In this document: piece by piece, positions 1 to 64,000 of the stretch | Layout: every line of letters starts with the position of its first letter | Position numbering within the stretch: the stretch's first letter is position 1 | Made by a program: the position numbers and the translations under genes | Notes under the pieces: model-generated | Seen by the model: the letters and a program-made list of their open reading frames with translations, nothing else | Told to the model about the DNA's origin: nothing | The model's database searches: none | Assembly (NCBI GenBank): GCA_021776295.1 | Contig: JAJFGE010000013.1 | Location: forward strand, 1-64,000 | Length of the DNA stretch: 64,000 bases | Direction of reading: 5' to 3' | DNA from: Hyphococcus sp. | GTDB taxonomy: Bacteria > Pseudomonadota > Alphaproteobacteria > Caulobacterales > Parvularculaceae

Positions 1-867
1 GAAATATTCGCCGCCAAAGACATAGATTTTTCCGGCGAGCACGGCTGCGGCGAGGCCGGCTTGCGCTTGCGGCATCGGGCTTGCCCGCTCCCAGCGGTCC
101 GACATTGGGTCATAGACATCAACAGCGCTGGAATTGCCGTCATTAACGGTGCGCCCGCCAATGACATAGAGGACGCCGCCGACAACGGCGCCGGCGGCGG
201 AGTTACGCGGGCTCGGCAAGGGCGCCAATGTGCGCCATCTATTGGCGGCCGCGTCATAGGCCCAGTGCTCGTCGGTATCGATATGGTCGGACCAGCTCTG
301 GTTGCGGCTTCCGGCTGGAGCGCGTCCGCCGACGAAATGGATATAGCCGCCAAGCGAGGCGCAGACCGCTTCGGCCTGTGGGTGGGGCAGGGGCGCCATC
401 CAATCCCACGGCTCGTCAATCGCGCCAATACGCCAGCAGTTGTTGCGCATCTGCCAGCCGCCGCCGGCATTGCGGGCGAAACCGCCGACGCCGTATAGAT
501 AGCCGTTATTGTTGACCAGCGCGATATGGTGGCGCGCTTCGGGCAGCGCCGACCCATAACGCCATCGATCGCCGGACGGGTCGTAATAGGTGACCGCGTC
601 AGTGACGTTATCTTGGCCGCCGGGGGTGAGGCCGCCGGCATTGACGAGAATATTATAGGTTTGTGATTTCATGCTGGTCGGCGTCGCCGATGTTGTCCGG
701 AATGGCGCCGGGTAAATTTCCTGAACCGGGAAGGGCATGTCCGCCAGCGGCGTCCAGGCGCCGAGCGAGGCATCCCCATCATGCGCCATCGCCGGTGCGT
801 CAAAAGCCGCCGCGATCATGGCCGCGCCGCCGCCGGCGACAATCGCGCGCCTGTTCATCCTGGTCAT
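1..867 (-). CDS. Kelch-repeat beta-propeller protein with Tat-like signal peptide (3' end truncated by window edge)
   Basis: My minus-strand translation from 867 is open to the window edge: MTRMNRRAIVAGGGAAMIAAAFDAPAMAHDG...VYDPMSDRWERASPMPQAQAGLAAAVLAGKIYVFGGEYF. Repeated kelch signatures (YVIGGRT..., IYVFGGE) and a twin-arginine start. Missing from the ORF track because it runs off the edge. Confidence 0.8.
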   Translation of the reverse strand, partial: MTRMNRRAIVAGGGAAMIAAAFDAPAMAHDGDASLGAWTPLADMPFPVQEIYPAPFRTTSATPTSMKSQTYNILVNAGGLTPGGQDNVTDAVTYYDPSGDRWRYGSALPEARHHIALVNNNGYLYGVGGFARNAGGGWQMRNNCWRIGAIDEPWDWMAPLPHPQAEAVCASLGGYIHFVGGRAPAGSRNQSWSDHIDTDEHWAYDAAANRWRTLAPLPSPRNSAAGAVVGGVLYVIGGRTVNDGNSSAVDVYDPMSDRWERASPMPQAQAGLAAAVLAGKIYVFGGEYF

Positions 868-1014
868 GGTTTTCCCCTACTCAAACACTATCAAGACTGC
901 TTTCGCTTTTATCGAATCAAGAACGCAGTCTGGATTCTTGATCGGTTGCGTTCGGTGCTTCCTCGCCTCACTTGAGCCCAAAAACCGCTGACACTTTTTG
1001 TGAACCCGCTGCAA

Positions 1015-1650
1015 CTAACCCGCTCCGCGAATAGCCGCGCAGGCAATGCGTTTTCCAGCGCCGCCAATGGGCTGAGTCGTGTGATCATCGGCGCTTTCGT
1101 GAATGATGATGGCGAAACCGTCATCATCAAAAAGCGGAAACGGTCCGGCTTGCGCCGCGCTGGCTTCGCTGGCGAACAGGGCCACGGTTCCGTTAAACAA
1201 TTCCGCCGTCGCATGCCCGTCGGCGCCGGCATAGATGTTCGGCATGTCGGCGCGCTCCGGTCCGTAAATGTTCAACAGCCCGTGCGGTTGGTCATCCGGG
1301 TCGACATGGCTGCCAGACGCTTTGAAACCGTCGGCGTAATCGCTGCAATCGCCGACTTTGTGCAAATGCAGTGCGTGCCATCCCTCGCTGACGCCGGCGA
1401 TATCGACGCGCATTAACACGCCCGCGCGGGGCGTGTTGGTGAGCACCACATGGCCGATTGGCGCACCGTCAACGCCGATAAACTGCCCGGCGGCGTCGGC
1501 CCAACTGGCAGGCGCAAGCGCGTCCAGCAAAGCGGCGTCGGCGTCATGCGCCGCGGTGTTTTGGCCGCCATTCCCACAGGCGCTGAGCGCCAGTACAGAA
1601 CCGCTTGTAATTAATAGTAATTTTCTAATTCGGCTCACAGTTATCCCCAA
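1015..1650 (-). CDS. sodC: Superoxide dismutase [Cu-Zn] family lipoprotein
   Basis: Cu/Zn SOD motifs HALHLHKVGDC and GGAGKRIACAAI. N-terminal lipobox-like LALSACG. Confidence 0.88.
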   Translation of the reverse strand: MGITVSRIRKLLLITSGSVLALSACGNGGQNTAAHDADAALLDALAPASWADAAGQFIGVDGAPIGHVVLTNTPRAGVLMRVDIAGVSEGWHALHLHKVGDCSDYADGFKASGSHVDPDDQPHGLLNIYGPERADMPNIYAGADGHATAELFNGTVALFASEASAAQAGPFPLFDDDGFAIIIHESADDHTTQPIGGAGKRIACAAIRGAG

Positions 1651-1788
1651 CCAGCGACAGTGGCGGATTATAGCCCATGACGGGCGGGGAATAAACCGAC
1701 CGGAAAAAGGCGCAAATGCTTGGCTTTGGCGGGGCCCAATGCTAAGCGAGACGCCTAATTTCCCATCTGATTCCGGAAGGTTCCCCGC

Positions 1789-4566
1789 GTGGCGGACGAC
1801 AATAACGACGACAATTTTGGCGACAATGACGGCTTTGGCGACAATGACGGCGCCCAGAACGAGCCTGATGTCTCGGTGATTTCAATCGAAGATGAGATGC
1901 GCCGGTCGTATCTCGACTATGCGATGAGCGTCATCGTCAGCCGCGCCATCCCAGATGCGCGCGACGGCCTTAAGCCTGTACATCGGCGGATTTTGTGGTC
2001 GATGCTGGAAAATGGCAATCACTGGAACAAGCAGTACCGAAAGTCGGCCCGTGTGGTCGGCGACGTTATCGGTAAGTATCATCCGCATGGCGACCAATCG
2101 GTCTATGACGCGTTGGTGCGGATGGCGCAGGATTTTTCCTTGCGTCTGCCTCTGCTCGACGGTCAGGGAAATTTCGGCTCCATCGACGGCGACCCGCCAG
2201 CCGCTTATCGCTATACCGAAGTGCGGATGGAAAAGGCGGCGCATGCGCTGCTTGAAGATGTCGAAAAGGCGACGGTTGATTTCCAGCCCAACTATGACGG
2301 CTCGGAACATGAGCCGAAAGTCTTGCCGGCGCGGTTTCCGAACCTTCTTGTGAATGGCGCGGGCGGCATCGCCGTTGGCATGGCGACCAATATCCCGCCG
2401 CATAATCTTGGCGAAATCATCGACGCTACAGTGGCGGTGATCGACAATGACGAGATTACCGATGAAGAACTGATCGCCATTGTTCCGGGGCCGGACTTTC
2501 CGACTGGCGGGATGATCCTCGGGCGCGCCGGTTCAAAAGCGGCGCTGCTTTTGGGCCGCGGCTCGGTGGTGATGCGCGGGCGCGCAACCATTGATGAGGT
2601 CCGCAAGGACCGCTACGGCATTATCATTACCGAAATTCCTTTTCAGGTGAACAAGTCGCTGATGATCGAGCGGATTGCCGGGCTAGTGCGCGAGAAGAAA
2701 ATCGAAGGCATCGCTGATATTCGCGACGAGTCCAACCGCGAGGGCATTCGCGTCGTCATTGAGCTGCGCCGCGATGCCGCTGGCGATGTGGTTTTGAACC
2801 AGCTCTATCGTCACTCACAATTGCAACAGACTTTCAGCGTCAATCTGTTGGCTTTGAACGGCGGGCAGCCACAACAGATGTCGCTGCGCGACGTCTTAAC
2901 GGCGTTTATCCAGTTTCGCGAAGAAGTGGTTACGCGGCGAACCAAATTCGAACTCAACAAGGCCCGTGACCGGGCGCATATTTTGGTTGGGCTGGCGATT
3001 GCGGTCGCCAATATCGACGAGATTGTCGCGCTGATCCGGCGCGCGCCGGACCCGGCGACCGCGAAGGCGCAATTGCTCGAACGCGGCTGGCCGGCGAAGG
3101 ATTTGGCGCCGCTGGTCGCGCTGGTGGCCGATCCGCGCCACATGATGAGCGATGGCGATACGCTGAAGCTTTCTGAAGAGCAGGCAAAAGCGATCCTCGA
3201 CCTACGCCTTCAACGCTTGACAGCGCTTGGCCGCGATGAGATCGGCGATGAGCTGAAAGGCCTCGCTGATAAAATCGCCGACTATCTCGATATTCTGCGC
3301 CGCCGCGACCGGGTTATGTCGATCATCAAAAGCGAAATAATAGCCGTCAAAGACGAATTTGCGACGCCGCGAAGGACCGAAATGGTCGATGCCGAAGGCG
3401 AGGTCGATGACGAGGACCTGATCACGCAGGAAGACATGGTCGTCACCGTCACCCATTCCGGTTACGTCAAACGCACCGCGCTTTCGACCTATCGCGCGCA
3501 AAAACGCGGCGGCAAGGGCCGGGCGGGGATGAAGTTCAAGGACGAGGATTTCGTCGCCCAGCTTTTTGTCGGCCACACGCACACGCCGCTCTTGTTCTTC
3601 ACATCAACCGGCATGGCCTACAAGCTGAAATTATGGCGGTTGCCGGAAGGCGCGCCAAATTCCAGAGGCAAGGCGTTTGTCAACCTGTTGCCGCTGGCGC
3701 AGGGCGAGCGCGTAACCAATATTTTGCCGCTGCCGGACGATGAAGACGCCTGGGAAAAGCTGCAAATTATGTTCGCCACCCGTTCAGGCAGTGTCCGGCG
3801 CAATAAATTGTCCGATTTCCAGCGCATCAATCGCAACGGCAAGATCGCCATGAAACTCGAACAGGACGATGCGATCATCGGCGTTAAGATCTGCCGTGAG
3901 GACGAGGATATTCTCTTAACTTCAGCCTCGGGCATGAGCATCCGCTTCCCCGTCGATGTGGTTCGGGTGTTTGCCGGACGCACTTCGTCTGGCGTGCGCG
4001 GCATTCGGCTCAGCGCCGACGATGAGGTGATTTCGATGGCGACGTTGCGCCATGTAGAGGCGTCAACTGACGATATGCGCGCCTACCTCAAACATGCTGC
4101 GGCCATGCGCAGGGCGGCCGGGGAGGCGGACGCTGAAGGCCCGGAAGAGAGCGATGCGCCCGATATCGCCATTAGCGCGGGCCGGCTGGCCGAACTTGGC
4201 GCAGCCGAACAGTTTGTTCTGGCGGTGACGGAAAACGGCTATGGCAAGCGCACATCGTCATATGAATACCGCACCTCCGGCCGTGGCGGCAAAGGCATCA
4301 TCGCGATCCAGACAACGGCGCGCAATGGCCGCGTCGTTGCTTCTTTCTCGATAGAGGAAAGCGATCAGATCATGCTGGTCACCAATGGCGGCCAGCTCAT
4401 CCGCACACCAATTAATGACGTCCGGATCGCCGGGCGCAACACCCAAGGGGTAACCATCTTTAGAACCCGCGCCGATGAACAGGTTGTCTCGGTCGGCCGT
4501 ATCGAAGATGTTGACGATGACGACATCAATAATGGCGAGACCACTGACGAGGCGGCCGATGACTAA
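1789..4566 (+). CDS. gyrA: DNA gyrase subunit A
   Basis: [38 protein letters not shown], GyrA-box-like AQKRGGKG, acidic C-terminal tail. GTG start preceded by ggaagg. Confidence 0.96.
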
Positions 4567-5053
4567 ACGCATAGGACTATATCCCGGCACGTTCGACCCC
4601 CTGACCATGGGCCATGCGGATCTGGTCGAGCGCGCGGTGAAGCTGGTTGATGAGCTGGTTATCGGCGTTGCTGTCAACCGTGACAAAAATCCACTTTTTT
4701 CGCTAGAAGAGCGCGTCGCGATGGCGGAAAAAGAAGCGGCGAGGATTACAAAAGCCAGCGGCGTGCCTATACGGGTGACGCCGTTTGAAATCCTGCTGAT
4801 GAAATTCGCCGAAGATGTCGGCGCCTCAATCATCATCCGCGGCCTCCGCGCGGTTTCTGATTTTGAATATGAATTCCAGATGGTCGGCATGAACCAGGTG
4901 CTTAACGACGAGATTGAAACGGTGTTTTTGATGGCGGATGCGCGCTATCAGTCGATCGCATCGCGTCTGGTCAAGGAAATTGCACGCCTCGGCGGCAATA
5001 TCGATACCTTTGTGCCCGGACATGTGGCAAAAAGGCTTCGCGATAAGTTTTAA
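4559..5053 (+). CDS. coaD: Phosphopantetheine adenylyltransferase
   Basis: [26 protein letters not shown]...[20 protein letters not shown]. Start at 4559 overlaps the gyrA stop by 8 nt. Confidence 0.95.
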
Positions 5054-5103
5054 CGGGCTGGTGGTTTGCAATCAGCGGTAGGCGGTTAGCCGGAAGGAGT
5101 TAG

Positions 5104-6021
5104 TTGATGAGTATTCGGCGATTAGTGTTGAGCGCGTGCAGCGCGGGTGTATTGGCGACGACAATAGGGGCGACAGGCGCCGGCGCCAAGGACGAACCGG
5201 TGCAGCCGCTAACGCCCGCGCAGATTATTGAAACGGCGCCGGAGACGGTCTGGCGCGAACTTGATCCGGAAAACACGGTCTATATGGACCTGCCGGCGGG
5301 TATGGTCATTATCGAGCTAAGGCCTGACTTTGCACTTGGCCATGCTGAGCGAATAAAAACGCTGGTGCGGGACGGGTTTTACAACGGGCTCAGTTTCCAT
5401 CGCGTCATTGAAGGATTTATGGCCCAGGGCGGTGACCCGATGGGAACCGGCGCCGGCGGTTCTGACCTTCCCGACCTTAAGGCTGAGTTCACGCGTGATA
5501 CATCGGATACGGATGAGTTTGTGGAAATTGGGCGCGACCGCATCGCGCCGCGCGTCGGCTTTATCAACGGTATGCCGTTCGCCGCTCAGCCGGAGGCGTT
5601 GCGCGCATTCAAAACCGACCGGCATGTCGATTTGTGGCCGCTGCATTGCCCACGCGTGATGTCGATGGCGCGGTCTGGAAATCCAAACAGCGCCAACAGC
5701 CAGTTCTTTTTGATGATCGGCGACTCCCGCCTTAATCTCGATCGGCGTTACACCGCATGGGGATGGATCGTTGACGGGTTCGAAGCCAGCCGTCGCATCG
5801 CCAGGGGCGAGCCGCCTACGCGGCCAACGCCAATAATGCGGGTTCGCATCGCCGCCGACGTGCCCGACGCCGACCGCCGCAAGGTTGAGGTGCTGCGCAC
5901 CGATAGCGAAACATTTATGAGATATATCAAAGCGCGCGGTGATGTTGATGATACCGGCTATGTTAAAGACATATGCGAAATCAAAATCCCGGCGCGCATC
6001 AATGGAGAGATTGAGCGATGA
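5104..6021 (+). CDS. Exported cyclophilin-type peptidyl-prolyl cis-trans isomerase
   Basis: [51 protein letters not shown]-terminal signal sequence. Confidence 0.9.
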
Positions 6022-6470
6022 GCGACAGACTAATTTTGAAACTCGACACTGGCGATGTGACGATTGAAACCTTTGCCGACAAAGCGCCTGCGCATGTGGC
6101 GCGGCTAAAGCAGCTGGCCGATGACGGGTTTTATGACGGCCTCACTTTTCACCGCGTCATTGAAGGCTTTATGGCGCAATGCGGCTGTCCGCGCGGCGAC
6201 GGAACCGGCGGTTCTGGCGAAAAGATTGAAGCAGAATTCAACGACACCAATCATCAGCGCGGCATATGTTCGATGGCGCGCGCGCAAGACCCCGACAGCG
6301 GCGATAGCCAGTTTTTCATCTGCTTTGCCGATGCGTCTTTTCTCGATGGTCAGTATACCGCATGGGGCAAGGTTGTTGAAGGCATGGAACATGTCGATGA
6401 GGCTGCACGCGGTGAGCCGCCTGAAAACCCGACAAAAATTATTTCGTTTCGCAGTGTGGATGAAGACTAA
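6018..6470 (+). CDS. ppiB: Cyclophilin-type peptidyl-prolyl cis-trans isomerase (cytoplasmic type)
   Basis: [53 protein letters not shown] overlap with the preceding gene. Confidence 0.92.
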
Positions 6471-6519
6471 CGGAACGCCTCCGCTTTGCCGCTGACAAAC
6501 CAGCCTCGGGAGTTGCGCT

Positions 6520-7290
6520 ATGACGGTAAATTATGAAACGCCGAGCGACGGCGTATGCCTGATTACATTAAATCGCCCGGACAAGCTGAATGCGTTTAAC
6601 CGGCAGATGCGCCTCGACATGATCGACGTAACGCTGCGTGCATCTGCGGATGACGACATTCGCGTTGTCGTCCTTACCGGCGCCGGGCGAGGGTTTTGCG
6701 CCGGCGCTGATGTCAGCGTGGTCAATGACAAATATAATGTCGAGGATGTTCTCAATACCGAATATGGCGGGTTTTTGAGCGCGATTGCGACCATGCCAAA
6801 GCCGGTGATCGCCGCCATCAACGGGCCTGCGGCCGGGATCGGCATGACGCTTGCGCTGACTTGCGATTTGCGGGTGATGGGCGAGGACGCCTATCTGATG
6901 AGCGCCTTCGCGAATATCGGGCTGGTTCCTGATGGCGGTCTATCGCTGTTGCTCACCCAACAGATCGGTTACGCCCGCGCCTATCAACTCGCCATCGAGG
7001 CGGAGAAAATCGATGCTGCGCGCGCACTCGAATGGGGGCTTGTCAACCGGATGGTTGCGGGCGCGGATGTATTGGAAAATGCGCTTGACTGGGCGCGGTC
7101 CATAACCAAGCGGGCGCCAATTGCGATGGCGCTGACAAAACGCAGCTTCCGCGCCGCCGCACATTCAGGGCTTGGCAACGCCATGGCGTTCGAGGCGATG
7201 GCCCAGCGCACGGCGATTGCGAGCGAAGATTGCGCCGAGGGCGCTATGGCGTTGCTTGAAAAACGGCATCCGGTGTTTAAAGGCAAATAA
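6520..7290 (+). CDS. Enoyl-CoA hydratase/isomerase family protein
   Basis: Crotonase motifs ITLNRPDKLNAFN, GAGRGFCAGADV, AAINGPAAGIGMTLALTCDLRVM. Confidence 0.92.
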   Translation: MTVNYETPSDGVCLITLNRPDKLNAFNRQMRLDMIDVTLRASADDDIRVVVLTGAGRGFCAGADVSVVNDKYNVEDVLNTEYGGFLSAIATMPKPVIAAINGPAAGIGMTLALTCDLRVMGEDAYLMSAFANIGLVPDGGLSLLLTQQIGYARAYQLAIEAEKIDAARALEWGLVNRMVAGADVLENALDWARSITKRAPIAMALTKRSFRAAAHSGLGNAMAFEAMAQRTAIASEDCAEGAMALLEKRHPVFKGK

Positions 7291-7291
7291 G

Positions 7292-7316
7292 CAAACGACA
7301 TCGTCGCTATCGTTTG
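7292..7316. terminator. Hairpin between convergent genes (possible bidirectional terminator)
   Basis: CAAACGA(7292-7298)-11 nt-TCGTTTG(7310-7316), between the stop codons of the + enoyl-CoA hydratase and the - ZIP gene. Weak T-tract. Confidence 0.5.
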
Positions 7317-7325
7317 TTTGGAGAA

Positions 7326-8075
7326 TTAGTGTGCGCCGATGGTATTTAAAATCACGCCAATGGCGCCAATCACCACGCCAAAGCTGAGGGCCCTGAAGCC
7401 GCCTTTGGCCGGCGCTTTGGCTGCATGGGGAGCAAGGTGAAAGAGTAATACATAAGACAATGCGCCCGCCGCGCCGCCTAACAAAGCGGTCATCGGAATA
7501 ACTTCAGCGGTTTCCAACAGAGAGCTGGCGCCCAATGTTCCAAGCACCGTTGTTCCGCCGGCGGCGAAGAATGCGAGCAAGATCGCGCTTCCTCTGCGCA
7601 TTCCCGCCTCGGTCAAAAGAAAGAATGCGATGACGCCTTCGGGAAATTCGTGAAACAACAAACCGCCAACAGCCAGCCAGCCGGTAAAGGTCTCACTCTG
7701 AAAGGCAGCGGCATAAATAAATCCATCGAGGCTGGAATGGGCGGCAAGAGCAATGATGGAGGCGTAACCGAAGGTCAGGGCGGCGCCGTCAGCACGTTGG
7801 TTGACGGCGGTTTGAACACTGATGCCGATTAACACCATCAAGGCGAACCCGCCGGCAACCCAGCCAAGTGCATTGAATGAAATATTGAGCGCTTCAAGTA
7901 GTAAATGAAACAGCACGCTAACCGTTAACAACCCAACTGCGAAAGCAGAAATATAGGCGCTGTTACGCTCGGCCGCCGCGCCAAACGCGGCGATCGCAAT
8001 GACGCCGGCGAGGCTTATCGCCGCGGCGACAAGGCTTGCCCCCAAGCCAGGTATGGCCTGCAATTCCCCAAACAA
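7326..8075 (-). CDS. ZIP family metal transporter
   Basis: Multi-TM protein with HSSLDGFIYAAAFQ and LLFHEFPEGVIAFFLLTEAG, ZIP TM4/TM5 metal-site motifs. Confidence 0.82.
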   Translation of the reverse strand: MFGELQAIPGLGASLVAAAISLAGVIAIAAFGAAAERNSAYISAFAVGLLTVSVLFHLLLEALNISFNALGWVAGGFALMVLIGISVQTAVNQRADGAALTFGYASIIALAAHSSLDGFIYAAAFQSETFTGWLAVGGLLFHEFPEGVIAFFLLTEAGMRRGSAILLAFFAAGGTTVLGTLGASSLLETAEVIPMTALLGGAAGALSYVLLFHLAPHAAKAPAKGGFRALSFGVVIGAIGVILNTIGAH

Positions 8076-8161
8076 AATGCGTCATCCCTTCCAGGCGCGT
8101 GCAACCTTCGCCATCTGCAATGGCCTCAAAGAGCGAACATAGCAATGAAAATGTTATCACG

Positions 8162-8212
8162 TCACTATTTTGGCCGGTTAAAAGACGGTTATGAAAAATA
8201 CTAAAATAGTGA
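8162..8212. promoter_or_regulatory. 10-bp perfect inverted repeat in the divergent ZIP/CDF intergenic region
   Basis: TCACTATTTT (8162-8171) and AAAATAGTGA (8203-8212), 31-nt spacer. Confidence 0.5.
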
Positions 8213-8318
8213 TATTCCCGTGAAGATTGTGCAGTTTGCTTGCCCTTCACGAACAAGGCGGCCTATTGTCAACCGCAGGTAAAACCTGAGCGTTCGAAAA
8301 CAAGAACAGGACGGGCGC

Positions 8319-9314
8319 GTGGATAATTGCGACCATCATCAGACGAAAGACAACAGCAATACTCGCCGTCTATTGTGGGCTCTTGGCGTCATTGTAGTCT
8401 TTATGATTGTCGAGATTATTGGCGGAATATTGTCAGGATCCCTGGCGTTATTAGCCGATGCAACTCATATGCTGACCGATGGGCTGGCGCTGGCGCTCGC
8501 GGCCAGCGCACAATTGCTGGCGGCCCGGCCGGCGGATAATAAACTCCATTTTGGCTATCGCCGCACGCAGGTTCTATCGGCTTTCGTCAACGGCATTTTT
8601 ATGGCGGTGTTGCTGGCGTGGATTGTCTATGAAGCGATCCACAGATCGCTCAACCCGATTGAGATTGATGCGCCGTTGATGTTGGGGGTCGCCATCATTG
8701 GTCTTGGCGCCAATGTGGTCGCCTTTTTTATTCTCCATCGCCCGGGCGAGCGCGACCTCAATATGCGCGGCGCGCTGTTGCATGTGATCGGCGATCTGAT
8801 GGGATCGGTCGCCGCCATCATCGCAGCCATCGTGATATGGACCACCGGCTGGATGCAGATTGACCCGCTCTTGTCGTTGCTGGTCGCCTGCCTGATCGGC
8901 GTATCGGCCTTTCGGCTGGTGCGCGAGTCCGGATTTATTTTGCTGGAGGGGGCGCCTGCGGATATTGACATCGATGAGCTTGCTGACGGGTTAAAAAACG
9001 CATCACCGCTGATCTGTAGCGTTCATCACGTTCAAATCTCGCAGATAACGCCGGACCAGCCGCGTCTGACGTTGCATGCTTGCGTCAATAACGCCGCTGA
9101 CGCCGCCGCCGCACTTGCCGCCGCGAAGGATTATCTTGATCGGAAATACGACATTCACCACTCAACCATTCAGGTGGAAGTTGGCGGACACTGTCCCGAC
9201 CAGTATCAGCAAGCAGAAAGTTTGTCGCCTGCGCCAAGCGCGCAACATGTTGTGAGCGATAATACGGTCAGTACGGCTCAGACTGGCCCGGCCTTTGCGG
9301 CGCAGAAGCCGTAA
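8319..9314 (+). CDS. CDF cation diffusion facilitator (CzcD/ZitB-like efflux)
   Basis: SGSLALLADATHMLTDGLALALA, HVIGDLMGSVAAIIAA, C-terminal domain ILLEGAP...HHVQI. Confidence 0.93.
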   Translation: MDNCDHHQTKDNSNTRRLLWALGVIVVFMIVEIIGGILSGSLALLADATHMLTDGLALALAASAQLLAARPADNKLHFGYRRTQVLSAFVNGIFMAVLLAWIVYEAIHRSLNPIEIDAPLMLGVAIIGLGANVVAFFILHRPGERDLNMRGALLHVIGDLMGSVAAIIAAIVIWTTGWMQIDPLLSLLVACLIGVSAFRLVRESGFILLEGAPADIDIDELADGLKNASPLICSVHHVQISQITPDQPRLTLHACVNNAADAAAALAAAKDYLDRKYDIHHSTIQVEVGGHCPDQYQQAESLSPAPSAQHVVSDNTVSTAQTGPAFAAQKP

Positions 9315-10641
9315 CGGCGGCTGGCGCCTGGTTGGCGAGGGCGCCTCTTATGCGCTGCTGTAGACGCCAAGATGTTCTGCGCGCCCGCTCAAGAGCCCAA
9401 TCGGTGCTATCAACGGTTGTCTGGCTCATCTTTGTCAGCGCAGCGATCAACGCGATGACAATCCAATAGCCGTCCCACATTTCCATCGACGTCGAGGCGC
9501 CGCCGACCATAAAAATCAACAGTGATAGCTGCCCGTAACGGGCAAACTCCGATTTCCATGGCGCCAGCGAAAGTTTTGCGGATTGCACCCGCCGAGCGCC
9601 AATAAACGCGGCGGCAAAAACCGAAAGATAAAACGCCAGCCCGATAAACCCGGCGCCGCCAAGGATTTCAAAATAAACACTGTGCGCGGCCTTGGCGCGT
9701 TGCGCGCGCTCAGCATCCACTTCCTTGGCGATCTCCGGCTGATAGGAATTGCGCAAGCCAGCACCAGTGAACGGGTTTTCTTTCGCCAGCTTGGTGTTGA
9801 TGACCCAGGCGTCGACCCGGCCCATGAATGAGGCGTCATGCGTCGCCTCGCCTATGGTGCTCATGCGCTCGGTCCACTTTGCCGGCATGAAGGCGATGGC
9901 CGGGACCATCAACAGGGCAAGGCCTGCAAGTATCGACAGTTTGTGCTTTGAGCCCCACCAGAAGACCCCGCCAAACGCCAGAAGCGCCAGAAAGGCGCCG
10001 CGCGAATGGGTGCCGATAATGGCGATCACCGAGAGGCAAAATAAAGCCAGCATGCCCCGGCGCAACCAAAGACCCGAAGCTTGACTGCGCAAGTACAAAA
10101 TCAGTGGAAGGATAGTCGCGACCGCAATGCCAAAGTGGTTGTTGTCTTCAAGGACGGTCTGCGCGAGGCCTTGGACGCGGTAAGCGCCAAACGTCGCGAA
10201 GGTAAACATAGCGCCCTTGGCGGCGAAGAACCCGACGCCGAGCACGACGACCCAGACCAACGCGTTAAAGCGCAGCTTGTTGGTCGCCATCTGGATACAG
10301 AGGAGAACAAAGACCAGGGTTTTAAGCATTCGCTCGAAATAGGGCGCTGAGTTTTGCGGATCGAGCGAGAATAGTTGCGACAGCGTCAGCCAGCCGGCGA
10401 ACACCACTATCAACCCGGTGATGGCATCGACTTTGAAACGCGAGACCTCGTTTGAGAACACGTAACCGGTGATGGTCACCGCCGCGATGATGAGATTAAG
10501 GGGCAGGCCAAAGGCGCCGAATGCGGCCTGATGCGGCGTCATTATGGTAAACCACGCCCAGGTTAAAAGCCCCGCAAAAGGATAGCGGATCGCCGTTGCG
10601 AGACACAATGCGATAAAACCGATGAGAATAACGTCGCGCAT
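9268..10641 (-). CDS. O-antigen ligase-like polytopic protein (resembles the exosortase-A-associated O-glycosylation ligase type)
   Basis: IGTHSRGAFLALLAFGGVFWW, GRVDAWVINTKLAKENPFTGAGLRNSY. N-terminus MRDVILIGFIALCLATAIRYPFAGLLTWAWFTIMTPHQ resembles that subfamily. Confidence 0.72.
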   Translation of the reverse strand: MRDVILIGFIALCLATAIRYPFAGLLTWAWFTIMTPHQAAFGAFGLPLNLIIAAVTITGYVFSNEVSRFKVDAITGLIVVFAGWLTLSQLFSLDPQNSAPYFERMLKTLVFVLLCIQMATNKLRFNALVWVVVLGVGFFAAKGAMFTFATFGAYRVQGLAQTVLEDNNHFGIAVATILPLILYLRSQASGLWLRRGMLALFCLSVIAIIGTHSRGAFLALLAFGGVFWWGSKHKLSILAGLALLMVPAIAFMPAKWTERMSTIGEATHDASFMGRVDAWVINTKLAKENPFTGAGLRNSYQPEIAKEVDAERAQRAKAAHSVYFEILGGAGFIGLAFYLSVFAAAFIGARRVQSAKLSLAPWKSEFARYGQLSLLIFMVGGASTSMEMWDGYWIVIALIAALTKMSQTTVDSTDWALERARRTSWRLQQRIRGALANQAPAAVTASAPQRPGQSEPY

Positions 10642-10693
10642 AGGGCTGGTTTCCGATTCTGCACCTTAATATTCAAGGAACAGGCCGGGTTGG

Positions 10694-11689
10694 TTAACCA
10701 AGCGCGGCTTCATAAACCGCGCGCGCCGTTGCCCGGGCGAGACAGTCGGCCGCCGTTGCGCCGATGGCGGCGATGTGTGTCGGGCGCGATGCATCGGCGC
10801 CGTCAGGCATTGGCTGCGCGCCGGTTGAGATTGCAAAAACAATATCACCGTCAAGCGGCGTGTGCGCCGGACGCACGGCTCTGGCGATGCCGTCATGAGC
10901 CATCATCGCAATGCGCTTGGCCTCAACGCCGGTTAACGCAGCAGAGGTCGCGACGACTGCAATCGTCGTGTTGGCGCCCGGTTTTGGGTTTTGCGCCAGC
11001 CGGGACAATGGCGGGATCGGCCCGGCGTTGTCGCGCTGTTGCGGTAAAGGCCTATCGCCAAATTCGCCTTCTTGCTCCCACGGCCAAGCATAGAATGTTT
11101 TGCCGTCGGGCATGAATACCGAGCCGACCGGATTGGCGGCGACCAGCGCGCCGACAATGACGCCGTCATCAAGCACCATCGATGCCGAGCCGAGGCCGCC
11201 TTTGACGGTTCCGGCCATGGCGCCGCGTCCGGCGCCGAGCAACCCGAGCGCGAAAGTATCCGTGGCGGCGGCGAGGGCTTGCTCACCCAGCAGATTATAG
11301 GGCGGCATGGCGCCCCAGTCTTTGTCGCCGTCATTGCCGAGATCATAAAGCACCGCCGCCGGGACGATGGGGATGGCCGGTCCGGCGTCTGAAATTTTCA
11401 AACCGACATCGCTTTGCGACAACGCATTGGCGACACCGTCAGCGGCGGCGAGGCCGAACACCGAACCGCCGGTCAGCACAATCGCATCGACACGGCCGAC
11501 CAGATTTTCCGGCGCCAGCGTATCGGTCTCGCGAACGCCGGGCGCGCCGCCACGGACATCAACCGCTGCAATAAATTGCTCCCGGCAACGCAACACCGTC
11601 ACGCCAGTTTTAACTTTCTCATCAGTCGCATTGCCAACCGTCAGGCCGGCAATGTCGGTGATAAGATTATGCGCGCCGGGTTTGGGCAT
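10694..11689 (-). CDS. P1 family peptidase (DmpA/BapA-type aminopeptidase)
   Basis: NLITDIAGLTVGNATD, TGVTVLRC, VDVRGGAPGVRETDTL, and NTTIAVVAT preceding the expected Thr/Ser nucleophile (autoprocessing site N240/T241 predicted). Confidence 0.85.
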   Translation of the reverse strand: MPKPGAHNLITDIAGLTVGNATDEKVKTGVTVLRCREQFIAAVDVRGGAPGVRETDTLAPENLVGRVDAIVLTGGSVFGLAAADGVANALSQSDVGLKISDAGPAIPIVPAAVLYDLGNDGDKDWGAMPPYNLLGEQALAAATDTFALGLLGAGRGAMAGTVKGGLGSASMVLDDGVIVGALVAANPVGSVFMPDGKTFYAWPWEQEGEFGDRPLPQQRDNAGPIPPLSRLAQNPKPGANTTIAVVATSAALTGVEAKRIAMMAHDGIARAVRPAHTPLDGDIVFAISTGAQPMPDGADASRPTHIAAIGATAADCLARATARAVYEAALG

Positions 11690-11734
11690 TAGCGGGGCTC
11701 CGGTTTGTGTTTGCTTCTATCATAATGCGCGGTC

Positions 11735-13330
11735 TCATTGCGGCCAGTTTATCTTCGGGGTCGCTTCAATCAGACTGCGCGAATAGTCGTGTTGCGGATG
11801 TTCCAGTATATCGCTGGTTGCGCCTTCCTCCACAATGCGCCCGTCCTGCATCACCAGCACCCGGTCGGCGACATCTCGGATAATCGTCATATCATGGGTC
11901 ACAAACAGATAGCTTACGCCGCGTTGATCGGAAAGGGTCATCAACAAGTTGAGCACACGGTTGCGGGCGCCGATATCAAGCGCGGAGGTGGCTTCGTCGA
12001 GAATGATGACTGACGGCTCGGTGATCAACGCGCGTGCAATCGCTATGCGCTGGCGCTGGCCGCCGGAAAACTCATGCGGGTATTTCTCCATGTCATTGAG
12101 GCTCATGCCGACCGAGGCCAGCACATCGCCGACCCGCTCGCGCTGTTCGGCTTGGCTCGGCGGCGTGTCAAACAGGTGAAACGGCTCGCCAATGATTTTT
12201 TCGACTTTGTGGCGCGGGTTAAAACTTGAATAGGGGTCCTGAAAGACGATTTGTATTTTTTTACGCATCCGCCTCATCGCCGCCTTGCCAGCGGAGGCAA
12301 AACCGACCCCCCCGATTTCGACCGCGCCTGCGCTCACCGGCTGCAATCCCAACAGCGCTCTGGCGAGCGTTGACTTGCCGCATCCGGATTCGCCGACAAG
12401 ACCCAGATTTTCGCCGCGCTTCAGCGATAGGGTAACCCCGTTCACCGCGCGTAACGGCGCCGACGGTGAAAACAGGTTTTGTCTTGCGGTTGGGTAGATA
12501 CAACTGACGTCTTTAGCTTCAACAATAGTTTCGTGCTTGGTTGAGCTCTTTTGAGCGAGCTTTCTTTTTGTCGACCGAACAACAAGACCCGACAGTGCGC
12601 CGCCAAGTCCTTTTTTGAAAAAATTGCTTGGCGTATCGGCGTCAATGATGCGGCCCCTATCCATCACCGCAACCGTGTCCGCCATATTTGAAATCACCGC
12701 CAGGTCATGGGTGATAAACACGAGCGCCATCTCGTCTTCTTCGACCAAGCGGCGCAACAGTTTTAAAATTTCTGCCTGGGTGGTGACGTCGAGCGCTGTG
12801 GTTGGCTCATCGGCGATGAGGACAGCAGGCCTCATCGCTATCGCCGCAGCGATCATCACGCGCTGGCGCTGGCCGCCAGACAATTCGTGTGGGAACCGTT
12901 TAGGAGAAATAGTGTCAGGGTCAAGTCCGACCCGGCGCATTAAAGCTTCGGCCTCTTCCATAGCTTGCGCCTTGGGCGTATCTTCATGAACGGTTATGGT
13001 CTCAGTGATTTGCGTTGCGATGGTTTGCAGCGGGTTGAGCGCGGTCATCGGTTCCTGAAAAATCATCGCCATCTCTCGTCCGCGCAGCGCGCACATCTCG
13101 TGCTCGGGAAGGTCAAGCAGGCTCTGCCCGTTTAAATGAACCGCGCCGGACAGCAGCGCTCCCGCCGGGGCAAGCCCCATAGCGGCGAGCCCGGTCATTG
13201 ATTTGCCGCAACCGGAGCGGCCGACCAGACCGGTAATTTTTCCACGCTCAAGCGAAAGATTGACGCCGTTGAGGATGGTCTCGCCGCCTAGCCCCAAGCG
13301 CAAACCATCGATGTCCAAAACCTTAGTCAT
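11735..13330 (-). CDS. Oligopeptide/dipeptide ABC transporter, dual ATP-binding protein (DppD-DppF fused, YejF-like)
   Basis: Two Walker A motifs (GRSGCGKSMT, GESGCGKSTL) and two LSGGQRQR/FSGGQRQR signatures. Confidence 0.95.
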   Translation of the reverse strand: MTKVLDIDGLRLGLGGETILNGVNLSLERGKITGLVGRSGCGKSMTGLAAMGLAPAGALLSGAVHLNGQSLLDLPEHEMCALRGREMAMIFQEPMTALNPLQTIATQITETITVHEDTPKAQAMEEAEALMRRVGLDPDTISPKRFPHELSGGQRQRVMIAAAIAMRPAVLIADEPTTALDVTTQAEILKLLRRLVEEDEMALVFITHDLAVISNMADTVAVMDRGRIIDADTPSNFFKKGLGGALSGLVVRSTKRKLAQKSSTKHETIVEAKDVSCIYPTARQNLFSPSAPLRAVNGVTLSLKRGENLGLVGESGCGKSTLARALLGLQPVSAGAVEIGGVGFASAGKAAMRRMRKKIQIVFQDPYSSFNPRHKVEKIIGEPFHLFDTPPSQAEQRERVGDVLASVGMSLNDMEKYPHEFSGGQRQRIAIARALITEPSVIILDEATSALDIGARNRVLNLLMTLSDQRGVSYLFVTHDMTIIRDVADRVLVMQDGRIVEEGATSDILEHPQHDYSRSLIEATPKINWPQ

Positions 13331-14182
13331 CTAAAGTCCCCGCTCTCGGCGAGGGTCCAGCCGGTGGCGAAGGCCGTCTCCAACCAGATTCAGCCCGAGC
13401 ACAAAGGTAAAAATAGCGAAACCAGGAAACAGCACCAGCCATGGCGCAAAGCTCGCCATGGTCTGGCTCTCGGCCAGCATGCGGCCCCAGCTCGGCGTTG
13501 GCGGCTGAGCGCCAAGCCCGACATAAGCAAGCCCCGCTTCCGCCAGAATGGCCAGTGAAAACTGTATCGTCGCCTGAACAATCAAAAGATGAGCAAGGTT
13601 TGGAAAAATATGTTCAACGGAAATCGCAAAGCGATTTTTCCCGGCAGTGCGCGCCGCCATCACATAGCCGGCCGTCCAAAGCGGCATGGCGGCGCCGCGC
13701 GTCAGCCGTGCGAACACCGGGATGTTGAAAACGCCGATGGCGACAATCGCATTGGTCGCCGTCGCGCCGAAAATCGCGGTGATTAAAATCGCCAGGATAA
13801 TCGCCGGGAACGCAAAAATCAGATCGCCCGACCGCATCAGCGCTTCATCGACATACCCGCCAAAGGCGGCCGCGCTTAGGCCGAGCGGCACGCCGATCAC
13901 CAGCCCGATGCCGACCGCCAAAAATGCGACCATGATAGAAGTTTGCGCACCGACCATAATCATCGACAACACATCGCGGCCTAGATGATTGGTTCCGAAC
14001 CAATGGCTGGGGGAGGGGGCGGAAAACTGCGCCCCGATATCAAGGGCCGTGACATCATAGGGCGTCCAGAACTGGGAGGCGAATGCTAGAGCGATGAATG
14101 TCAATGTGATTGCTGCGCCGGTGAGAAAACCCGGATCGCCGTTTTGTTTTCGCGGCTTTGCTGTGGAAACGGCGCCGGTCAT
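13331..14182 (-). CDS. Peptide ABC transporter permease (DppC/OppC-like)
   Basis: APSPSHWFGTNHLGRDVLSMIMVGAQTSI, and a LGLNLVGDGLRHRLDPR C-terminus. Confidence 0.93.
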   Translation of the reverse strand: MTGAVSTAKPRKQNGDPGFLTGAAITLTFIALAFASQFWTPYDVTALDIGAQFSAPSPSHWFGTNHLGRDVLSMIMVGAQTSIMVAFLAVGIGLVIGVPLGLSAAAFGGYVDEALMRSGDLIFAFPAIILAILITAIFGATATNAIVAIGVFNIPVFARLTRGAAMPLWTAGYVMAARTAGKNRFAISVEHIFPNLAHLLIVQATIQFSLAILAEAGLAYVGLGAQPPTPSWGRMLAESQTMASFAPWLVLFPGFAIFTFVLGLNLVGDGLRHRLDPRRERGL

Positions 14183-16743
14183 GATGCGCCCCGCCGCCGC
14201 AGGCGCGGGTCAACCACGCCGTAAGCAAGGTCGATAAAAAACGCCGTTAGGATAACGATAAAGACGAGAACCATAACGATGCTTTTAACGACAATGAGGT
14301 CGCGCTGGACGATGCTTTGAAACACCAGCCGGCCAAGGCCCGGAAGATAGAACACATTTTCAACGATGATGCTGCCGGCGAGCAGAAACCCGAATTGCAA
14401 ACCGAGAATAGTCAGGACAGGAATTAAGGCGTTGCGCAATGCATGACGGCGCAGGACTTGGGGTTGCGATAGTCCTTTGGCGCGCGCGGTGCGGATATAA
14501 TCATTGTCCATAACATCGAGCATCGATGTGCGCATGATTTGCGTGAGGATCGCCGCTTGCGGCAGGGCGAGCGCTATTGCCGGCAGAAACAGCGCTTTTA
14601 GACCGGGCAGCAGACCCGCCTCCCAGCCCGGAAATCCGCCGGCGGAAAACCATCGGATGCCAACTGCAAAAATCAATACCAGCAAAATCGCCAGCCAGAA
14701 ATTTGGCACCGCAACGCCGGCTTGCGCCGCTGTGATAATGGCGCGGCCGCTGGCGCGACCACGCCGCGCCGCCGCCATCACGCCGGCGGGAATACCGATC
14801 ACCGTTGAGATTACAAACGCCAGCAACGCCAACGGTAAGGACACCCAAAACCGCTCGGCGATTAAATCGCCGACCGGCACGCGGTAAGTATAGCTGACGC
14901 CGAAATCACCGCCCGCCAATCCGCCAATCCAGGTGAAATATCGCGCCACAGCCGGCTGATCGAGACCGAGTTCGGTTTTGAGCGCCGTGATGGAAGCCGG
15001 GTCCGCATTCAAGCCCATCATGAAAGCGGCCGGATCGCCGGGCGCTACCTCAATCAGCAAAAAGATGATGACCGACGCCGCCGCCAGTGTCGCCGCCATG
15101 CCGGCAAGCCGGTTTATGAGGAACGCCGGGCTTGCCCGGCTGAAATAAATTGCCGCCGCCCCAAACGCCGCTGCTATCAGCCAGATAACAAAGGCCGGGA
15201 AGGAGGATTTCGCCGCTTTTGCGGCAAGCACGGGCGCGCGATTAGCGATATCGGCGCGGGTGAAATCATTCGCCTGCAACGGCGCATCCGCCCACACGCC
15301 GGAGACATCGCGCGACCACACCGCGACTTTCGGCGAAGACGCAATCCAGACATTAACGGCGTCGTCGGCGAGGATGCGTTGCGCTTTGCCATAGAGGTCG
15401 TTTCGTTGCGCGGTGTCCGATGTTTCACGCAGTTGGGTGATGATGCGACTAAAGTTATCATTCTTGTACTGAAAATAATAATCGTCGCGCGCATAGATAT
15501 CGATATCGAGCGGCTCGGTGTGCGAGACGATGGTCAGATCATATGCTTTGTTTGAAAACACCTGTTCAAGCCACTGCGCCCATTCGAGGTTGCGGATCGT
15601 CACATCAATGCCGACCGCCTCTAGCTGTGCGGCGACAATTTCACCGCCGCGCCGCGCATAAGCTGGCGGCGGCAGAGTAAGGGTTAGCGCAAAGCCGTCG
15701 CCGACCCCCGCCTCGGCCAGAAGGCGGCGCGCTTTTGCCGGGTCGTAGGCGTAGCGATTTGAAAGGTCGATATAGGCCGGATGATGCGGTGAGAAATGAC
15801 TGCCCAGCGGGGTTCCATAACCGAACAGACCGGCGTCAATCACCGCCTGCTTGTCGATGGCGTGATTGAGCGCGCGGCGCACGCGAATATCGTCAAAAGG
15901 CGGCTTGGCGTTGTTGACCGCGACTAACATTTCACCTTCGCCGGCGCCGAAAACGATTTGAAATCGTTGATCTCTTTCGATTAGCGCCAGGTTCTCCGCT
16001 GCCGGGTAGTTGGAAAACCCGTCAACATCACCGGCCATCAGCGCGGCAAAGGCCGCGGTCGGATCGGGGATGAAAATGAAGTTGATTTGGTCGAGCGCCG
16101 GGCGCGTTCCCCAATAGTCGTTATTGCGCACAAGCGTTACCGATGCGCCCTTGCGCCAGCGTTGAAATTTGAATGGCCCGGTGCCGACCGGATGGCTTGC
16201 ATTCGTTGCAACGCTGCCCTGCGTAACAATCACCGCATCGCCCCAGCCGAGATAAATCGGAAACGCGCCAAGCGGTTGTTTTAAAGTGATGCGAACCGTA
16301 AACGGATTAATCGCCGTCACGGTTTCGATTTGTTCAAAGATCGGGCGCTGTGCGTTGGTGGAGATCGGCCCACGCGCGCGATTGAATGTGAAGACGACAT
16401 CGTCGGCGTTAAACGCGGCGCCGTCATGGAAACGCACGTTGCGGCGCAGGTTGAATTCATAAACGCGTCCGTCTGCGGATATCGTCCAGTCTGTCGCCAG
16501 TGCTGGCGCGACCGCGCCGTCTTCGGTAATCCGGGTGAGCCCTTCAAAAATATTGGCGTAGACAATTTCATCAATCGCTGCCGCTGCGCCACTGGTCGGG
16601 TCGAGATTGGGCGGTTCAAGCTGGACACCGACATTGAGCGCGCCGGCGGCGCTCACTGGCGACAAAATCACGCAAAGACCGGCGATGAAAGCGACGGCCG
16701 CGTGCAAGCAGCACGCAAACAAGGAGCTCCGCCGCCGTGCCAT
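14179..16743 (-). CDS. Fused family-5 substrate-binding protein + DppB-like permease
   Basis: One 854-aa frame. N-terminal signal and SBP (VGVQLEPPNLDPTSG...VKFHDGA-like VRFHDGAAFNADDVVFTFNR, HPVGTGPFKFQRW), then the permease (IIFLLIEVAPGDPAAFMMG, RAKGLSQPQVLRRHALRNALIPVLT). Confidence 0.92.
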   Translation of the reverse strand: MARRRSSLFACCLHAAVAFIAGLCVILSPVSAAGALNVGVQLEPPNLDPTSGAAAAIDEIVYANIFEGLTRITEDGAVAPALATDWTISADGRVYEFNLRRNVRFHDGAAFNADDVVFTFNRARGPISTNAQRPIFEQIETVTAINPFTVRITLKQPLGAFPIYLGWGDAVIVTQGSVATNASHPVGTGPFKFQRWRKGASVTLVRNNDYWGTRPALDQINFIFIPDPTAAFAALMAGDVDGFSNYPAAENLALIERDQRFQIVFGAGEGEMLVAVNNAKPPFDDIRVRRALNHAIDKQAVIDAGLFGYGTPLGSHFSPHHPAYIDLSNRYAYDPAKARRLLAEAGVGDGFALTLTLPPPAYARRGGEIVAAQLEAVGIDVTIRNLEWAQWLEQVFSNKAYDLTIVSHTEPLDIDIYARDDYYFQYKNDNFSRIITQLRETSDTAQRNDLYGKAQRILADDAVNVWIASSPKVAVWSRDVSGVWADAPLQANDFTRADIANRAPVLAAKAAKSSFPAFVIWLIAAAFGAAAIYFSRASPAFLINRLAGMAATLAAASVIIFLLIEVAPGDPAAFMMGLNADPASITALKTELGLDQPAVARYFTWIGGLAGGDFGVSYTYRVPVGDLIAERFWVSLPLALLAFVISTVIGIPAGVMAAARRGRASGRAIITAAQAGVAVPNFWLAILLVLIFAVGIRWFSAGGFPGWEAGLLPGLKALFLPAIALALPQAAILTQIMRTSMLDVMDNDYIRTARAKGLSQPQVLRRHALRNALIPVLTILGLQFGFLLAGSIIVENVFYLPGLGRLVFQSIVQRDLIVVKSIVMVLVFIVILTAFFIDLAYGVVDPRLRRRGAS

Positions 16744-16854
16744 AGGTCTCCATCATCTTTCGGCGCGCCGCGCCTTAAATTTTTGACCTCTACTCAGGGT
16801 CAAGAGGGCAGCATAAGCGCCTGATTCTTATTCTCAAAACCAGTAGAAATCTTC

Positions 16855-19089
16855 TCAATACCGGACTGACAGCCGCGCGCCATAAGTCGCCGGCAGACCA
16901 GGTGCGGCGACATCGGCGACGCCGCCCGGCGCGATGAAGAAATTGCGGGTTTCGTCGAAATCGGCATTGAAGATGTTGCGGCCCCAAAGCGCGATCTCCC
17001 AGCGGTCATCGCGCGGTCCGAAAGTCAGTTGCGCATTTGCAAGCCAATAGTCTTCAACCAGATAATCTGGACCAAGCAGCGGCAAAGCGAGCTCTCCGCG
17101 ATAGGAATAATCAACGCGCCCGCCCAGGCGCCATGTTTGCGCGACTGGCGTTTGCGCGGCGATGAAACCTTGATACCCAAAATTGGGAAAGCCTAAATCC
17201 TGTCCCGCGCGGTCAACTGATACCGCTGTTGCTGCGATGGCGGTAGCGGCGGTGTCGAGATCGGTGAAGGTTTTAAACTCGCCGCTCTTGTAGCCAAGCG
17301 ATTGGCCAATGGTCAGCCATGGCGCCGGGCGGTAGGTGATTTCCACCTCCGCGCCGTAAATTTCGCTTTCCGGCGCATTGACGATGCGCCCGACAATTGC
17401 GCCCGTGCCTGCGTCGAATATCGCCGACTGAACTTGTTGATCTTTATAATCATAGTAGAAAACCGCACCGTTCATTGTCACGGCGCCGTCGGCGAATTGG
17501 GTTTTGAAACCGGCTTCATAGGCGTTGAGTTTTTCCGGCGTGAACGGGTCGACCGCGCGTGGGTTGAGCGTATTATAGGCGGTAAATCCACCCGATTTTA
17601 TGCCGCGACTGTAGGATGCGTATAAAAGAATATCCTTAGCGGGCTTGATATTGACGCCGATTTTACCGCTGACATTATCGGAGTTCAAATCGCGGCTTTC
17701 CAGCGTTCCATCCACCGTCCCGTTAGCGAAGTTAAGCGCGCCGAAACCGGTCGCGAATGTGCCGAGGTCGCGAAGCCGTCGCTCCTCGTCCTCATAGCGC
17801 ACGCCAGCGACAATAGTTATCATATCGGTGATGTCGAAATCTGTATGCAGATAAGCGGCGAGCGTGCGGACATCTTGTTTGTAGGGCGTGGTGACAGCAA
17901 AGCCGGGGCCGAAGCTCGCCACGAAGTCAGACTGATAGATCTCGTTTAAATCTTCGTCCGCATAATAAAGCCCGCCGACCCAACGAAAACGATTAGCAGC
18001 CTCGCCGCTGAAGCGCAGCTCATGAGACATAACATCGACGCTGCTTTGAAAGAAAACCCCCGCGGCGCCAATTGTCAGCGCATCCCAGTCGTTGAATTCT
18101 TTTCGGTTCAGCGTCTCGAAAGAGCCGATATAGGTGAGATCGACATCGCCAAGCGCGGCGCCCAGTGTAAGGCTTGCGCCCCAGCCTTCATTGTTGCGGA
18201 ACGGGCGTTGGCCAGCGTCAAAACCAACCAATGTTGCGAATTCATCGGACGAGCCAAAGCTGGTCTCGCGCCGGCCGGCATGTGCGGCCGGTCCAAACAC
18301 GGACGGGTTGAACAGTTGCAAGCCAAGCCCGTCGGAATCATCGACAAAGCCGTGAATATTGATCAACGCCTCAATATTATCCGCTAAATCGGCCTCGATG
18401 AGACCGCGCAGCGCATATTTCTTCGCATCGCCGATTTCCTCGCCGGTCTCGCGGTTGGTTTGCCAGCCGCCGCCATGGGCGCTGGCGCCGGACAGCCTGA
18501 TACGGACCGCATCACTCACCGGGCCGGAAATAAATCCTTCCGTATCGACACGGCCAAAGCGTCCGCCCTCTACCACCAGACCGGCGCGAAACGCATCCGT
18601 CGGCCGCGCGGAGATAACTTTGATCGCGCCGCCAGTTGTGTTGCGGCCGTAAAGCGTTCCTTGCGGTCCGCGCAAAACTTCAACCCGGTCGACGTCGAAC
18701 AACACCCCTTGGGTCATCACCGGAACCGGAAACGCGATATCGTCAACATAAATGCCGACAGTTGGCGCATTCAGCGTTGCATAGTCGCGAAACCCGACGC
18801 CGCGAATGGAATAGCTCGGCTGGCCGCCGCCAAACTGGCTTTCAATCTCGAGATTGGGCGTGAAATTCTCAAGCCCGTTCAGCGTACCGACGCCAAGGTC
18901 GATCAGCGTATCGCCGCCGAGAACAGTTAGAGCGACGCTGACATCTTGCGGCGATTGTTCGCGGCGCAACGCTGTCACGGTGATGACATCTCTTGTCGCC
19001 GGTAATGCAGTTTGCGCATCGCTTTGTGCAAAGGCGAAATTGCAAAATATCCCGCTCACCAAAGCGGTGCAGCTCATCAGGTTTTTCAT
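16855..19089 (-). CDS. TonB-dependent receptor
   Basis: Plug domain (VEVLRGPQGTLYGRNTTGGAIKVISARP), beta-barrel repeats, C-terminal aromatic-type end (YGARLSVRY). Confidence 0.94.
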   Translation of the reverse strand: MKNLMSCTALVSGIFCNFAFAQSDAQTALPATRDVITVTALRREQSPQDVSVALTVLGGDTLIDLGVGTLNGLENFTPNLEIESQFGGGQPSYSIRGVGFRDYATLNAPTVGIYVDDIAFPVPVMTQGVLFDVDRVEVLRGPQGTLYGRNTTGGAIKVISARPTDAFRAGLVVEGGRFGRVDTEGFISGPVSDAVRIRLSGASAHGGGWQTNRETGEEIGDAKKYALRGLIEADLADNIEALINIHGFVDDSDGLGLQLFNPSVFGPAAHAGRRETSFGSSDEFATLVGFDAGQRPFRNNEGWGASLTLGAALGDVDLTYIGSFETLNRKEFNDWDALTIGAAGVFFQSSVDVMSHELRFSGEAANRFRWVGGLYYADEDLNEIYQSDFVASFGPGFAVTTPYKQDVRTLAAYLHTDFDITDMITIVAGVRYEDEERRLRDLGTFATGFGALNFANGTVDGTLESRDLNSDNVSGKIGVNIKPAKDILLYASYSRGIKSGGFTAYNTLNPRAVDPFTPEKLNAYEAGFKTQFADGAVTMNGAVFYYDYKDQQVQSAIFDAGTGAIVGRIVNAPESEIYGAEVEITYRPAPWLTIGQSLGYKSGEFKTFTDLDTAATAIAATAVSVDRAGQDLGFPNFGYQGFIAAQTPVAQTWRLGGRVDYSYRGELALPLLGPDYLVEDYWLANAQLTFGPRDDRWEIALWGRNIFNADFDETRNFFIAPGGVADVAAPGLPATYGARLSVRY

Positions 19090-19430
19090 GGGGCGTCGCT
19101 CAACTTTATCTGGTTACAAAGTACATTGGCGAGCATTTTTCTCGCTGCCGCAGCGCTTCGACCGGTTGCGACGGCGCGCCCTATAAGGTTGATTTTTTTC
19201 AACCCCAAGGCGATCCCGGTCCGCGCTCTGACACCCCTTGTCTTAGATATTGGGGCGGCCATTTTTCTTGGCAACGAGCGCTATCCGTTTCGCGAGGGGA
19301 GGTTTAGCGTAAAACTTGCGCGTACTCAACTGAAACTTCCGGGGCGGGAGGCGCGCTATGTGGCGCAACGGTCTGAGCCAATAGACGGCGCGAATTATCG
19401 TCGCCGCTAGCATATTCACACTGTGAAAGA

Positions 19431-19552
19431 GCCCCCTCCGTCAGCTTCGCTGACACCTCCCCCGCGAGCGGGGGAGGAATTACGTGGAGCCCGTTGCAAC
19501 TGAATTCTTCCCCCGCTCGCGGGGGAAGTGTCACCGAAGGTGACGAAGGGGG
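19431..19552. repeat. Dispersed palindromic element, family B copy 1
   Basis: gccccctccgtcagcttcgctgacacctcccccgcgagcgggggaggaatt...aattcttcccccgctcgcgggggaagtgtcaccgaaggtgacgaaggggg: nested inverted repeats. Related copy at 57056-57176. Confidence 0.85.
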
Positions 19553-19590
19553 TTGCCACGATGACGTCTGCATAGCAATGAAGACGAATC

Positions 19591-20379
19591 CTACTTCAAG
19601 AACCGAACCACAGCACGCGCAAAACCTTCCGGCTGGTCCCATTGCAGCGAGTGTGCGGCGTCAGCGATAATTTCAGTTCGGCTGTTTTTCAGGGAACGGA
19701 AGTTTTCTGCAATCATCTGCGGGGGAAACAATAAATCGCCTTCACCGGCGAGGATAAGCGTTTCGGCTCCTATCTGCGCGGGCAGGGCGCTGGCGTCGTA
19801 TTCACGCAGCGCGTCGACTTGCCGGCGCATGTCGCCGGGGCTTTGCGCATGGGGATAGGCTCTGGCCATGGCGGTGGCGGCGGCGACTGCAGCTTCGCTT
19901 TCAAAAAACGCCGGGTGAAACAGCCAGTGGAAGAATGCGCGATACCAGTCTTCCTCCGGCGCGCCGGCCTCTCGCAGGCTGACCAGCGTTTCAATGATCG
20001 AGCGCGCACGCGGAGGAACCGCCGTCGTTGTCGCAGACAGAACAAGCCGCCGCAACCGGTCCGGGCGCCGCGCGGCGATGGTCATGGCGATGACGCCGCC
20101 CATGGAATGGCCGAGCAAGTCCGCCTGTTCGATTTCAAGATGGTCGAGTAGTGCGATAATATCATCGGCCATCGCCTCAATCGTCACCGCACCACCTGTG
20201 CGGGTTTGTCCGCAGCCACGATTATCGGGCAGGATTACCGTCGCATGCGGGATCAGAAAGGGCGTCGTCGGCGTCCAACTGGCGCCGTCGCTGGCGAGCC
20301 CGGCGATCAGCACCAGCGGCGGGCCGTCCCCGGCCGTTTCATAATGAAGAGATATTCCGTTTACCGATAAATCCGGCAT
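19591..20379 (-). CDS. Alpha/beta hydrolase
   Basis: LLGHSMGGVIAM nucleophile elbow, PPLVLIAGLASDGASW, DAAHSLQWDQP. Confidence 0.9.
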   Translation of the reverse strand: MPDLSVNGISLHYETAGDGPPLVLIAGLASDGASWTPTTPFLIPHATVILPDNRGCGQTRTGGAVTIEAMADDIIALLDHLEIEQADLLGHSMGGVIAMTIAARRPDRLRRLVLSATTTAVPPRARSIIETLVSLREAGAPEEDWYRAFFHWLFHPAFFESEAAVAAATAMARAYPHAQSPGDMRRQVDALREYDASALPAQIGAETLILAGEGDLLFPPQMIAENFRSLKNSRTEIIADAAHSLQWDQPEGFARAVVRFLK

Positions 20380-20381
20380 GA

Positions 20382-22064
20382 TTAATGGATGCCCGGTAAG
20401 TTGAGGCTATGCTCCGCCGCGCAGTCTTTTGCGATCTCGTATCCAGCGTCGGCATGGCGCATCACGCCAGATGCGGGGTCGTTCCACAACACCCGTTCAA
20501 TGCGCCGCGCGGCGTCGTCCGTGCCGTCCGCGACAATCACCATGCCGGCATGTTGTGAAAAGCCCATGCCGACGCCGCCGCCATGATGCAGCGACACCCA
20601 GGTGGCGCCCGATGCGCAGTTTAGCAATGCGTTCAACAGCGGCCAATCGGAAACGGCGTCGGAACCATCCAACATCGCTTCGGTCTCGCGGTTGGGTGAG
20701 GCGACCGAGCCGGCATCGAGATGATCGCGGCCAATAACCACGGGCGCGGCCAGTTCGCCCGACTTCACCATTTCGTTGAACGCAAGCCCGAGCCGGTGGC
20801 GCTGGCCGAGGCCGAGCCAACAGATGCGCGCGGGCAGGCCTTGAAACGCAATTCGCTCACGCGCCATATCGAGCCAGTTGTGAAGATGCGGATCGTCCGG
20901 GATCAGCTCTTTGACCTTGGCGTCGGTCTTGTAAATATCTTGCGGATCGCCGGACAGCGCCGCCCAGCGGAATGGACCAATACCGCGACAGAACAGCGGC
21001 CGGACATATGCTGGCACAAAACCCGGAAAATCAAACGCGTTTTCCAACCCTTCTTCCTTGGCGACCTGGCGGATGTTGTTGCCATAATCGAGCGTCGGCA
21101 CGCCCGCATGCCAGAAATCCAGCATCGCTTGAACATGAAGTTTTATGGATGCGCGCGCGGCGCGTTCAACGTTCTCCGGCGCGGTCTCGCGCTTTTCGCG
21201 CCACTGCGCCACCGTCCAGCCTTGCGGCAGATAGCCATTGCGCACGTCATGGGCCGAGGTCTGGTCGGTGACGATGTCGGGCCGTGCTTTCGGGTCGTCT
21301 TTGGCGCGGGCTGCAAGTTCGGGGAAAATATCGGCGGCGTTGCCGACAAGCCCGACCGATTTTGCTTCGCCCGCAGCGGTCCAGCGCTCGATCATCGCCA
21401 GCGCCTCGTCAAGGCTCGCCGCCTTGGCGTCAACATAGCCGGTGCGGAGGCGAAAATCGATGCTGTCTTCGTTACACTCAACCGCGAGGCAGCAGGCGCC
21501 GGCGAGTACACAAGCGAGCGGTTGCGCCCCGCCCATGCCGCCAAGCCCGGCGGTCAATATCCACTTGCCTTTTAAAGCGCCGCCAAAATGTTGCCGGCCC
21601 GCCTCCATGAAAGTCTCATACGTGCCCTGAACAATTCCCTGGCTGCCAATATATATCCATGAGCCCGCCGTCATCTGGCCGTACATCATCAGGCCTTTGC
21701 GGTCGAGTTCGTTGAAATGATCCCATGTCGCCCAATGCGGCACGAGATTGGAGTTGGCGATCAGGACACGCGGTGCATCTTTATGGGTTTTGAATACACC
21801 GACCGGTTTGCCCGATTGTACCAGCAGGGTTTCATCGTCATTCAATTGTTTCAACGACGCGACAATTTGGTCAAAGTCGTTCCATGTCCGCGCCGCGCGA
21901 CCGATGCCGCCATAGACTACCAGCTCATGCGGGTTTTCGGCGACATCCGGGTCGAGATTATTCATCAGCATGCGCATCGGCGCTTCCGTCACCCAATGCT
22001 TGGCGGTGATGTCCGGCCCGCGCGGTGCGCGAACCGTGCGGGCGTTTTTGCGGGGGTCAGTCAT
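20382..22064 (-). CDS. hutU: Urocanate hydratase
   Basis: [41 protein letters not shown]-like [42 protein letters not shown]. Confidence 0.97.
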
Positions 22065-22098
22065 AGATAAGTTCCTAAGCGTTCTTTCTTTGTCTTTG

Positions 22099-22140
22099 CC
22101 GGACTTGGCCCGGCGATCCAGTCTGGATCACCGGGGTTGA
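22099..22140. repeat. Dispersed palindromic element, family A (short form), overlapping the 3' end of hutH
   Basis: gccggacttggcccggcgatccagtctggatcaccggggttga. Its reverse complement matches the arms of the 40241-40344 element. Confidence 0.7.
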
Positions 22141-23681
22141 AGAACGGGAACCATCAACGCCGGTGATGACACTTTTGCTGATATACAAGTACACACGCCG
22201 CCGCTTACGATGAGCCCGCATGCCTTCTCCATATCATCCGCCATAAACCGGTCTTCCTTAAGCGCCGGAATACTCTCTCGCAGCTTGACGATCACCTCTC
22301 GTAATGCCGGGCTTGTCTTTAACGGTTTGCGAAATTCTACTCCTTGCGCCGCTGTTAACAGCTCGATGCCGATAATCTGTGCGAGGTTTCGGTTCATGTC
22401 GATCAGCCGCCGCGCTGCATGACACGCCATCGAGACATGGTCTTCCTGATTGCAGGAGGTCGGTGTGGAATCGACCGAACAGGGGGCGGCGCGGTGTTTG
22501 TTTTCCGACATTAGCGCGGCGGAGGTCACCTCGGCGATCATGAAGCCGGAATTGACGCCGGGCGCGGGCGTTAAAAACGCCGGCAGTCCGTAAGACAGCG
22601 TCGGGTCAACCATCAGCGCGATGCGGCGCTGTGCAATCGAGCCGATTTCGGCGATCGCCAGCGCGATCTGGTCGGCCGCGAAGGCCACGGGTTCCGCATG
22701 GAAATTGCCGCCGGAAAGGATCGCGCCGTCAGTGAACACCAGCGGATTGTCGGTTGCGGCATTGGCCTCAATCTGAAGCGTCGCCGCCGCCTGGCGCAAC
22801 AGATCGATGCAAGCGCCCATCACCTGCGGCTGGCAGCGGATGCAATAGGGGTCCTGCACGCGCTCATCATCATCGCGATGGCTCTCGCGGATTTGCGACC
22901 CGGCCATGATCGCGCGGAGAAAATGCGCCGCATCGATCTGGCCCTGATGGCCGCGTACGGCGTGGATTTCATCGCGAAATGGCGCCGCAGAGGCCATCGC
23001 CGCATCGGTCGACAAGGCGCCGGTGACCAGGCTTGCATGCATCGAACGCCAGGCGTCGAACAGGCCGATCAGTGCTAGCGCGGTTGAAACTTGCGTGCCG
23101 TTGATAAGGCCAAGGCCTTCCTTTGGGCCAAGCACGAGCGGCTTAATTCCGGCGCCCGCAAGCGCGTCTTTCGCCGGCATGCGCGCGCCATTAAACCACG
23201 CCTCGCCTTCGCCGATCATAACGGCGGCCATATGTGCGAGCGGCGCCAGATCACCCGATGCGCCAACCGATCCCTGGCCGGGGATCACCGGCGTCACCCC
23301 GCGCTCCAGCATCGCCTCGATTTGCGCAATCGTTCCCATACGCACGCCCGATACGCCGCGCCCGAGAGAGATGAGCTTCAGCGCCATGATTAAACGCGCA
23401 GTCTTGATATGGAGCGGCTCGCCGACGCCGGCGCAGTGAGAAAGAATGAGGTTGCGTTGAAGGGTTTCAACATCATCGGCGTCGATGCGCCGGTTGGCGA
23501 GTTTGCCAAAGCCGGTATTAACGCCGTAAACCGGCTCTGCGCCGATAGCCGCCTGCTCGATGATCGCAGCTGAGGCGTTGATGGCTTTGTGGCAGGTTTT
23601 ATTGAGCGTCACCGGTGCGCTGTTACGGTAGACGTCTTCTAGCGAGGCCAGGCTGGCCTCTCCGGGCTTTACAATCATCAC
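22128..23681 (-). CDS. hutH: Histidine ammonia-lyase
   Basis: MIO motif [44 protein letters not shown]. Confidence 0.96.
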
Positions 23682-24898
23682 CGCATCTCGCCTGCAAAAA
23701 TTCTCGTTTTCAGAGGGTTATAGCCGATATGATAGGCAAGCGCGCAAGGCGCCGATAGGCGCCAGATCGCAAGATCGGCGGATTTTCCGACCGTGATGGT
23801 TCCGGTCTCGCCCGCCAGCCCGAGCGCGGCGGCGGCCTGTCTTGTGACGCCGGCCAGCGCCTCCTGCGGGGTCAGGCGAAATAATGTGCATGCCATGTTC
23901 ATGGCCAGTAGCAACGATGTCAGCGGCGAGGTGCCGGGGTTGCAGTCGGTGGCGACCGCCATCGGCACATGGGCCACGCGCAATGCGTCAACCGGCGGCA
24001 GTTTAGTCTCGCGCAGATAATAAAATGCGCCGGGCAGTAACACCGCGGCAGTTCCGGCGTTTGCCATTATATTCGCATCGGCGTCGTTCAGATATTCAAG
24101 GTGGTCAGCCGACAGAGCATCATATTGCGCTGCGAGCCTGGCGCCGCCCAGCTCGGATAATTGTTCCGCATGGAGCTTAACCGGCAAGCCGAGCGCTTTC
24201 GCTTTTTTGAAAACGCGCTCGATTTGCGCCGGCGAGAAACCGATGCCTTCACAAAACCCATCAACAGCATCAACGAGCCCTTCCGCCTGTGCGGCTGGCA
24301 AAATATCATTGCAGACATGATCGATATAATCATCACTGCGCTCGGCATATTCCGGCGCTACGGCATGGGCGCCGAGGAAGGTGGTTTTAACGGTGATGCG
24401 CCGCGCCTCACCAAGAGCGCGGGCGGCGCGTAGCATTTTCAATTCGGTTTCCAAATCCAGCCCATAGCCGGATTTGATTTCGATTGTCGTCACGCCTTCT
24501 GCAATTAACGCGTCAAGGCGCGCCAGCCCGGCCTCTGTCAATTCGGACTGGCTGGCGGCGCGTGTCGCCTTGACAGTGGAAATAATGCCGCCGCCGGCTG
24601 CGGCGATCTCTTCGTAGGATTTGCCGAGGAGGCGGGCCTCAAATTCACTCGCCCTGTCGCCGGCGTAAACGAGGTGCGTATGGCAATCGATAAGGCCGGG
24701 GGTGATCAGGGCGCCGTTGAGCGAGACAACCTCGCGGGTCAGCGTCTCCGGCGCCGCCGGCAGATCGGCAACGCGTCCGACCCAGGCAATCTTGCCAGCC
24801 TCGGCGGCGACCGCACCGGGCGCGATCATCCCATAGGCGGCGTCGATATCCGGATCGAGCGTTGCTATTTGCCCATCGATCCACAATGTGTCCCACAT
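23678..24898 (-). CDS. hutI: Imidazolonepropionase
   Basis: [17 protein letters not shown]...[39 protein letters not shown]. The ORF-track start at 25033 overlaps hutG; the internal ATG at 24898 fits the family N-terminus. Confidence 0.94.
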
Positions 24899-24993
24899 AA
24901 CTTGCCAGCCGCGCCGTTGTTGCCTGCCGACATATAGACACACCCGCCGGGCTTGTGAATAAAGGGCGCGGTTCTTTCGTGTAGGACGGGAAA

Positions 24994-25905
24994 ATGACTT
25001 CAGGCGACGGTGTTGCGAAACAATGGCATTCATTAGCCGGGCTGTTATCCGCCGAGCAGGATGCGCCGGTTGCGCTGCTCGGCGCGCCGATGGCTGGGGG
25101 CGCGGTGACGCCGGGCGCGTGTGACCGCGCGCCGGAAGTGTTCCGCGCCGCGCTTGAACGTATCAGCACCTATGATGTGGAGACCGGCCAGGATTTGCGC
25201 GGGCAGGGCGTCTATGACGGCGGCGATGTTGCGCTCAACGGCATGTCGCCTGAGGAGAGTTTTGCACCGATTACGGGCGCCTTTTCAGTGCTTGCGGCCA
25301 GCCATGAACTCAGCATACTGATTGGTGGCAATAACGCGATCACTCGGCCCGGCGTTCATAGTGCCGGTTCCGATCTGAAAAGTACCGGGTTAATCACCCT
25401 CGATGCGCATTTTGACCTTCGCGACACCTCCGCCGGCCTGTTAAACGGCAACCCGGTGCAGGCGCTCCTCGATGACGGACTGCCCGGCGCGCATATCGCG
25501 CAGATCGGTATCGCGCCGTTCGCTAACGCGGCCTATATGCATGAAACCGCCAAGGCGGAAGGCATTAGCGTTTATCCAATGGGCGAATGCCGCCGGCGCG
25601 GCATTGAAGCGGTGCTGGCAGACGCGTTTGACAAAATCGCTACGCGCTGCGACCGGATTTATGTCGATTTTGATATCGACGTGATCGAGCGTGGACTGGC
25701 GCCGGGCGCGCCGGGGGCAAGGCCAGGCGGGATGACGACGGTGGATTTCTTCGCCGCTGCGAGGACGGCCGGCGCCCACAACAAAGTGAGTGCTGTCGAT
25801 CTTACGGAATTTGATCCGGCTTGCGATGTCAGCGACATCACAGCCCTTGTCGCCGGGCGCTGGTTTGGCGAGCTTCTGGCCGGGTTTCAAACCCGCTCAG
25901 AGTGA
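24994..25905 (+). CDS. hutG: Formimidoylglutamase (arginase/agmatinase/ureohydrolase family)
   Basis: [42 protein letters not shown] metal-binding motifs. Divergent from hutI. Confidence 0.88.
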
Positions 25906-25967
25906 AGGGCTTGCGGCGCAGAATTTGCTGTTTCATCCCTGCAATCATAATTTAGTAGGGCGTAGCC

Positions 25968-26948
25968 ATGGTTAATATTGAAAATTACGGTGCGAAGCGG
26001 GCGGTCCTCGGGGGCGCTGTCTTTGCCGCCAGCATCATCGGGTTTTTTGGCGCTGCTACAGCGGCGACTTTTGACGCCAATAAAATCTCATTTCGGGACG
26101 TGACCGGGGCGGTCGAAATCGTCACCACCAGCGGTGATGAGATCGATGTCGAAATTCGCCAGGGCAAAAAACATCAGCCGCTCGAGGTCAGTGAAAAAGA
26201 CGGCGTTGTCATCATCATCGGTGAGAAATGGCGCGAGGGCGAGACGCGCAATTGCTGCGACCGGCGCATCAGACGAGATGTTAATGCGCGCAAAGACCGC
26301 AAGCTGACAACCGGCAAGCCGGCCGACCAGGACTTTTTTGACGACTATCCGACGATTATCGTTGCGATGCCGGTTCATGGCGACGTTGATTTTATTGACG
26401 CTTGGATCCTCCTTGACATGGAGCGTCTGAATGGCGCGCTGCTGCTTGATGCGTGTTATGTATACGGACAAACCAGTGATGTTGACGAAGCGATTGTCGG
26501 CCTGATTGACGGCAGCCGCCTGGTCATGGGCGATATTAACGCCGGGTTGGAAATCGATATTTCGGGAGATGCCGACATTATGGTTGGCGATACGCAGATG
26601 GTCGATGTCGATATTGCCGGGCCGGGGGATGTGATCATCGGCGATATTAACGGCATGTTCGACGTCTCCATCGCCGGTTCGGGCATTGTCCGCGCAACGC
26701 GGCTCGATGGACCGATGACCGCGCGGATTGCAGGCTCCGGCGGTGTTGCCGTGAAAGGCGGGCGCGCCGACAGGTTGCGGGCGCATATTGACGGCTCCGG
26801 CGGGGTCTATTTTGGCGGCGCGGCAACGCAACCGGAATTGCGGCTGTTCGGGTCAAGCGAAGTGCGGATGAAATCCGTCAACGGCCGCATCACCCATCAT
26901 GGCGGCGGCGTCGTTTATGTCGGCGATGAGGTTTTTTCCGACGAGTAA
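25968..26948 (+). CDS. Exported DUF2807 / GIN-domain-type auto-transporter-adhesin-head-like protein
   Basis: N-terminal TM/signal, and repeating Gly-rich beta-helix turns (DVDIAGPGDVIIGDINGMFDVSIAGSGIVRATRLDGPMTARIAGSGGVAVKGG). Confidence 0.55.
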   Translation: MVNIENYGAKRAVLGGAVFAASIIGFFGAATAATFDANKISFRDVTGAVEIVTTSGDEIDVEIRQGKKHQPLEVSEKDGVVIIIGEKWREGETRNCCDRRIRRDVNARKDRKLTTGKPADQDFFDDYPTIIVAMPVHGDVDFIDAWILLDMERLNGALLLDACYVYGQTSDVDEAIVGLIDGSRLVMGDINAGLEIDISGDADIMVGDTQMVDVDIAGPGDVIIGDINGMFDVSIAGSGIVRATRLDGPMTARIAGSGGVAVKGGRADRLRAHIDGSGGVYFGGAATQPELRLFGSSEVRMKSVNGRITHHGGGVVYVGDEVFSDE

Positions 26949-26981
26949 CCCTGTGCACGCACCAACATTCCGCTCGACACC

Positions 26982-28079
26982 CTAGCCAAGCTGGCCCGGA
27001 TGGCTGGCGATCACCCGGCGGGCGAGGAATTCCGGCGTGGCGGTTAATATCCCTTCGGAGATAAATGGCGTTTGGGAGAAATGCGCCAGCGACAACGCGC
27101 ACTCAAACGCCGCGCACAGCCCGGCGCCGACGCGCTTGGTGGCGTCGAACTTGGTGAGGATGCAGCGCTTGACACCGATCTCCTTAAACGCATGCACCCA
27201 GTCGATATATTCGGCCGCATCGCCGCTTACCGGCAACACCAGAACCGGCTCGGCGCCGGAAGCTTGCCTGTAGCTATTCAGCGCCGCAACGTCGCCGCCA
27301 TCATAGGGGCTGACGCCGGGCGTATCTAGGATCACCGCGCCATTGGGGCGGTGGCTGCGCAAGATCTTCTCGACGTCGAGCGGTGATTCAATGATGAAAT
27401 AATCAGCGCCCAACGCTTCGCTATAGGATTTGATTTGTTCAACGGCGCCGGCGCGCCCGATATCTGCGGTCATCATCAGCGCCGGCGCATTCTTGTCAGA
27501 CGCGGAGGCGGCGAGCTTTGCTGCACAGGAAGTTTTGCCGGCGCCGGTAGGGCCGACCAGCATGATTGGCGTCGATGGTGAGAAATGCAGAGGCGCATAG
27601 GAAAACGCCTCGTCAAACGCGGCTTCAAGGCGGTAGAGATCTTCGTTGATGGCGGAGGTTTTTGCGCCGTTAACGAGGGCGGCGAGCAATTTTTGCCCGA
27701 CGCCATGGGGCGATAATATTTCCGCCATCGCCCGCACGGTCGCATCGCTCATATCAAAATGCGGCGCCGACTTTCCTCCGGTGAGCGCGCCGCTCACCCG
27801 CGCCAGCGCGTCTTCGGAAAAGCTCTGCTCTACCGATTGGTTGAGCCTGGCGCCGGCGGTCATTTTGAACGGGCCTTCGTCGACGGCGTCGCGTGCGGCG
27901 CCGGCAAATTGCGCCTTTGGCGCCGGCTCTGGCGCAGCGGGGGCGGGCTTGTCAGATGCGGTCACCTCAACGTCGCCGCTCGGCAGGTCACGGACGGAAA
28001 TGATCGACGCGCGATCGCCCAGCGCGCGGCGCGCCTTGCGCTTTGCCGCATCAAGGTCTGAGGCGATGAATTTCATCAT
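26982..28079 (-). CDS. flhF: FlhF-like SRP-type GTPase
   Basis: MMKFIASDLDAAKRKARRALGDRASIISVRDL, and NG-domain motifs GPTGAGKTSCAAKLAA, ILDTPGVSPYD, TKFDATKRVG. Start trimmed from 28106 to the MMKF start. Confidence 0.78.
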   Translation of the reverse strand: MMKFIASDLDAAKRKARRALGDRASIISVRDLPSGDVEVTASDKPAPAAPEPAPKAQFAGAARDAVDEGPFKMTAGARLNQSVEQSFSEDALARVSGALTGGKSAPHFDMSDATVRAMAEILSPHGVGQKLLAALVNGAKTSAINEDLYRLEAAFDEAFSYAPLHFSPSTPIMLVGPTGAGKTSCAAKLAASASDKNAPALMMTADIGRAGAVEQIKSYSEALGADYFIIESPLDVEKILRSHRPNGAVILDTPGVSPYDGGDVAALNSYRQASGAEPVLVLPVSGDAAEYIDWVHAFKEIGVKRCILTKFDATKRVGAGLCAAFECALSLAHFSQTPFISEGILTATPEFLARRVIASHPGQLG

Positions 28080-28252
28080 ATGTACACAAAGACCCTCAGG
28101 TCCCACACCCGCATTAAACCATACCCCTCGGATGATCCTATACTAACACGGTTCAGCCCGAAATGCATTTTAGCCCGGAATATCAACGCTTGCCCGCTAT
28201 TCAACCTGTGCGGGCGCCGGGCTCGGCGGCAGTCAGACCCCCGCACAAAAAG

Positions 28253-28277
28253 AACCCGCGCGAGGGGTGCGCGGGTT
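28253..28277 (-). terminator. Rho-independent-type hairpin downstream of sciP
   Basis: AACCCGCGC-loop-GCGCGGGTT. On the minus strand it is followed by ttctttttg. Lies just after the minus-strand gene ending at 28306; T-runs on both sides. Confidence 0.8.
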
Positions 28278-28305
28278 TTTCGAAAAATCGAAAAGTTGGG
28301 AGGGA

Positions 28306-28596
28306 TTAGCGGTATTGTTGAACGCGGGTTGCGCGCAGGCCCGGCAGGCCAAATTGCTCAATGGCTTTTTGCCAGGACAGAAATTCTTCCACCGTCAGCG
28401 TGTAGCGCTCGCATGCTTCTTCGAGCGTCAACAGGCCGCCGCGGACAGCTGCGACAACTTCCGCCTTGCGGCGGATCACCCAGCGTTTGGTGCTCGGCGG
28501 CGGCAGATCTTTTAATGTAAGCGGCGTGCCGTCTGGCCCAATCACATATGGGTCTTTTTTGACGGGCGGCGCGGCTGGATTGGCTACGACAGTCAT
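28306..28596 (-). CDS. sciP: DUF1153 protein, SciP-type CtrA inhibitor
   Basis: MTVVANPAAPPVKKDPYVIGPDGTPLTLKDLPPPSTKRWVIRRKAEVVAAVRGGLLTLEEACERYTLTVEEFLSWQKAIEQFGLPGLRATRVQQYR matches the SciP/DUF1153 layout. Confidence 0.9.
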   Translation of the reverse strand: MTVVANPAAPPVKKDPYVIGPDGTPLTLKDLPPPSTKRWVIRRKAEVVAAVRGGLLTLEEACERYTLTVEEFLSWQKAIEQFGLPGLRATRVQQYR

Positions 28597-28656
28597 GAAC
28601 GCTCTCGATCCCCTAAATACACAACGGTTACTATGAGGACCTTAGCCGCCGCGCTT

Positions 28657-28671
28657 TTAAAAAACGGCTAA
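28657..28671. promoter_or_regulatory. CtrA-box-like site (TTAA-N7-CTAA) upstream of sciP
   Basis: ttaa aaaacgg ctaa: 7 of 8 positions of TTAA-N7-TTAA, about 60-75 nt upstream of the sciP start. Confidence 0.45.
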
Positions 28672-29093
28672 GCAGCATGGTAAAAGCTTCTATAAGTGGT
28701 TGATTATTCGTGAAAAACACATGCGCCAAAGATGTCTCAATACAGAACAAGAGTGTGTTTAAGGCGCAGTTTGCTTCAATAATCGCAATACATTGGCAGG
28801 GTTTTAAATGAGCGCCTTTGCGCGGCCTTAGATTTTGATATTGCTGCATTAAGCATAGAAAACCCTCGCCAATATTGAAGCCCGTAGTATGCAAGAAAGC
28901 GCCGCGCGCCTGCCTTACGTCCCGATTAAGGACGTTTGCAGTCTCTGTCTCCTGCTGTCGAAGACCTTAAAGAATGAAACGGTGCGCGGATTAAAGGTTA
29001 CCGGTGTTCACAAAGTTGCGATAGCGAACTGCACTATGTCTTACTGCTTGGAAGCTTTAATTTTGCCGCTTGACAATTTCCTGGTGTTCAAAT

Positions 29094-29113
29094 ATGTCAC
29101 TATAAGGTGACAT
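29094..29113. promoter_or_regulatory. Perfect inverted repeat overlapping the start codon of the ArsR-type regulator (putative autoregulatory operator)
   Basis: ATGTCAC-tataag-GTGACAT. Confidence 0.6.
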
Positions 29114-29439
29114 TAATATCGACATCAGAAGATCGGATCTGGAAGGCGGTTTGCGAACGCAAGCGCCGCCGAATTATCGATGTGCTGGCCGAGGGCCCAA
29201 AGTCGACCGGGGAAATTATCGATCTGTTTCCCTCTACCGGCCGAACCGGGGTGATGAAACATATCGGCATTCTCGAAGACGCCGGCCTGATCATTGTCCG
29301 GCGCGAAGGCCGGACGCGGTGGAACTATCTGAACCCAAAGCCGCTCGGCGAGGTCTGTAGCGGCTGGGTCGATAAGCATGTCGCCGGCATCGCCACGTCG
29401 GTCGCGCGGCTCAAACAGCTTGCGGACAAGGCGCAGTAA
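29107..29439 (+). CDS. ArsR/SmtB-type winged-helix transcriptional regulator
   Basis: EDRIWKAVCERKRRRIIDVLAEGPKSTGEIIDLFPSTGRTGVMKHIGILEDAGLIIVRREGRTRWNYLNP. GTG start. Confidence 0.85.
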   Translation: MTLISTSEDRIWKAVCERKRRRIIDVLAEGPKSTGEIIDLFPSTGRTGVMKHIGILEDAGLIIVRREGRTRWNYLNPKPLGEVCSGWVDKHVAGIATSVARLKQLADKAQ

Positions 29440-29460
29440 CACACCAGGAAAGGGGACATT

Positions 29461-29922
29461 ATGTCGTTGGAAACATTATCTGACAGCAGAATATTCAAAT
29501 ACCAGTTCGAGATGGCCATAAAGCGCGAGGTTGATGCGGTGTGGTCCTTGATGACCGATGGGATCAACGATTGGTGGATGACTGATTTTCGCGCCTTGGG
29601 CGCGGGGTCCGTTATGTCGCTGAGGGCTGAAATGGGCGGGCGGCTGGTTGAGACCGGCGAGAACCATGAAAGCCTGGAATGGTACCGCGTTCAAATGTGC
29701 ACGCCAGGCAAGTCGATATATCTGGTCGGTTATATGGCGCCGGATTGGGGCGGGCCGACCGTTTCCATGTTGAAGCTGGCGCTGGAGTCAAAGGACGGCG
29801 CCGCCTTGCTGACCGTGTCGGACGCGCTAATGGGCAATATCACTGAAAGCTCAGTTAAGAGTGCGCAAAGCGGTTGGGAAATGATGTTTCACGACGGTCT
29901 GAAAGCCCATGCCGAGGCGTGA
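29461..29922 (+). CDS. SRPBCC / AHSA1-like domain protein
   Basis: FEMAIKREVDAVWSLMTDGINDWWM...SVKSAQSGWEMMFHDGLKAHAEA. Typical partner of an ArsR gene. Confidence 0.78.
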   Translation: MSLETLSDSRIFKYQFEMAIKREVDAVWSLMTDGINDWWMTDFRALGAGSVMSLRAEMGGRLVETGENHESLEWYRVQMCTPGKSIYLVGYMAPDWGGPTVSMLKLALESKDGAALLTVSDALMGNITESSVKSAQSGWEMMFHDGLKAHAEA

Positions 29923-30328
29923 ACGCGGCGCCATAAAACCTATCGAAAACCCTCACCCCAATAGCGGGAATGAACTTTGCGAAAATGCAACTCTAGGAGG
30001 GTAGTCTTCAAGGAATCCTATATTTGGTGAAAAGTTATCCTTACGGCTTTGGGGCGCCTTATAGTGCATTCGGGTGGTTTTTTGCCTGGAAAGACCCGGA
30101 AAGGATTGGTACGGAGCTTATGGCGTTTGCGTCTCTGAATAGATTTGACTGGCTGTATAATTTCACCAGGCTGGCGATTTGCGCGCCGCCGCCGTTCGGC
30201 GCCGGCCTGGCTGGAAAATGTGGTCTAACATTTGGCGCTAGCCCAGTAATGGCGGAGGCTTGCAAAGCGACAATAGTCGTACGCCAAGGCTGGTTTTCAA
30301 CGCGCGCAATGCCTATGTTCGCCGCCAA

Positions 30329-31498
30329 ATGAGCCTAATGACTGACATATCAACGATTGACGCGCCGCGTATCGACCTTGGCGTTCCGGCTGGCGCGCGC
30401 GTCATTGTGGCGATGTCGGGCGGGGTGGACAGCTCGGTGACGGCGGCGCTGGCCAAACGCTCCGGCTATGATGTCGTCGGCGTCACGCTTCAGCTCTACG
30501 ATCATGGCGTTGCGATCCAGAAAAAAGGCGCTTGCTGCGCGGGCCAAGACATTCATGACGCCCGCCGCGTTGCAGAAGCGATGGATTTTCCGCATTACGT
30601 GCTCGATTATGAAAGCCGGTTTAGCGATGCGGTGATGAGCGATTTCGCCGACACTTATCTGGCGGGCGCGACGCCGATCCCGTGCATCCGCTGCAATGAG
30701 CAGGTAAAGTTTAAAGACCTCCTTGGCACGGCGCGCGATCTTGGCGGCGCGGCAATGGCGACCGGTCATTATATCCGCCGTGTTGTCGGGCCGAACGGGC
30801 CGGAGCTGCGCCGGGCGCGCGACGCTGCAAAAGACCAAAGCTATTTCCTGTTCTCCACCACCCGCGAGCAGCTTGATTATTTGCGCTTTCCGCTCGGCGA
30901 GATGCCAAAGGAAGAGGTGCGCCGGATTGCTGGCCAGCTCGGGCTGGCGGTCGCCGACAAGCCCGACAGCCAGGACATTTGTTTTGTGCCGGAAGGTAAA
31001 TACGCCGCCGTTGTTGAGCGCCTGCGCCCTGGCGCGGCCGCGCCCGGTGAGATTGTGCATATCGACGGCACGGTGATGGGCCGCCATCCGGGCGTCATTC
31101 ATTATACGGTTGGTCAACGCCGCGGCCTTGGCGTTGCGACCGGCGATCCGCTTTACGTGGTGCGGCTCGATGCGGGCCGGCGCGAGGTGATTGTCGGGCC
31201 GCGCGAGGCATTGATGGTGTCGCGCATCGGCCTCAAAGAGGTCACCTGGCTCGGCGACGGCGCCGGCGAGGACGCCGCGCGTGCGGGATTGGAGATTGCG
31301 GTCAAGGTTCGCTCAACCCGTCCGCCGGCGCCGGCGCGGCTGGTTTGGGATAAAGGTTGGGCCGTGGATTTGGCGGCGCCGGAAGAAGGCGTCGCGCCGG
31401 GACAGGCTTGCGTTTTCTATTCGCCGGAGCCAGGGTTTGACCGCGTCCTCGGCGGCGGCTGGATCGCCAGCGCGCACCCCGCGGAGATCGCCGCATGA
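30329..31498 (+). CDS. mnmA: tRNA 2-thiouridine(34) synthase
   Basis: [84 protein letters not shown]. Confidence 0.96.
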
Positions 31499-31932
31499 GC
31501 GTGTTCATCCGCCCGCTCGGTCCAGATGATGAGGCGCAATGGCGCATCCTGTGGCGCGGCTATCTCGACTTTTACCAGACGGCGCTTGACGAAGAGGTCA
31601 CCTTTGAGACCTTTCGCCGGCTCTGCGAAGATCAACGCTATTGCGCGCGACTGGCTGAGACTGAAGCTGGCGTTATCGGGTTCGTCCATTGTGTGTTTCA
31701 TCCCGCAACCTGGTCGAAGACCGACTACTGCTATCTGGAAGACCTTTATGTCAGCGATGCAGCGCGCGGCGCCGGGGTTGGCGCCAAGCTGATCGAGGCG
31801 GTCTACGCCGAATGCGACAGGCGCGATTGCGCGCGGGTTTATTGGCTGACCCATAAGGATAATGCGACCGCGAGGGGCTTGTACGACAAGCTTGCAACGC
31901 TGAGCGACTTCGTCCAGTACCGCCGCGAGTAA
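31495..31932 (+). CDS. GNAT family N-acetyltransferase
   Basis: [53 protein letters not shown]. Confidence 0.88.
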
Positions 31933-31950
31933 AGTTGTTTGAGAAAGATT

Positions 31951-32322
31951 ATGGCGAAGAAACAAAAATATGACTGCCTGAAGTGCTCGGCCTATTGCTG
32001 CACCTATACGCATATACCGACCACCAAAACCGATATTAAACGGCTGGCGAAGCATCACGGTATTACCGAGGACCAGGCGAAAAAGAAATTCACCAAAAAG
32101 GGCGACAAGGAAAATCCGCGGGTTCTGAGACATCGCGACGACGAACATTTCGTCACCGCTTGCATGTTTCTTGATCAGGACACTCGCAATTGCACCATCT
32201 ATGAAGGCCGGCCAAAGATTTGCCGCGAATTCCCGACCCAGACCCGCTGCGGCTATTACGATTTCCTGATGTGGGAGCGCGAAGTGCAGGACGATCCGGA
32301 CTGGATCGCGACAACGGATTAG
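31951..32322 (+). CDS. YkgJ-type cysteine cluster protein
   Basis: CLKCSAYCCTYTHIPTTKTDIKRL...CMFLDQDTRNCTIYEGRPKICREFP. Confidence 0.85.
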   Translation: MAKKQKYDCLKCSAYCCTYTHIPTTKTDIKRLAKHHGITEDQAKKKFTKKGDKENPRVLRHRDDEHFVTACMFLDQDTRNCTIYEGRPKICREFPTQTRCGYYDFLMWEREVQDDPDWIATTD

Positions 32323-32329
32323 GAATGAG

Positions 32330-33433
32330 ATGTCCGAGAGCGTCGATGTAATTGTTATTGGCGCGGGCGTGGTTGGGCTGGCGGTGGGCAGAGCGTTGGC
32401 GCGCGCCGGCCGCGAGGTGATTGTCATCGAGCGCCATGACGGTTTTGGCGAAGAGACGTCTGCGCGCAATTCGGAAGTTATTCACGCCGGCATCTATTAC
32501 CGCCCGGGCGGCATGCGCGCGCGGCTATGCGTTCCCGGCCGGGACATGCTTTACGCCTATTGCAAAGAGCATCACGTCAATCACCAACGCTGCGAAAAGC
32601 TGATTGTCGCCAATGGCGAGGACGAAGTCGCGCGGCTGTCTACGATCCGGGCGACGGCGCAGACCAATGGTGTTGATGATTTACGCCTGATAACCGGCGC
32701 GGAGGCGATAGTTCTGGAGCCGGCGCTGCGTTGCGATGGCGCGCTGTTCTCGCCGTCAAGCGGCATTGTTGACAGTCATGGGTTGATGCTGGCGCTGCTG
32801 GGCGGGCTTGAAGACGCCGGCGGCGTGCTGGCGCTTGAGAGCCCGGTCAGTGGCGGGCGCGTGGTTGATGGCGGAGTTGAGCTGGATATTGGCGGCGGCG
32901 AGCCGATAACATTGCGCGCTAATATGGTCGTCAATTGCGCCGGGCTTGGCGCGGACAAAGTCGCCCATTTGATTGTTGGTATACCAACAAAGACAATCCC
33001 GAAACTCTATTACGGCAAGGGCCAATATTTCACCTATTCCGGCAAGGCGCCGTTTTCACGACTGATTTACCCGATACCGACCGAAGATAGTCAGGGTACG
33101 CACTATAGCCGCGACCTTGGTGGACAGGCAAAACTCGGCCCGGACCTCAAATTTGTTAGCACAAGCGACGATTATAATGTCGATGAGACCAAACGCGATG
33201 CGTTCGCCGCATCCGCAAGCCGCTTCTGGCCCGATCTTGAGGCCGCCAGGCTGGTCCCCGGCTATGCCGGCATAAGGCCGAAAATCGCCGGTCCGGGCGA
33301 GGAGGGCGACTTCCTGTTTTCTGACAAATCAGTCCACGGCATCGACGGTTATCTCGGCCTTTACGGCATCGAATCGCCCGGCCTGACAAGCTGCCTTGCG
33401 ATCGCCGAGCATGTGCGAGACCTGGTCTCCTGA
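32330..33433 (+). CDS. FAD-dependent oxidoreductase (L-2-hydroxyglutarate oxidase-like)
   Basis: VDVIVIGAGVVGLAVGRALARAGREVIVIERHDGFGEETSARNSEVIHAGIYY, and GIDGYLGLYGIESPGLTSCLAIAEHV. Confidence 0.87.
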   Translation: MSESVDVIVIGAGVVGLAVGRALARAGREVIVIERHDGFGEETSARNSEVIHAGIYYRPGGMRARLCVPGRDMLYAYCKEHHVNHQRCEKLIVANGEDEVARLSTIRATAQTNGVDDLRLITGAEAIVLEPALRCDGALFSPSSGIVDSHGLMLALLGGLEDAGGVLALESPVSGGRVVDGGVELDIGGGEPITLRANMVVNCAGLGADKVAHLIVGIPTKTIPKLYYGKGQYFTYSGKAPFSRLIYPIPTEDSQGTHYSRDLGGQAKLGPDLKFVSTSDDYNVDETKRDAFAASASRFWPDLEAARLVPGYAGIRPKIAGPGEEGDFLFSDKSVHGIDGYLGLYGIESPGLTSCLAIAEHVRDLVS

Positions 33434-33508
33434 ACCGGCTTGCAGGCGCCCGCGAGGCCCGCTATAGAGCAGCGCTTTCGGCGCTCCAAATCGCCGAACG
33501 GACCTCTT

Positions 33509-33585
33509 GGCGGGGTAGCTCAGTTGGTGAGAGCGCAGGATTCATAACCCTGAGGTCGCTGGTTCAAGTCCAGCTCCCGCTACCA
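33509..33585 (+). tRNA. tRNA with CAU anticodon (elongator Met, or Ile2)
   Basis: ggcggggtagctcagttggtgagagcgcaggattCATaaccctgaggtcgctggttcaagtccagctcccgctacca: cloverleaf, encoded CCA, anticodon CAT at 33543-33545. Confidence 0.9.
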
Positions 33586-33593
33586 TAAACCAC

Positions 33594-34085
33594 CTATTCC
33601 TTCTTGCGATGTTTGCGCTTCCTGTGGTGAGGGCGATTTTCCTCGGCGCGATGCAGCAACTGCGCGCGGGCTTGTCCGTCCAGGCTTTCTATCGCATCGA
33701 GGAACGCCTCATCGATTAGCGACCGCCCGCGATCGCGCGCATCCTGCAGCTCGCTGAGCGCCGCCTCGGCCGCCGCCCGATCCCATTCCTCCGCCCGCAA
33801 GGCGTTGTGATAGGCGCGCTGGAGAGTGTGTATTTCTTCTCGTTGCGCACGCAATTGCGGAATATTGGCGCGGATCGCATGACGAAAGGCGGTTCTGCTT
33901 TCCGGCGGCAGGTCTTTGGCGCGCCGCATGAAGCCCCTTGGGTTGTCCATGCGGTGAAGGGGCGCTTCAAGCGTCGGCGCCAGCGGCTGATGGCTTGGCG
34001 TGATGATCCGCCCCATGATGAAACCGACCGCAAACACGTTCAGTGCGAGTGATGCGATCAGCGCAATGGTTATTCCCTTGCCCAT
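33594..34085 (-). CDS. Periplasmic heavy-metal sensor (CnrX/Metal_resist-like)
   Basis: N-terminal TM, PPESRTAFRHAIRANIPQLRAQREEIHTLQRAYHNALRAEEWDRAAAEAAL helical repeats, HHRKRKHRKKE tail. Confidence 0.65.
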   Translation of the reverse strand: MGKGITIALIASLALNVFAVGFIMGRIITPSHQPLAPTLEAPLHRMDNPRGFMRRAKDLPPESRTAFRHAIRANIPQLRAQREEIHTLQRAYHNALRAEEWDRAAAEAALSELQDARDRGRSLIDEAFLDAIESLDGQARAQLLHRAEENRPHHRKRKHRKKE

Positions 34086-34438
34086 TGGTCAAGCTCCTCA
34101 TCTTCCAAGAGCGCCAAATCGAACGCATCTTCTGCATAGATATAAAGTTCGTCTTCGGGCGATAGCGCGGCGCTGGAATTGGCCGTGAAGGCGCCGACCG
34201 CAAGACCAAGTACGCTGACGCCGGCGAGCGCGGCGGCGCTGGCCAGTTGAAGACGGCCAAACACGCCGTCAAGGCGGGCAAAGCCGCCGCGCCGGTGTCG
34301 TTGCACGTCGTCATAGGCGGCGAGAATGTCGCGCTTCAGGTTCGCGGACGGCTCGGGAAGGCGAGCCTCATCGAGCGTGGCGTTGAGGCTCGCCTCGTCT
34401 TCTAGGACTTTGTCAGTTGGTGTTGGTGATTGCGTCAT
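34070..34438 (-). CDS. Single-TM protein, candidate anti-sigma factor
   Basis: Short cytoplasmic region, one TM (LQLASAAALAGVSVLGLAVGAFTA), overlaps the ECF sigma gene. Confidence 0.45.
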   Translation of the reverse strand: MTQSPTPTDKVLEDEASLNATLDEARLPEPSANLKRDILAAYDDVQRHRRGGFARLDGVFGRLQLASAAALAGVSVLGLAVGAFTANSSAALSPEDELYIYAEDAFDLALLEDEELDQWARE

Positions 34439-35015
34439 CGCTCATCGTTCCCGTTAGAAATGGTTTCATTGGCGCCAATCTGTCGCGTAAAGCCCGGCGC
34501 GCCCGCGCCAACAGTGATTCAACCGCCTCGATGCTGATCTCCATGATTGCCGCCGCTTCAATATTAGACAGCTCCTGAAAGTGGCATAACGTAATCGCAA
34601 GTCGTTGACGATCCGGCAATGTAGCAAGCGCGGCGGCAATCGCAAAACTTTGCTCGTTTGCGAAACAGTCATCAGCCGGCCCGGGCGCCGGATCGGCAAG
34701 CTCCGGTGCTGCATCTTCGTTGATCTCGCGGCCCGACTTTCGTAGTTGGTCAAGGCAGGTGTTCATCGCCACCCGATAGAGCCAGGTTTCAAATTTGGCG
34801 CCTTGAGGTTTCCAGCGATGGGCGTTTTTCCAGAGCCGCAGGAAGGTTTCTTGCGCCGCGTCCTCGGCGCTTGCGCGCTCGCCAAGCATCCGGAAACACC
34901 CGGCATAGATTTTATTCGTATGGCGCTCAATCAAAATCGTCGCCGCCGCACGATCGCCGCGTCCCGCCAGGCGCACAAGCGCCTCGTCGCTATCGTCTGG
35001 TTGCGCCAATCGCAC
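34413..35015 (-). CDS. ECF-type RNA polymerase sigma factor
   Basis: ASAEDAAQETFLRLWKNAHRWKPQGAKFETWLYRVAMNTCLDQLRKS, and a region 4 LPDRQRLAITLCHFQELSNIEAAAIMEISIEAVESLLARARRALRDRL. Confidence 0.93.
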   Translation of the reverse strand: MRLAQPDDSDEALVRLAGRGDRAAATILIERHTNKIYAGCFRMLGERASAEDAAQETFLRLWKNAHRWKPQGAKFETWLYRVAMNTCLDQLRKSGREINEDAAPELADPAPGPADDCFANEQSFAIAAALATLPDRQRLAITLCHFQELSNIEAAAIMEISIEAVESLLARARRALRDRLAPMKPFLTGTMSDDAITNTN

Positions 35016-35072
35016 CTTCGCACTGTTGCGGCGCCGCTGCTGGTCTTTAGCTTGCGACGCCGGGTTGATGTT

Positions 35073-35489
35073 TTAGTGTCGGCCGCGTCGGCGGTGATGT
35101 TTTCGCTCATCGTCAGTCAATACGCCGTCGCCGTTCTTGTCCAGCTTTTCAAAGCGCTCTTCGGCCTTGGCGAGAAATTCGTCGTGATCGACAACGCCGT
35201 CGCCATTTTTATCCGGATTACGCGCGGCTTTTTTTGCTTTATGGTAGGCCTTGACCTCCTCGCGCGATAGCGAGCCGTTGCCGTCGGTATCGGCTTCGGT
35301 CATCATGGTTTCGCGGTGCTCGTGGCGGGCCTGGCCAGGCGCATTCATCTCCTCGGCGCTGATCTCGCCATCGCCATTGGTGTCCAGGCGGTCAAAATGT
35401 TTGCCACCCTTGCCTTCGCCCGCAATGGCGCTTGCCGCAACCAGGCTGAGCCCGGCGCCGGCGATCAACCCAACAATAATCTTGTTCAT
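35073..35489 (-). CDS. Exported EF-hand protein
   Basis: Start trimmed to MNKIIVGLIAGAGLSLVAASAIAG. Four EF-hand-like loops: DTNGDGEISAEE, DTDGNGSLSREE, DKNGDGVVDHDE, DKNGDGVLTDDE. Confidence 0.9.
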   Translation of the reverse strand: MNKIIVGLIAGAGLSLVAASAIAGEGKGGKHFDRLDTNGDGEISAEEMNAPGQARHEHRETMMTEADTDGNGSLSREEVKAYHKAKKAARNPDKNGDGVVDHDEFLAKAEERFEKLDKNGDGVLTDDERKHHRRRGRH

Positions 35490-35656
35490 CTGTAGCTCCT
35501 CATAAAAGCTGGGGTTCATTGGCCCAGCACTCCTTAAACGGCGGCGGCGGCAAATTCCGTCGGTTTTTGTGAGGTTTGCCTTCCAGCCCCGCGCGAAGTG
35601 CCGCGGAGGCCCTGAAATCACTTGACCCAGCGGCGCAAAGGCCCAGATATCATCCT

Positions 35657-36658
35657 ATGTCTAAGCAATTTCTGACTGATAGCTTTGACCGCGCAATTAC
35701 TTATCTTCGCCTGTCGGTGACGGATCGCTGCGACTTGCGCTGCACCTATTGCATGAGCGAGGCGATGGCGTTCCTGCCCAAGCGCGATGTGCTGAGCCTG
35801 GAGGAGCTGGAACGCCTTGCCGTCGCCTTCATCAACCGCGGGGTTCGGAAAATTCGCCTGACCGGAGGAGAGCCGCTGGTGCGCCGTGATATTATGACCT
35901 TGCTGAGACGGTTGTCCCGCCGGCTTGGCGACGGGTTGGATGAGATCACGTTGACCACCAACGCAACCCAGCTTGCACGGCATGCCGATGAACTCGCTGA
36001 CATTGGCGTGAAACGCATCAATGTTTCCCTCGACACGCTTGATGATGCGAAATTTGCACGGCTGACACGCCGCCGGATGCTTGGCAAAGTGCTGAGCGGT
36101 ATCGAGGCGGCGCAAGCGGCGGGTTTAAAAATAAAGCTCAACACGGTGGCGCTGAAGGGCGTTAATGAAGATGAAATTCCTTCGCTCATCGCCTGGGCGC
36201 ATCAACGCGATGCTGACGTGACGTTGATCGAGGTGATGCCGCTCGGCGAAGTGGATGAGGACCGCGTCGATCAGTATTTGCCGTTAACGGCAGTGCGCGA
36301 CACGCTGGAGGCGCGCTGGACGCTTGACCCGATAGCGTTGAAAACCGGTGGTCCGGCGCGTTATGTCCGGGTGGCCGAGACCGGCGGCGTTGTCGGCTTT
36401 ATCTCGCCGCTGACCAATAATTTTTGCGCCGATTGCAATCGTGTGCGCGTCACCTGCACCGGACAAATATATATGTGCCTCGGCCATGACGATCATATTG
36501 ATCTGCGCGCGGCGCTGCGCGGGCCACACCCGACCGAGGCGCTGAACGCGGCGCTTGATACGGCGATGTTGCGCAAACCCGAGCGCCATGATTTTGACAT
36601 TTCGTCGCGCGGTGCGGCGCCGGCGGTGGCGCGGCATATGTCGATGACGGGCGGGTAG
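35657..36658 (+). CDS. moaA: GTP 3',8-cyclase
   Basis: [17 protein letters not shown] radical [15 protein letters not shown], and [24 protein letters not shown]-terminal cluster. Confidence 0.96.
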
Positions 36659-36661
36659 CTT

Positions 36662-36910
36662 ATGGCGCGGATATTGTTTTTTGGCAGGCTGGCCGATCTC
36701 GCCGGTGGGCGGATGCGCGAGCTGCACATTGGCGACAGCGTGCGCAATCTGCGCGAGCTGGTTGATCTGATCGCCAAAGGCGATGACCGTCTTGGTGCGG
36801 CGCTCAGGGAAAAATCGGTTCAGACCATCATCAATGAGCGCGTCAGCACCGGCGAGGCGATTTCCGATAGCGATGAGATCGCGTTTTTACCGCCTGTCAG
36901 CGGCGGGTAG
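36662..36910 (+). CDS. moaD: Molybdopterin synthase sulfur-carrier subunit
   Basis: 82 aa ubiquitin-like, ends EIAFLPPVSGG. Confidence 0.93.
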   Translation: MARILFFGRLADLAGGRMRELHIGDSVRNLRELVDLIAKGDDRLGAALREKSVQTIINERVSTGEAISDSDEIAFLPPVSGG

Positions 36911-36919
36911 GCGAGCCTC

Positions 36920-37384
36920 GTGATCCGCATCAGCCCATCACCATTCGATCCCGGCAGAGAGCTTTCTGCGTTTGAGAAAACCGCCGGAGACGCGGGCGCT
37001 GTCGTGAGTTTCCTGGGCAGGGTGCGCGCAGAGGAAACACAAGCGGCGGTGACGGCGCTATATCTCGAACACTATCCTGGCGTTACTGAGCGCATGCTGG
37101 GCGAGTTGGAAACCGAAGCGCGCCGCCGCTGGGCGATTGACGAGCCGCTGATCATCCACCGGGTCGGCGACTTAAAACCGGGCGAGCCCATCGTTTTTGT
37201 TTGCGTCAGCGCGCGTCATCGCCGCGATGCATTTGAGGCGGCGGATTTTTTGATGGACACTCTGAAGACCAAGGCGCTGTTCTGGAAAAAAGAAATCACA
37301 TCTGACGGCGAGCGATGGATTGACCCGCGCGCGCAGGACTATAGCGATGCGACGCGATGGGATGAGCGAGAAAAGGACAACTGA
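36920..37384 (+). CDS. moaE: Molybdopterin synthase catalytic subunit
   Basis: GAVVSFLGRVR, LYLEHYPGVTERML, FVCVSARHRRDAFEAADFLMDTLKTKALFWKKE. Confidence 0.95.
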   Translation: MIRISPSPFDPGRELSAFEKTAGDAGAVVSFLGRVRAEETQAAVTALYLEHYPGVTERMLGELETEARRRWAIDEPLIIHRVGDLKPGEPIVFVCVSARHRRDAFEAADFLMDTLKTKALFWKKEITSDGERWIDPRAQDYSDATRWDEREKDN

Positions 37385-37386
37385 AG

Positions 37387-37917
37387 ATGCATGGAATTGA
37401 TGAAACCCGTGAATTTAAGCCGGTGCGGATTGCGGTGCTGACCGTCACCGACAGCCGCACCCGCGCGACCGACACGTCGGGTGATGTACTCGCCCAGCGG
37501 ATCGAGGCGGCGGGGCATGTGCTGGCGGCGCGCGACCTCGTTCCCGATGAGACGGACATCATTGCCGCAACTGTTGCGAAGTGGATTGAGGACCCGGCGG
37601 TGGAAGTGGTTATCTCCACCGGCGGCACCGGTTTGACCGGCCGCGACATCACGCCGGAGGCGATCAGGCCGTTGTTTGATAAAGAGATCGAAGGCTTTTC
37701 GGTGATTTTCCATAAGGTGAGTTTTGAAAGCGTCGGTCTGTCGACGCTGCAATCGCGGGCGACAGCGGGCGTGGCGCAGGGCACGTTTATATTTGCGCTG
37801 CCAGGCTCCAACGGCGCCGTTAAAGATGGCTGGGACAAGATCATTTCCTACCAGCTCGATTCGCGCCATGGCCCGTGCAATCTGGTAGAGCTGATGCCGC
37901 GACTGATGGAAAAATAA
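37387..37917 (+). CDS. moaB: Molybdenum cofactor biosynthesis protein B
   Basis: RIAVLTVTDSRTRATDTSGD, VVISTGGTGLTGRDITPEA, FALPGSNGAVKDGWDKII. Confidence 0.94.
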   Translation: MHGIDETREFKPVRIAVLTVTDSRTRATDTSGDVLAQRIEAAGHVLAARDLVPDETDIIAATVAKWIEDPAVEVVISTGGTGLTGRDITPEAIRPLFDKEIEGFSVIFHKVSFESVGLSTLQSRATAGVAQGTFIFALPGSNGAVKDGWDKIISYQLDSRHGPCNLVELMPRLMEK

Positions 37918-37921
37918 GCCA

Positions 37922-38407
37922 ATGGCGAAGAGCGATCTCACCCATTTCGACGATAAGGGCCGTGCGCGCATGGTCGATGTCTCCGATAAGGCCGATACGC
38001 TGCGCCGCGCCGTGGCTCGTGGGCGGGTGGTGTTCTCAGCCAAAGCCTATGAGATCGCCCGAAGCGGCGGCGTCAAGAAGGGCGACATGCGGAGCATTGC
38101 CGAGATCGCCGGAGTGATGGGCGCCAAGCGCACAAGCGATCTTATTCCGCTGTGTCACCCGCTGCCGATCACCGGCCTGTCGATGAGCGTTGAACCTGAC
38201 GACGATGCCTGCACGTTTATCGTTACCGCAGAGGTTAAAACCACCGGCAAAACCGGGGTTGAAATGGAGGCGCTGACGGCAGTCGCGACCGCCTGCCTGA
38301 CGATTTACGACATGGCCAAGGCGATCGATAAATCGATGACCATCGGTGACATCAAGCTGATTGAAAAATCAGGCGGCCAGTCGGGAGATTTCTCGCGCGA
38401 TGATTAG
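37922..38407 (+). CDS. moaC: Cyclic pyranopterin monophosphate synthase
   Basis: LTHFDDKGRARMVDVSDKADTLRRAVARG, LIPLCHPLPITG, KTTGKTGVEMEALTAVATACLTIYDMAKAID. Confidence 0.96.
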   Translation: MAKSDLTHFDDKGRARMVDVSDKADTLRRAVARGRVVFSAKAYEIARSGGVKKGDMRSIAEIAGVMGAKRTSDLIPLCHPLPITGLSMSVEPDDDACTFIVTAEVKTTGKTGVEMEALTAVATACLTIYDMAKAIDKSMTIGDIKLIEKSGGQSGDFSRDD

Positions 38408-39593
38408 CGTAGACGAGGCCATCGCCATCATCCTCGATGGCGCCCAAATGCTCGACGTCGAGACGGTCTCGCTGGGCGACGTCTCCGGGCGGGTTCTTGC
38501 AGAAGATATCGCTGCGCGGATTTCCCAGCCGCCTTTTGCAGCCTCCGCGATGGACGGTTATGCGGTCCGCTTTAGTGATATGGCGCCAGGCGCCGAGCTG
38601 TCGGTTGTCGGCGAGGCGCCAGCGGGCGCGCCGTTTGACGGGACTATCGCCGAAGGCGAGGCGGTGCGGATTTTAACCGGCGGCGCGGTTCCCTCCGGCG
38701 CTGACCACGTCATCATGCAAGAAGACGTGACGCGCCAAGGCGAACGCATCACCATCAATATGCCGCAGGAAAAGCCGCGCCATATTCGTCAGGCCGGGAT
38801 TGATTTTCAGGAAGGAGAGGTTCTCGCAAATAAAACAACGCGACTTCACAATTTTCACGGCTCGATTTTCGCGGCGGCAAATGTCCCGAGCGTTTCCGTA
38901 ACCCGCCGTCCCCGCGTTGCGATATTTTCAAATGGTGATGAACTGGTCGAGCCGGGGGCGACATTGGGGCCGGGCGAAATTGTCAACTCCAACCACTTTG
39001 CGCTGTCGGCCATGGTCATAAGCTGGGGCGGCGCGCCGGACTATCTGGGATGTGCCGCCGACAGCGAAGAGGCGATTGCGGACTTCTTCACGCGCGCACG
39101 CGATGCGGATATTATCATCCCGATTGGCGGCGCTTCTGTGGGTGATTATGATTTTGTGAAATCCGCATTTCACCGCGCCGGCGGCGAAACCTTATTTGAA
39201 AAAATTGCCGTGCGCCCCGGAAAACCCACCTGGTTTGGCAAGCTTGGATATGCGCGCATCGTTGGCTTGCCGGGAAACCCTGCATCGGCGCTGGTGACGG
39301 CGGCGCTGTTTGTCCAGCCGTTGGTGCGGCGTCTGGCTGCAACGCAAAGCGATGCACGGCATTTTTCAAAAGCGATTTTGGCGCAAGCTATAGCCGCTAA
39401 TGGCGGTCGCGAGACTTATTTGCGGGCGAGCGCAGAGCAAGGCGCTGACGGCGCCATACATGTAACGCCGGCGCCCAATCAGGACAGCTCGCTGCTGACG
39501 CCCTTTGCCAGCGCCAATGTTTTAATCCGCCGGACGGCCAACACCCCGGCGGTAGCTATTGGCGGCGACGTCGAGATTGTGCGGCTGCGATAA
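38400..39593 (+). CDS. moeA: Molybdopterin molybdenumtransferase
   Basis: FAASAMDGYAVRFSD, RILTGGAVPSGADHVIMQEDV, ISNGDELVEPG-like, VRPGKPTWFG, GLPGNPASALVTA. ATG at 38400 overlaps the moaC end. Confidence 0.95.
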   Translation: MISVDEAIAIILDGAQMLDVETVSLGDVSGRVLAEDIAARISQPPFAASAMDGYAVRFSDMAPGAELSVVGEAPAGAPFDGTIAEGEAVRILTGGAVPSGADHVIMQEDVTRQGERITINMPQEKPRHIRQAGIDFQEGEVLANKTTRLHNFHGSIFAAANVPSVSVTRRPRVAIFSNGDELVEPGATLGPGEIVNSNHFALSAMVISWGGAPDYLGCAADSEEAIADFFTRARDADIIIPIGGASVGDYDFVKSAFHRAGGETLFEKIAVRPGKPTWFGKLGYARIVGLPGNPASALVTAALFVQPLVRRLAATQSDARHFSKAILAQAIAANGGRETYLRASAEQGADGAIHVTPAPNQDSSLLTPFASANVLIRRTANTPAVAIGGDVEIVRLR

Positions 39594-40193
39594 ATGGCGG
39601 CCAGCAAAACCCATACGCCGCCGCGCATCGGGGTTATTTTAGCTGGCGGTTATGCGCGGCGGATGGGCGCGGACAAGCCCGCCGTCCTGTTGGCGGGGCG
39701 GCGGCTGATCGATCATGTGATGGACCGTCTTGCACCTCAGGTAGACCGTGTGCTGATTGCCGGGCCGCATGCTTATGACACGGAGCTTGAATTAGCGCCC
39801 GACCGCGGGACCGGACCGCGCGGTCCGGCTGCCGGTCTGTGGGCGGCAGGCCATTGGCTGTTGCAGCAGGCGCCGGAAGCGACCGGTTTCGTAACAGCGC
39901 CGGTTGACGCTCCGTTTTTGCCGTCTGACCTTTATGAGAAATTGGCGGCAGGAGGGGGGTGCGCCATCGCCAGTAGTAAAGACGGTGCGCATCCGACATT
40001 CGCCTTCTGGCGGGCGCCGGTTCTATTGGAACAACTCCGCGCGGCGCCATCCGATAAAGGGCTCGCCCTCCATGCGCTGGCGGAACAATGCGCCGCGCGC
40101 CGTGTGGCGTTTAGCCAGCGACATTGTTTGCTGAACATCAACACGCCGGAGGAGCTGGCGAGCGCTGAAGCATTCATATCAGAAAATAACTGA
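39594..40193 (+). CDS. mobA: Molybdenum cofactor guanylyltransferase
   Basis: IGVILAGGYARRMGADKPAVLLAGRRLIDHV, GPRGPAAGLWAA, NINTPEELASAE. Confidence 0.92.
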   Translation: MAASKTHTPPRIGVILAGGYARRMGADKPAVLLAGRRLIDHVMDRLAPQVDRVLIAGPHAYDTELELAPDRGTGPRGPAAGLWAAGHWLLQQAPEATGFVTAPVDAPFLPSDLYEKLAAGGGCAIASSKDGAHPTFAFWRAPVLLEQLRAAPSDKGLALHALAEQCAARRVAFSQRHCLLNINTPEELASAEAFISENN

Positions 40194-40240
40194 GCCTATC
40201 GCTATGTGACTGCTTCAAAAAGCAGTACTCAATATCAGTG

Positions 40241-40344
40241 TTGTCATCACCGGGCCTGAATTGCTTGCTCAATCCAGCCCGGTGATCCAGAAATTTTCCG
40301 CAAGTTGCAGCCCTGGATTGCCGGAACAAGTCCGGCAATGACAT
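40241..40344. repeat. Dispersed palindromic element, family A (long form) between convergent mobA and the PiT-like gene
   Basis: tgtcatcaccgggcctgaattgcttgctcaatccagcccggtgatccagaaa...ctggattgccggaacaagtccggcaatgaca: two nested inverted repeats. Confidence 0.8.
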
Positions 40345-40402
40345 GAGGGATCGGTTACCGACGCTAACCGATTGAAATGACTCAGTTGTTCAGGAACAGG
40401 CT

Positions 40403-41554
40403 CTAAGCCAGCGGAAAGCTAAAGAACGCCAGCGCCGCCGCCGTCAGGAGTGTTGCCAGAGCAATCATTCGCGCCTTGGTTTTTCGGTGCAGATGCAGCC
40501 CTACCGGAATAAGCAGAAGGTTGGCGATGAGAATAAAGGCTGCATAAGCCATCGTCGGCACAAGTTCGTCGAGAGGAAAGCCGCCGCCCGCGAGCCCTCT
40601 TGCCAGAAACGGCAGCGACACCGCCATATCAATCGACAAAACAAGGCCGATATAGGCTTTGGCGATATCGGACAGCGCGACCTCGCATGTGCGTAAGAAA
40701 CTGATGGCCTTTGTGGTCAACGCAAAGCCGTATTCGCGCCCGGCGATCAAGCCGAGAAACACGAACGTCGTGCTCATGGGAATGGAGTTGAGCTCTTTGA
40801 AGTAGAACAGGAGCGAGGCATATGTGAAGTCGATAATCGTTGCGGAGCGGATGTCGGATACTGCCGTCTTCGATTTCAAAATCCGCTGAACCGGGCCGCC
40901 ATTATTAGCGAAGGTGTAGGCGAGAAGCGCGACGATGGCGAACATCGCGGTAAAGCCTTCGACTGCGGTTATCTCACGCGGGAGAAAAACAAAAATATTG
41001 GCGAAATCCTGGATCAGCCATACCGACCACAAATAACCGGTCGTCATCCATTGCAATAACACCCAGATGGGATGGTGTTGTTGGTGCACCGTCTTTCGAA
41101 AAAACTTCTCAAGTGTATTAGAGGCGATGAGGTAAATCCCAAGGCCGACCGCAAAGGCGAGCCCGTAGCCGATCAGGGATTTTTGCAGCATTGAGGTCAG
41201 GCCGCCGATGGAGGCGAAGACCGTAAGGACCATGAACGAGGTTGAGACCGGAACGCCGAACCGGGTGATGATTAATAGAACCAGCGGTGGCAGCGTATGA
41301 TACCACTGAACTTCGATAGGCGGATATTTGTGGGTGTTGGACAGGCGCCCAAAGGACGGATCCCCGTCATTGATTATCCAGCCATAGGTAAACGTCACCA
41401 CAAGGATGATTGCGGCGAACAGAAACAGCCAGAACCAGTGCAGGCGGTTGTTGGAGCTGATGAAGGTGCCCAGCGTTTGCAGCGCGTCATTGCCGACAAC
41501 GGCGTAGGCGGCAAACAAAAACCCGACAATGGCAAAAAGAGAAATATCGAACAC
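40403..41554 (-). CDS. PiT-like (inorganic phosphate transporter-type) integral membrane protein
   Basis: Polytopic. VVGNDALQTLGTFISSN and TRFGVPVSTSFMVLTVFASIGG resemble PiT GAND and PVSTTH signature regions. Confidence 0.55.
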   Translation of the reverse strand: MFDISLFAIVGFLFAAYAVVGNDALQTLGTFISSNNRLHWFWLFLFAAIILVVTFTYGWIINDGDPSFGRLSNTHKYPPIEVQWYHTLPPLVLLIITRFGVPVSTSFMVLTVFASIGGLTSMLQKSLIGYGLAFAVGLGIYLIASNTLEKFFRKTVHQQHHPIWVLLQWMTTGYLWSVWLIQDFANIFVFLPREITAVEGFTAMFAIVALLAYTFANNGGPVQRILKSKTAVSDIRSATIIDFTYASLLFYFKELNSIPMSTTFVFLGLIAGREYGFALTTKAISFLRTCEVALSDIAKAYIGLVLSIDMAVSLPFLARGLAGGGFPLDELVPTMAYAAFILIANLLLIPVGLHLHRKTKARMIALATLLTAAALAFFSFPLA

Positions 41555-41753
41555 GGCCCTGCGAATCCTCTCACTGGAATTTTCGCGAGCCTAATATCGG
41601 CGAGTCTTGAAACTTTTGTGACAAGCAACGGCTCATACTCCGTTATGGCGTTCTCAACAGTAATTTGTTTTTGAATGTCAATTTGTCAGTGTGGCCGATT
41701 CAAAGGCGTTAGCGCACAAAAGACGCACTTTGTGCATGGTTTCAGCCTGCGGG

Positions 41754-41771
41754 CTGTCAAAAAAATATCAT
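41754..41771 (+). promoter_or_regulatory. Degenerate Pho-box-like repeat upstream of the porin gene
   Basis: CTGTCAA-AAAA-ATATCAT: 11 of 14 positions of CTGTCAT-N4-CTGTCAT with the 11-bp period, 75 nt upstream of the 41846 ATG. Confidence 0.4.
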
Positions 41772-41845
41772 AAAACATTCTTCAAAGCTTCACCGATGCC
41801 CCTTAGGTGCGCGACAACCAAGGTCGTACCGAAAGCCTGTAAAAT

Positions 41846-43045
41846 ATGTTGTTTAGAATCGCACTTTGGGCAATAGGGGCGGTTATCATATCTGGCCCAG
41901 CGGCTTTGGCGGGCAGTCCCGATAACAACCCGGCCATTGCGCCAGCGCTGTCAGATCTCAAAATCTTCGGCCGTGTTGTCGCTGACTATGCGATTGCAAG
42001 CGGCGAGAATTCCGACTTTGATATCAGCAGCGGCGAGTTGCGCACGGCGCGTATCGGCCTGTCCGGGAAGCTTTACGGCCGGGCAAAGTTTAAAACCGAA
42101 TTGAGCATCGACAATGATGGCGATATCGCCCTGACCGACGCTTATATGGAATATAATATTGGCGGTCCGACGATCCGCGTTGGTCAGTTTAAGACGCCCA
42201 ATTCCTTCAACGAGCAAACATCATCGAAATATACACTCACCCATGAGCGCGCCGCGTTCACCGATGCTTTCAGCCTTAATCGGCGTGTTGGCGTCGCGGT
42301 TCTGGAAAACCGCTACCGCTATAGCTATGCGTTGGGGATATTCGCCCAGAATATTGAAGGTGAGAAGACCTTTGGCGGCTATGCGGTGGCGGGGCGCTTC
42401 ACGCTGGCGCCGGAATTTGGCGTGGAGGGGCTGCAAACCCATTTTGGCGTTTCCGCGCGCTACCGAAAAACCGACAGCGACGGACCGCTCCTTCGCTATC
42501 GCCAGCGGCCGGTCTCCCACATTCCCGGGCGCATTCTGGCGACGGAACGGTTTGCATCGTCAGACGTTTTTATCGGGCTTGAAGCTGCCGCCGCAACGGG
42601 GCGCTTCTGGGCCGCTGGAGAATATGCGCTGACGGTTGCCAGCTGCGATGCCTGTCCCGGCGATGACACGCTTTCCGGCGGCTATATCGAGGCCGGGTTT
42701 ATGGTGAATGGAGAGCCAACGCTCAAAGGCGCGCGGTTTGACCGCCCAAAGGTATTCAGCGGCGTTGATGAAGGCGGGCTTGGCGCCCTGGCCTTGGCGT
42801 TGCGGGCGGACACGATCGATCTTGAAAATGCGCCAACATCCGGCGGCGGCTATAATTCCTATACCATTGGCGCAGATTGGTGGCTGACCGCGCGCATCCG
42901 CCTTGGCGTCAATGGCTACATTATCGACGCCGATCTCGGCGAGACGACTGCGGGGCTGGGTGCGGCTTTTGCAGACGGAGTGCTAGCCGGACTTCGCGAT
43001 GAAACGGTACGCGGCGCCGCGTTTCGGGCGCAGTTCGACTTCTGA
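41846..43045 (+). CDS. Porin of the OprO/OprP (phosphate-selective) type
   Basis: Signal peptide, RTARIGLSGKLYGRAKFKTELSID...DAYMEYNIGGPTIRVGQFKTPNSFNEQTSSKYTLTHERAAFTDAF, C-terminal FRAQFDF. Confidence 0.85.
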   Translation: MLFRIALWAIGAVIISGPAALAGSPDNNPAIAPALSDLKIFGRVVADYAIASGENSDFDISSGELRTARIGLSGKLYGRAKFKTELSIDNDGDIALTDAYMEYNIGGPTIRVGQFKTPNSFNEQTSSKYTLTHERAAFTDAFSLNRRVGVAVLENRYRYSYALGIFAQNIEGEKTFGGYAVAGRFTLAPEFGVEGLQTHFGVSARYRKTDSDGPLLRYRQRPVSHIPGRILATERFASSDVFIGLEAAAATGRFWAAGEYALTVASCDACPGDDTLSGGYIEAGFMVNGEPTLKGARFDRPKVFSGVDEGGLGALALALRADTIDLENAPTSGGGYNSYTIGADWWLTARIRLGVNGYIIDADLGETTAGLGAAFADGVLAGLRDETVRGAAFRAQFDF

Positions 43046-43126
43046 GTGCGACCGGGCAGAAAGCCGCGCACAAAGCGGCGGCGTTATTCCGAAAAGTCAA
43101 AATTGTACGGGAGAGACCAGAGCCGG

Positions 43127-43306
43127 TTATTTGGTGGAGGCGTAGACAGCAGCGTTGCTGCAGCTGGCGCCGAAGCATTCATCAAAAATACCGCCATTTG
43201 AGGCCTGGCCAGAAGACACCGCCATGGGCACCGCCAGCGCAATCGCAAATAACGCGGCAACCACATATAAAAACGGGCGTCTTACACTCTGGCGGGTCTC
43301 ATACAT
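43127..43306 (-). CDS. Small secreted two-cysteine peptide (59 aa), hypothetical
   Basis: My translation: MYETRQSVRRPFLYVVAALFAIALAVPMAVSSGQASNGGIFDECFGASCSNAAVYASTK*. Basic n-region, hydrophobic core, small-residue cleavage region. Below the ORF-track size cutoff. Confidence 0.55.
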   Translation of the reverse strand: MYETRQSVRRPFLYVVAALFAIALAVPMAVSSGQASNGGIFDECFGASCSNAAVYASTK

Positions 43307-43386
43307 AACGCTAACCTGTTCTTTTCTTTTTGTTTTTTACCATTTTCCAGATGTTACACACGAAATGTGACACAAACGATAAAAAA

Positions 43387-43404
43387 CTGTCATTTATCTG
43401 TCAT
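43387..43404 (+). promoter_or_regulatory. Perfect tandem Pho-box-like repeat
   Basis: CTGTCAT-TTAT-CTGTCAT-AAAT: two exact 7-mers with an 11-bp period. Confidence 0.7.
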
Positions 43405-43527
43405 AAATAGCTCGCGGCTGTGTATAAGTCAACAAAAAGCGCAACAGTTGCGCAAAATTAATATAACCATCTGATAAAAATGGAAAATTAGCCTTTACAG
43501 GCAGCGGCTAGCATGGTTATGGGCCGG

Positions 43528-44307
43528 CTAACTCGCCGTATTTACGAGCAAAACAGCTAAAAAAGCCCCGGCGCATAGGCCCGGTCCGAAGGGAATTTCG
43601 GTTTTGGCGTTGATGGTTTTCCCCATTATACGCGCCGAGAGAACGGCCAGAAGTGTCACTATCGACCCGGCCAGAACCGCAACGGGCAAAAACTGCCATC
43701 CGCTCCACGCGCCAATCACCGCCGCCAGTTTTGCATCGCCCTGTCCAAGCCCCTCAACCCCCCTTAGCCATTGAAAAGCCGCACTGATTAACCGAAACAC
43801 CAGATATCCGGCCGCTGCGCCAATGAATGCATCGGCGGTCGGGACAAAATACCCCCCGAGATTGACCGCGAGGCCGAGCGGGATTAGCGGCAGGGTCAAC
43901 ATGTCCGGCAGAAAACCGGTCTCCCAGTCAATCACTGCAAGTGCAACCAGGCACCATCCCAGCGCCGCAGCAAACAGTCCTGCCAGCGTTGCGCCAAAAA
44001 TCAGATAGGCGGCGCCGGCGACACCGATGCCGGCAAATTCAACCAGCGGATATCGCGGGGAAATTTTCACGCTGCATGCCGAACAGCGCCCGCGCTGCAA
44101 CAGGTAACTGACGATTGGGACCATCCGCCAGGCCGGGATCGGACAGCGGCAATGCGGGCAATAAGATCGTGGCGTCAGCAGCGAGCCTCTTGGCGACGCA
44201 TCGTCAACCAGGCCCCACATCGACGGGCTGCGGTGAATGACGACATTCGTAAAACTCCCGATCAGGGAGCCTGCGATTATGACGACGGTCCAATAGAATA
44301 AAGACAA
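43528..44307 (-). CDS. Prepilin peptidase (A24 family)
   Basis: GSLIGSFTNVVIHRSP, CPHCRCPIPAWRMVPIVSYLLQRGRCSACSVKISPRYPLVEF, DWETGFLPDMLTLPLIPLG, GQGDAKLAAVIGAW. Confidence 0.93.
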   Translation of the reverse strand: MSLFYWTVVIIAGSLIGSFTNVVIHRSPSMWGLVDDASPRGSLLTPRSYCPHCRCPIPAWRMVPIVSYLLQRGRCSACSVKISPRYPLVEFAGIGVAGAAYLIFGATLAGLFAAALGWCLVALAVIDWETGFLPDMLTLPLIPLGLAVNLGGYFVPTADAFIGAAAGYLVFRLISAAFQWLRGVEGLGQGDAKLAAVIGAWSGWQFLPVAVLAGSIVTLLAVLSARIMGKTINAKTEIPFGPGLCAGAFLAVLLVNTAS

Positions 44308-44483
44308 AGCTGGCGCCCAGCTGACGGCCCGTTATCGGCCAGAGGAGATTTGCCGCAATAAAGGTCTATCGTCGGCGCAATGCAAGACGGCCGGCGTATT
44401 TTGGGGGACAATCCGCCGTCTGGACAAGCCGCCCGCAGCGCGGTTAATGCCCATGCGTGCGCCCATTAGGGGGAGGAGAACCC

Positions 44484-45596
44484 ATGAAAACCAGAGCCGC
44501 CATCGCCATTGCGCCCAACCAGCGATTGGTCATCGAAGAGGTTGATCTTGACGGTCCAAAAGCCGGCGAGGTTTTGGTTGAGATCATGGCGACCGGCGTC
44601 TGCCATACCGACGCCTATACGCTTGAGGGCAAGGATTCAGAAGGCATCTTCCCGTCCATCCTCGGCCACGAAGGCGCGGGCGTTGTGCGCGAGATTGGCG
44701 CTGGCGTGACTAGCGTTGAGCCCGGCGATCATGTCATCCCGCTTTACACCGCCGAATGCCGGCAATGTAAAACCTGCCTGTCGCAGAAATCAAATCTGTG
44801 TACGTCGGTTCGCGCAACGCAAGGCAAAGGCGTGATGCCGGATGGGACCAGCCGGTTCTCGTATAAGGGCGAGAAACTGTTTCATTATATGGGATGCTCG
44901 ACCTTTTCGAATTTCACCGTTTTGCCGGAGGTATCGGTTGCAAAAATCCGTAAAGACGCGCCGTTTGATAAAGCCTGCTATATCGGCTGCGGCGTCACCA
45001 CTGGCGTAGGCGCGGTGGTGTGGACTGCGGGTGTTGAACCGGGCGCCAGCGTCGTCGTCTTCGGCCTTGGCGGCATTGGGCTGAATGTTGTTCAGGGCGC
45101 GAGGCTGGTTGGCGCTGACAAGATTATTGGTGTCGATATCAACCCCCGGCGCCGCGAGATTGCCGAGCAGTTCGGCATGACGCAATTCATCAACGTCAAT
45201 GAGGTCGGCGCTGGCAATGTGGTCGAGAAAGTCGTTGAACTCACTGGCGGCGGCGCCGATTATTCGTTTGATTGCACCGGCAACACCGACGTTATGCGCC
45301 AGGCGCTGGAATGTTGTCATCGCGGCTGGGGCCAGTCAATCATCATCGGCGTTGCTGACGCCGGCAGAGAAATTTCAACGCGGCCGTTCCAGCTGGTCAC
45401 CGGCCGGGTGTGGAAAGGCACCGCCTTTGGCGGTGCGCGCGGGCGCACTGACACACCGAAAATCGTCGACTGGTATATGGACGATAAAATCAACATCGAC
45501 GACCTTATCACCCACACCATGCCGCTGGAAGATATCAACAAGGCGTTTGATTTGATGCATGCGGGGGAAAGTATTCGCTCGGTAGTGATTTATTGA
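44484..45596 (+). CDS. adhC: S-(hydroxymethyl)glutathione dehydrogenase / class III alcohol dehydrogenase
   Basis: [96 protein letters not shown]. Confidence 0.96.
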
Positions 45597-45604
45597 GACT
45601 GCAA

Positions 45605-46099
45605 ATGAATACCCGCCGTATAGAGATTATCAATGCGACCTCTGATGGCGATGTTGCTGCTGTCCAGCTATTGTTTCGGGACTATGCCGCCTTCCTCAAA
45701 GTCGACCTCTGCTTTCAGGACTTCGAAATGGAGATGGCGAGTTTTCCGAAATTCTATAAACTGTTGCTGCTCGCCCGTGTTGACGGGCTTGCCGCCGCGG
45801 CGGTGGGGTTGAAGGACCTTGGCGACGGCGTTTGTGAGATGAAAAGGCTTTATGTGCGGCCGAATTTCCAAGGCCTGGGTCTCGGGCGGCGGCTATGTGG
45901 CGACTTAATCGATGCGGCGCAGAGCCTTGGGTTTCGCGTTATGCGGCTTGATACGCTGAAGCGATTAAAGCCGGCGTTGTCGCTTTATCATAAATATGGA
46001 TTTGTCGAGATCGAAAAATATTACGACAACCCGGAAGACGGCGTTGTTTATATGGAACTGGATTTGCAGGCGGACAATGAAGACACTATCGACAGTTAA
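45605..46099 (+). CDS. GNAT family N-acetyltransferase
   Basis: CEMKRLYVRPNFQGLGLGRRLCGDLIDAAQSLGFRVMRLDTLKRLKPALSLYHKYGFVEI. Confidence 0.92.
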   Translation: MNTRRIEIINATSDGDVAAVQLLFRDYAAFLKVDLCFQDFEMEMASFPKFYKLLLLARVDGLAAAAVGLKDLGDGVCEMKRLYVRPNFQGLGLGRRLCGDLIDAAQSLGFRVMRLDTLKRLKPALSLYHKYGFVEIEKYYDNPEDGVVYMELDLQADNEDTIDS

Positions 46100-46946
46100 A
46101 GCCTTCGGCGGCGAACAGTCCGTCTTATCGCATGCCAGCCAAGCGTGCCGCTGCGACATGCGTTTTGCGATCTATACGCCGCCGAAAGACACGCACGGGA
46201 AGGGGCCGTTCCCGGTTTTATACTGGCTCTCGGGGCTTACTTGTACGGAAGAAAATTTCATCGCCAAGGCCGGCGCGGGGCGCGTTGCGGCAGAATTGGG
46301 GTTGGTGATAGTTGCCCCCGACACATCGCCGCGCGGCCCCGATAGTAATGGAAATGACGTGCCTGACGACCCCAACGGCGCCTATGATTTTGGACTGGGC
46401 GCTGGGTTTTACGTCGATGCTAGCGAGGCGCCGTGGTCGACGCATTACAATATGTATTCCTACGTTACTGAAGAGCTGCCCGCACTGATCGAAAAGGAAT
46501 TTCCGGTCGACGCGGAGCACGCCGGCATCTTTGGGCACTCCATGGGCGGTCATGGCGCGCTGACGATACATTTGAAACACGCCGATAAATATAAAACCTG
46601 TTCGGCTTTCGCGCCAATCGCCGCACCGTCATCGGTTCCCTGGGGCGAGAAGGCGCTGTCAAACTATCTGGGTGCTGATAAAAATAAATGGGCGCCTTAT
46701 GATGCAACCGCGCTGTTGTACAATAATGGTCCCAGCCAGGCGCACATTCTAATAGACCAGGGAACAGCGGATCAGTTTCTTGAGGTTCAGTTAAAGCCGG
46801 AAATTTTCAAAGCAGCGGCAGACAAAACCGGTCAGGCGCTGAGCCTGCGCATGCAAGACGGCTACGATCATTCCTATTATTTTATCGCCACCTTTATGGA
46901 AGACCATATACGATGGCATCATCGGGCTTTAATGCAAGCGACATAA
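46077..46946 (+). CDS. fghA: S-formylglutathione hydrolase
   Basis: VLYWLSGLTCTEENFIAKAGAGRVAAELGLVIVAPDTSPRG, GIFGHSMGGHGALTIHLK, GYDHSYYFIATFMEDHIRWH. Start trimmed from 45996 to 46077. Confidence 0.96.
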   Translation: MKTLSTVKAFGGEQSVLSHASQACRCDMRFAIYTPPKDTHGKGPFPVLYWLSGLTCTEENFIAKAGAGRVAAELGLVIVAPDTSPRGPDSNGNDVPDDPNGAYDFGLGAGFYVDASEAPWSTHYNMYSYVTEELPALIEKEFPVDAEHAGIFGHSMGGHGALTIHLKHADKYKTCSAFAPIAAPSSVPWGEKALSNYLGADKNKWAPYDATALLYNNGPSQAHILIDQGTADQFLEVQLKPEIFKAAADKTGQALSLRMQDGYDHSYYFIATFMEDHIRWHHRALMQAT

Positions 46947-46977
46947 AACGGCGCTGCTACAACCATGGAGACTTGCG

Positions 46978-48147
46978 TTGAGTAACAACACCGAACATTT
47001 CGACACCTGGATCCGCACCTCTTTCGTGGAGATGAACACCGCTCTGGAAGAGATTTATTTCGTCCGTGACAATCGCGCCGATGTTGAAGGCGTTGGCGAT
47101 GATATCAAAAAGCAAATTCTCGATGAGGGGCGCGGCTATATCGTCAAGCTGGTGGCGGAAGGCAATACCGATGAGGGCTTTGACGCGGCTTTCGACCTTC
47201 TCGGCAATCTCGGACTTTATATGGCGGCGCTGCGTCGGCACGAGATGACTAATCCTGCGCGCGAGGAAAAATCACCGCATCAGGAAGCCTCCGCCCTCGG
47301 CATGCATATCGCAACATCGCTTGGCGTGACGCCGCGTTTCGCCACCAGCCATCTGTCGACGCATAACCGCGCAGTTGGCGGCGTGCAGAAGAGTTTCACC
47401 GCGCTCAGGGACGAGTTTGTTTTCCTCGATTACAATACTTGCGGCATTCTGGCGTTTAAGCGCGCGGCGGATGCGTTGAACAGAATTTTGCCGCTTGGCG
47501 TGTCGCATCCAGTGACGGCGACACTCCTGAACGATGCCGCGGATGCCTTGCGTGCGGTCAAACATTTCAACGAAAAGCTGTTTGGTGAGCTTGATACGGA
47601 GCGGTTCTTTTTCTGCGTGCGGCCTTATTACAAGCCCTACCGTGTCGGCCGTCATGAATATCGTGGCGCCAATGCGGGTGATTTCTCAGGGATTAACGAA
47701 ATTGACTTGCTGCTTGGTCTGTGCCGCGCGAATGATCCTTATTACTCACAGCTTCTGGTCGACAAGATGTTGTTCATGATGCCGGCTGACCAGGCGTCGC
47801 TACGCGATTGCATGTCCAAGCGACCGCTATTGGATGCGTTTGTTGATTGTGCGCCTTCTGCGCGCGAGGAATGGTTTCAAACCAACGCCGCTGCGTTCCT
47901 TGATGTGTGTGTGCTGCATGGCGAGATCGCCGCGCAGCATCACGACCAGCTGGTTGAAAAATTCATTGCCGGACCGGCGGGCGCCATCTCCGGGACGCAT
48001 CTCGATCAAGTCACCGCGAGCGGTCCGCCATTGCCAGTGTTGCTCAATGCGCTGGAAGTGCTGCGTGATTTGCGCGTCGCCGCCAAGCGCAGCGACATCG
48101 CGACGAGCCACGCGCAGATTAAGCGGTTACGAGGCCTTGTTTCGTAA
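46978..48147 (+). CDS. PrnB/DUF1864-like protein (IDO/TDO-superfamily-type)
   Basis: TTG start. NRADVEGVGDDIKKQILDEGRGYIVKLV, FATSHLSTHNRAVGGVQKSFTALRDE, VRPYYKPYRVGRHEYRGANAGDFSGINEIDLLLGLC, recognised from memory of the family layout. Confidence 0.6.
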   Translation: MSNNTEHFDTWIRTSFVEMNTALEEIYFVRDNRADVEGVGDDIKKQILDEGRGYIVKLVAEGNTDEGFDAAFDLLGNLGLYMAALRRHEMTNPAREEKSPHQEASALGMHIATSLGVTPRFATSHLSTHNRAVGGVQKSFTALRDEFVFLDYNTCGILAFKRAADALNRILPLGVSHPVTATLLNDAADALRAVKHFNEKLFGELDTERFFFCVRPYYKPYRVGRHEYRGANAGDFSGINEIDLLLGLCRANDPYYSQLLVDKMLFMMPADQASLRDCMSKRPLLDAFVDCAPSAREEWFQTNAAAFLDVCVLHGEIAAQHHDQLVEKFIAGPAGAISGTHLDQVTASGPPLPVLLNALEVLRDLRVAAKRSDIATSHAQIKRLRGLVS

Positions 48148-48191
48148 AAGCTGAGCGCGGCCCGCCGGATTTTGAAATCAATGTTGGGCAG

Positions 48192-48962
48192 TTAAAAATC
48201 CGCGTTGAATCCAACGCCCCACCAAAAGCCGCTCGCTTGCCTTGTGCCGAGGATAGCGTCATCGATAACCGCGCCGCCGGCAATGTCCGAGCCGCCATAG
48301 CGCAAGCCGGTATAGACCGAACCATTATCGCTCAGCGTGTAAGACAGGTCCGCCGAAGCGGTTCCGTAGAGGTAATCCGTTCCGCCGGCGTCGTCGAACA
48401 CATAACCGATATACCCGCCGACATCGAAGCTTGTTTTTTCCGATAGAGGAAATGAGTAGGAGGCGCTGCCCTGGACGGTTGTCGTGTCGAGGAAGAAGTC
48501 ATGATAGAGATAGACCGATGGCGCCAGGGGAGCATCAAACGCCAAGCCGATATAAGGTTCGACCGTATTGGCGCCCAATCCGTCGCCGTCTTCCCGGAGA
48601 ACATCGAAAAATCCGCTCGCAAGGTCGGGAAAGGTGTAATAAGTGACGCCGACATCGTAGCTGATAATGTCATTTAACGATGCTGAATAGCCGGCGACCA
48701 AGTCGAGCTCTTCTCCCCCCGGGGTTACAACTAGGTCATCGTCGCCTATTGGCAGGTTAAACCAGCTGTTTAGATAGAAGTTTCCGTAGCTGAGATTAAT
48801 CGCCGGTTGTATGCTGGTCTCGGCAAATTGTACGCCGCGAAAAACATAGCGGGATTCAAAACCAACCGCCGTCGATACTTCTACAGATTCAGCGCCTGCA
48901 GCGCCAATTACGGATGTGGAAGCGCCAAGTGCGGACAATGCAAACAGGGCAGCGCGGTTCAT
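48192..48962 (-). CDS. TorF-type putative porin (TIGR02001-like)
   Basis: Signal peptide, then VEVSTAVGFESRYVFRGVQFAETSIQPAINLSYGNFYLNSWFN. C-terminal FWWGVGFNADF. Confidence 0.8.
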   Translation of the reverse strand: MNRAALFALSALGASTSVIGAAGAESVEVSTAVGFESRYVFRGVQFAETSIQPAINLSYGNFYLNSWFNLPIGDDDLVVTPGGEELDLVAGYSASLNDIISYDVGVTYYTFPDLASGFFDVLREDGDGLGANTVEPYIGLAFDAPLAPSVYLYHDFFLDTTTVQGSASYSFPLSEKTSFDVGGYIGYVFDDAGGTDYLYGTASADLSYTLSDNGSVYTGLRYGGSDIAGGAVIDDAILGTRQASGFWWGVGFNADF

Positions 48963-49170
48963 TTTTCTCTCCTCATAACGATTTTTGAAAACACCCCATA
49001 CGGAGTATTACGAAGTTTTGACGAGATCAGCCTCATTGATTTTGTTGCAGTGCACAAGTTCTGGTTATAAAAATATCGAATAATATCCTAGAATTTGGAT
49101 TTTATATCGTTTATTTAATAATAAATTGCTCAATAATAGCATATATTACTAATTCTCTAAAAATATTTCC

Positions 49171-49198
49171 GCAACGCGGCAATAATATATTGCGTTGC
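49171..49198. promoter_or_regulatory. Palindrome upstream of glnK
   Basis: GCAACGC (49171-49177)...GCGTTGC (49192-49198), with an inner GCAAT-N5-ATTGC. Confidence 0.45.
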
Positions 49199-49269
49199 AG
49201 CGGTTGGCATATTACCGTCGCCGACGAATCGCACAGCGCTACGTGTCAGGTAGAAAGGTATTTGTACTG

Positions 49270-49608
49270 ATGAAATACGTAATCGCAATTGTAAAACCCC
49301 ACAGGCTGGAAGATGTCCGCACCGCGCTGACAGAGATCAGCATTGAGGGCATGACTGTGAGCGACGTTAAGGGGTTTGGTCGCCAGAAAGGCCATAGCGA
49401 GGTTTATCGCGGCGCTGAATATAAAGTTGATTTTGTTCCGAAGGTCAAAATCGAACTCGCTGTTGAGGCTTCGCGCGTCGCCGCCGTGGTTGAGACAATC
49501 AGAAATTCTGCGCGAACCGACCGTATTGGCGACGGCAAGATATTCGTCCTTGATTTGGGTGAAGCGATGCGCGTACGCACTGGAGAAACCGGCGTTGCAG
49601 CGCTTTAA
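49270..49608 (+). CDS. glnK: P-II nitrogen regulatory protein
   Basis: MKYVIAIVKPHRLEDVRTALTEISIEGMTVSDVKGFGRQKGHSEVYRGAEYKVDFVPKVKIE (conserved Tyr T-loop). Confidence 0.95.
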   Translation: MKYVIAIVKPHRLEDVRTALTEISIEGMTVSDVKGFGRQKGHSEVYRGAEYKVDFVPKVKIELAVEASRVAAVVETIRNSARTDRIGDGKIFVLDLGEAMRVRTGETGVAAL

Positions 49609-49627
49609 AGTTTATTTTGGAATTGAA

Positions 49628-50929
49628 ATGATTAACAAACACGCTGTTATTGCTGGAACACTCGCCGCTCTCATGCTGGTTTCCGGCGCCCATGCGCAAG
49701 ATACGCCTGTCGCTTCAGAGGCGTCAGTTTTCGTCTTCAATACGACGCTATTTCTGGTTTCGGGGATGGTGGTGATGTTCATGGCCGCCGGGTTTTGTAT
49801 GCTCGAGGTTGGCCTTGTACGGTCCAAAAACGCCGCCACCATCTGTGTCAAGAACATCGCGCTCTATTCGATTGCCGGGATTATGGTCTGGCTGTTTGGC
49901 TATGACTTAATCTACGGCGTGAAAGAGGGCGGCTTTATTGGTGAATTTAGTCTGTTCCAAAGCTGGAAGGCCGATGATGCAGACCCAACAGGCACGGGCT
50001 ATGCCGCCAGCTCTGACTGGTACTTCCAGATGGTGTTTGTCGCGACGGCGGCGTCAATCGTCTCGGGAACGCTGGCCGAACGGGTTAAGCTGTGGCCGTT
50101 TTTATTATTTGTCGCGGTGTTGACCGGCTTCATCTATCCGATCCAGGCCGGTTGGGTCTGGGGCGCGGGGTTTCTCGACGCCCGGTTTGATGATTTCGCC
50201 GGTTCAACCCTGGTTCACGCGACCGGCGGCTGGGCGGCGCTTGCTGGCGCGCTGGTTCTGGGCGCGCGCAAAGGAAAATACGAAGGCGGGCGGGTGCATC
50301 CGTTTCCCGGATCGTCCCTGCCTTTGGCGACGCTTGGCACATTTATTCTTTGGCTTGGCTGGTTCGGCTTTAATGGCGGCTCGCAACTGGCGCTCGGCAC
50401 GATTGACGATGCGATTGCGGTTGCGAAAATTTTTGTCAACACCAATATGGCCGCTTGCGCCGGTGTTGTGACTGCGCTTGCATTAACACAGCTGCTATAC
50501 AAGAAGGTCGATTTGACGATTGTCCTCAACGGAGCCATTGGCGGTCTGGTGTCGATTACCGCAGAACCGCTGCAGCCGGAAATTTATCAGGCAATCCTAA
50601 TCGGCGCTGTCGGCGGTGCGATTGTAACTTTCGCGGTGCCGTTGCTCGACAAGCTCAAGATTGACGATGTCGTTGGCGCGATCCCGGCGCATCTTTTCTG
50701 CGGTATATGGGGAACGCTCATCGTGCCGCTGAGCAACAAGGACGTGACGTTATTTGGCCAGCTGACTGGCGTTGTGGTGATTGGCGCCTTTGTTTTTGGG
50801 GCAAGTTTGCTTGTTTGGCTGGCGTTGAAATATACTATGGGCATCAGAGCCAATGAACAAGATGAGCGCATTGGGCTGGACAAATCCGAGCTTGGCCTTG
50901 AAGCCTATCCAGAATTTGTATCGACTTGA
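49628..50929 (+). CDS. amtB: Ammonium transporter
   Basis: MINKHAVIAGTLAALMLVSGAHA signal, FMAAGFCMLEVGLVRSKNAATICVKN, LVHATGGWAALAGALVLGARKGKY, FGFNGGSQLALG. Confidence 0.96.
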   Translation: MINKHAVIAGTLAALMLVSGAHAQDTPVASEASVFVFNTTLFLVSGMVVMFMAAGFCMLEVGLVRSKNAATICVKNIALYSIAGIMVWLFGYDLIYGVKEGGFIGEFSLFQSWKADDADPTGTGYAASSDWYFQMVFVATAASIVSGTLAERVKLWPFLLFVAVLTGFIYPIQAGWVWGAGFLDARFDDFAGSTLVHATGGWAALAGALVLGARKGKYEGGRVHPFPGSSLPLATLGTFILWLGWFGFNGGSQLALGTIDDAIAVAKIFVNTNMAACAGVVTALALTQLLYKKVDLTIVLNGAIGGLVSITAEPLQPEIYQAILIGAVGGAIVTFAVPLLDKLKIDDVVGAIPAHLFCGIWGTLIVPLSNKDVTLFGQLTGVVVIGAFVFGASLLVWLALKYTMGIRANEQDERIGLDKSELGLEAYPEFVST

Positions 50930-50966
50930 CCGCAAACTTTGATGGAGAATTTTCATAACTGAACGG

Positions 50967-52394
50967 ATGTTGAAATTTACGTCGCGTGATCGAGAGACGC
51001 CTCAAAAACGAGATCCCGGTGCGCGAGCCCGGGATTTCGGCGAAATATATAAGGCGTTCGCCAAAGACCGCGCCGCTGCGCAGGCGTCGCGCTGTAGCCA
51101 GTGTGGCGTGCCGTTTTGCGTCGACCATTGCCCTCTTGGCAACGATATTCCGGACTGGCTGAAGCTGGTGGCTGAAGGCCGGCTGGAGGAGGCTTACGCA
51201 GTATCGTCCGCCACCAACAACATGCCGGAAGTGTGCGGACGCATTTGCCCGCAGGACCGGCTTTGCGAGGGCTCTTGCGTCATCGAACAATCCGGCCACG
51301 GAACAGTGACCATCGGTTCGGTCGAGCAATATATCACCGAGACAGCATGGCAGAAGGGCTGGATCAAACCGCTCCGCCCGGCGCGGGAGCGGGTGCAATC
51401 GGTAGGGATTATCGGCGCCGGGCCCGCAGGGCTTGCCGCAGCGGAAGAGCTGCGCCGGGAAGGGTTCCAGGTGAAAGTCTATGACCGCCACGATCGCGCC
51501 GGCGGGTTGCTGATCTATGGGATTCCGAACTTCAAGCTTGAAAAACAGGTGGTGACGCGGCGCACCGACTATCTTGAAAACAGTGGTGTTGAATTCGTCA
51601 CGAATTTCGAAATTGGCCGCGATACGACGCTTAATGATCTGCGGGCGCAACATGATGCGGTCCTGATTGCAACTGGTGTCTATAAAGCGCGCGATCTGGT
51701 TTGCCCCGGCGGCGGCAACCAGGGCGTGGTTGCGGCGCTGGATTATCTAATCGCCTCGAACCGCAAAGGGCTTGGCGATACGCTTCCGGCATCTGATGCA
51801 GTAGAGCTTGACGCCGCCGCTAAAAAGGTTGTGGTCGTCGGCGGTGGCGATACGGCGATGGATTGTGTGCGCACGGCGGTGCGCCAAGGCGCTAAATCGG
51901 TGACTTGCCTATATCGGCGCGATCGGAAAAACATGCCGGGCTCGGCCCGTGAGGTGGCGAACGCCGAAGAAGAAGGCGTTATTTTTGAATGGCTTGCAAC
52001 GCCCAAAGCGGTGCTTGGCGATGCAGCCCGCGCGGCGGGCATACGCGTTGCGCGCATGGAGCTAGGCGAGCCGGATGCAACCGAGCGTCGGGCGCCTGTA
52101 GAAATCTCCGGCGGCGAATGTGATTTGGACGCCGACATGGTCATCAAAGCGCTCGGCTTTGAGCCGGAAGATTTGCCGCACATGTTTGGTGAACCGGCGC
52201 TGAAAACATCGGCGCGTGGCACACTATGGGTTAATCGCAACACTTTGGAGACCAACCTTACGGGCGTTTACGCCGCCGGCGATATTGTTCGCGGCGCATC
52301 GCTGGTGGTGTGGGCGATCCGTGATGGGCGGGTCGCGGCGGCGGCCATCGCTGCACAGCTAAAACATGCAGCGCAACCCATTGCAGCTGAATAA
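50967..52394 (+). CDS. gltD: Glutamate synthase small subunit
   Basis: SRCSQCGVPFCVDHCPLGNDIPDWLKLVAEGRLEEAY, PEVCGRICPQDRLCEGSCV, VGIIGAGPAGLAAAEELRREG. Confidence 0.96.
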   Translation: MLKFTSRDRETPQKRDPGARARDFGEIYKAFAKDRAAAQASRCSQCGVPFCVDHCPLGNDIPDWLKLVAEGRLEEAYAVSSATNNMPEVCGRICPQDRLCEGSCVIEQSGHGTVTIGSVEQYITETAWQKGWIKPLRPARERVQSVGIIGAGPAGLAAAEELRREGFQVKVYDRHDRAGGLLIYGIPNFKLEKQVVTRRTDYLENSGVEFVTNFEIGRDTTLNDLRAQHDAVLIATGVYKARDLVCPGGGNQGVVAALDYLIASNRKGLGDTLPASDAVELDAAAKKVVVVGGGDTAMDCVRTAVRQGAKSVTCLYRRDRKNMPGSAREVANAEEEGVIFEWLATPKAVLGDAARAAGIRVARMELGEPDATERRAPVEISGGECDLDADMVIKALGFEPEDLPHMFGEPALKTSARGTLWVNRNTLETNLTGVYAAGDIVRGASLVVWAIRDGRVAAAAIAAQLKHAAQPIAAE

Positions 52395-52409
52395 GAGTTA
52401 CAAGGCTTA

Positions 52410-55400
52410 TTGATGACTGATTTCGTCACTACATATGAACAGCGCCGCGCCCGCCTTATCGCCGGCAATGCTTATGATCCGGCATCGGAACATGACGCCT
52501 GCGGCGTGGGTCTGGTGGCGGCGCTTGATGCGCGTCCGCGCCGTGAGGTAGTGGAGATGGCGATTGCCGCGCTGAAAGCGGTGTGGCATCGCGGCGCCAT
52601 TGATGCGGACGGGAAAACTGGCGACGGCGCCGGCATTCGCCTCAATGTCCCGCAAGGATTATTTCGGTCTTTCGTTGAGCGCACGGGTCATACGCCCGGC
52701 AAGGAAGATATATGCGTCGGCATGGTATTTCTGCCGCGGACTAATTTCGCCGCACAAGATACCGCGCGAGCCATAGTGGAATCAGAGATTTTGCGCCGTG
52801 GGTTTTACATTTACGGCTGGCGCCAAGCGCCGGTTAACGCTGCCTGCCTTGGCGAAAAAGCCAATGCGACGCGTCCCGGCATTGAGCAGATTTTGTTCTG
52901 TGATCCGAAAGGGCGCGAACAAGAAGAGCTTGATATCGCCCTATATATTGTCAGACGGCGGATTGAACAACAGGCCCGCGAGCAGGGCATGCACGAGCTT
53001 TATATCTGCTCGCTGTCATCGCAGGATGTTGTCTATAAAGGCATGTTCCTCGCCGAAGACATTGATGAATTCTATGAAGATTTGAAAGACCAGCGCTTCG
53101 TCTCACGGGTGGCGATTTTTCATCAACGCTATTCGACCAACACGTTTCCGGAATGGCGCCTCGCGCAGCCGTTCCGTATGTTGGCGCATAATGGCGAGAT
53201 CAATACCATCAAGGGCAACATCAACTGGATGAAAAGTCACGAAATCGCCATGACGTCGGAGACCTTTGGCGAAGACGACCATTACACCAAGCCGGTCATT
53301 CAGCCCGGTTCATCAGATTCTGCCGCGCTCGATCAGGTGTTTGAACTTCTAGTGCGCGCCGGTCGTACAGCGCCGATGGCCAAGACGCTGTTAATCCCTG
53401 AAGCGTGGTCGAAACGCGGCTCGGAGATGCCGCCGCAATGGCGCGCGCTGTTTGAATATTGCAACGCGGTGATGGAACCGTGGGACGGCCCGGCGGCGAT
53501 TGCCGCTTATGACGGCCGCTGGGCGGTTGCGGGGCTCGACCGCAGTGGCCTCAGACCCTTGCGCTACGCCATAACCGAGGACGGCATTCTGGCGGTTGGT
53601 TCAGAGGCTGGCATGTGTCCGTTGGAGGGGCGCAAGGTTAAAAAGCGCGGCGCCATCGGGCCCGGCCGGATGATTGTCGTCGATATGGAAAAGGCTAGGC
53701 TCTATGATTCTGGCGATATTTTGAATCGCCTCGCCAATCGTTTTCCGTATAAGGAATGGTTGGAAAATATTGTAGAACTCGACCCCAAAATTGGCACAGG
53801 CGCTGAGGACCGTTTATATGAAGGCGAAAACCTCGCGCGCCGTCAGGCTGGCGCCGGTTATGATATGGAGGCGCTGGAGCTGATTTTGCGGCCCCTGGTC
53901 GAAGACGCCAAGGAGGCCGTCGGCTCGATGGGCGACGACACGCCGATTGCGGTATTGTCAGAAAAATATCGGCCGTTGTCGCATTTCTTCCGGCAAAACT
54001 TCAGCCAGGTCACCAATCCGCCGATAGACCCGTTGCGCGAGCACGGGGTGATGAGCCTGAAGACCCGATTTAAAAACCTCGGTAATATTCTGGCGATAAA
54101 TAAGACGCAAACGGACGTTTTCGTGCTGGAAAGCCCGGTTTTGACCAATGGCATGTTTGCGCGCCTAAAAGGTTTCCTCGATCAGAAGATCGTCGAAATC
54201 GATTGCACCTATGACGCCGCGACGGCGAAGGGTGATGGCGAGGCGTTGCGCGATGCTTTGACCCGCATTCGTACGGCGGCGGCAGCAGCGGTTGAGATTG
54301 GCGCCGGGCATGTGATCCTGACCGATGAATATCAGGGGCCGGGCCGCATCGCTGTGCCGATGATTCTTGCCGCCGGCGGTGTTCACGCACATCTTACCAA
54401 TGCCGGCAGCCGGTCTTATTGCTCCATCATCGTGCGGTCAGCGGAATGCATCGATTCGCATTATCTCGCCGTTCTGGTTGGCGCCGGCGCGACGGTGGTT
54501 AATCCTTATCTGGCCTTTGACAGCGTCGCCGATGCACAATCAAAGGGGCGCTATAACGGCCGTTCGCTCAGCGATTGCGTTCGCAATTATAAGGCCGGGC
54601 TTGAAGCGGGGCTTATGAAAATCATCTCCAAGATGGGAATATCGGTGATTTCATCCTATCGCGGCGGTTGTAATTTTGAAGCGCTGGGCCTGTCGCGTAC
54701 TTTGGTTGGAGAATTTTTCCCCGGCATGACCAGCCGGATTTCCGGCATTGGCCTTGCCGGGCTGGAGCAGAAAACCTCCGAGCTGCACGGCGCGGCATGG
54801 CAAGGCGCCGCGCCGCCGCTGCCGGTCGGCGGGTTTTTCCGCCAGCGCCGCCGGGGCGAACATCACATTGTTGAGGCCGGCTTGGTGAGTGATTTGCAAA
54901 CCGCGGTGCGCGATGACGACGCCGCCGCCTATCTGCGTTATTCCCAGGCGCTGGAAAAACAACCGCCATCGCAAATCCGCGATCTGTTGCGCGCCCGCCC
55001 AGCCGGCGATGCGGTAAGCCTTGATGATGTCGAGACCGCAAACGATATTCGCCAGCGGTTTTTAACGCCGGGTATGTCGCTTGGCGCCTTGTCGCCGGAA
55101 GCCCATGGCGCCTTGAACATCGCCATGAACCGCATTGGCGCGAAATCTGTTTCCGGCGAAGGCGGCGAAGACCCTGAGCGCTACACGCCGCGGCCAAATG
55201 GCGACAACGCCAATTCGGCGGTGAAGCAAATAGCGTCCGGGCGGTTTGGCGTGACGGCGGAATATTTAAACCAGTGCCGCGAGATTGAAATTAAAGTCGC
55301 GCAAGGCGCCAAGCCCGGCGAGGGCGGGCAGTTGCCGGGGTTCAAAGTTACCCAGTTCATCGCCCGCATGCGTCTGGCGACGCCCGGCGTGACGTTGATT

Positions 55401-56924
55401 TCACCGCCGCCGCATCACGATATTTATTCCATCGAAGACCTCGCCCAGCTAATTTACGATCTGAAGCAAATCAACCCGCAAGCGCGAGTTTGCGTGAAGC
55501 TTGTCTCTGCAACCGGCATTGGCGCCATCGCCGCCGGCGTCGCCAAAGCCAAGGCGGATGTGATTTTGATTTCCGGCAATGTCGGCGGCACGGGCGCCAG
55601 CGCCCAGACCTCTATAAAATTTGCCGGCGCGCCCTGGGAGCTGGGGCTGTCGGAGGCCCATCAAGTCCTTACCCTGAACAACCTGCGCGAGCAGGTGACG
55701 CTCAGAACCGATGGCGGCATCCGCACAGGCCGCGATATTGTCGTTGCCGCGATGTTGGGGGCCGAAGAATACGGTATTGGGACGGTGTCCCTTATCGCTC
55801 TCGGCTGCCTGATGGTGCGCCAGTGTCATTCAAACACCTGTCCGGTCGGGATATGCACGCAAGATGACGCCTTGCGCGAACATTTTGCTGGCGCGCCGGA
55901 CCATGTCGTCAATCTGATGACGTTCCTGGCTGAGGAGACGCGGCAGATTTTAGCTTCGCTTGGCGCCCGTTCGCTTGAAGACATTATCGGCCGCGCCGAT
56001 CTTTTAGATCAGGTGTCGCGCGGCGCCGCCCATCTTGACGATCTCGATCTCAACCCGATCCTCATTCGCGCTGAAGCCGGAGAGCGCCCAAGACGGTCAA
56101 CGCGGAAAGGTCGCAACAGCGTTGAAGATACGCTCGACCAGCGTATCATGCCGGAAATTACGCCCTTCCTTGAGCGGCGCGAGAAGATGCAACTTTCCTA
56201 CCCGGTAAAAAACACTGACCGGGCGATTGGCGCGCGGATTTCTTCCCATATCGTTCGCAATTTCAAAAACGATGATCTATGCGAAGGCCATTTAACCATC
56301 CGGCTAACAGGTTCGGCCGGCCAGTCGCTCGGCGCTTTTAGCGCGCGCGGGTTAAAGCTAATCGTCGATGGCGAGGCCAATGATTATGTCGGCAAGGGGC
56401 TTTCCGGCGCCACTATTGTGGTGCGCCCGGAGACCGTGCGCGCCGGCGCCGGCGATGCGGTCATCGGCAATACTTGTCTTTATGGCGCAACATCAGGCGC
56501 GCTGTTTGCGGCGGGCCGCGCGGGCGGACGGTTTGCGGTTCGCAACTCCGGCGCGGTCACAGTGATTGAGGGCTGTTCGGCCAATGGCTGTGAATATATG
56601 ACCGGCGGCGTTGCGGTTATTTTAGGCCGCGTCGGCGCCAATTTCGCCGCCGGCATGACCGGCGGGCGGGCCTTTGTTTTTGATGAGGCGTTGTTGTTTG
56701 AAGGTGCGGTCAATCCGGACAGTGTCGCCTGGCGCCGGTTTGCCGGGAGCGACGATGACCAGGAGTGCCGCGCCCTGATTGAGCGCCATTGGCTCCAGAC
56801 CCGTTCGCCGAAAGCCCGCGGCCTGCTCGATGACTGGTTTAACGCGGCGGCGAAATTCTGGGTCATCGAGCCGCTTGAAACGCTCGCACGCAAACAGATT
56901 GCAGACGCCGCCAAATCTGCGTGA
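52410..56924 (+). CDS. gltB: Glutamate synthase large subunit
   Basis: EHDACGVGLVA with catalytic Cys, QRYSTNTFPEWRLAQPFRMLAHNGEINTIKGN, PGEGGQLPGFKVTQFIARMRLATPGVTLISPPPHHDIYSIEDLAQLI, NTCPVGICTQD. Confidence 0.97.
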   Translation: MMTDFVTTYEQRRARLIAGNAYDPASEHDACGVGLVAALDARPRREVVEMAIAALKAVWHRGAIDADGKTGDGAGIRLNVPQGLFRSFVERTGHTPGKEDICVGMVFLPRTNFAAQDTARAIVESEILRRGFYIYGWRQAPVNAACLGEKANATRPGIEQILFCDPKGREQEELDIALYIVRRRIEQQAREQGMHELYICSLSSQDVVYKGMFLAEDIDEFYEDLKDQRFVSRVAIFHQRYSTNTFPEWRLAQPFRMLAHNGEINTIKGNINWMKSHEIAMTSETFGEDDHYTKPVIQPGSSDSAALDQVFELLVRAGRTAPMAKTLLIPEAWSKRGSEMPPQWRALFEYCNAVMEPWDGPAAIAAYDGRWAVAGLDRSGLRPLRYAITEDGILAVGSEAGMCPLEGRKVKKRGAIGPGRMIVVDMEKARLYDSGDILNRLANRFPYKEWLENIVELDPKIGTGAEDRLYEGENLARRQAGAGYDMEALELILRPLVEDAKEAVGSMGDDTPIAVLSEKYRPLSHFFRQNFSQVTNPPIDPLREHGVMSLKTRFKNLGNILAINKTQTDVFVLESPVLTNGMFARLKGFLDQKIVEIDCTYDAATAKGDGEALRDALTRIRTAAAAAVEIGAGHVILTDEYQGPGRIAVPMILAAGGVHAHLTNAGSRSYCSIIVRSAECIDSHYLAVLVGAGATVVNPYLAFDSVADAQSKGRYNGRSLSDCVRNYKAGLEAGLMKIISKMGISVISSYRGGCNFEALGLSRTLVGEFFPGMTSRISGIGLAGLEQKTSELHGAAWQGAAPPLPVGGFFRQRRRGEHHIVEAGLVSDLQTAVRDDDAAAYLRYSQALEKQPPSQIRDLLRARPAGDAVSLDDVETANDIRQRFLTPGMSLGALSPEAHGALNIAMNRIGAKSVSGEGGEDPERYTPRPNGDNANSAVKQIASGRFGVTAEYLNQCREIEIKVAQGAKPGEGGQLPGFKVTQFIARMRLATPGVTLISPPPHHDIYSIEDLAQLIYDLKQINPQARVCVKLVSATGIGAIAAGVAKAKADVILISGNVGGTGASAQTSIKFAGAPWELGLSEAHQVLTLNNLREQVTLRTDGGIRTGRDIVVAAMLGAEEYGIGTVSLIALGCLMVRQCHSNTCPVGICTQDDALREHFAGAPDHVVNLMTFLAEETRQILASLGARSLEDIIGRADLLDQVSRGAAHLDDLDLNPILIRAEAGERPRRSTRKGRNSVEDTLDQRIMPEITPFLERREKMQLSYPVKNTDRAIGARISSHIVRNFKNDDLCEGHLTIRLTGSAGQSLGAFSARGLKLIVDGEANDYVGKGLSGATIVVRPETVRAGAGDAVIGNTCLYGATSGALFAAGRAGGRFAVRNSGAVTVIEGCSANGCEYMTGGVAVILGRVGANFAAGMTGGRAFVFDEALLFEGAVNPDSVAWRRFAGSDDDQECRALIERHWLQTRSPKARGLLDDWFNAAAKFWVIEPLETLARKQIADAAKSA

Positions 56925-57055
56925 CTTAATGCGAGGAATGCTGTTTGAGTGGATGGGAATTTTCTATATATAAACCTCGTTGCGATGATGGTGCTTGGAA
57001 TTTTTTGTTTCTTTGCAAGGAAACAGAAACGTCAAATTATGCTGAATCACCGCCG

Positions 57056-57176
57056 GCCCCCATCGCCCCTTCAGGGCACTTCCCCCGTAAACGGGGGAAG
57101 AATACCCTTGCTGCAAACTCGACCTAATTCCTCCCCCGTGAAAACGGGGGAGGTGTCACGTAGTGACGGAGGGGGT
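57056..57176. repeat. Dispersed palindromic element, family B copy 2
   Basis: gcccccatcgccccttcagggcacttcccccgtaaacgggggaagaata...aattcctcccccgtgaaaacgggggaggtgtcacgtagtgacggagggggt. Confidence 0.85.
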
Positions 57177-57302
57177 AACGGCGCCGCAAGGAGATCGAAA
57201 CGCTGGAGCACAGGCAAAAATCCTGCATCCATAAAATGTGTGCATACCCTGGCGCTTTCGCGAGAATGAGCGGATTAGGGGTTAACTGGTAAAATAAGTA
57301 AC

Positions 57303-58484
57303 ATGACGAGCACTGAAGAATTCTATCGCATCAAGCTGTTGCCGCCTTATGTGTTTGAGGAGGTGAACGCGCTGAAAGCCAGGCTTAGAGCGAGTGGTCG
57401 CGATATTATCGATCTCGGCATGGGCAATCCCGACATGCCGACGCCGCCGCATATCGTCGACAAGCTGATTGAGACGGCGCGCAACCCAAAGGCGCATCGT
57501 TATTCGGCCTCGCGCGGGATTATTGGCTTGCGCCGGGCGATGGCGCGCTATTATGAGCGGCGTTTTGGCGTTACCCTCGACCCGGAAACGGAAGTTGTTG
57601 CCACTATTGGCTCCAAAGAAGGCTTCGCCAATCTCGCTCAGGCGATCACCGCACCGGGCGACATTATTTTATCGCCAAATCCCGCCTATCCAATCCACGC
57701 TTATGGCTTTATTATCGCTGGCGGGGTGATTGAAGCGGTTCCGGCGTTGACGCCGGAGCAATATCTCTCCGGTCTCAGCGCAGCGATTGCCGCCAGCAAA
57801 AAAGCCCCTCGCGCGATGGTCATTAACTATCCATCTAACCCCACGGCGCAAACCGTCGAACTTGAATTTTACAAAGACGTCGTCGCGTTAGCGCGCAAAC
57901 ACGACATCATCATCTTATCGGACCTTGCCTATGGCGAGATTTATTTCGGCGCCCCGCCGCCTTCTATCTTGCAGGTAGAAGGCGCGCGCGATGTGGCCGT
58001 TGAAATCAATTCCCTGTCGAAAACCTTTGCGATGGCGGGCTGGCGGGTTGGCATGGCGGTCGGCAATGCACGGCTGATTGCGGCGTTAGCGCGGGTTAAA
58101 TCCTATCTCGATTACGGCGCGTTCACGCCTATACAGGTGGCTGCTGTCGCCGCATTGGACGGGCCGACGGGCTGTATTGACGACATCCGCCAGACTTATC
58201 GCGGCCGCCGCGACACGGTGATCGAGCATTTTGCCATGGCCGGTTGGGATATCCCGACGCCCGATGCGTCAATGTTCGCCTGGGCGGCGATCCCGGAGCC
58301 ATATCGCAGTCTAGGCTCGGTAGAGTTTGCAAAAATGCTGATGGAAAAAGCCGATGTCGCGGTCGCGCCGGGCCTCGGTTTTGGCGAGCATGGCGACGGC
58401 CATGTGCGCATCGGCCTGGTCGAGAACCAGCAACGCATCCGCCAGGCGGCGCGCAATATCAAGCGGGCGTTTCAGAATAATTAA
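57303..58484 (+). CDS. Class I/II PLP aminotransferase (AlaC / LL-DAP-aminotransferase-like)
   Basis: IIDLGMGNPDMPTPPHIVDKLIETA, HRYSASRGIIGLRRAMARYYERRFGV, NYPSNPTAQTVELEFY, NSLSKTFAMAGWRVGMAVGN. Confidence 0.9.
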   Translation: MTSTEEFYRIKLLPPYVFEEVNALKARLRASGRDIIDLGMGNPDMPTPPHIVDKLIETARNPKAHRYSASRGIIGLRRAMARYYERRFGVTLDPETEVVATIGSKEGFANLAQAITAPGDIILSPNPAYPIHAYGFIIAGGVIEAVPALTPEQYLSGLSAAIAASKKAPRAMVINYPSNPTAQTVELEFYKDVVALARKHDIIILSDLAYGEIYFGAPPPSILQVEGARDVAVEINSLSKTFAMAGWRVGMAVGNARLIAALARVKSYLDYGAFTPIQVAAVAALDGPTGCIDDIRQTYRGRRDTVIEHFAMAGWDIPTPDASMFAWAAIPEPYRSLGSVEFAKMLMEKADVAVAPGLGFGEHGDGHVRIGLVENQQRIRQAARNIKRAFQNN

Positions 58485-58632
58485 CCGCTTCGCTCGCGTC
58501 GGACATGGTTTTTATACGACCAATCAGAAATAGTAATTGCCCGCTCAGGCACCGTTAGCCGATTATTGCAAACTTGTTGCTTCGCAATATTTTCGGTTGA
58601 CGCGCCAAGCTTTCTGACTAAATCTTCCGGCA

Positions 58633-58761
58633 ACTCATCAAGACCAGCTGAGGGACAGGCCCTGTGACGCTGGGGCAACCGCTGAGAAGCCAGACCGGCT
58701 TTGAGGAAAGGTGCCAATTCCTTCGAGACGCCGATTTTTCGGACGGTCTCGAGAGATGAGT
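58633..58761 (+). ncRNA. SAM-I-type (S-box) riboswitch upstream of metX
   Basis: P1 ACTCATC (58633-58639)/GATGAGT (58755-58761). Conserved core gctgagggacaggccctgtgacgctggggcaacc...aaggtgccaattcc, then the P4 hairpin GAGACgCCGAttttTCGGacGGTCTC. Confidence 0.87.
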
Positions 58762-58845
58762 CGGACGAGCGACCGTGATTTTCGTCCGATTAGGTCTCTG
58801 CGAATTGCTTTTTGAGCAACGGGTCGAGTGACGCAGAGGCGAGTG

Positions 58846-59838
58846 ATGAACGGTGCAATTCAACAATTACCAGACGCGCGTGCGCAAGCTGCTGGCGACT
58901 TTTGCGATATCAGCATTCTCCTGCCGGCAGATTTTGTGCTGGATAGCGGTGAGAAGCTGAACCGCGCCGAGCTGCGTTTGCGCCTCTATGGCGCGCTTGA
59001 AAAGCCGGTGATTGCGGTCGCCGGGGGCGTTTCCGCCAGCCGCGTCGTGGCCGATGCGGTCGGTGAAAACGGTTGGTGGCGCGATATTGTCGCGCGCGGC
59101 GGCGCCATCGATCTTAACAGGTTCTGCGTGCTTGGGTTTGATTTTCTGCCTGCGGATAATGAGATCGTGCGCGCAATTTCAACCGCCGATCAGGCCCGCG
59201 CGCTGGCCGCAGCGCTCACTTCCTTGAAGATAGATAAACTGTTCGCTTTTGCCGGGGCGTCTTATGGCGGCATGGTCGCTCTCGCCTTTGCGGCGGCCTA
59301 TCCGGACCGCGTCAGCCACCTGTGCATTGTCTCGGCGGCGGACAAACCGCATCCGGCGGCGACGGCTTTGCGCGGCGTGCAACGACGGATCATCGACTTT
59401 GCGCAGCGTGTTGGCGAGCCAGAAGAAGGTGTGCGTCTGGCGCGCCAGCTGGCGATGATTAGCTATCGCACGCCGGCGGAGTTTGAAGCCCGATTCAACT
59501 ATCGGCCCGGCGCCAGCGTCGGCGATCCGCATGAGGTTTGCGATTATCTGATTGCCCGCGGGCGCGCCTATCCGATGTCCGCCGAGCGTTATCTGACGTT
59601 GTCGGATTCAGTGGATCGCCATTGCGTTGACCCGGCAACAATCGCCGCCGACAGCCTCTTAATCGCCGTTGCGAGCGACCAACTGGCGCCAGTGGGCGAT
59701 ATGCGCCGACTGGCGCGCGCGCTTCCAGCCGCGACGCTTTGCGAAATCAATTCCCTCTATGGCCATGACGCCTTCCTGAAGGAAGCCGCCATCATTGGCC
59801 CTTTCATCAAATCTTTCCTTGAGGACCGCCTGTCATGA
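58846..59838 (+). CDS. metX: Homoserine O-acyltransferase (MetX type)
   Basis: AGASYGGMVALAFAAAYPDRVSHLCIVSAADKPHPAATALRGVQR, FEARFNYRPG, YLTLSDSVDRHCVDP, YGHDAFLKE. Downstream of the riboswitch. Confidence 0.88.
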   Translation: MNGAIQQLPDARAQAAGDFCDISILLPADFVLDSGEKLNRAELRLRLYGALEKPVIAVAGGVSASRVVADAVGENGWWRDIVARGGAIDLNRFCVLGFDFLPADNEIVRAISTADQARALAAALTSLKIDKLFAFAGASYGGMVALAFAAAYPDRVSHLCIVSAADKPHPAATALRGVQRRIIDFAQRVGEPEEGVRLARQLAMISYRTPAEFEARFNYRPGASVGDPHEVCDYLIARGRAYPMSAERYLTLSDSVDRHCVDPATIAADSLLIAVASDQLAPVGDMRRLARALPAATLCEINSLYGHDAFLKEAAIIGPFIKSFLEDRLS

Positions 59839-61040
59839 GCCACGACCTACATCTCGAAACCCAAATTGCCTGCGCTGGCGTGTCGAGCGACACCGCCCAT
59901 AACAGCGTCTCGCCGCCGCTTTATCTGTCGGCCAATTATTATTGGAACGATCCGTGCGAGAAGCCGCAATATGATTATGCGCGCTCGGGAAACCCAAACC
60001 GGGCGCAACTCGAAGAAGCGCTTGCCTCACTGGAAGGCGCGGCAAAGGGGGTCATCACCGCATCGGGCATGGCCGCGGTTGATCTGGTGTTTAATCTCGT
60101 CAATCCGGGCGAGTTGGTGCTCGCGCCGCATGATTGTTATGGCGGCACGCATCGTTTGCTGACCGCACGGGCAAAGCGCGGGCATTTTGATGTCGCGTGG
60201 GTTGATCAGAGCGACCCGGTCGCGCTTAAAGCCGCTTTTGCGCGGGCCCCGAAACTGGTCCTGATTGAAACGCCGAGCAATCCGCTCTTGCGCATCACCG
60301 ATATTCGCGCGGTTGTCGCTCTCGCCCGCGCATGCGGCGCTGTCACCGTCGCCGACAATACGTTTTTGTCGCCGGCCTTGCAGCGGCCATTGGAATTGGG
60401 CTGCGATATTGTGGTTCATTCGACAACCAAGTTTATCAATGGCCACAGCGACGTGGTTGGCGGCGCGGTGTTGGCGCGCGAGGCAAAGCTTGGCGAGGAA
60501 CTGGCCTGGTGGGCAAACTGCACCGGCGTCACTGGCGCGCCGTTTGATAGTTTTATGACCTTGCGGGGTTTGCGCACACTGTTCCCGCGTATCGAGCGCC
60601 AGCAGGCGACGGCAAGCGAAGTGGTTGAGGCGCTTGTAAAAGACCCCCGCGTCGAGAAAATTTTCTTTCCCGGTCTTGCCTCGCATCCCGGCCATGAAAT
60701 CGCCAGGGCGCAGCAAAAAGGGTTCGGTTCGATGTTCTCGGTGGAATTTGCCGCCGGCATTGATGTGTTGGAGTTGTTGCGTGGGCTGAAAATTTTCACC
60801 ATTGCCGAATCCCTTGGCGGGTTTGAAAGCCTGGTATGCGTGCCGGCGGCGATGACCCATGCGTCGATGACGCCGCAAGCGCGCGATATCGCTGGCATCT
60901 CTGATCGGCTGGTTCGGTTTTCCATCGGCCTTGAACATGGCCAAGACCTCGCACGCGATCTACTGCAAGCGCTTGACCATGCATCAGTGGCCGGCGACAA
61001 GCTTGCGTATTTTCCAAAACAGGCGACGTCATGTGTGTAA
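59835..61040 (+). CDS. metB: Cys/Met metabolism PLP enzyme (cystathionine gamma-synthase type)
   Basis: YDYARSGNPNRAQLEEALASLEGA, ASGMAAVDLVFNLV, APHDCYGGTHRL, HSTTKFINGHSDVVGG. Confidence 0.88.
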   Translation: MSHDLHLETQIACAGVSSDTAHNSVSPPLYLSANYYWNDPCEKPQYDYARSGNPNRAQLEEALASLEGAAKGVITASGMAAVDLVFNLVNPGELVLAPHDCYGGTHRLLTARAKRGHFDVAWVDQSDPVALKAAFARAPKLVLIETPSNPLLRITDIRAVVALARACGAVTVADNTFLSPALQRPLELGCDIVVHSTTKFINGHSDVVGGAVLAREAKLGEELAWWANCTGVTGAPFDSFMTLRGLRTLFPRIERQQATASEVVEALVKDPRVEKIFFPGLASHPGHEIARAQQKGFGSMFSVEFAAGIDVLELLRGLKIFTIAESLGGFESLVCVPAAMTHASMTPQARDIAGISDRLVRFSIGLEHGQDLARDLLQALDHASVAGDKLAYFPKQATSCV

Positions 61041-62059
61041 CGATTAGCGATCGGGAAATAGTCAAAAAACCTGGAGCTTCTGGCGCGCGACGGTTGCGCG
61101 TTGGCGTTGCCGGCCTCGGCATTGTTGGCGGCGGCGCAGCGCTTGAGCTGATTGGCGCGGCGGCGCGTTACGATTTGTGTGCGGTCTTGGTGCGCGACCG
61201 CGAAAAACCCCGCGCGCCAGAGTTAGACGGCGTACGAAAATACACTGATGCTGGCGTGTTCCTCAGCGAAGGTCTCGATGTCATTATTGATGCATTGCCA
61301 TGTGGTGATGCGGGACGCGTGCTGATTGAACGCGCCTTGAGGCAGGGCGTGAGCGTTGTGTCGGCGAACAAGCAGGCGGTATTCGGTTCGCTCGCCCGGT
61401 TCCATGGGCTGGCGTCGGACAACAAGGCGGCGTTTGCTTATTCTGCGTCGGTCGGCGGCGGCGCGCCGATGGTGGAAACCGTCAGACAGGCTCACAGCGT
61501 GGGCGAGATAAACTCGCTGGCCGCGATCGTGAACGGCGCCGTCAATTACATCTTGACGCTGGCCGGTTCCGGCATTTCCTTTGACGAGGCGGTAAGACGC
61601 GCGCAAGCCGCCGGCTTTGCTGAGCCTGATCCGGAAGCGGATTTATCCGGCGGCGATGCGCGGGCCAAAGCTTCCATTCTGGCGTTTGAGGCGTTTGGCG
61701 AAGAGGTTGCCGCCGATGCGATAGTAATTGAGGCGCTGGATGCTGACCGCGCGGAACATATCGTCAGGGATGGGCGCGCCTGGCGGCAATTGACAAGAAT
61801 TGAAAATCTTGGCGACGGAGTTGCCGCGAGCATCGCCTATGAATGCGTCGATGGCGACGGTTTTTTCCGCGCCGTTCGCGATGAAGGCAATGGACTGCGT
61901 GTGGTTAACGCTGTGGGCGAGGAATTTACCTGCGCCGGCAAAGGCGCCGGACGCGGCCCGACGGTCCGCAGCCTTTTTGCCGATCTTGAGGCCATCCGCG
62001 CGGCGCCCGCCGGTGGCGCACAAGAATTTTCTTTGAAAAACGCGCCGCCACTCTCATAA
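61031..62059 (+). CDS. hom: Homoserine dehydrogenase
   Basis: LRVGVAGLGIVGGGAALEL, VSVVSANKQAVFG, AFAYSASVGGGAPMVETVRQ, GAVNYIL, DPEADLSGGDARAKASILAFEAFG. Confidence 0.9.
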   Translation: MCVTISDREIVKKPGASGARRLRVGVAGLGIVGGGAALELIGAAARYDLCAVLVRDREKPRAPELDGVRKYTDAGVFLSEGLDVIIDALPCGDAGRVLIERALRQGVSVVSANKQAVFGSLARFHGLASDNKAAFAYSASVGGGAPMVETVRQAHSVGEINSLAAIVNGAVNYILTLAGSGISFDEAVRRAQAAGFAEPDPEADLSGGDARAKASILAFEAFGEEVAADAIVIEALDADRAEHIVRDGRAWRQLTRIENLGDGVAASIAYECVDGDGFFRAVRDEGNGLRVVNAVGEEFTCAGKGAGRGPTVRSLFADLEAIRAAPAGGAQEFSLKNAPPLS

Positions 62060-62068
62060 CAGTCGCCT

Positions 62069-63214
62069 ATGGAAAAGACGGTTTCACCTGATGCGGCGCA
62101 AACGCTGCGTGCGGCAACACGGATTGTCATCAAAGTCGGCTCAGCAATACTCTGCGCCGATGACGGCGCCGTGCGTGCGGCGTGGCTCGCCTCGTTGGCG
62201 GACGACATCGCAGCGTTGCGCGGTGATGGCTGCGAGGTGGTTATCGTCACCTCCGGCGCGATTGCGCTGGGGCGAAAGCGTCTCGGTCTTACCCGCGTCT
62301 TGCAGCTCGATGAAAAACAAGCCGCCTCCGCTGCTGGGCAGGCGGCATTGGCGCAAGCCTGGCAGCGCGCCTTTGACCCCCATGACACCCATATCGCGCA
62401 GCTTTTGCTAACCCTAGACGATACCGAAAACCGTCGCCGTTATCTGAATGCGCGCGCAACCTTCCGTACACTGCTGGATTTAAAAGCGCTGCCGATGGTC
62501 AACGAGAACGACACCGTCGCGACAAGCGAAATCCGCTACGGCGATAATGACCGGCTCGCCGCCCATGCTGCACAGATTGTTGAAAGCGATGTGTTGATCA
62601 TCCTTTCTGATGTTGATGGGCTTTATACGGCCGATCCGAGGAAAGATCCGGATGCGACACATATTCCAGTGGTCGAGACTATAACGCCTGAGATTGAACA
62701 ATCGGCGGCCGGGCCGAACAGAGCAGCGGGCATTGGCTCCGGCGGCATGGCCTCGAAAGTCGCGGCCGCGAAAATCGCCGGCGTCAACGGATGCGCGACG
62801 ATTATTGCCGCCGGCGGTCTCGCCAATCCGATCGCTGCGATCAGAGATGGCGCTGCGGCGACGTTATTGCGTGCGACAGGAAATCCGGAGCGCGCGCGGC
62901 GCCAATGGATTGGCGGGCGCATCAAACCGGCGGGATCGATTACGATTGACGCCGGCGCCGCGACGGCGCTGGCGGGTGGTGCAAGCTTGTTGCCGGCGGG
63001 CGTAGTTGCAGTTGCCGGGGAATTCTCGCGCGGCGATGCGGTGACCATCATTGCGCCGGGTGGCAAGGTTTTGGGGCAGGGACTGTCGGCTTATTTTTCT
63101 GACGAGATTAGAAAAATCGCTGGACGCCGGTCTGAGGAGCTGGAACAAATCCTTGGCTATCGCCGACGTCCGGCGGTAGTAGAAAAGAACGATCTGGTTT
63201 TACGAACGGAATAG
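62069..63214 (+). CDS. proB: Glutamate 5-kinase
   Basis: RIVIKVGSAILC, VTSGAIALGRKRLGL, NENDTVATSEIRYGDNDRLAAHAAQIVESDVLIILSDVDGLYTADPR, C-terminal PUA-type region. Confidence 0.95.
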   Translation: MEKTVSPDAAQTLRAATRIVIKVGSAILCADDGAVRAAWLASLADDIAALRGDGCEVVIVTSGAIALGRKRLGLTRVLQLDEKQAASAAGQAALAQAWQRAFDPHDTHIAQLLLTLDDTENRRRYLNARATFRTLLDLKALPMVNENDTVATSEIRYGDNDRLAAHAAQIVESDVLIILSDVDGLYTADPRKDPDATHIPVVETITPEIEQSAAGPNRAAGIGSGGMASKVAAAKIAGVNGCATIIAAGGLANPIAAIRDGAAATLLRATGNPERARRQWIGGRIKPAGSITIDAGAATALAGGASLLPAGVVAVAGEFSRGDAVTIIAPGGKVLGQGLSAYFSDEIRKIAGRRSEELEQILGYRRRPAVVEKNDLVLRTE

Positions 63215-63218
63215 GCTT

Positions 63219-64000
63219 GTGAACGCGCTTGATAAAAATATCTCCGTCTCCGCCTATATGAATGATATCGGCGCCAAGGCGCGCGCTGCCGCGCGGGTGA
63301 TGGCGAAGGTTCCGGGCGAGCACAAAACCGCTGCGCTGCGCGCCGCTGCGCATATCATCGCTGCGCGCAAGGATGACATTTTGGCGATCAACGCCAAAGA
63401 AGTTGAAGCGGCGATTGGGCGGGAGCAAAAAGCTTCTTTCGTCGATCGTATGACGCTGACACCGGCGCGCATCGACGACATTATCGCTGCCCTCGGCGAT
63501 ATCGCCGCGCAGGACGATCCCGTCGGCAAGGTGATGCGCAAATGGTCGCGGCCGAGCGGGCTAGCGTTTGAACGCGTGCGCACGCCGATTGGCGTCATTG
63601 CGGTGATTTATGAAAGCCGTCCGAATGTCACGGTGGATGCAGCAGCGATTGCGGTGAAAGCCGGCAACGCGGTAATCTTGCGCGGCGGTTCGGAATGTAT
63701 TGGGACGTCGAAAGCGCTTTTTGGCTGTTTGCAGGAAGGGTTGGCGGCGAACGGTTTGCCCGAAGGCGCGGCGCAATTTGTTGTAACGCCGGACCGGGCG
63801 GCGGTTGGCGCGCTGCTTTCCGGTCTTGATGGAAACATCGACTTGGTTATTCCGCGCGGCGGAAAATCGCTGATCGCGCGCGTACAGTCTGAGGCGCGCA
63901 CGCCGGTTCTCTCGCATCTCGACGGGATTTGCCATATCTACATTGATCGCGATGCAGAGCTAGGCAAAGCCGTCGATATCACGCTTAATTCCAAGATGCG
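63219..64000 (+). CDS. proA: Glutamate-5-semialdehyde dehydrogenase (gamma-glutamyl phosphate reductase), 3' truncated by window edge
   Basis: My translation from GTG 63219: VNALDKNISVSAYMNDIGAKARAAARVMAK...RTPIGVIAVIYESRPNVTVDAAAIAVKAGNAVILRGGSE...VIPRGGKSLIARVQSEARTPVLSHLDGICHIYID. Not in the ORF track because it runs off the edge. Confidence 0.95.
   Translation, partial: MNALDKNISVSAYMNDIGAKARAAARVMAKVPGEHKTAALRAAAHIIAARKDDILAINAKEVEAAIGREQKASFVDRMTLTPARIDDIIAALGDIAAQDDPVGKVMRKWSRPSGLAFERVRTPIGVIAVIYESRPNVTVDAAAIAVKAGNAVILRGGSECIGTSKALFGCLQEGLAANGLPEGAAQFVVTPDRAAVGALLSGLDGNIDLVIPRGGKSLIARVQSEARTPVLSHLDGICHIYIDRDAELGKAVDITLNSKM

Follow-up and report, generated by a model that had tools for sequence, protein, structure and literature searches.

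A conserved microprotein gene of Parvularculaceae with a reversed start-site Pho box lies near a gene for a PiT-like permease

The window, a 64-kb stretch of Hyphococcus DNA, contains on its minus strand a gene for a 59-aa microprotein that is real and under purifying selection. The product is most likely anchored in the membrane, with its N-terminus inside and its C-terminus outside, rather than secreted as a peptide. Its promoter carries a perfect Pho box. Our tentative overall reading, to which we assign a probability of roughly 45%, is that a bitopic microprotein, made in phosphate-replete conditions and repressed by PhoB, acts as an accessory subunit or regulator that tunes a PiT-like permease. 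The features that bear on this reading are as follows.

43127 to 43306, minus strand: gene for the 59-aa putative single-pass membrane microprotein, subfamily A (translation, homologues, alignment, dN/dS, hydropathy)
Residues 1-11 of the microprotein: N-terminus, net positive, charge +2
Residues about 12-30: predicted transmembrane (TM) helix, mean hydropathy 2.53
C-terminal tail: GGIFDECFGASC, with two cysteines
43365 to 43386, minus strand: possible further 11-bp half-sites downstream of the Pho box (aligned upstream regions)
43387 to 43404: Pho box CTGTCATTTATCTGTCAT, matched with 0 mismatches; the coding (minus) strand reads ATGACAGATAAATGACAG and the plus strand CTGTCAT-N4-CTGTCAT
43404 to 43409, minus strand: candidate -10 hexamer TATTTA, 17 nt after TTGACT and touching the Pho box (sequence, aligned promoters)
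43428 to 43432, minus strand: -35 element TTGAC (aligned promoters)
43439 to 43453, minus strand: palindromic operator GCGCAACTGTTGCGC (GCGCA-N5-TGCGC; aligned promoters)
41846 to 43045, plus strand: Porin_O_P (OprP/OprO-type) porin, PF07396 E 6e-36, convergent with the microprotein gene
40403 to 41554, minus strand: PiT-like (remote PHO4-superfamily) permease, a conserved neighbour of subfamily A (distant-homologue profile match, linkage)

The initial annotation had proposed a 59-aa peptide at 43127-43306 and had set it apart from a listed open reading frame at 43084-43266. Both points hold: the translation matches exactly and ends at a stop codon, and the listed frame is a different one. Its interruption in most orthologues rules it out as the true gene. 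In relatives, the reading frame, the start and the cysteines of the microprotein are all kept. Purifying selection is evident among five close orthologues, with dN/dS between 0.02 and 0.20 and with 144 of 204 pooled differences falling at codon position 3. Among the more distant orthologues, most have interruptions in the alternative frames over the gene. Together, conservation and dN/dS rule out a chance open reading frame, and the microprotein is presumably translated.

The family is lineage-restricted. A 60-genome protein search recovered, in the nearest genomes, orthologues with 91-95% identity, and further homologues whose identity falls to about 34% (near relatives are labelled Marinicaulis, a name that NCBI resolves to Hyphococcus). 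A profile built from 20 homologues finds the family in about 31 of 62 Parvularculaceae genomes; the same search across 289 genomes of the class returned just two weak matches, both within long frames. The alignment shows no variation at M1, Y14, P27, A29, G39 and C44, and almost none at F41, E43 and C49. Searches of Pfam (none at E <= 1), NCBIfam and PHROGs gave no family match, which rules out a known small-protein family in these libraries. DUF1127 identity was rejected, the Pfam DUF1127 domain being undetected in the microprotein, as was phage or plasmid cargo, given neither a PHROG nor a plasmid match. A PDB profile search produced matches at chance level only, and a literature search combining Parvularculaceae with 'small protein' found no report. 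Small membrane proteins under stress regulons are already known as a kind. Neither the present family nor its restriction to one lineage, nor its composite promoter, in which the Pho box is reversed and lies at the presumed start site, is described in the libraries and papers searched.

The hydropathy profiles place one hydrophobic helix in every homologue, after an N-terminus of 10-30 residues. Three kinds can be distinguished. Subfamily A, the type in the window, has the motif RPxLY...GGIFDECFxxxC; subfamily B is longer at the N-terminus, where it carries GPKT, and continues with FDEC/FEEC...C, and its tail beyond the helix is small or absent; the third kind ends at the helix or within 10 residues of it and has no cysteine. 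Some helix-only homologues were found solely through their promoter (L140-L142 at the B locus, L114/L115 in another genus). The occurrence of helix-only homologues at the B locus argues that the helix itself is functional. AlphaFold2 predicts a helix at residues 9-33 of the microprotein, at low confidence (pLDDT 57).

This architecture bears on whether the protein is exported, as the initial annotation supposed in describing a textbook signal peptide. In that improbable reading, signal peptidase I would cleave near residues 33-35 and a disulfide-bonded tail, induced in starvation, would be released into the periplasm or outside. The positive N-terminus, the hydrophobic stretch, a proline before a small-residue region, and a cysteine pair conserved in subfamily A and in many B members fit such a peptide. 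However, a search across the family found no conserved signal peptidase I or small-X-small site, and the Pho box has an orientation and position unfit for activation by PhoB. Moreover, cleavage would leave nothing of the many homologues that end at or just after the helix. What stands of the earlier description is a small protein with one hydrophobic segment and two cysteines conserved in its own subfamily. With the helix as the common part and the cysteine tail optional, membrane anchoring fits better than secretion; in subfamily A alone, cleavage near residues 33-35 may occur.

The promoter is the second conserved element. The repeat that had been described as Pho-box-like, about 80 nt from the start, proves to be a perfect copy that is conserved upstream of homologues. 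It lies 80 nt before the ATG, and no other zero-mismatch Pho box occurs in the window; when up to 3 mismatches are allowed, 4 matches are found against 2.5 expected. In its own genome, ATGACA-N5-ATGACA occurs three times, twice at copies of the microprotein gene. The box recurs 48-130 nt upstream of homologues, with its orientation fixed and its register fixed relative to the TTGAC -35 and the GCGCA-N5-TGCGC palindromes. Matches are strong in most family members and weaker in G003, G016:C58, G021:C10 and G020. Across 402 kb of flanking DNA, matches of at least 12/14 are almost confined to the microprotein promoter, in one orientation, and the box is conserved while other flanking sequence diverges. 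The possible additional half-sites are degenerate in the window and clearer in some relatives, as TATCAC and TTACAG.

Promoters aligned on the Pho box share a common order, which on the coding strand begins with GCGCA-N5-TGCGC and TTGAC, frequently continues with another GCGCA-N5-TGCGC, and passes through an AT-rich -10 region to ATGACAG-N4-ATGACAG. TTGAC precedes the start of the Pho box by 28-31 nt in most family members. At least one exact GCGCA-N5-TGCGC operator is present upstream of 34 of the 37 homologues; the second copy, often between -35 and -10, is lost in the window's clade. Alone, this operator is only modestly above background, and it is informative mainly inside the composite promoter. 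No known regulator could be assigned to it.

PhoB is the probable ligand of the Pho box. A very improbable alternative is that the repeat serves another OmpR-family response regulator and that the gene is unrelated to phosphate. Regulators of the OmpR family also use 11-bp direct repeats, each genome encodes several PhoB-like regulators scoring below the PhoB cut-off, and phosphate neighbours are absent at the B loci. Against this, the heptamer matches the PhoB consensus, CTGTCAT, in every position (PMC3131613, PMC4415409), and the neighbours of subfamily A include PiT-like and OprP-type genes. A true PhoB (TIGR02154) is present above the curated cut-off in 7 of 7 genomes tested, with 347.5 bits in G000, the genome of the window.

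If PhoB binds, the geometry of the site suggests the sign of its effect. In PhoB-activated promoters, the Pho box lies upstream and replaces the -35. The box of the microprotein gene is reversed, and lies over the -10/start region or just after the candidate -10, which is weak. A search for strong Pho boxes around phoB loci, intended to calibrate orientation, found none. A parallel is offered by orfA-pit of S. meliloti, in which OrfA is a PhoU-like cytoplasmic protein and the microprotein, by comparison, is a TM protein of about 60 aa without a Pfam match. The orfA-pit operon is repressed in phosphate starvation, and its PHO box stands immediately before the translation start, a position that most PhoB-regulated genes of that organism do not share (PMC3131613); pit1 is likewise among the most repressed genes under P stress (PMC8829014). 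The two systems would share a small accessory gene paired with a low-affinity phosphate permease, a PHO box near the translation start and not ahead of the promoter, and repression in starvation (PMC3131613, PMC8829014). Taken with this parallel, a reversed box over the -10/start region favours repression of the microprotein gene by PhoB in phosphate starvation. The suggestion that the gene is phosphate-responsive is therefore upheld in so far as the promoter is phosphate-linked and a response is likely; the position and orientation of the box speak for repression in starvation and not for induction.

The neighbourhood provides the link to transport. An OprP-type porin had been reported next to the microprotein gene, and the PF07396 match bears this out. 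The accompanying designation 'PiT' is correct as to a PHO4 relationship, which is, however, remote only. The permease at 40403-41554 itself has no match in a PF01384 search; two of its distant homologues do match, with scores of 25.2 and 23.8 bits (E 1e-5 and 2.7e-5) that fall short of the curated cut-off of 33.7. On these weak profile matches, 'PiT-like' is the furthest identity supported. The protein, with L199 and L200, represents a divergent PHO4-like branch below the PHO4 cut-off, characterised by the motif GNDxxQTLGTF and by PxST, which occurs twice. AlphaFold2 gave no usable permease model (pLDDT 35), and an hhalign comparison with PHO4, based on only two sequences, was uninformative. 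A PF01384 search for a standard PHO4 gene found none in G000, G004, G011, G012, G021 or G069. The window resembles known pairings of PiT/PHO4 permeases with an OprP-type porin in that the microprotein gene has a porin of the Porin_O_P type and a remotely PHO4-like permease as neighbours, and differs in that its permease falls below the PHO4 cut-off on a branch of its own.

In 11 of 12 lineages, with the window's five near-identical copies counted as one, no more than 1.6 kb separates the subfamily A gene from the gene for the PiT-like permease; in the remaining lineage, G010, the contig that carries the subfamily A gene has no permease gene. This linkage survives several rearrangements. A convergent porin may lie between the two genes, a convergent permease may be directly adjacent, the permease may follow on the same strand, or the order may be inverted (G012). 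In G019, no intact porin is called and the permease is still present. The other neighbours of subfamily A vary between lineages. In G035 and G069, as in orfA-pit, the permease gene comes immediately after the small gene, on the same strand and at operon-like distances of 90 nt and 174 nt respectively; in the window, unlike orfA-pit, the convergent porin intervenes and the two genes do not form an operon. The conserved linkage of subfamily A to phosphate genes also weighs against a tightly repressed hydrophobic peptide of the Hok/TisB kind, resembling type I toxins or acting in membrane stress. The small size of the protein, its single predicted TM helix and the several operators over one promoter would suit such a peptide. 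Its FDEC motif, predicted to be extracytoplasmic, is conserved and under purifying selection, which would not, nor is there a recognised family, and we regard this reading as highly improbable.

The B paralogues behave differently. They are never near the permease where both could be compared, and their neighbours are a membrane dipeptidase (PF01244) or Lon/ClpX-like genes (named by eye). Both cysteine-type B and helix-only paralogues share the microprotein promoter, with no PiT-like gene nearby. Another partner, common to all members, is therefore possible.

In the reading we prefer, the permease-tuning one, the microprotein would span the inner membrane with its N-terminus in the cytoplasm and its short cysteine-containing tail in the periplasm. 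Transcription would start from a sigma-70-type promoter (TTGAC, then the -10), with the PhoB box reversed over the -10/start site and a second regulator on the GCGCA-N5-TGCGC operators. Under phosphate scarcity, PhoB~P would cover the start site and turn the gene off; with ample phosphate, the microprotein would be made. It would then bind and tune a larger membrane protein, for which the linked PiT-like low-affinity permease is the first choice and a putative partner.

An alternative target would be a sensor kinase (PhoR or another) or the envelope, with the permease linkage reflecting merely shared regulation. DUF1127 proteins are positively charged and are not TM proteins; the microprotein, in contrast, has a TM helix and no DUF1127 match. 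These very small proteins, among them Agrobacterium SDPs and E. coli YjiS, bind PhoR and tune phosphate uptake in Alphaproteobacteria through protein-protein contact (PMC12501420). Similarly, E. coli YoaI, of 34 aa and controlled by PhoR-PhoB, is reported to act on the EnvZ-OmpR membrane signalling system (PMC11853020). YoaI is shorter than the microprotein and has no known permease linkage, and no family match joins the pair in the libraries used. These precedents, and the B paralogues unlinked to the permease under the same promoter, favour the kinase or envelope. The persistence of the subfamily A-permease linkage through several rearrangements and the absence of a detectable DUF1127 domain count against it, and we consider it unlikely, although a serious competitor.

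A more elaborate, speculative and rather improbable extension of the permease reading would make the PhoB-repressed family dissociable subunits that gate the divergent PiT-like permease (A) and a second membrane target (B), set jointly by phosphate and by a second regulator whose operator also occurs at a ribonucleotide reductase gene. If so, the second regulator would couple phosphate uptake to DNA synthesis.

These results indicate that a gene under the usual annotation cut-offs can be recognised through its promoter: here a family of putative single-helix membrane proteins missed by protein databases is marked by its composite promoter, in which the Pho box is reversed and lies at the presumed start site. 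Should the preferred model be true, marine alphaproteobacteria would offer a small, tractable PhoB-repressed microprotein controlling a low-affinity phosphate permease. The microprotein is a testable candidate for a new player in bacterial phosphate management. The finding also points to a further transcription factor, acting at GCGCA-N5-TGCGC, with sites at ribonucleotide reductase genes as well.

Several minor observations concern this operator and its surroundings. In many family genomes, GCGCA-N5-TGCGC stands beside a TTAA-N7-TTAA (CtrA-like) box near the start of a putative ribonucleotide reductase large-subunit gene (sites in L136, L137, L139, L144, L146, L147 and L153-L155; Pfam checked in L155 only). 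In several genomes (L148, L150, L180), it separates two divergent genes, one encoding a prepilin-peptidase-like protein and the other a CTQG-type lipoprotein. In the window, too, the microprotein gene has a prepilin peptidase gene (43528-44307) next to it. At L167 (~1416-1501), the gene for a 118-aa predicted exported protein (MKTIRKILLGVS...), which adjoins a prepilin peptidase gene, has the family's type of promoter, with TTGACA and tandem TGACA repeats; the protein is not of the single-helix type and has no Pfam match. Finally, the window's assembly contains a second copy of the whole neighbourhood (L063, G000:C178), with a microprotein 91% identical; this copy probably belongs to a co-binned relative, the contamination of the assembly being estimated at 6%.
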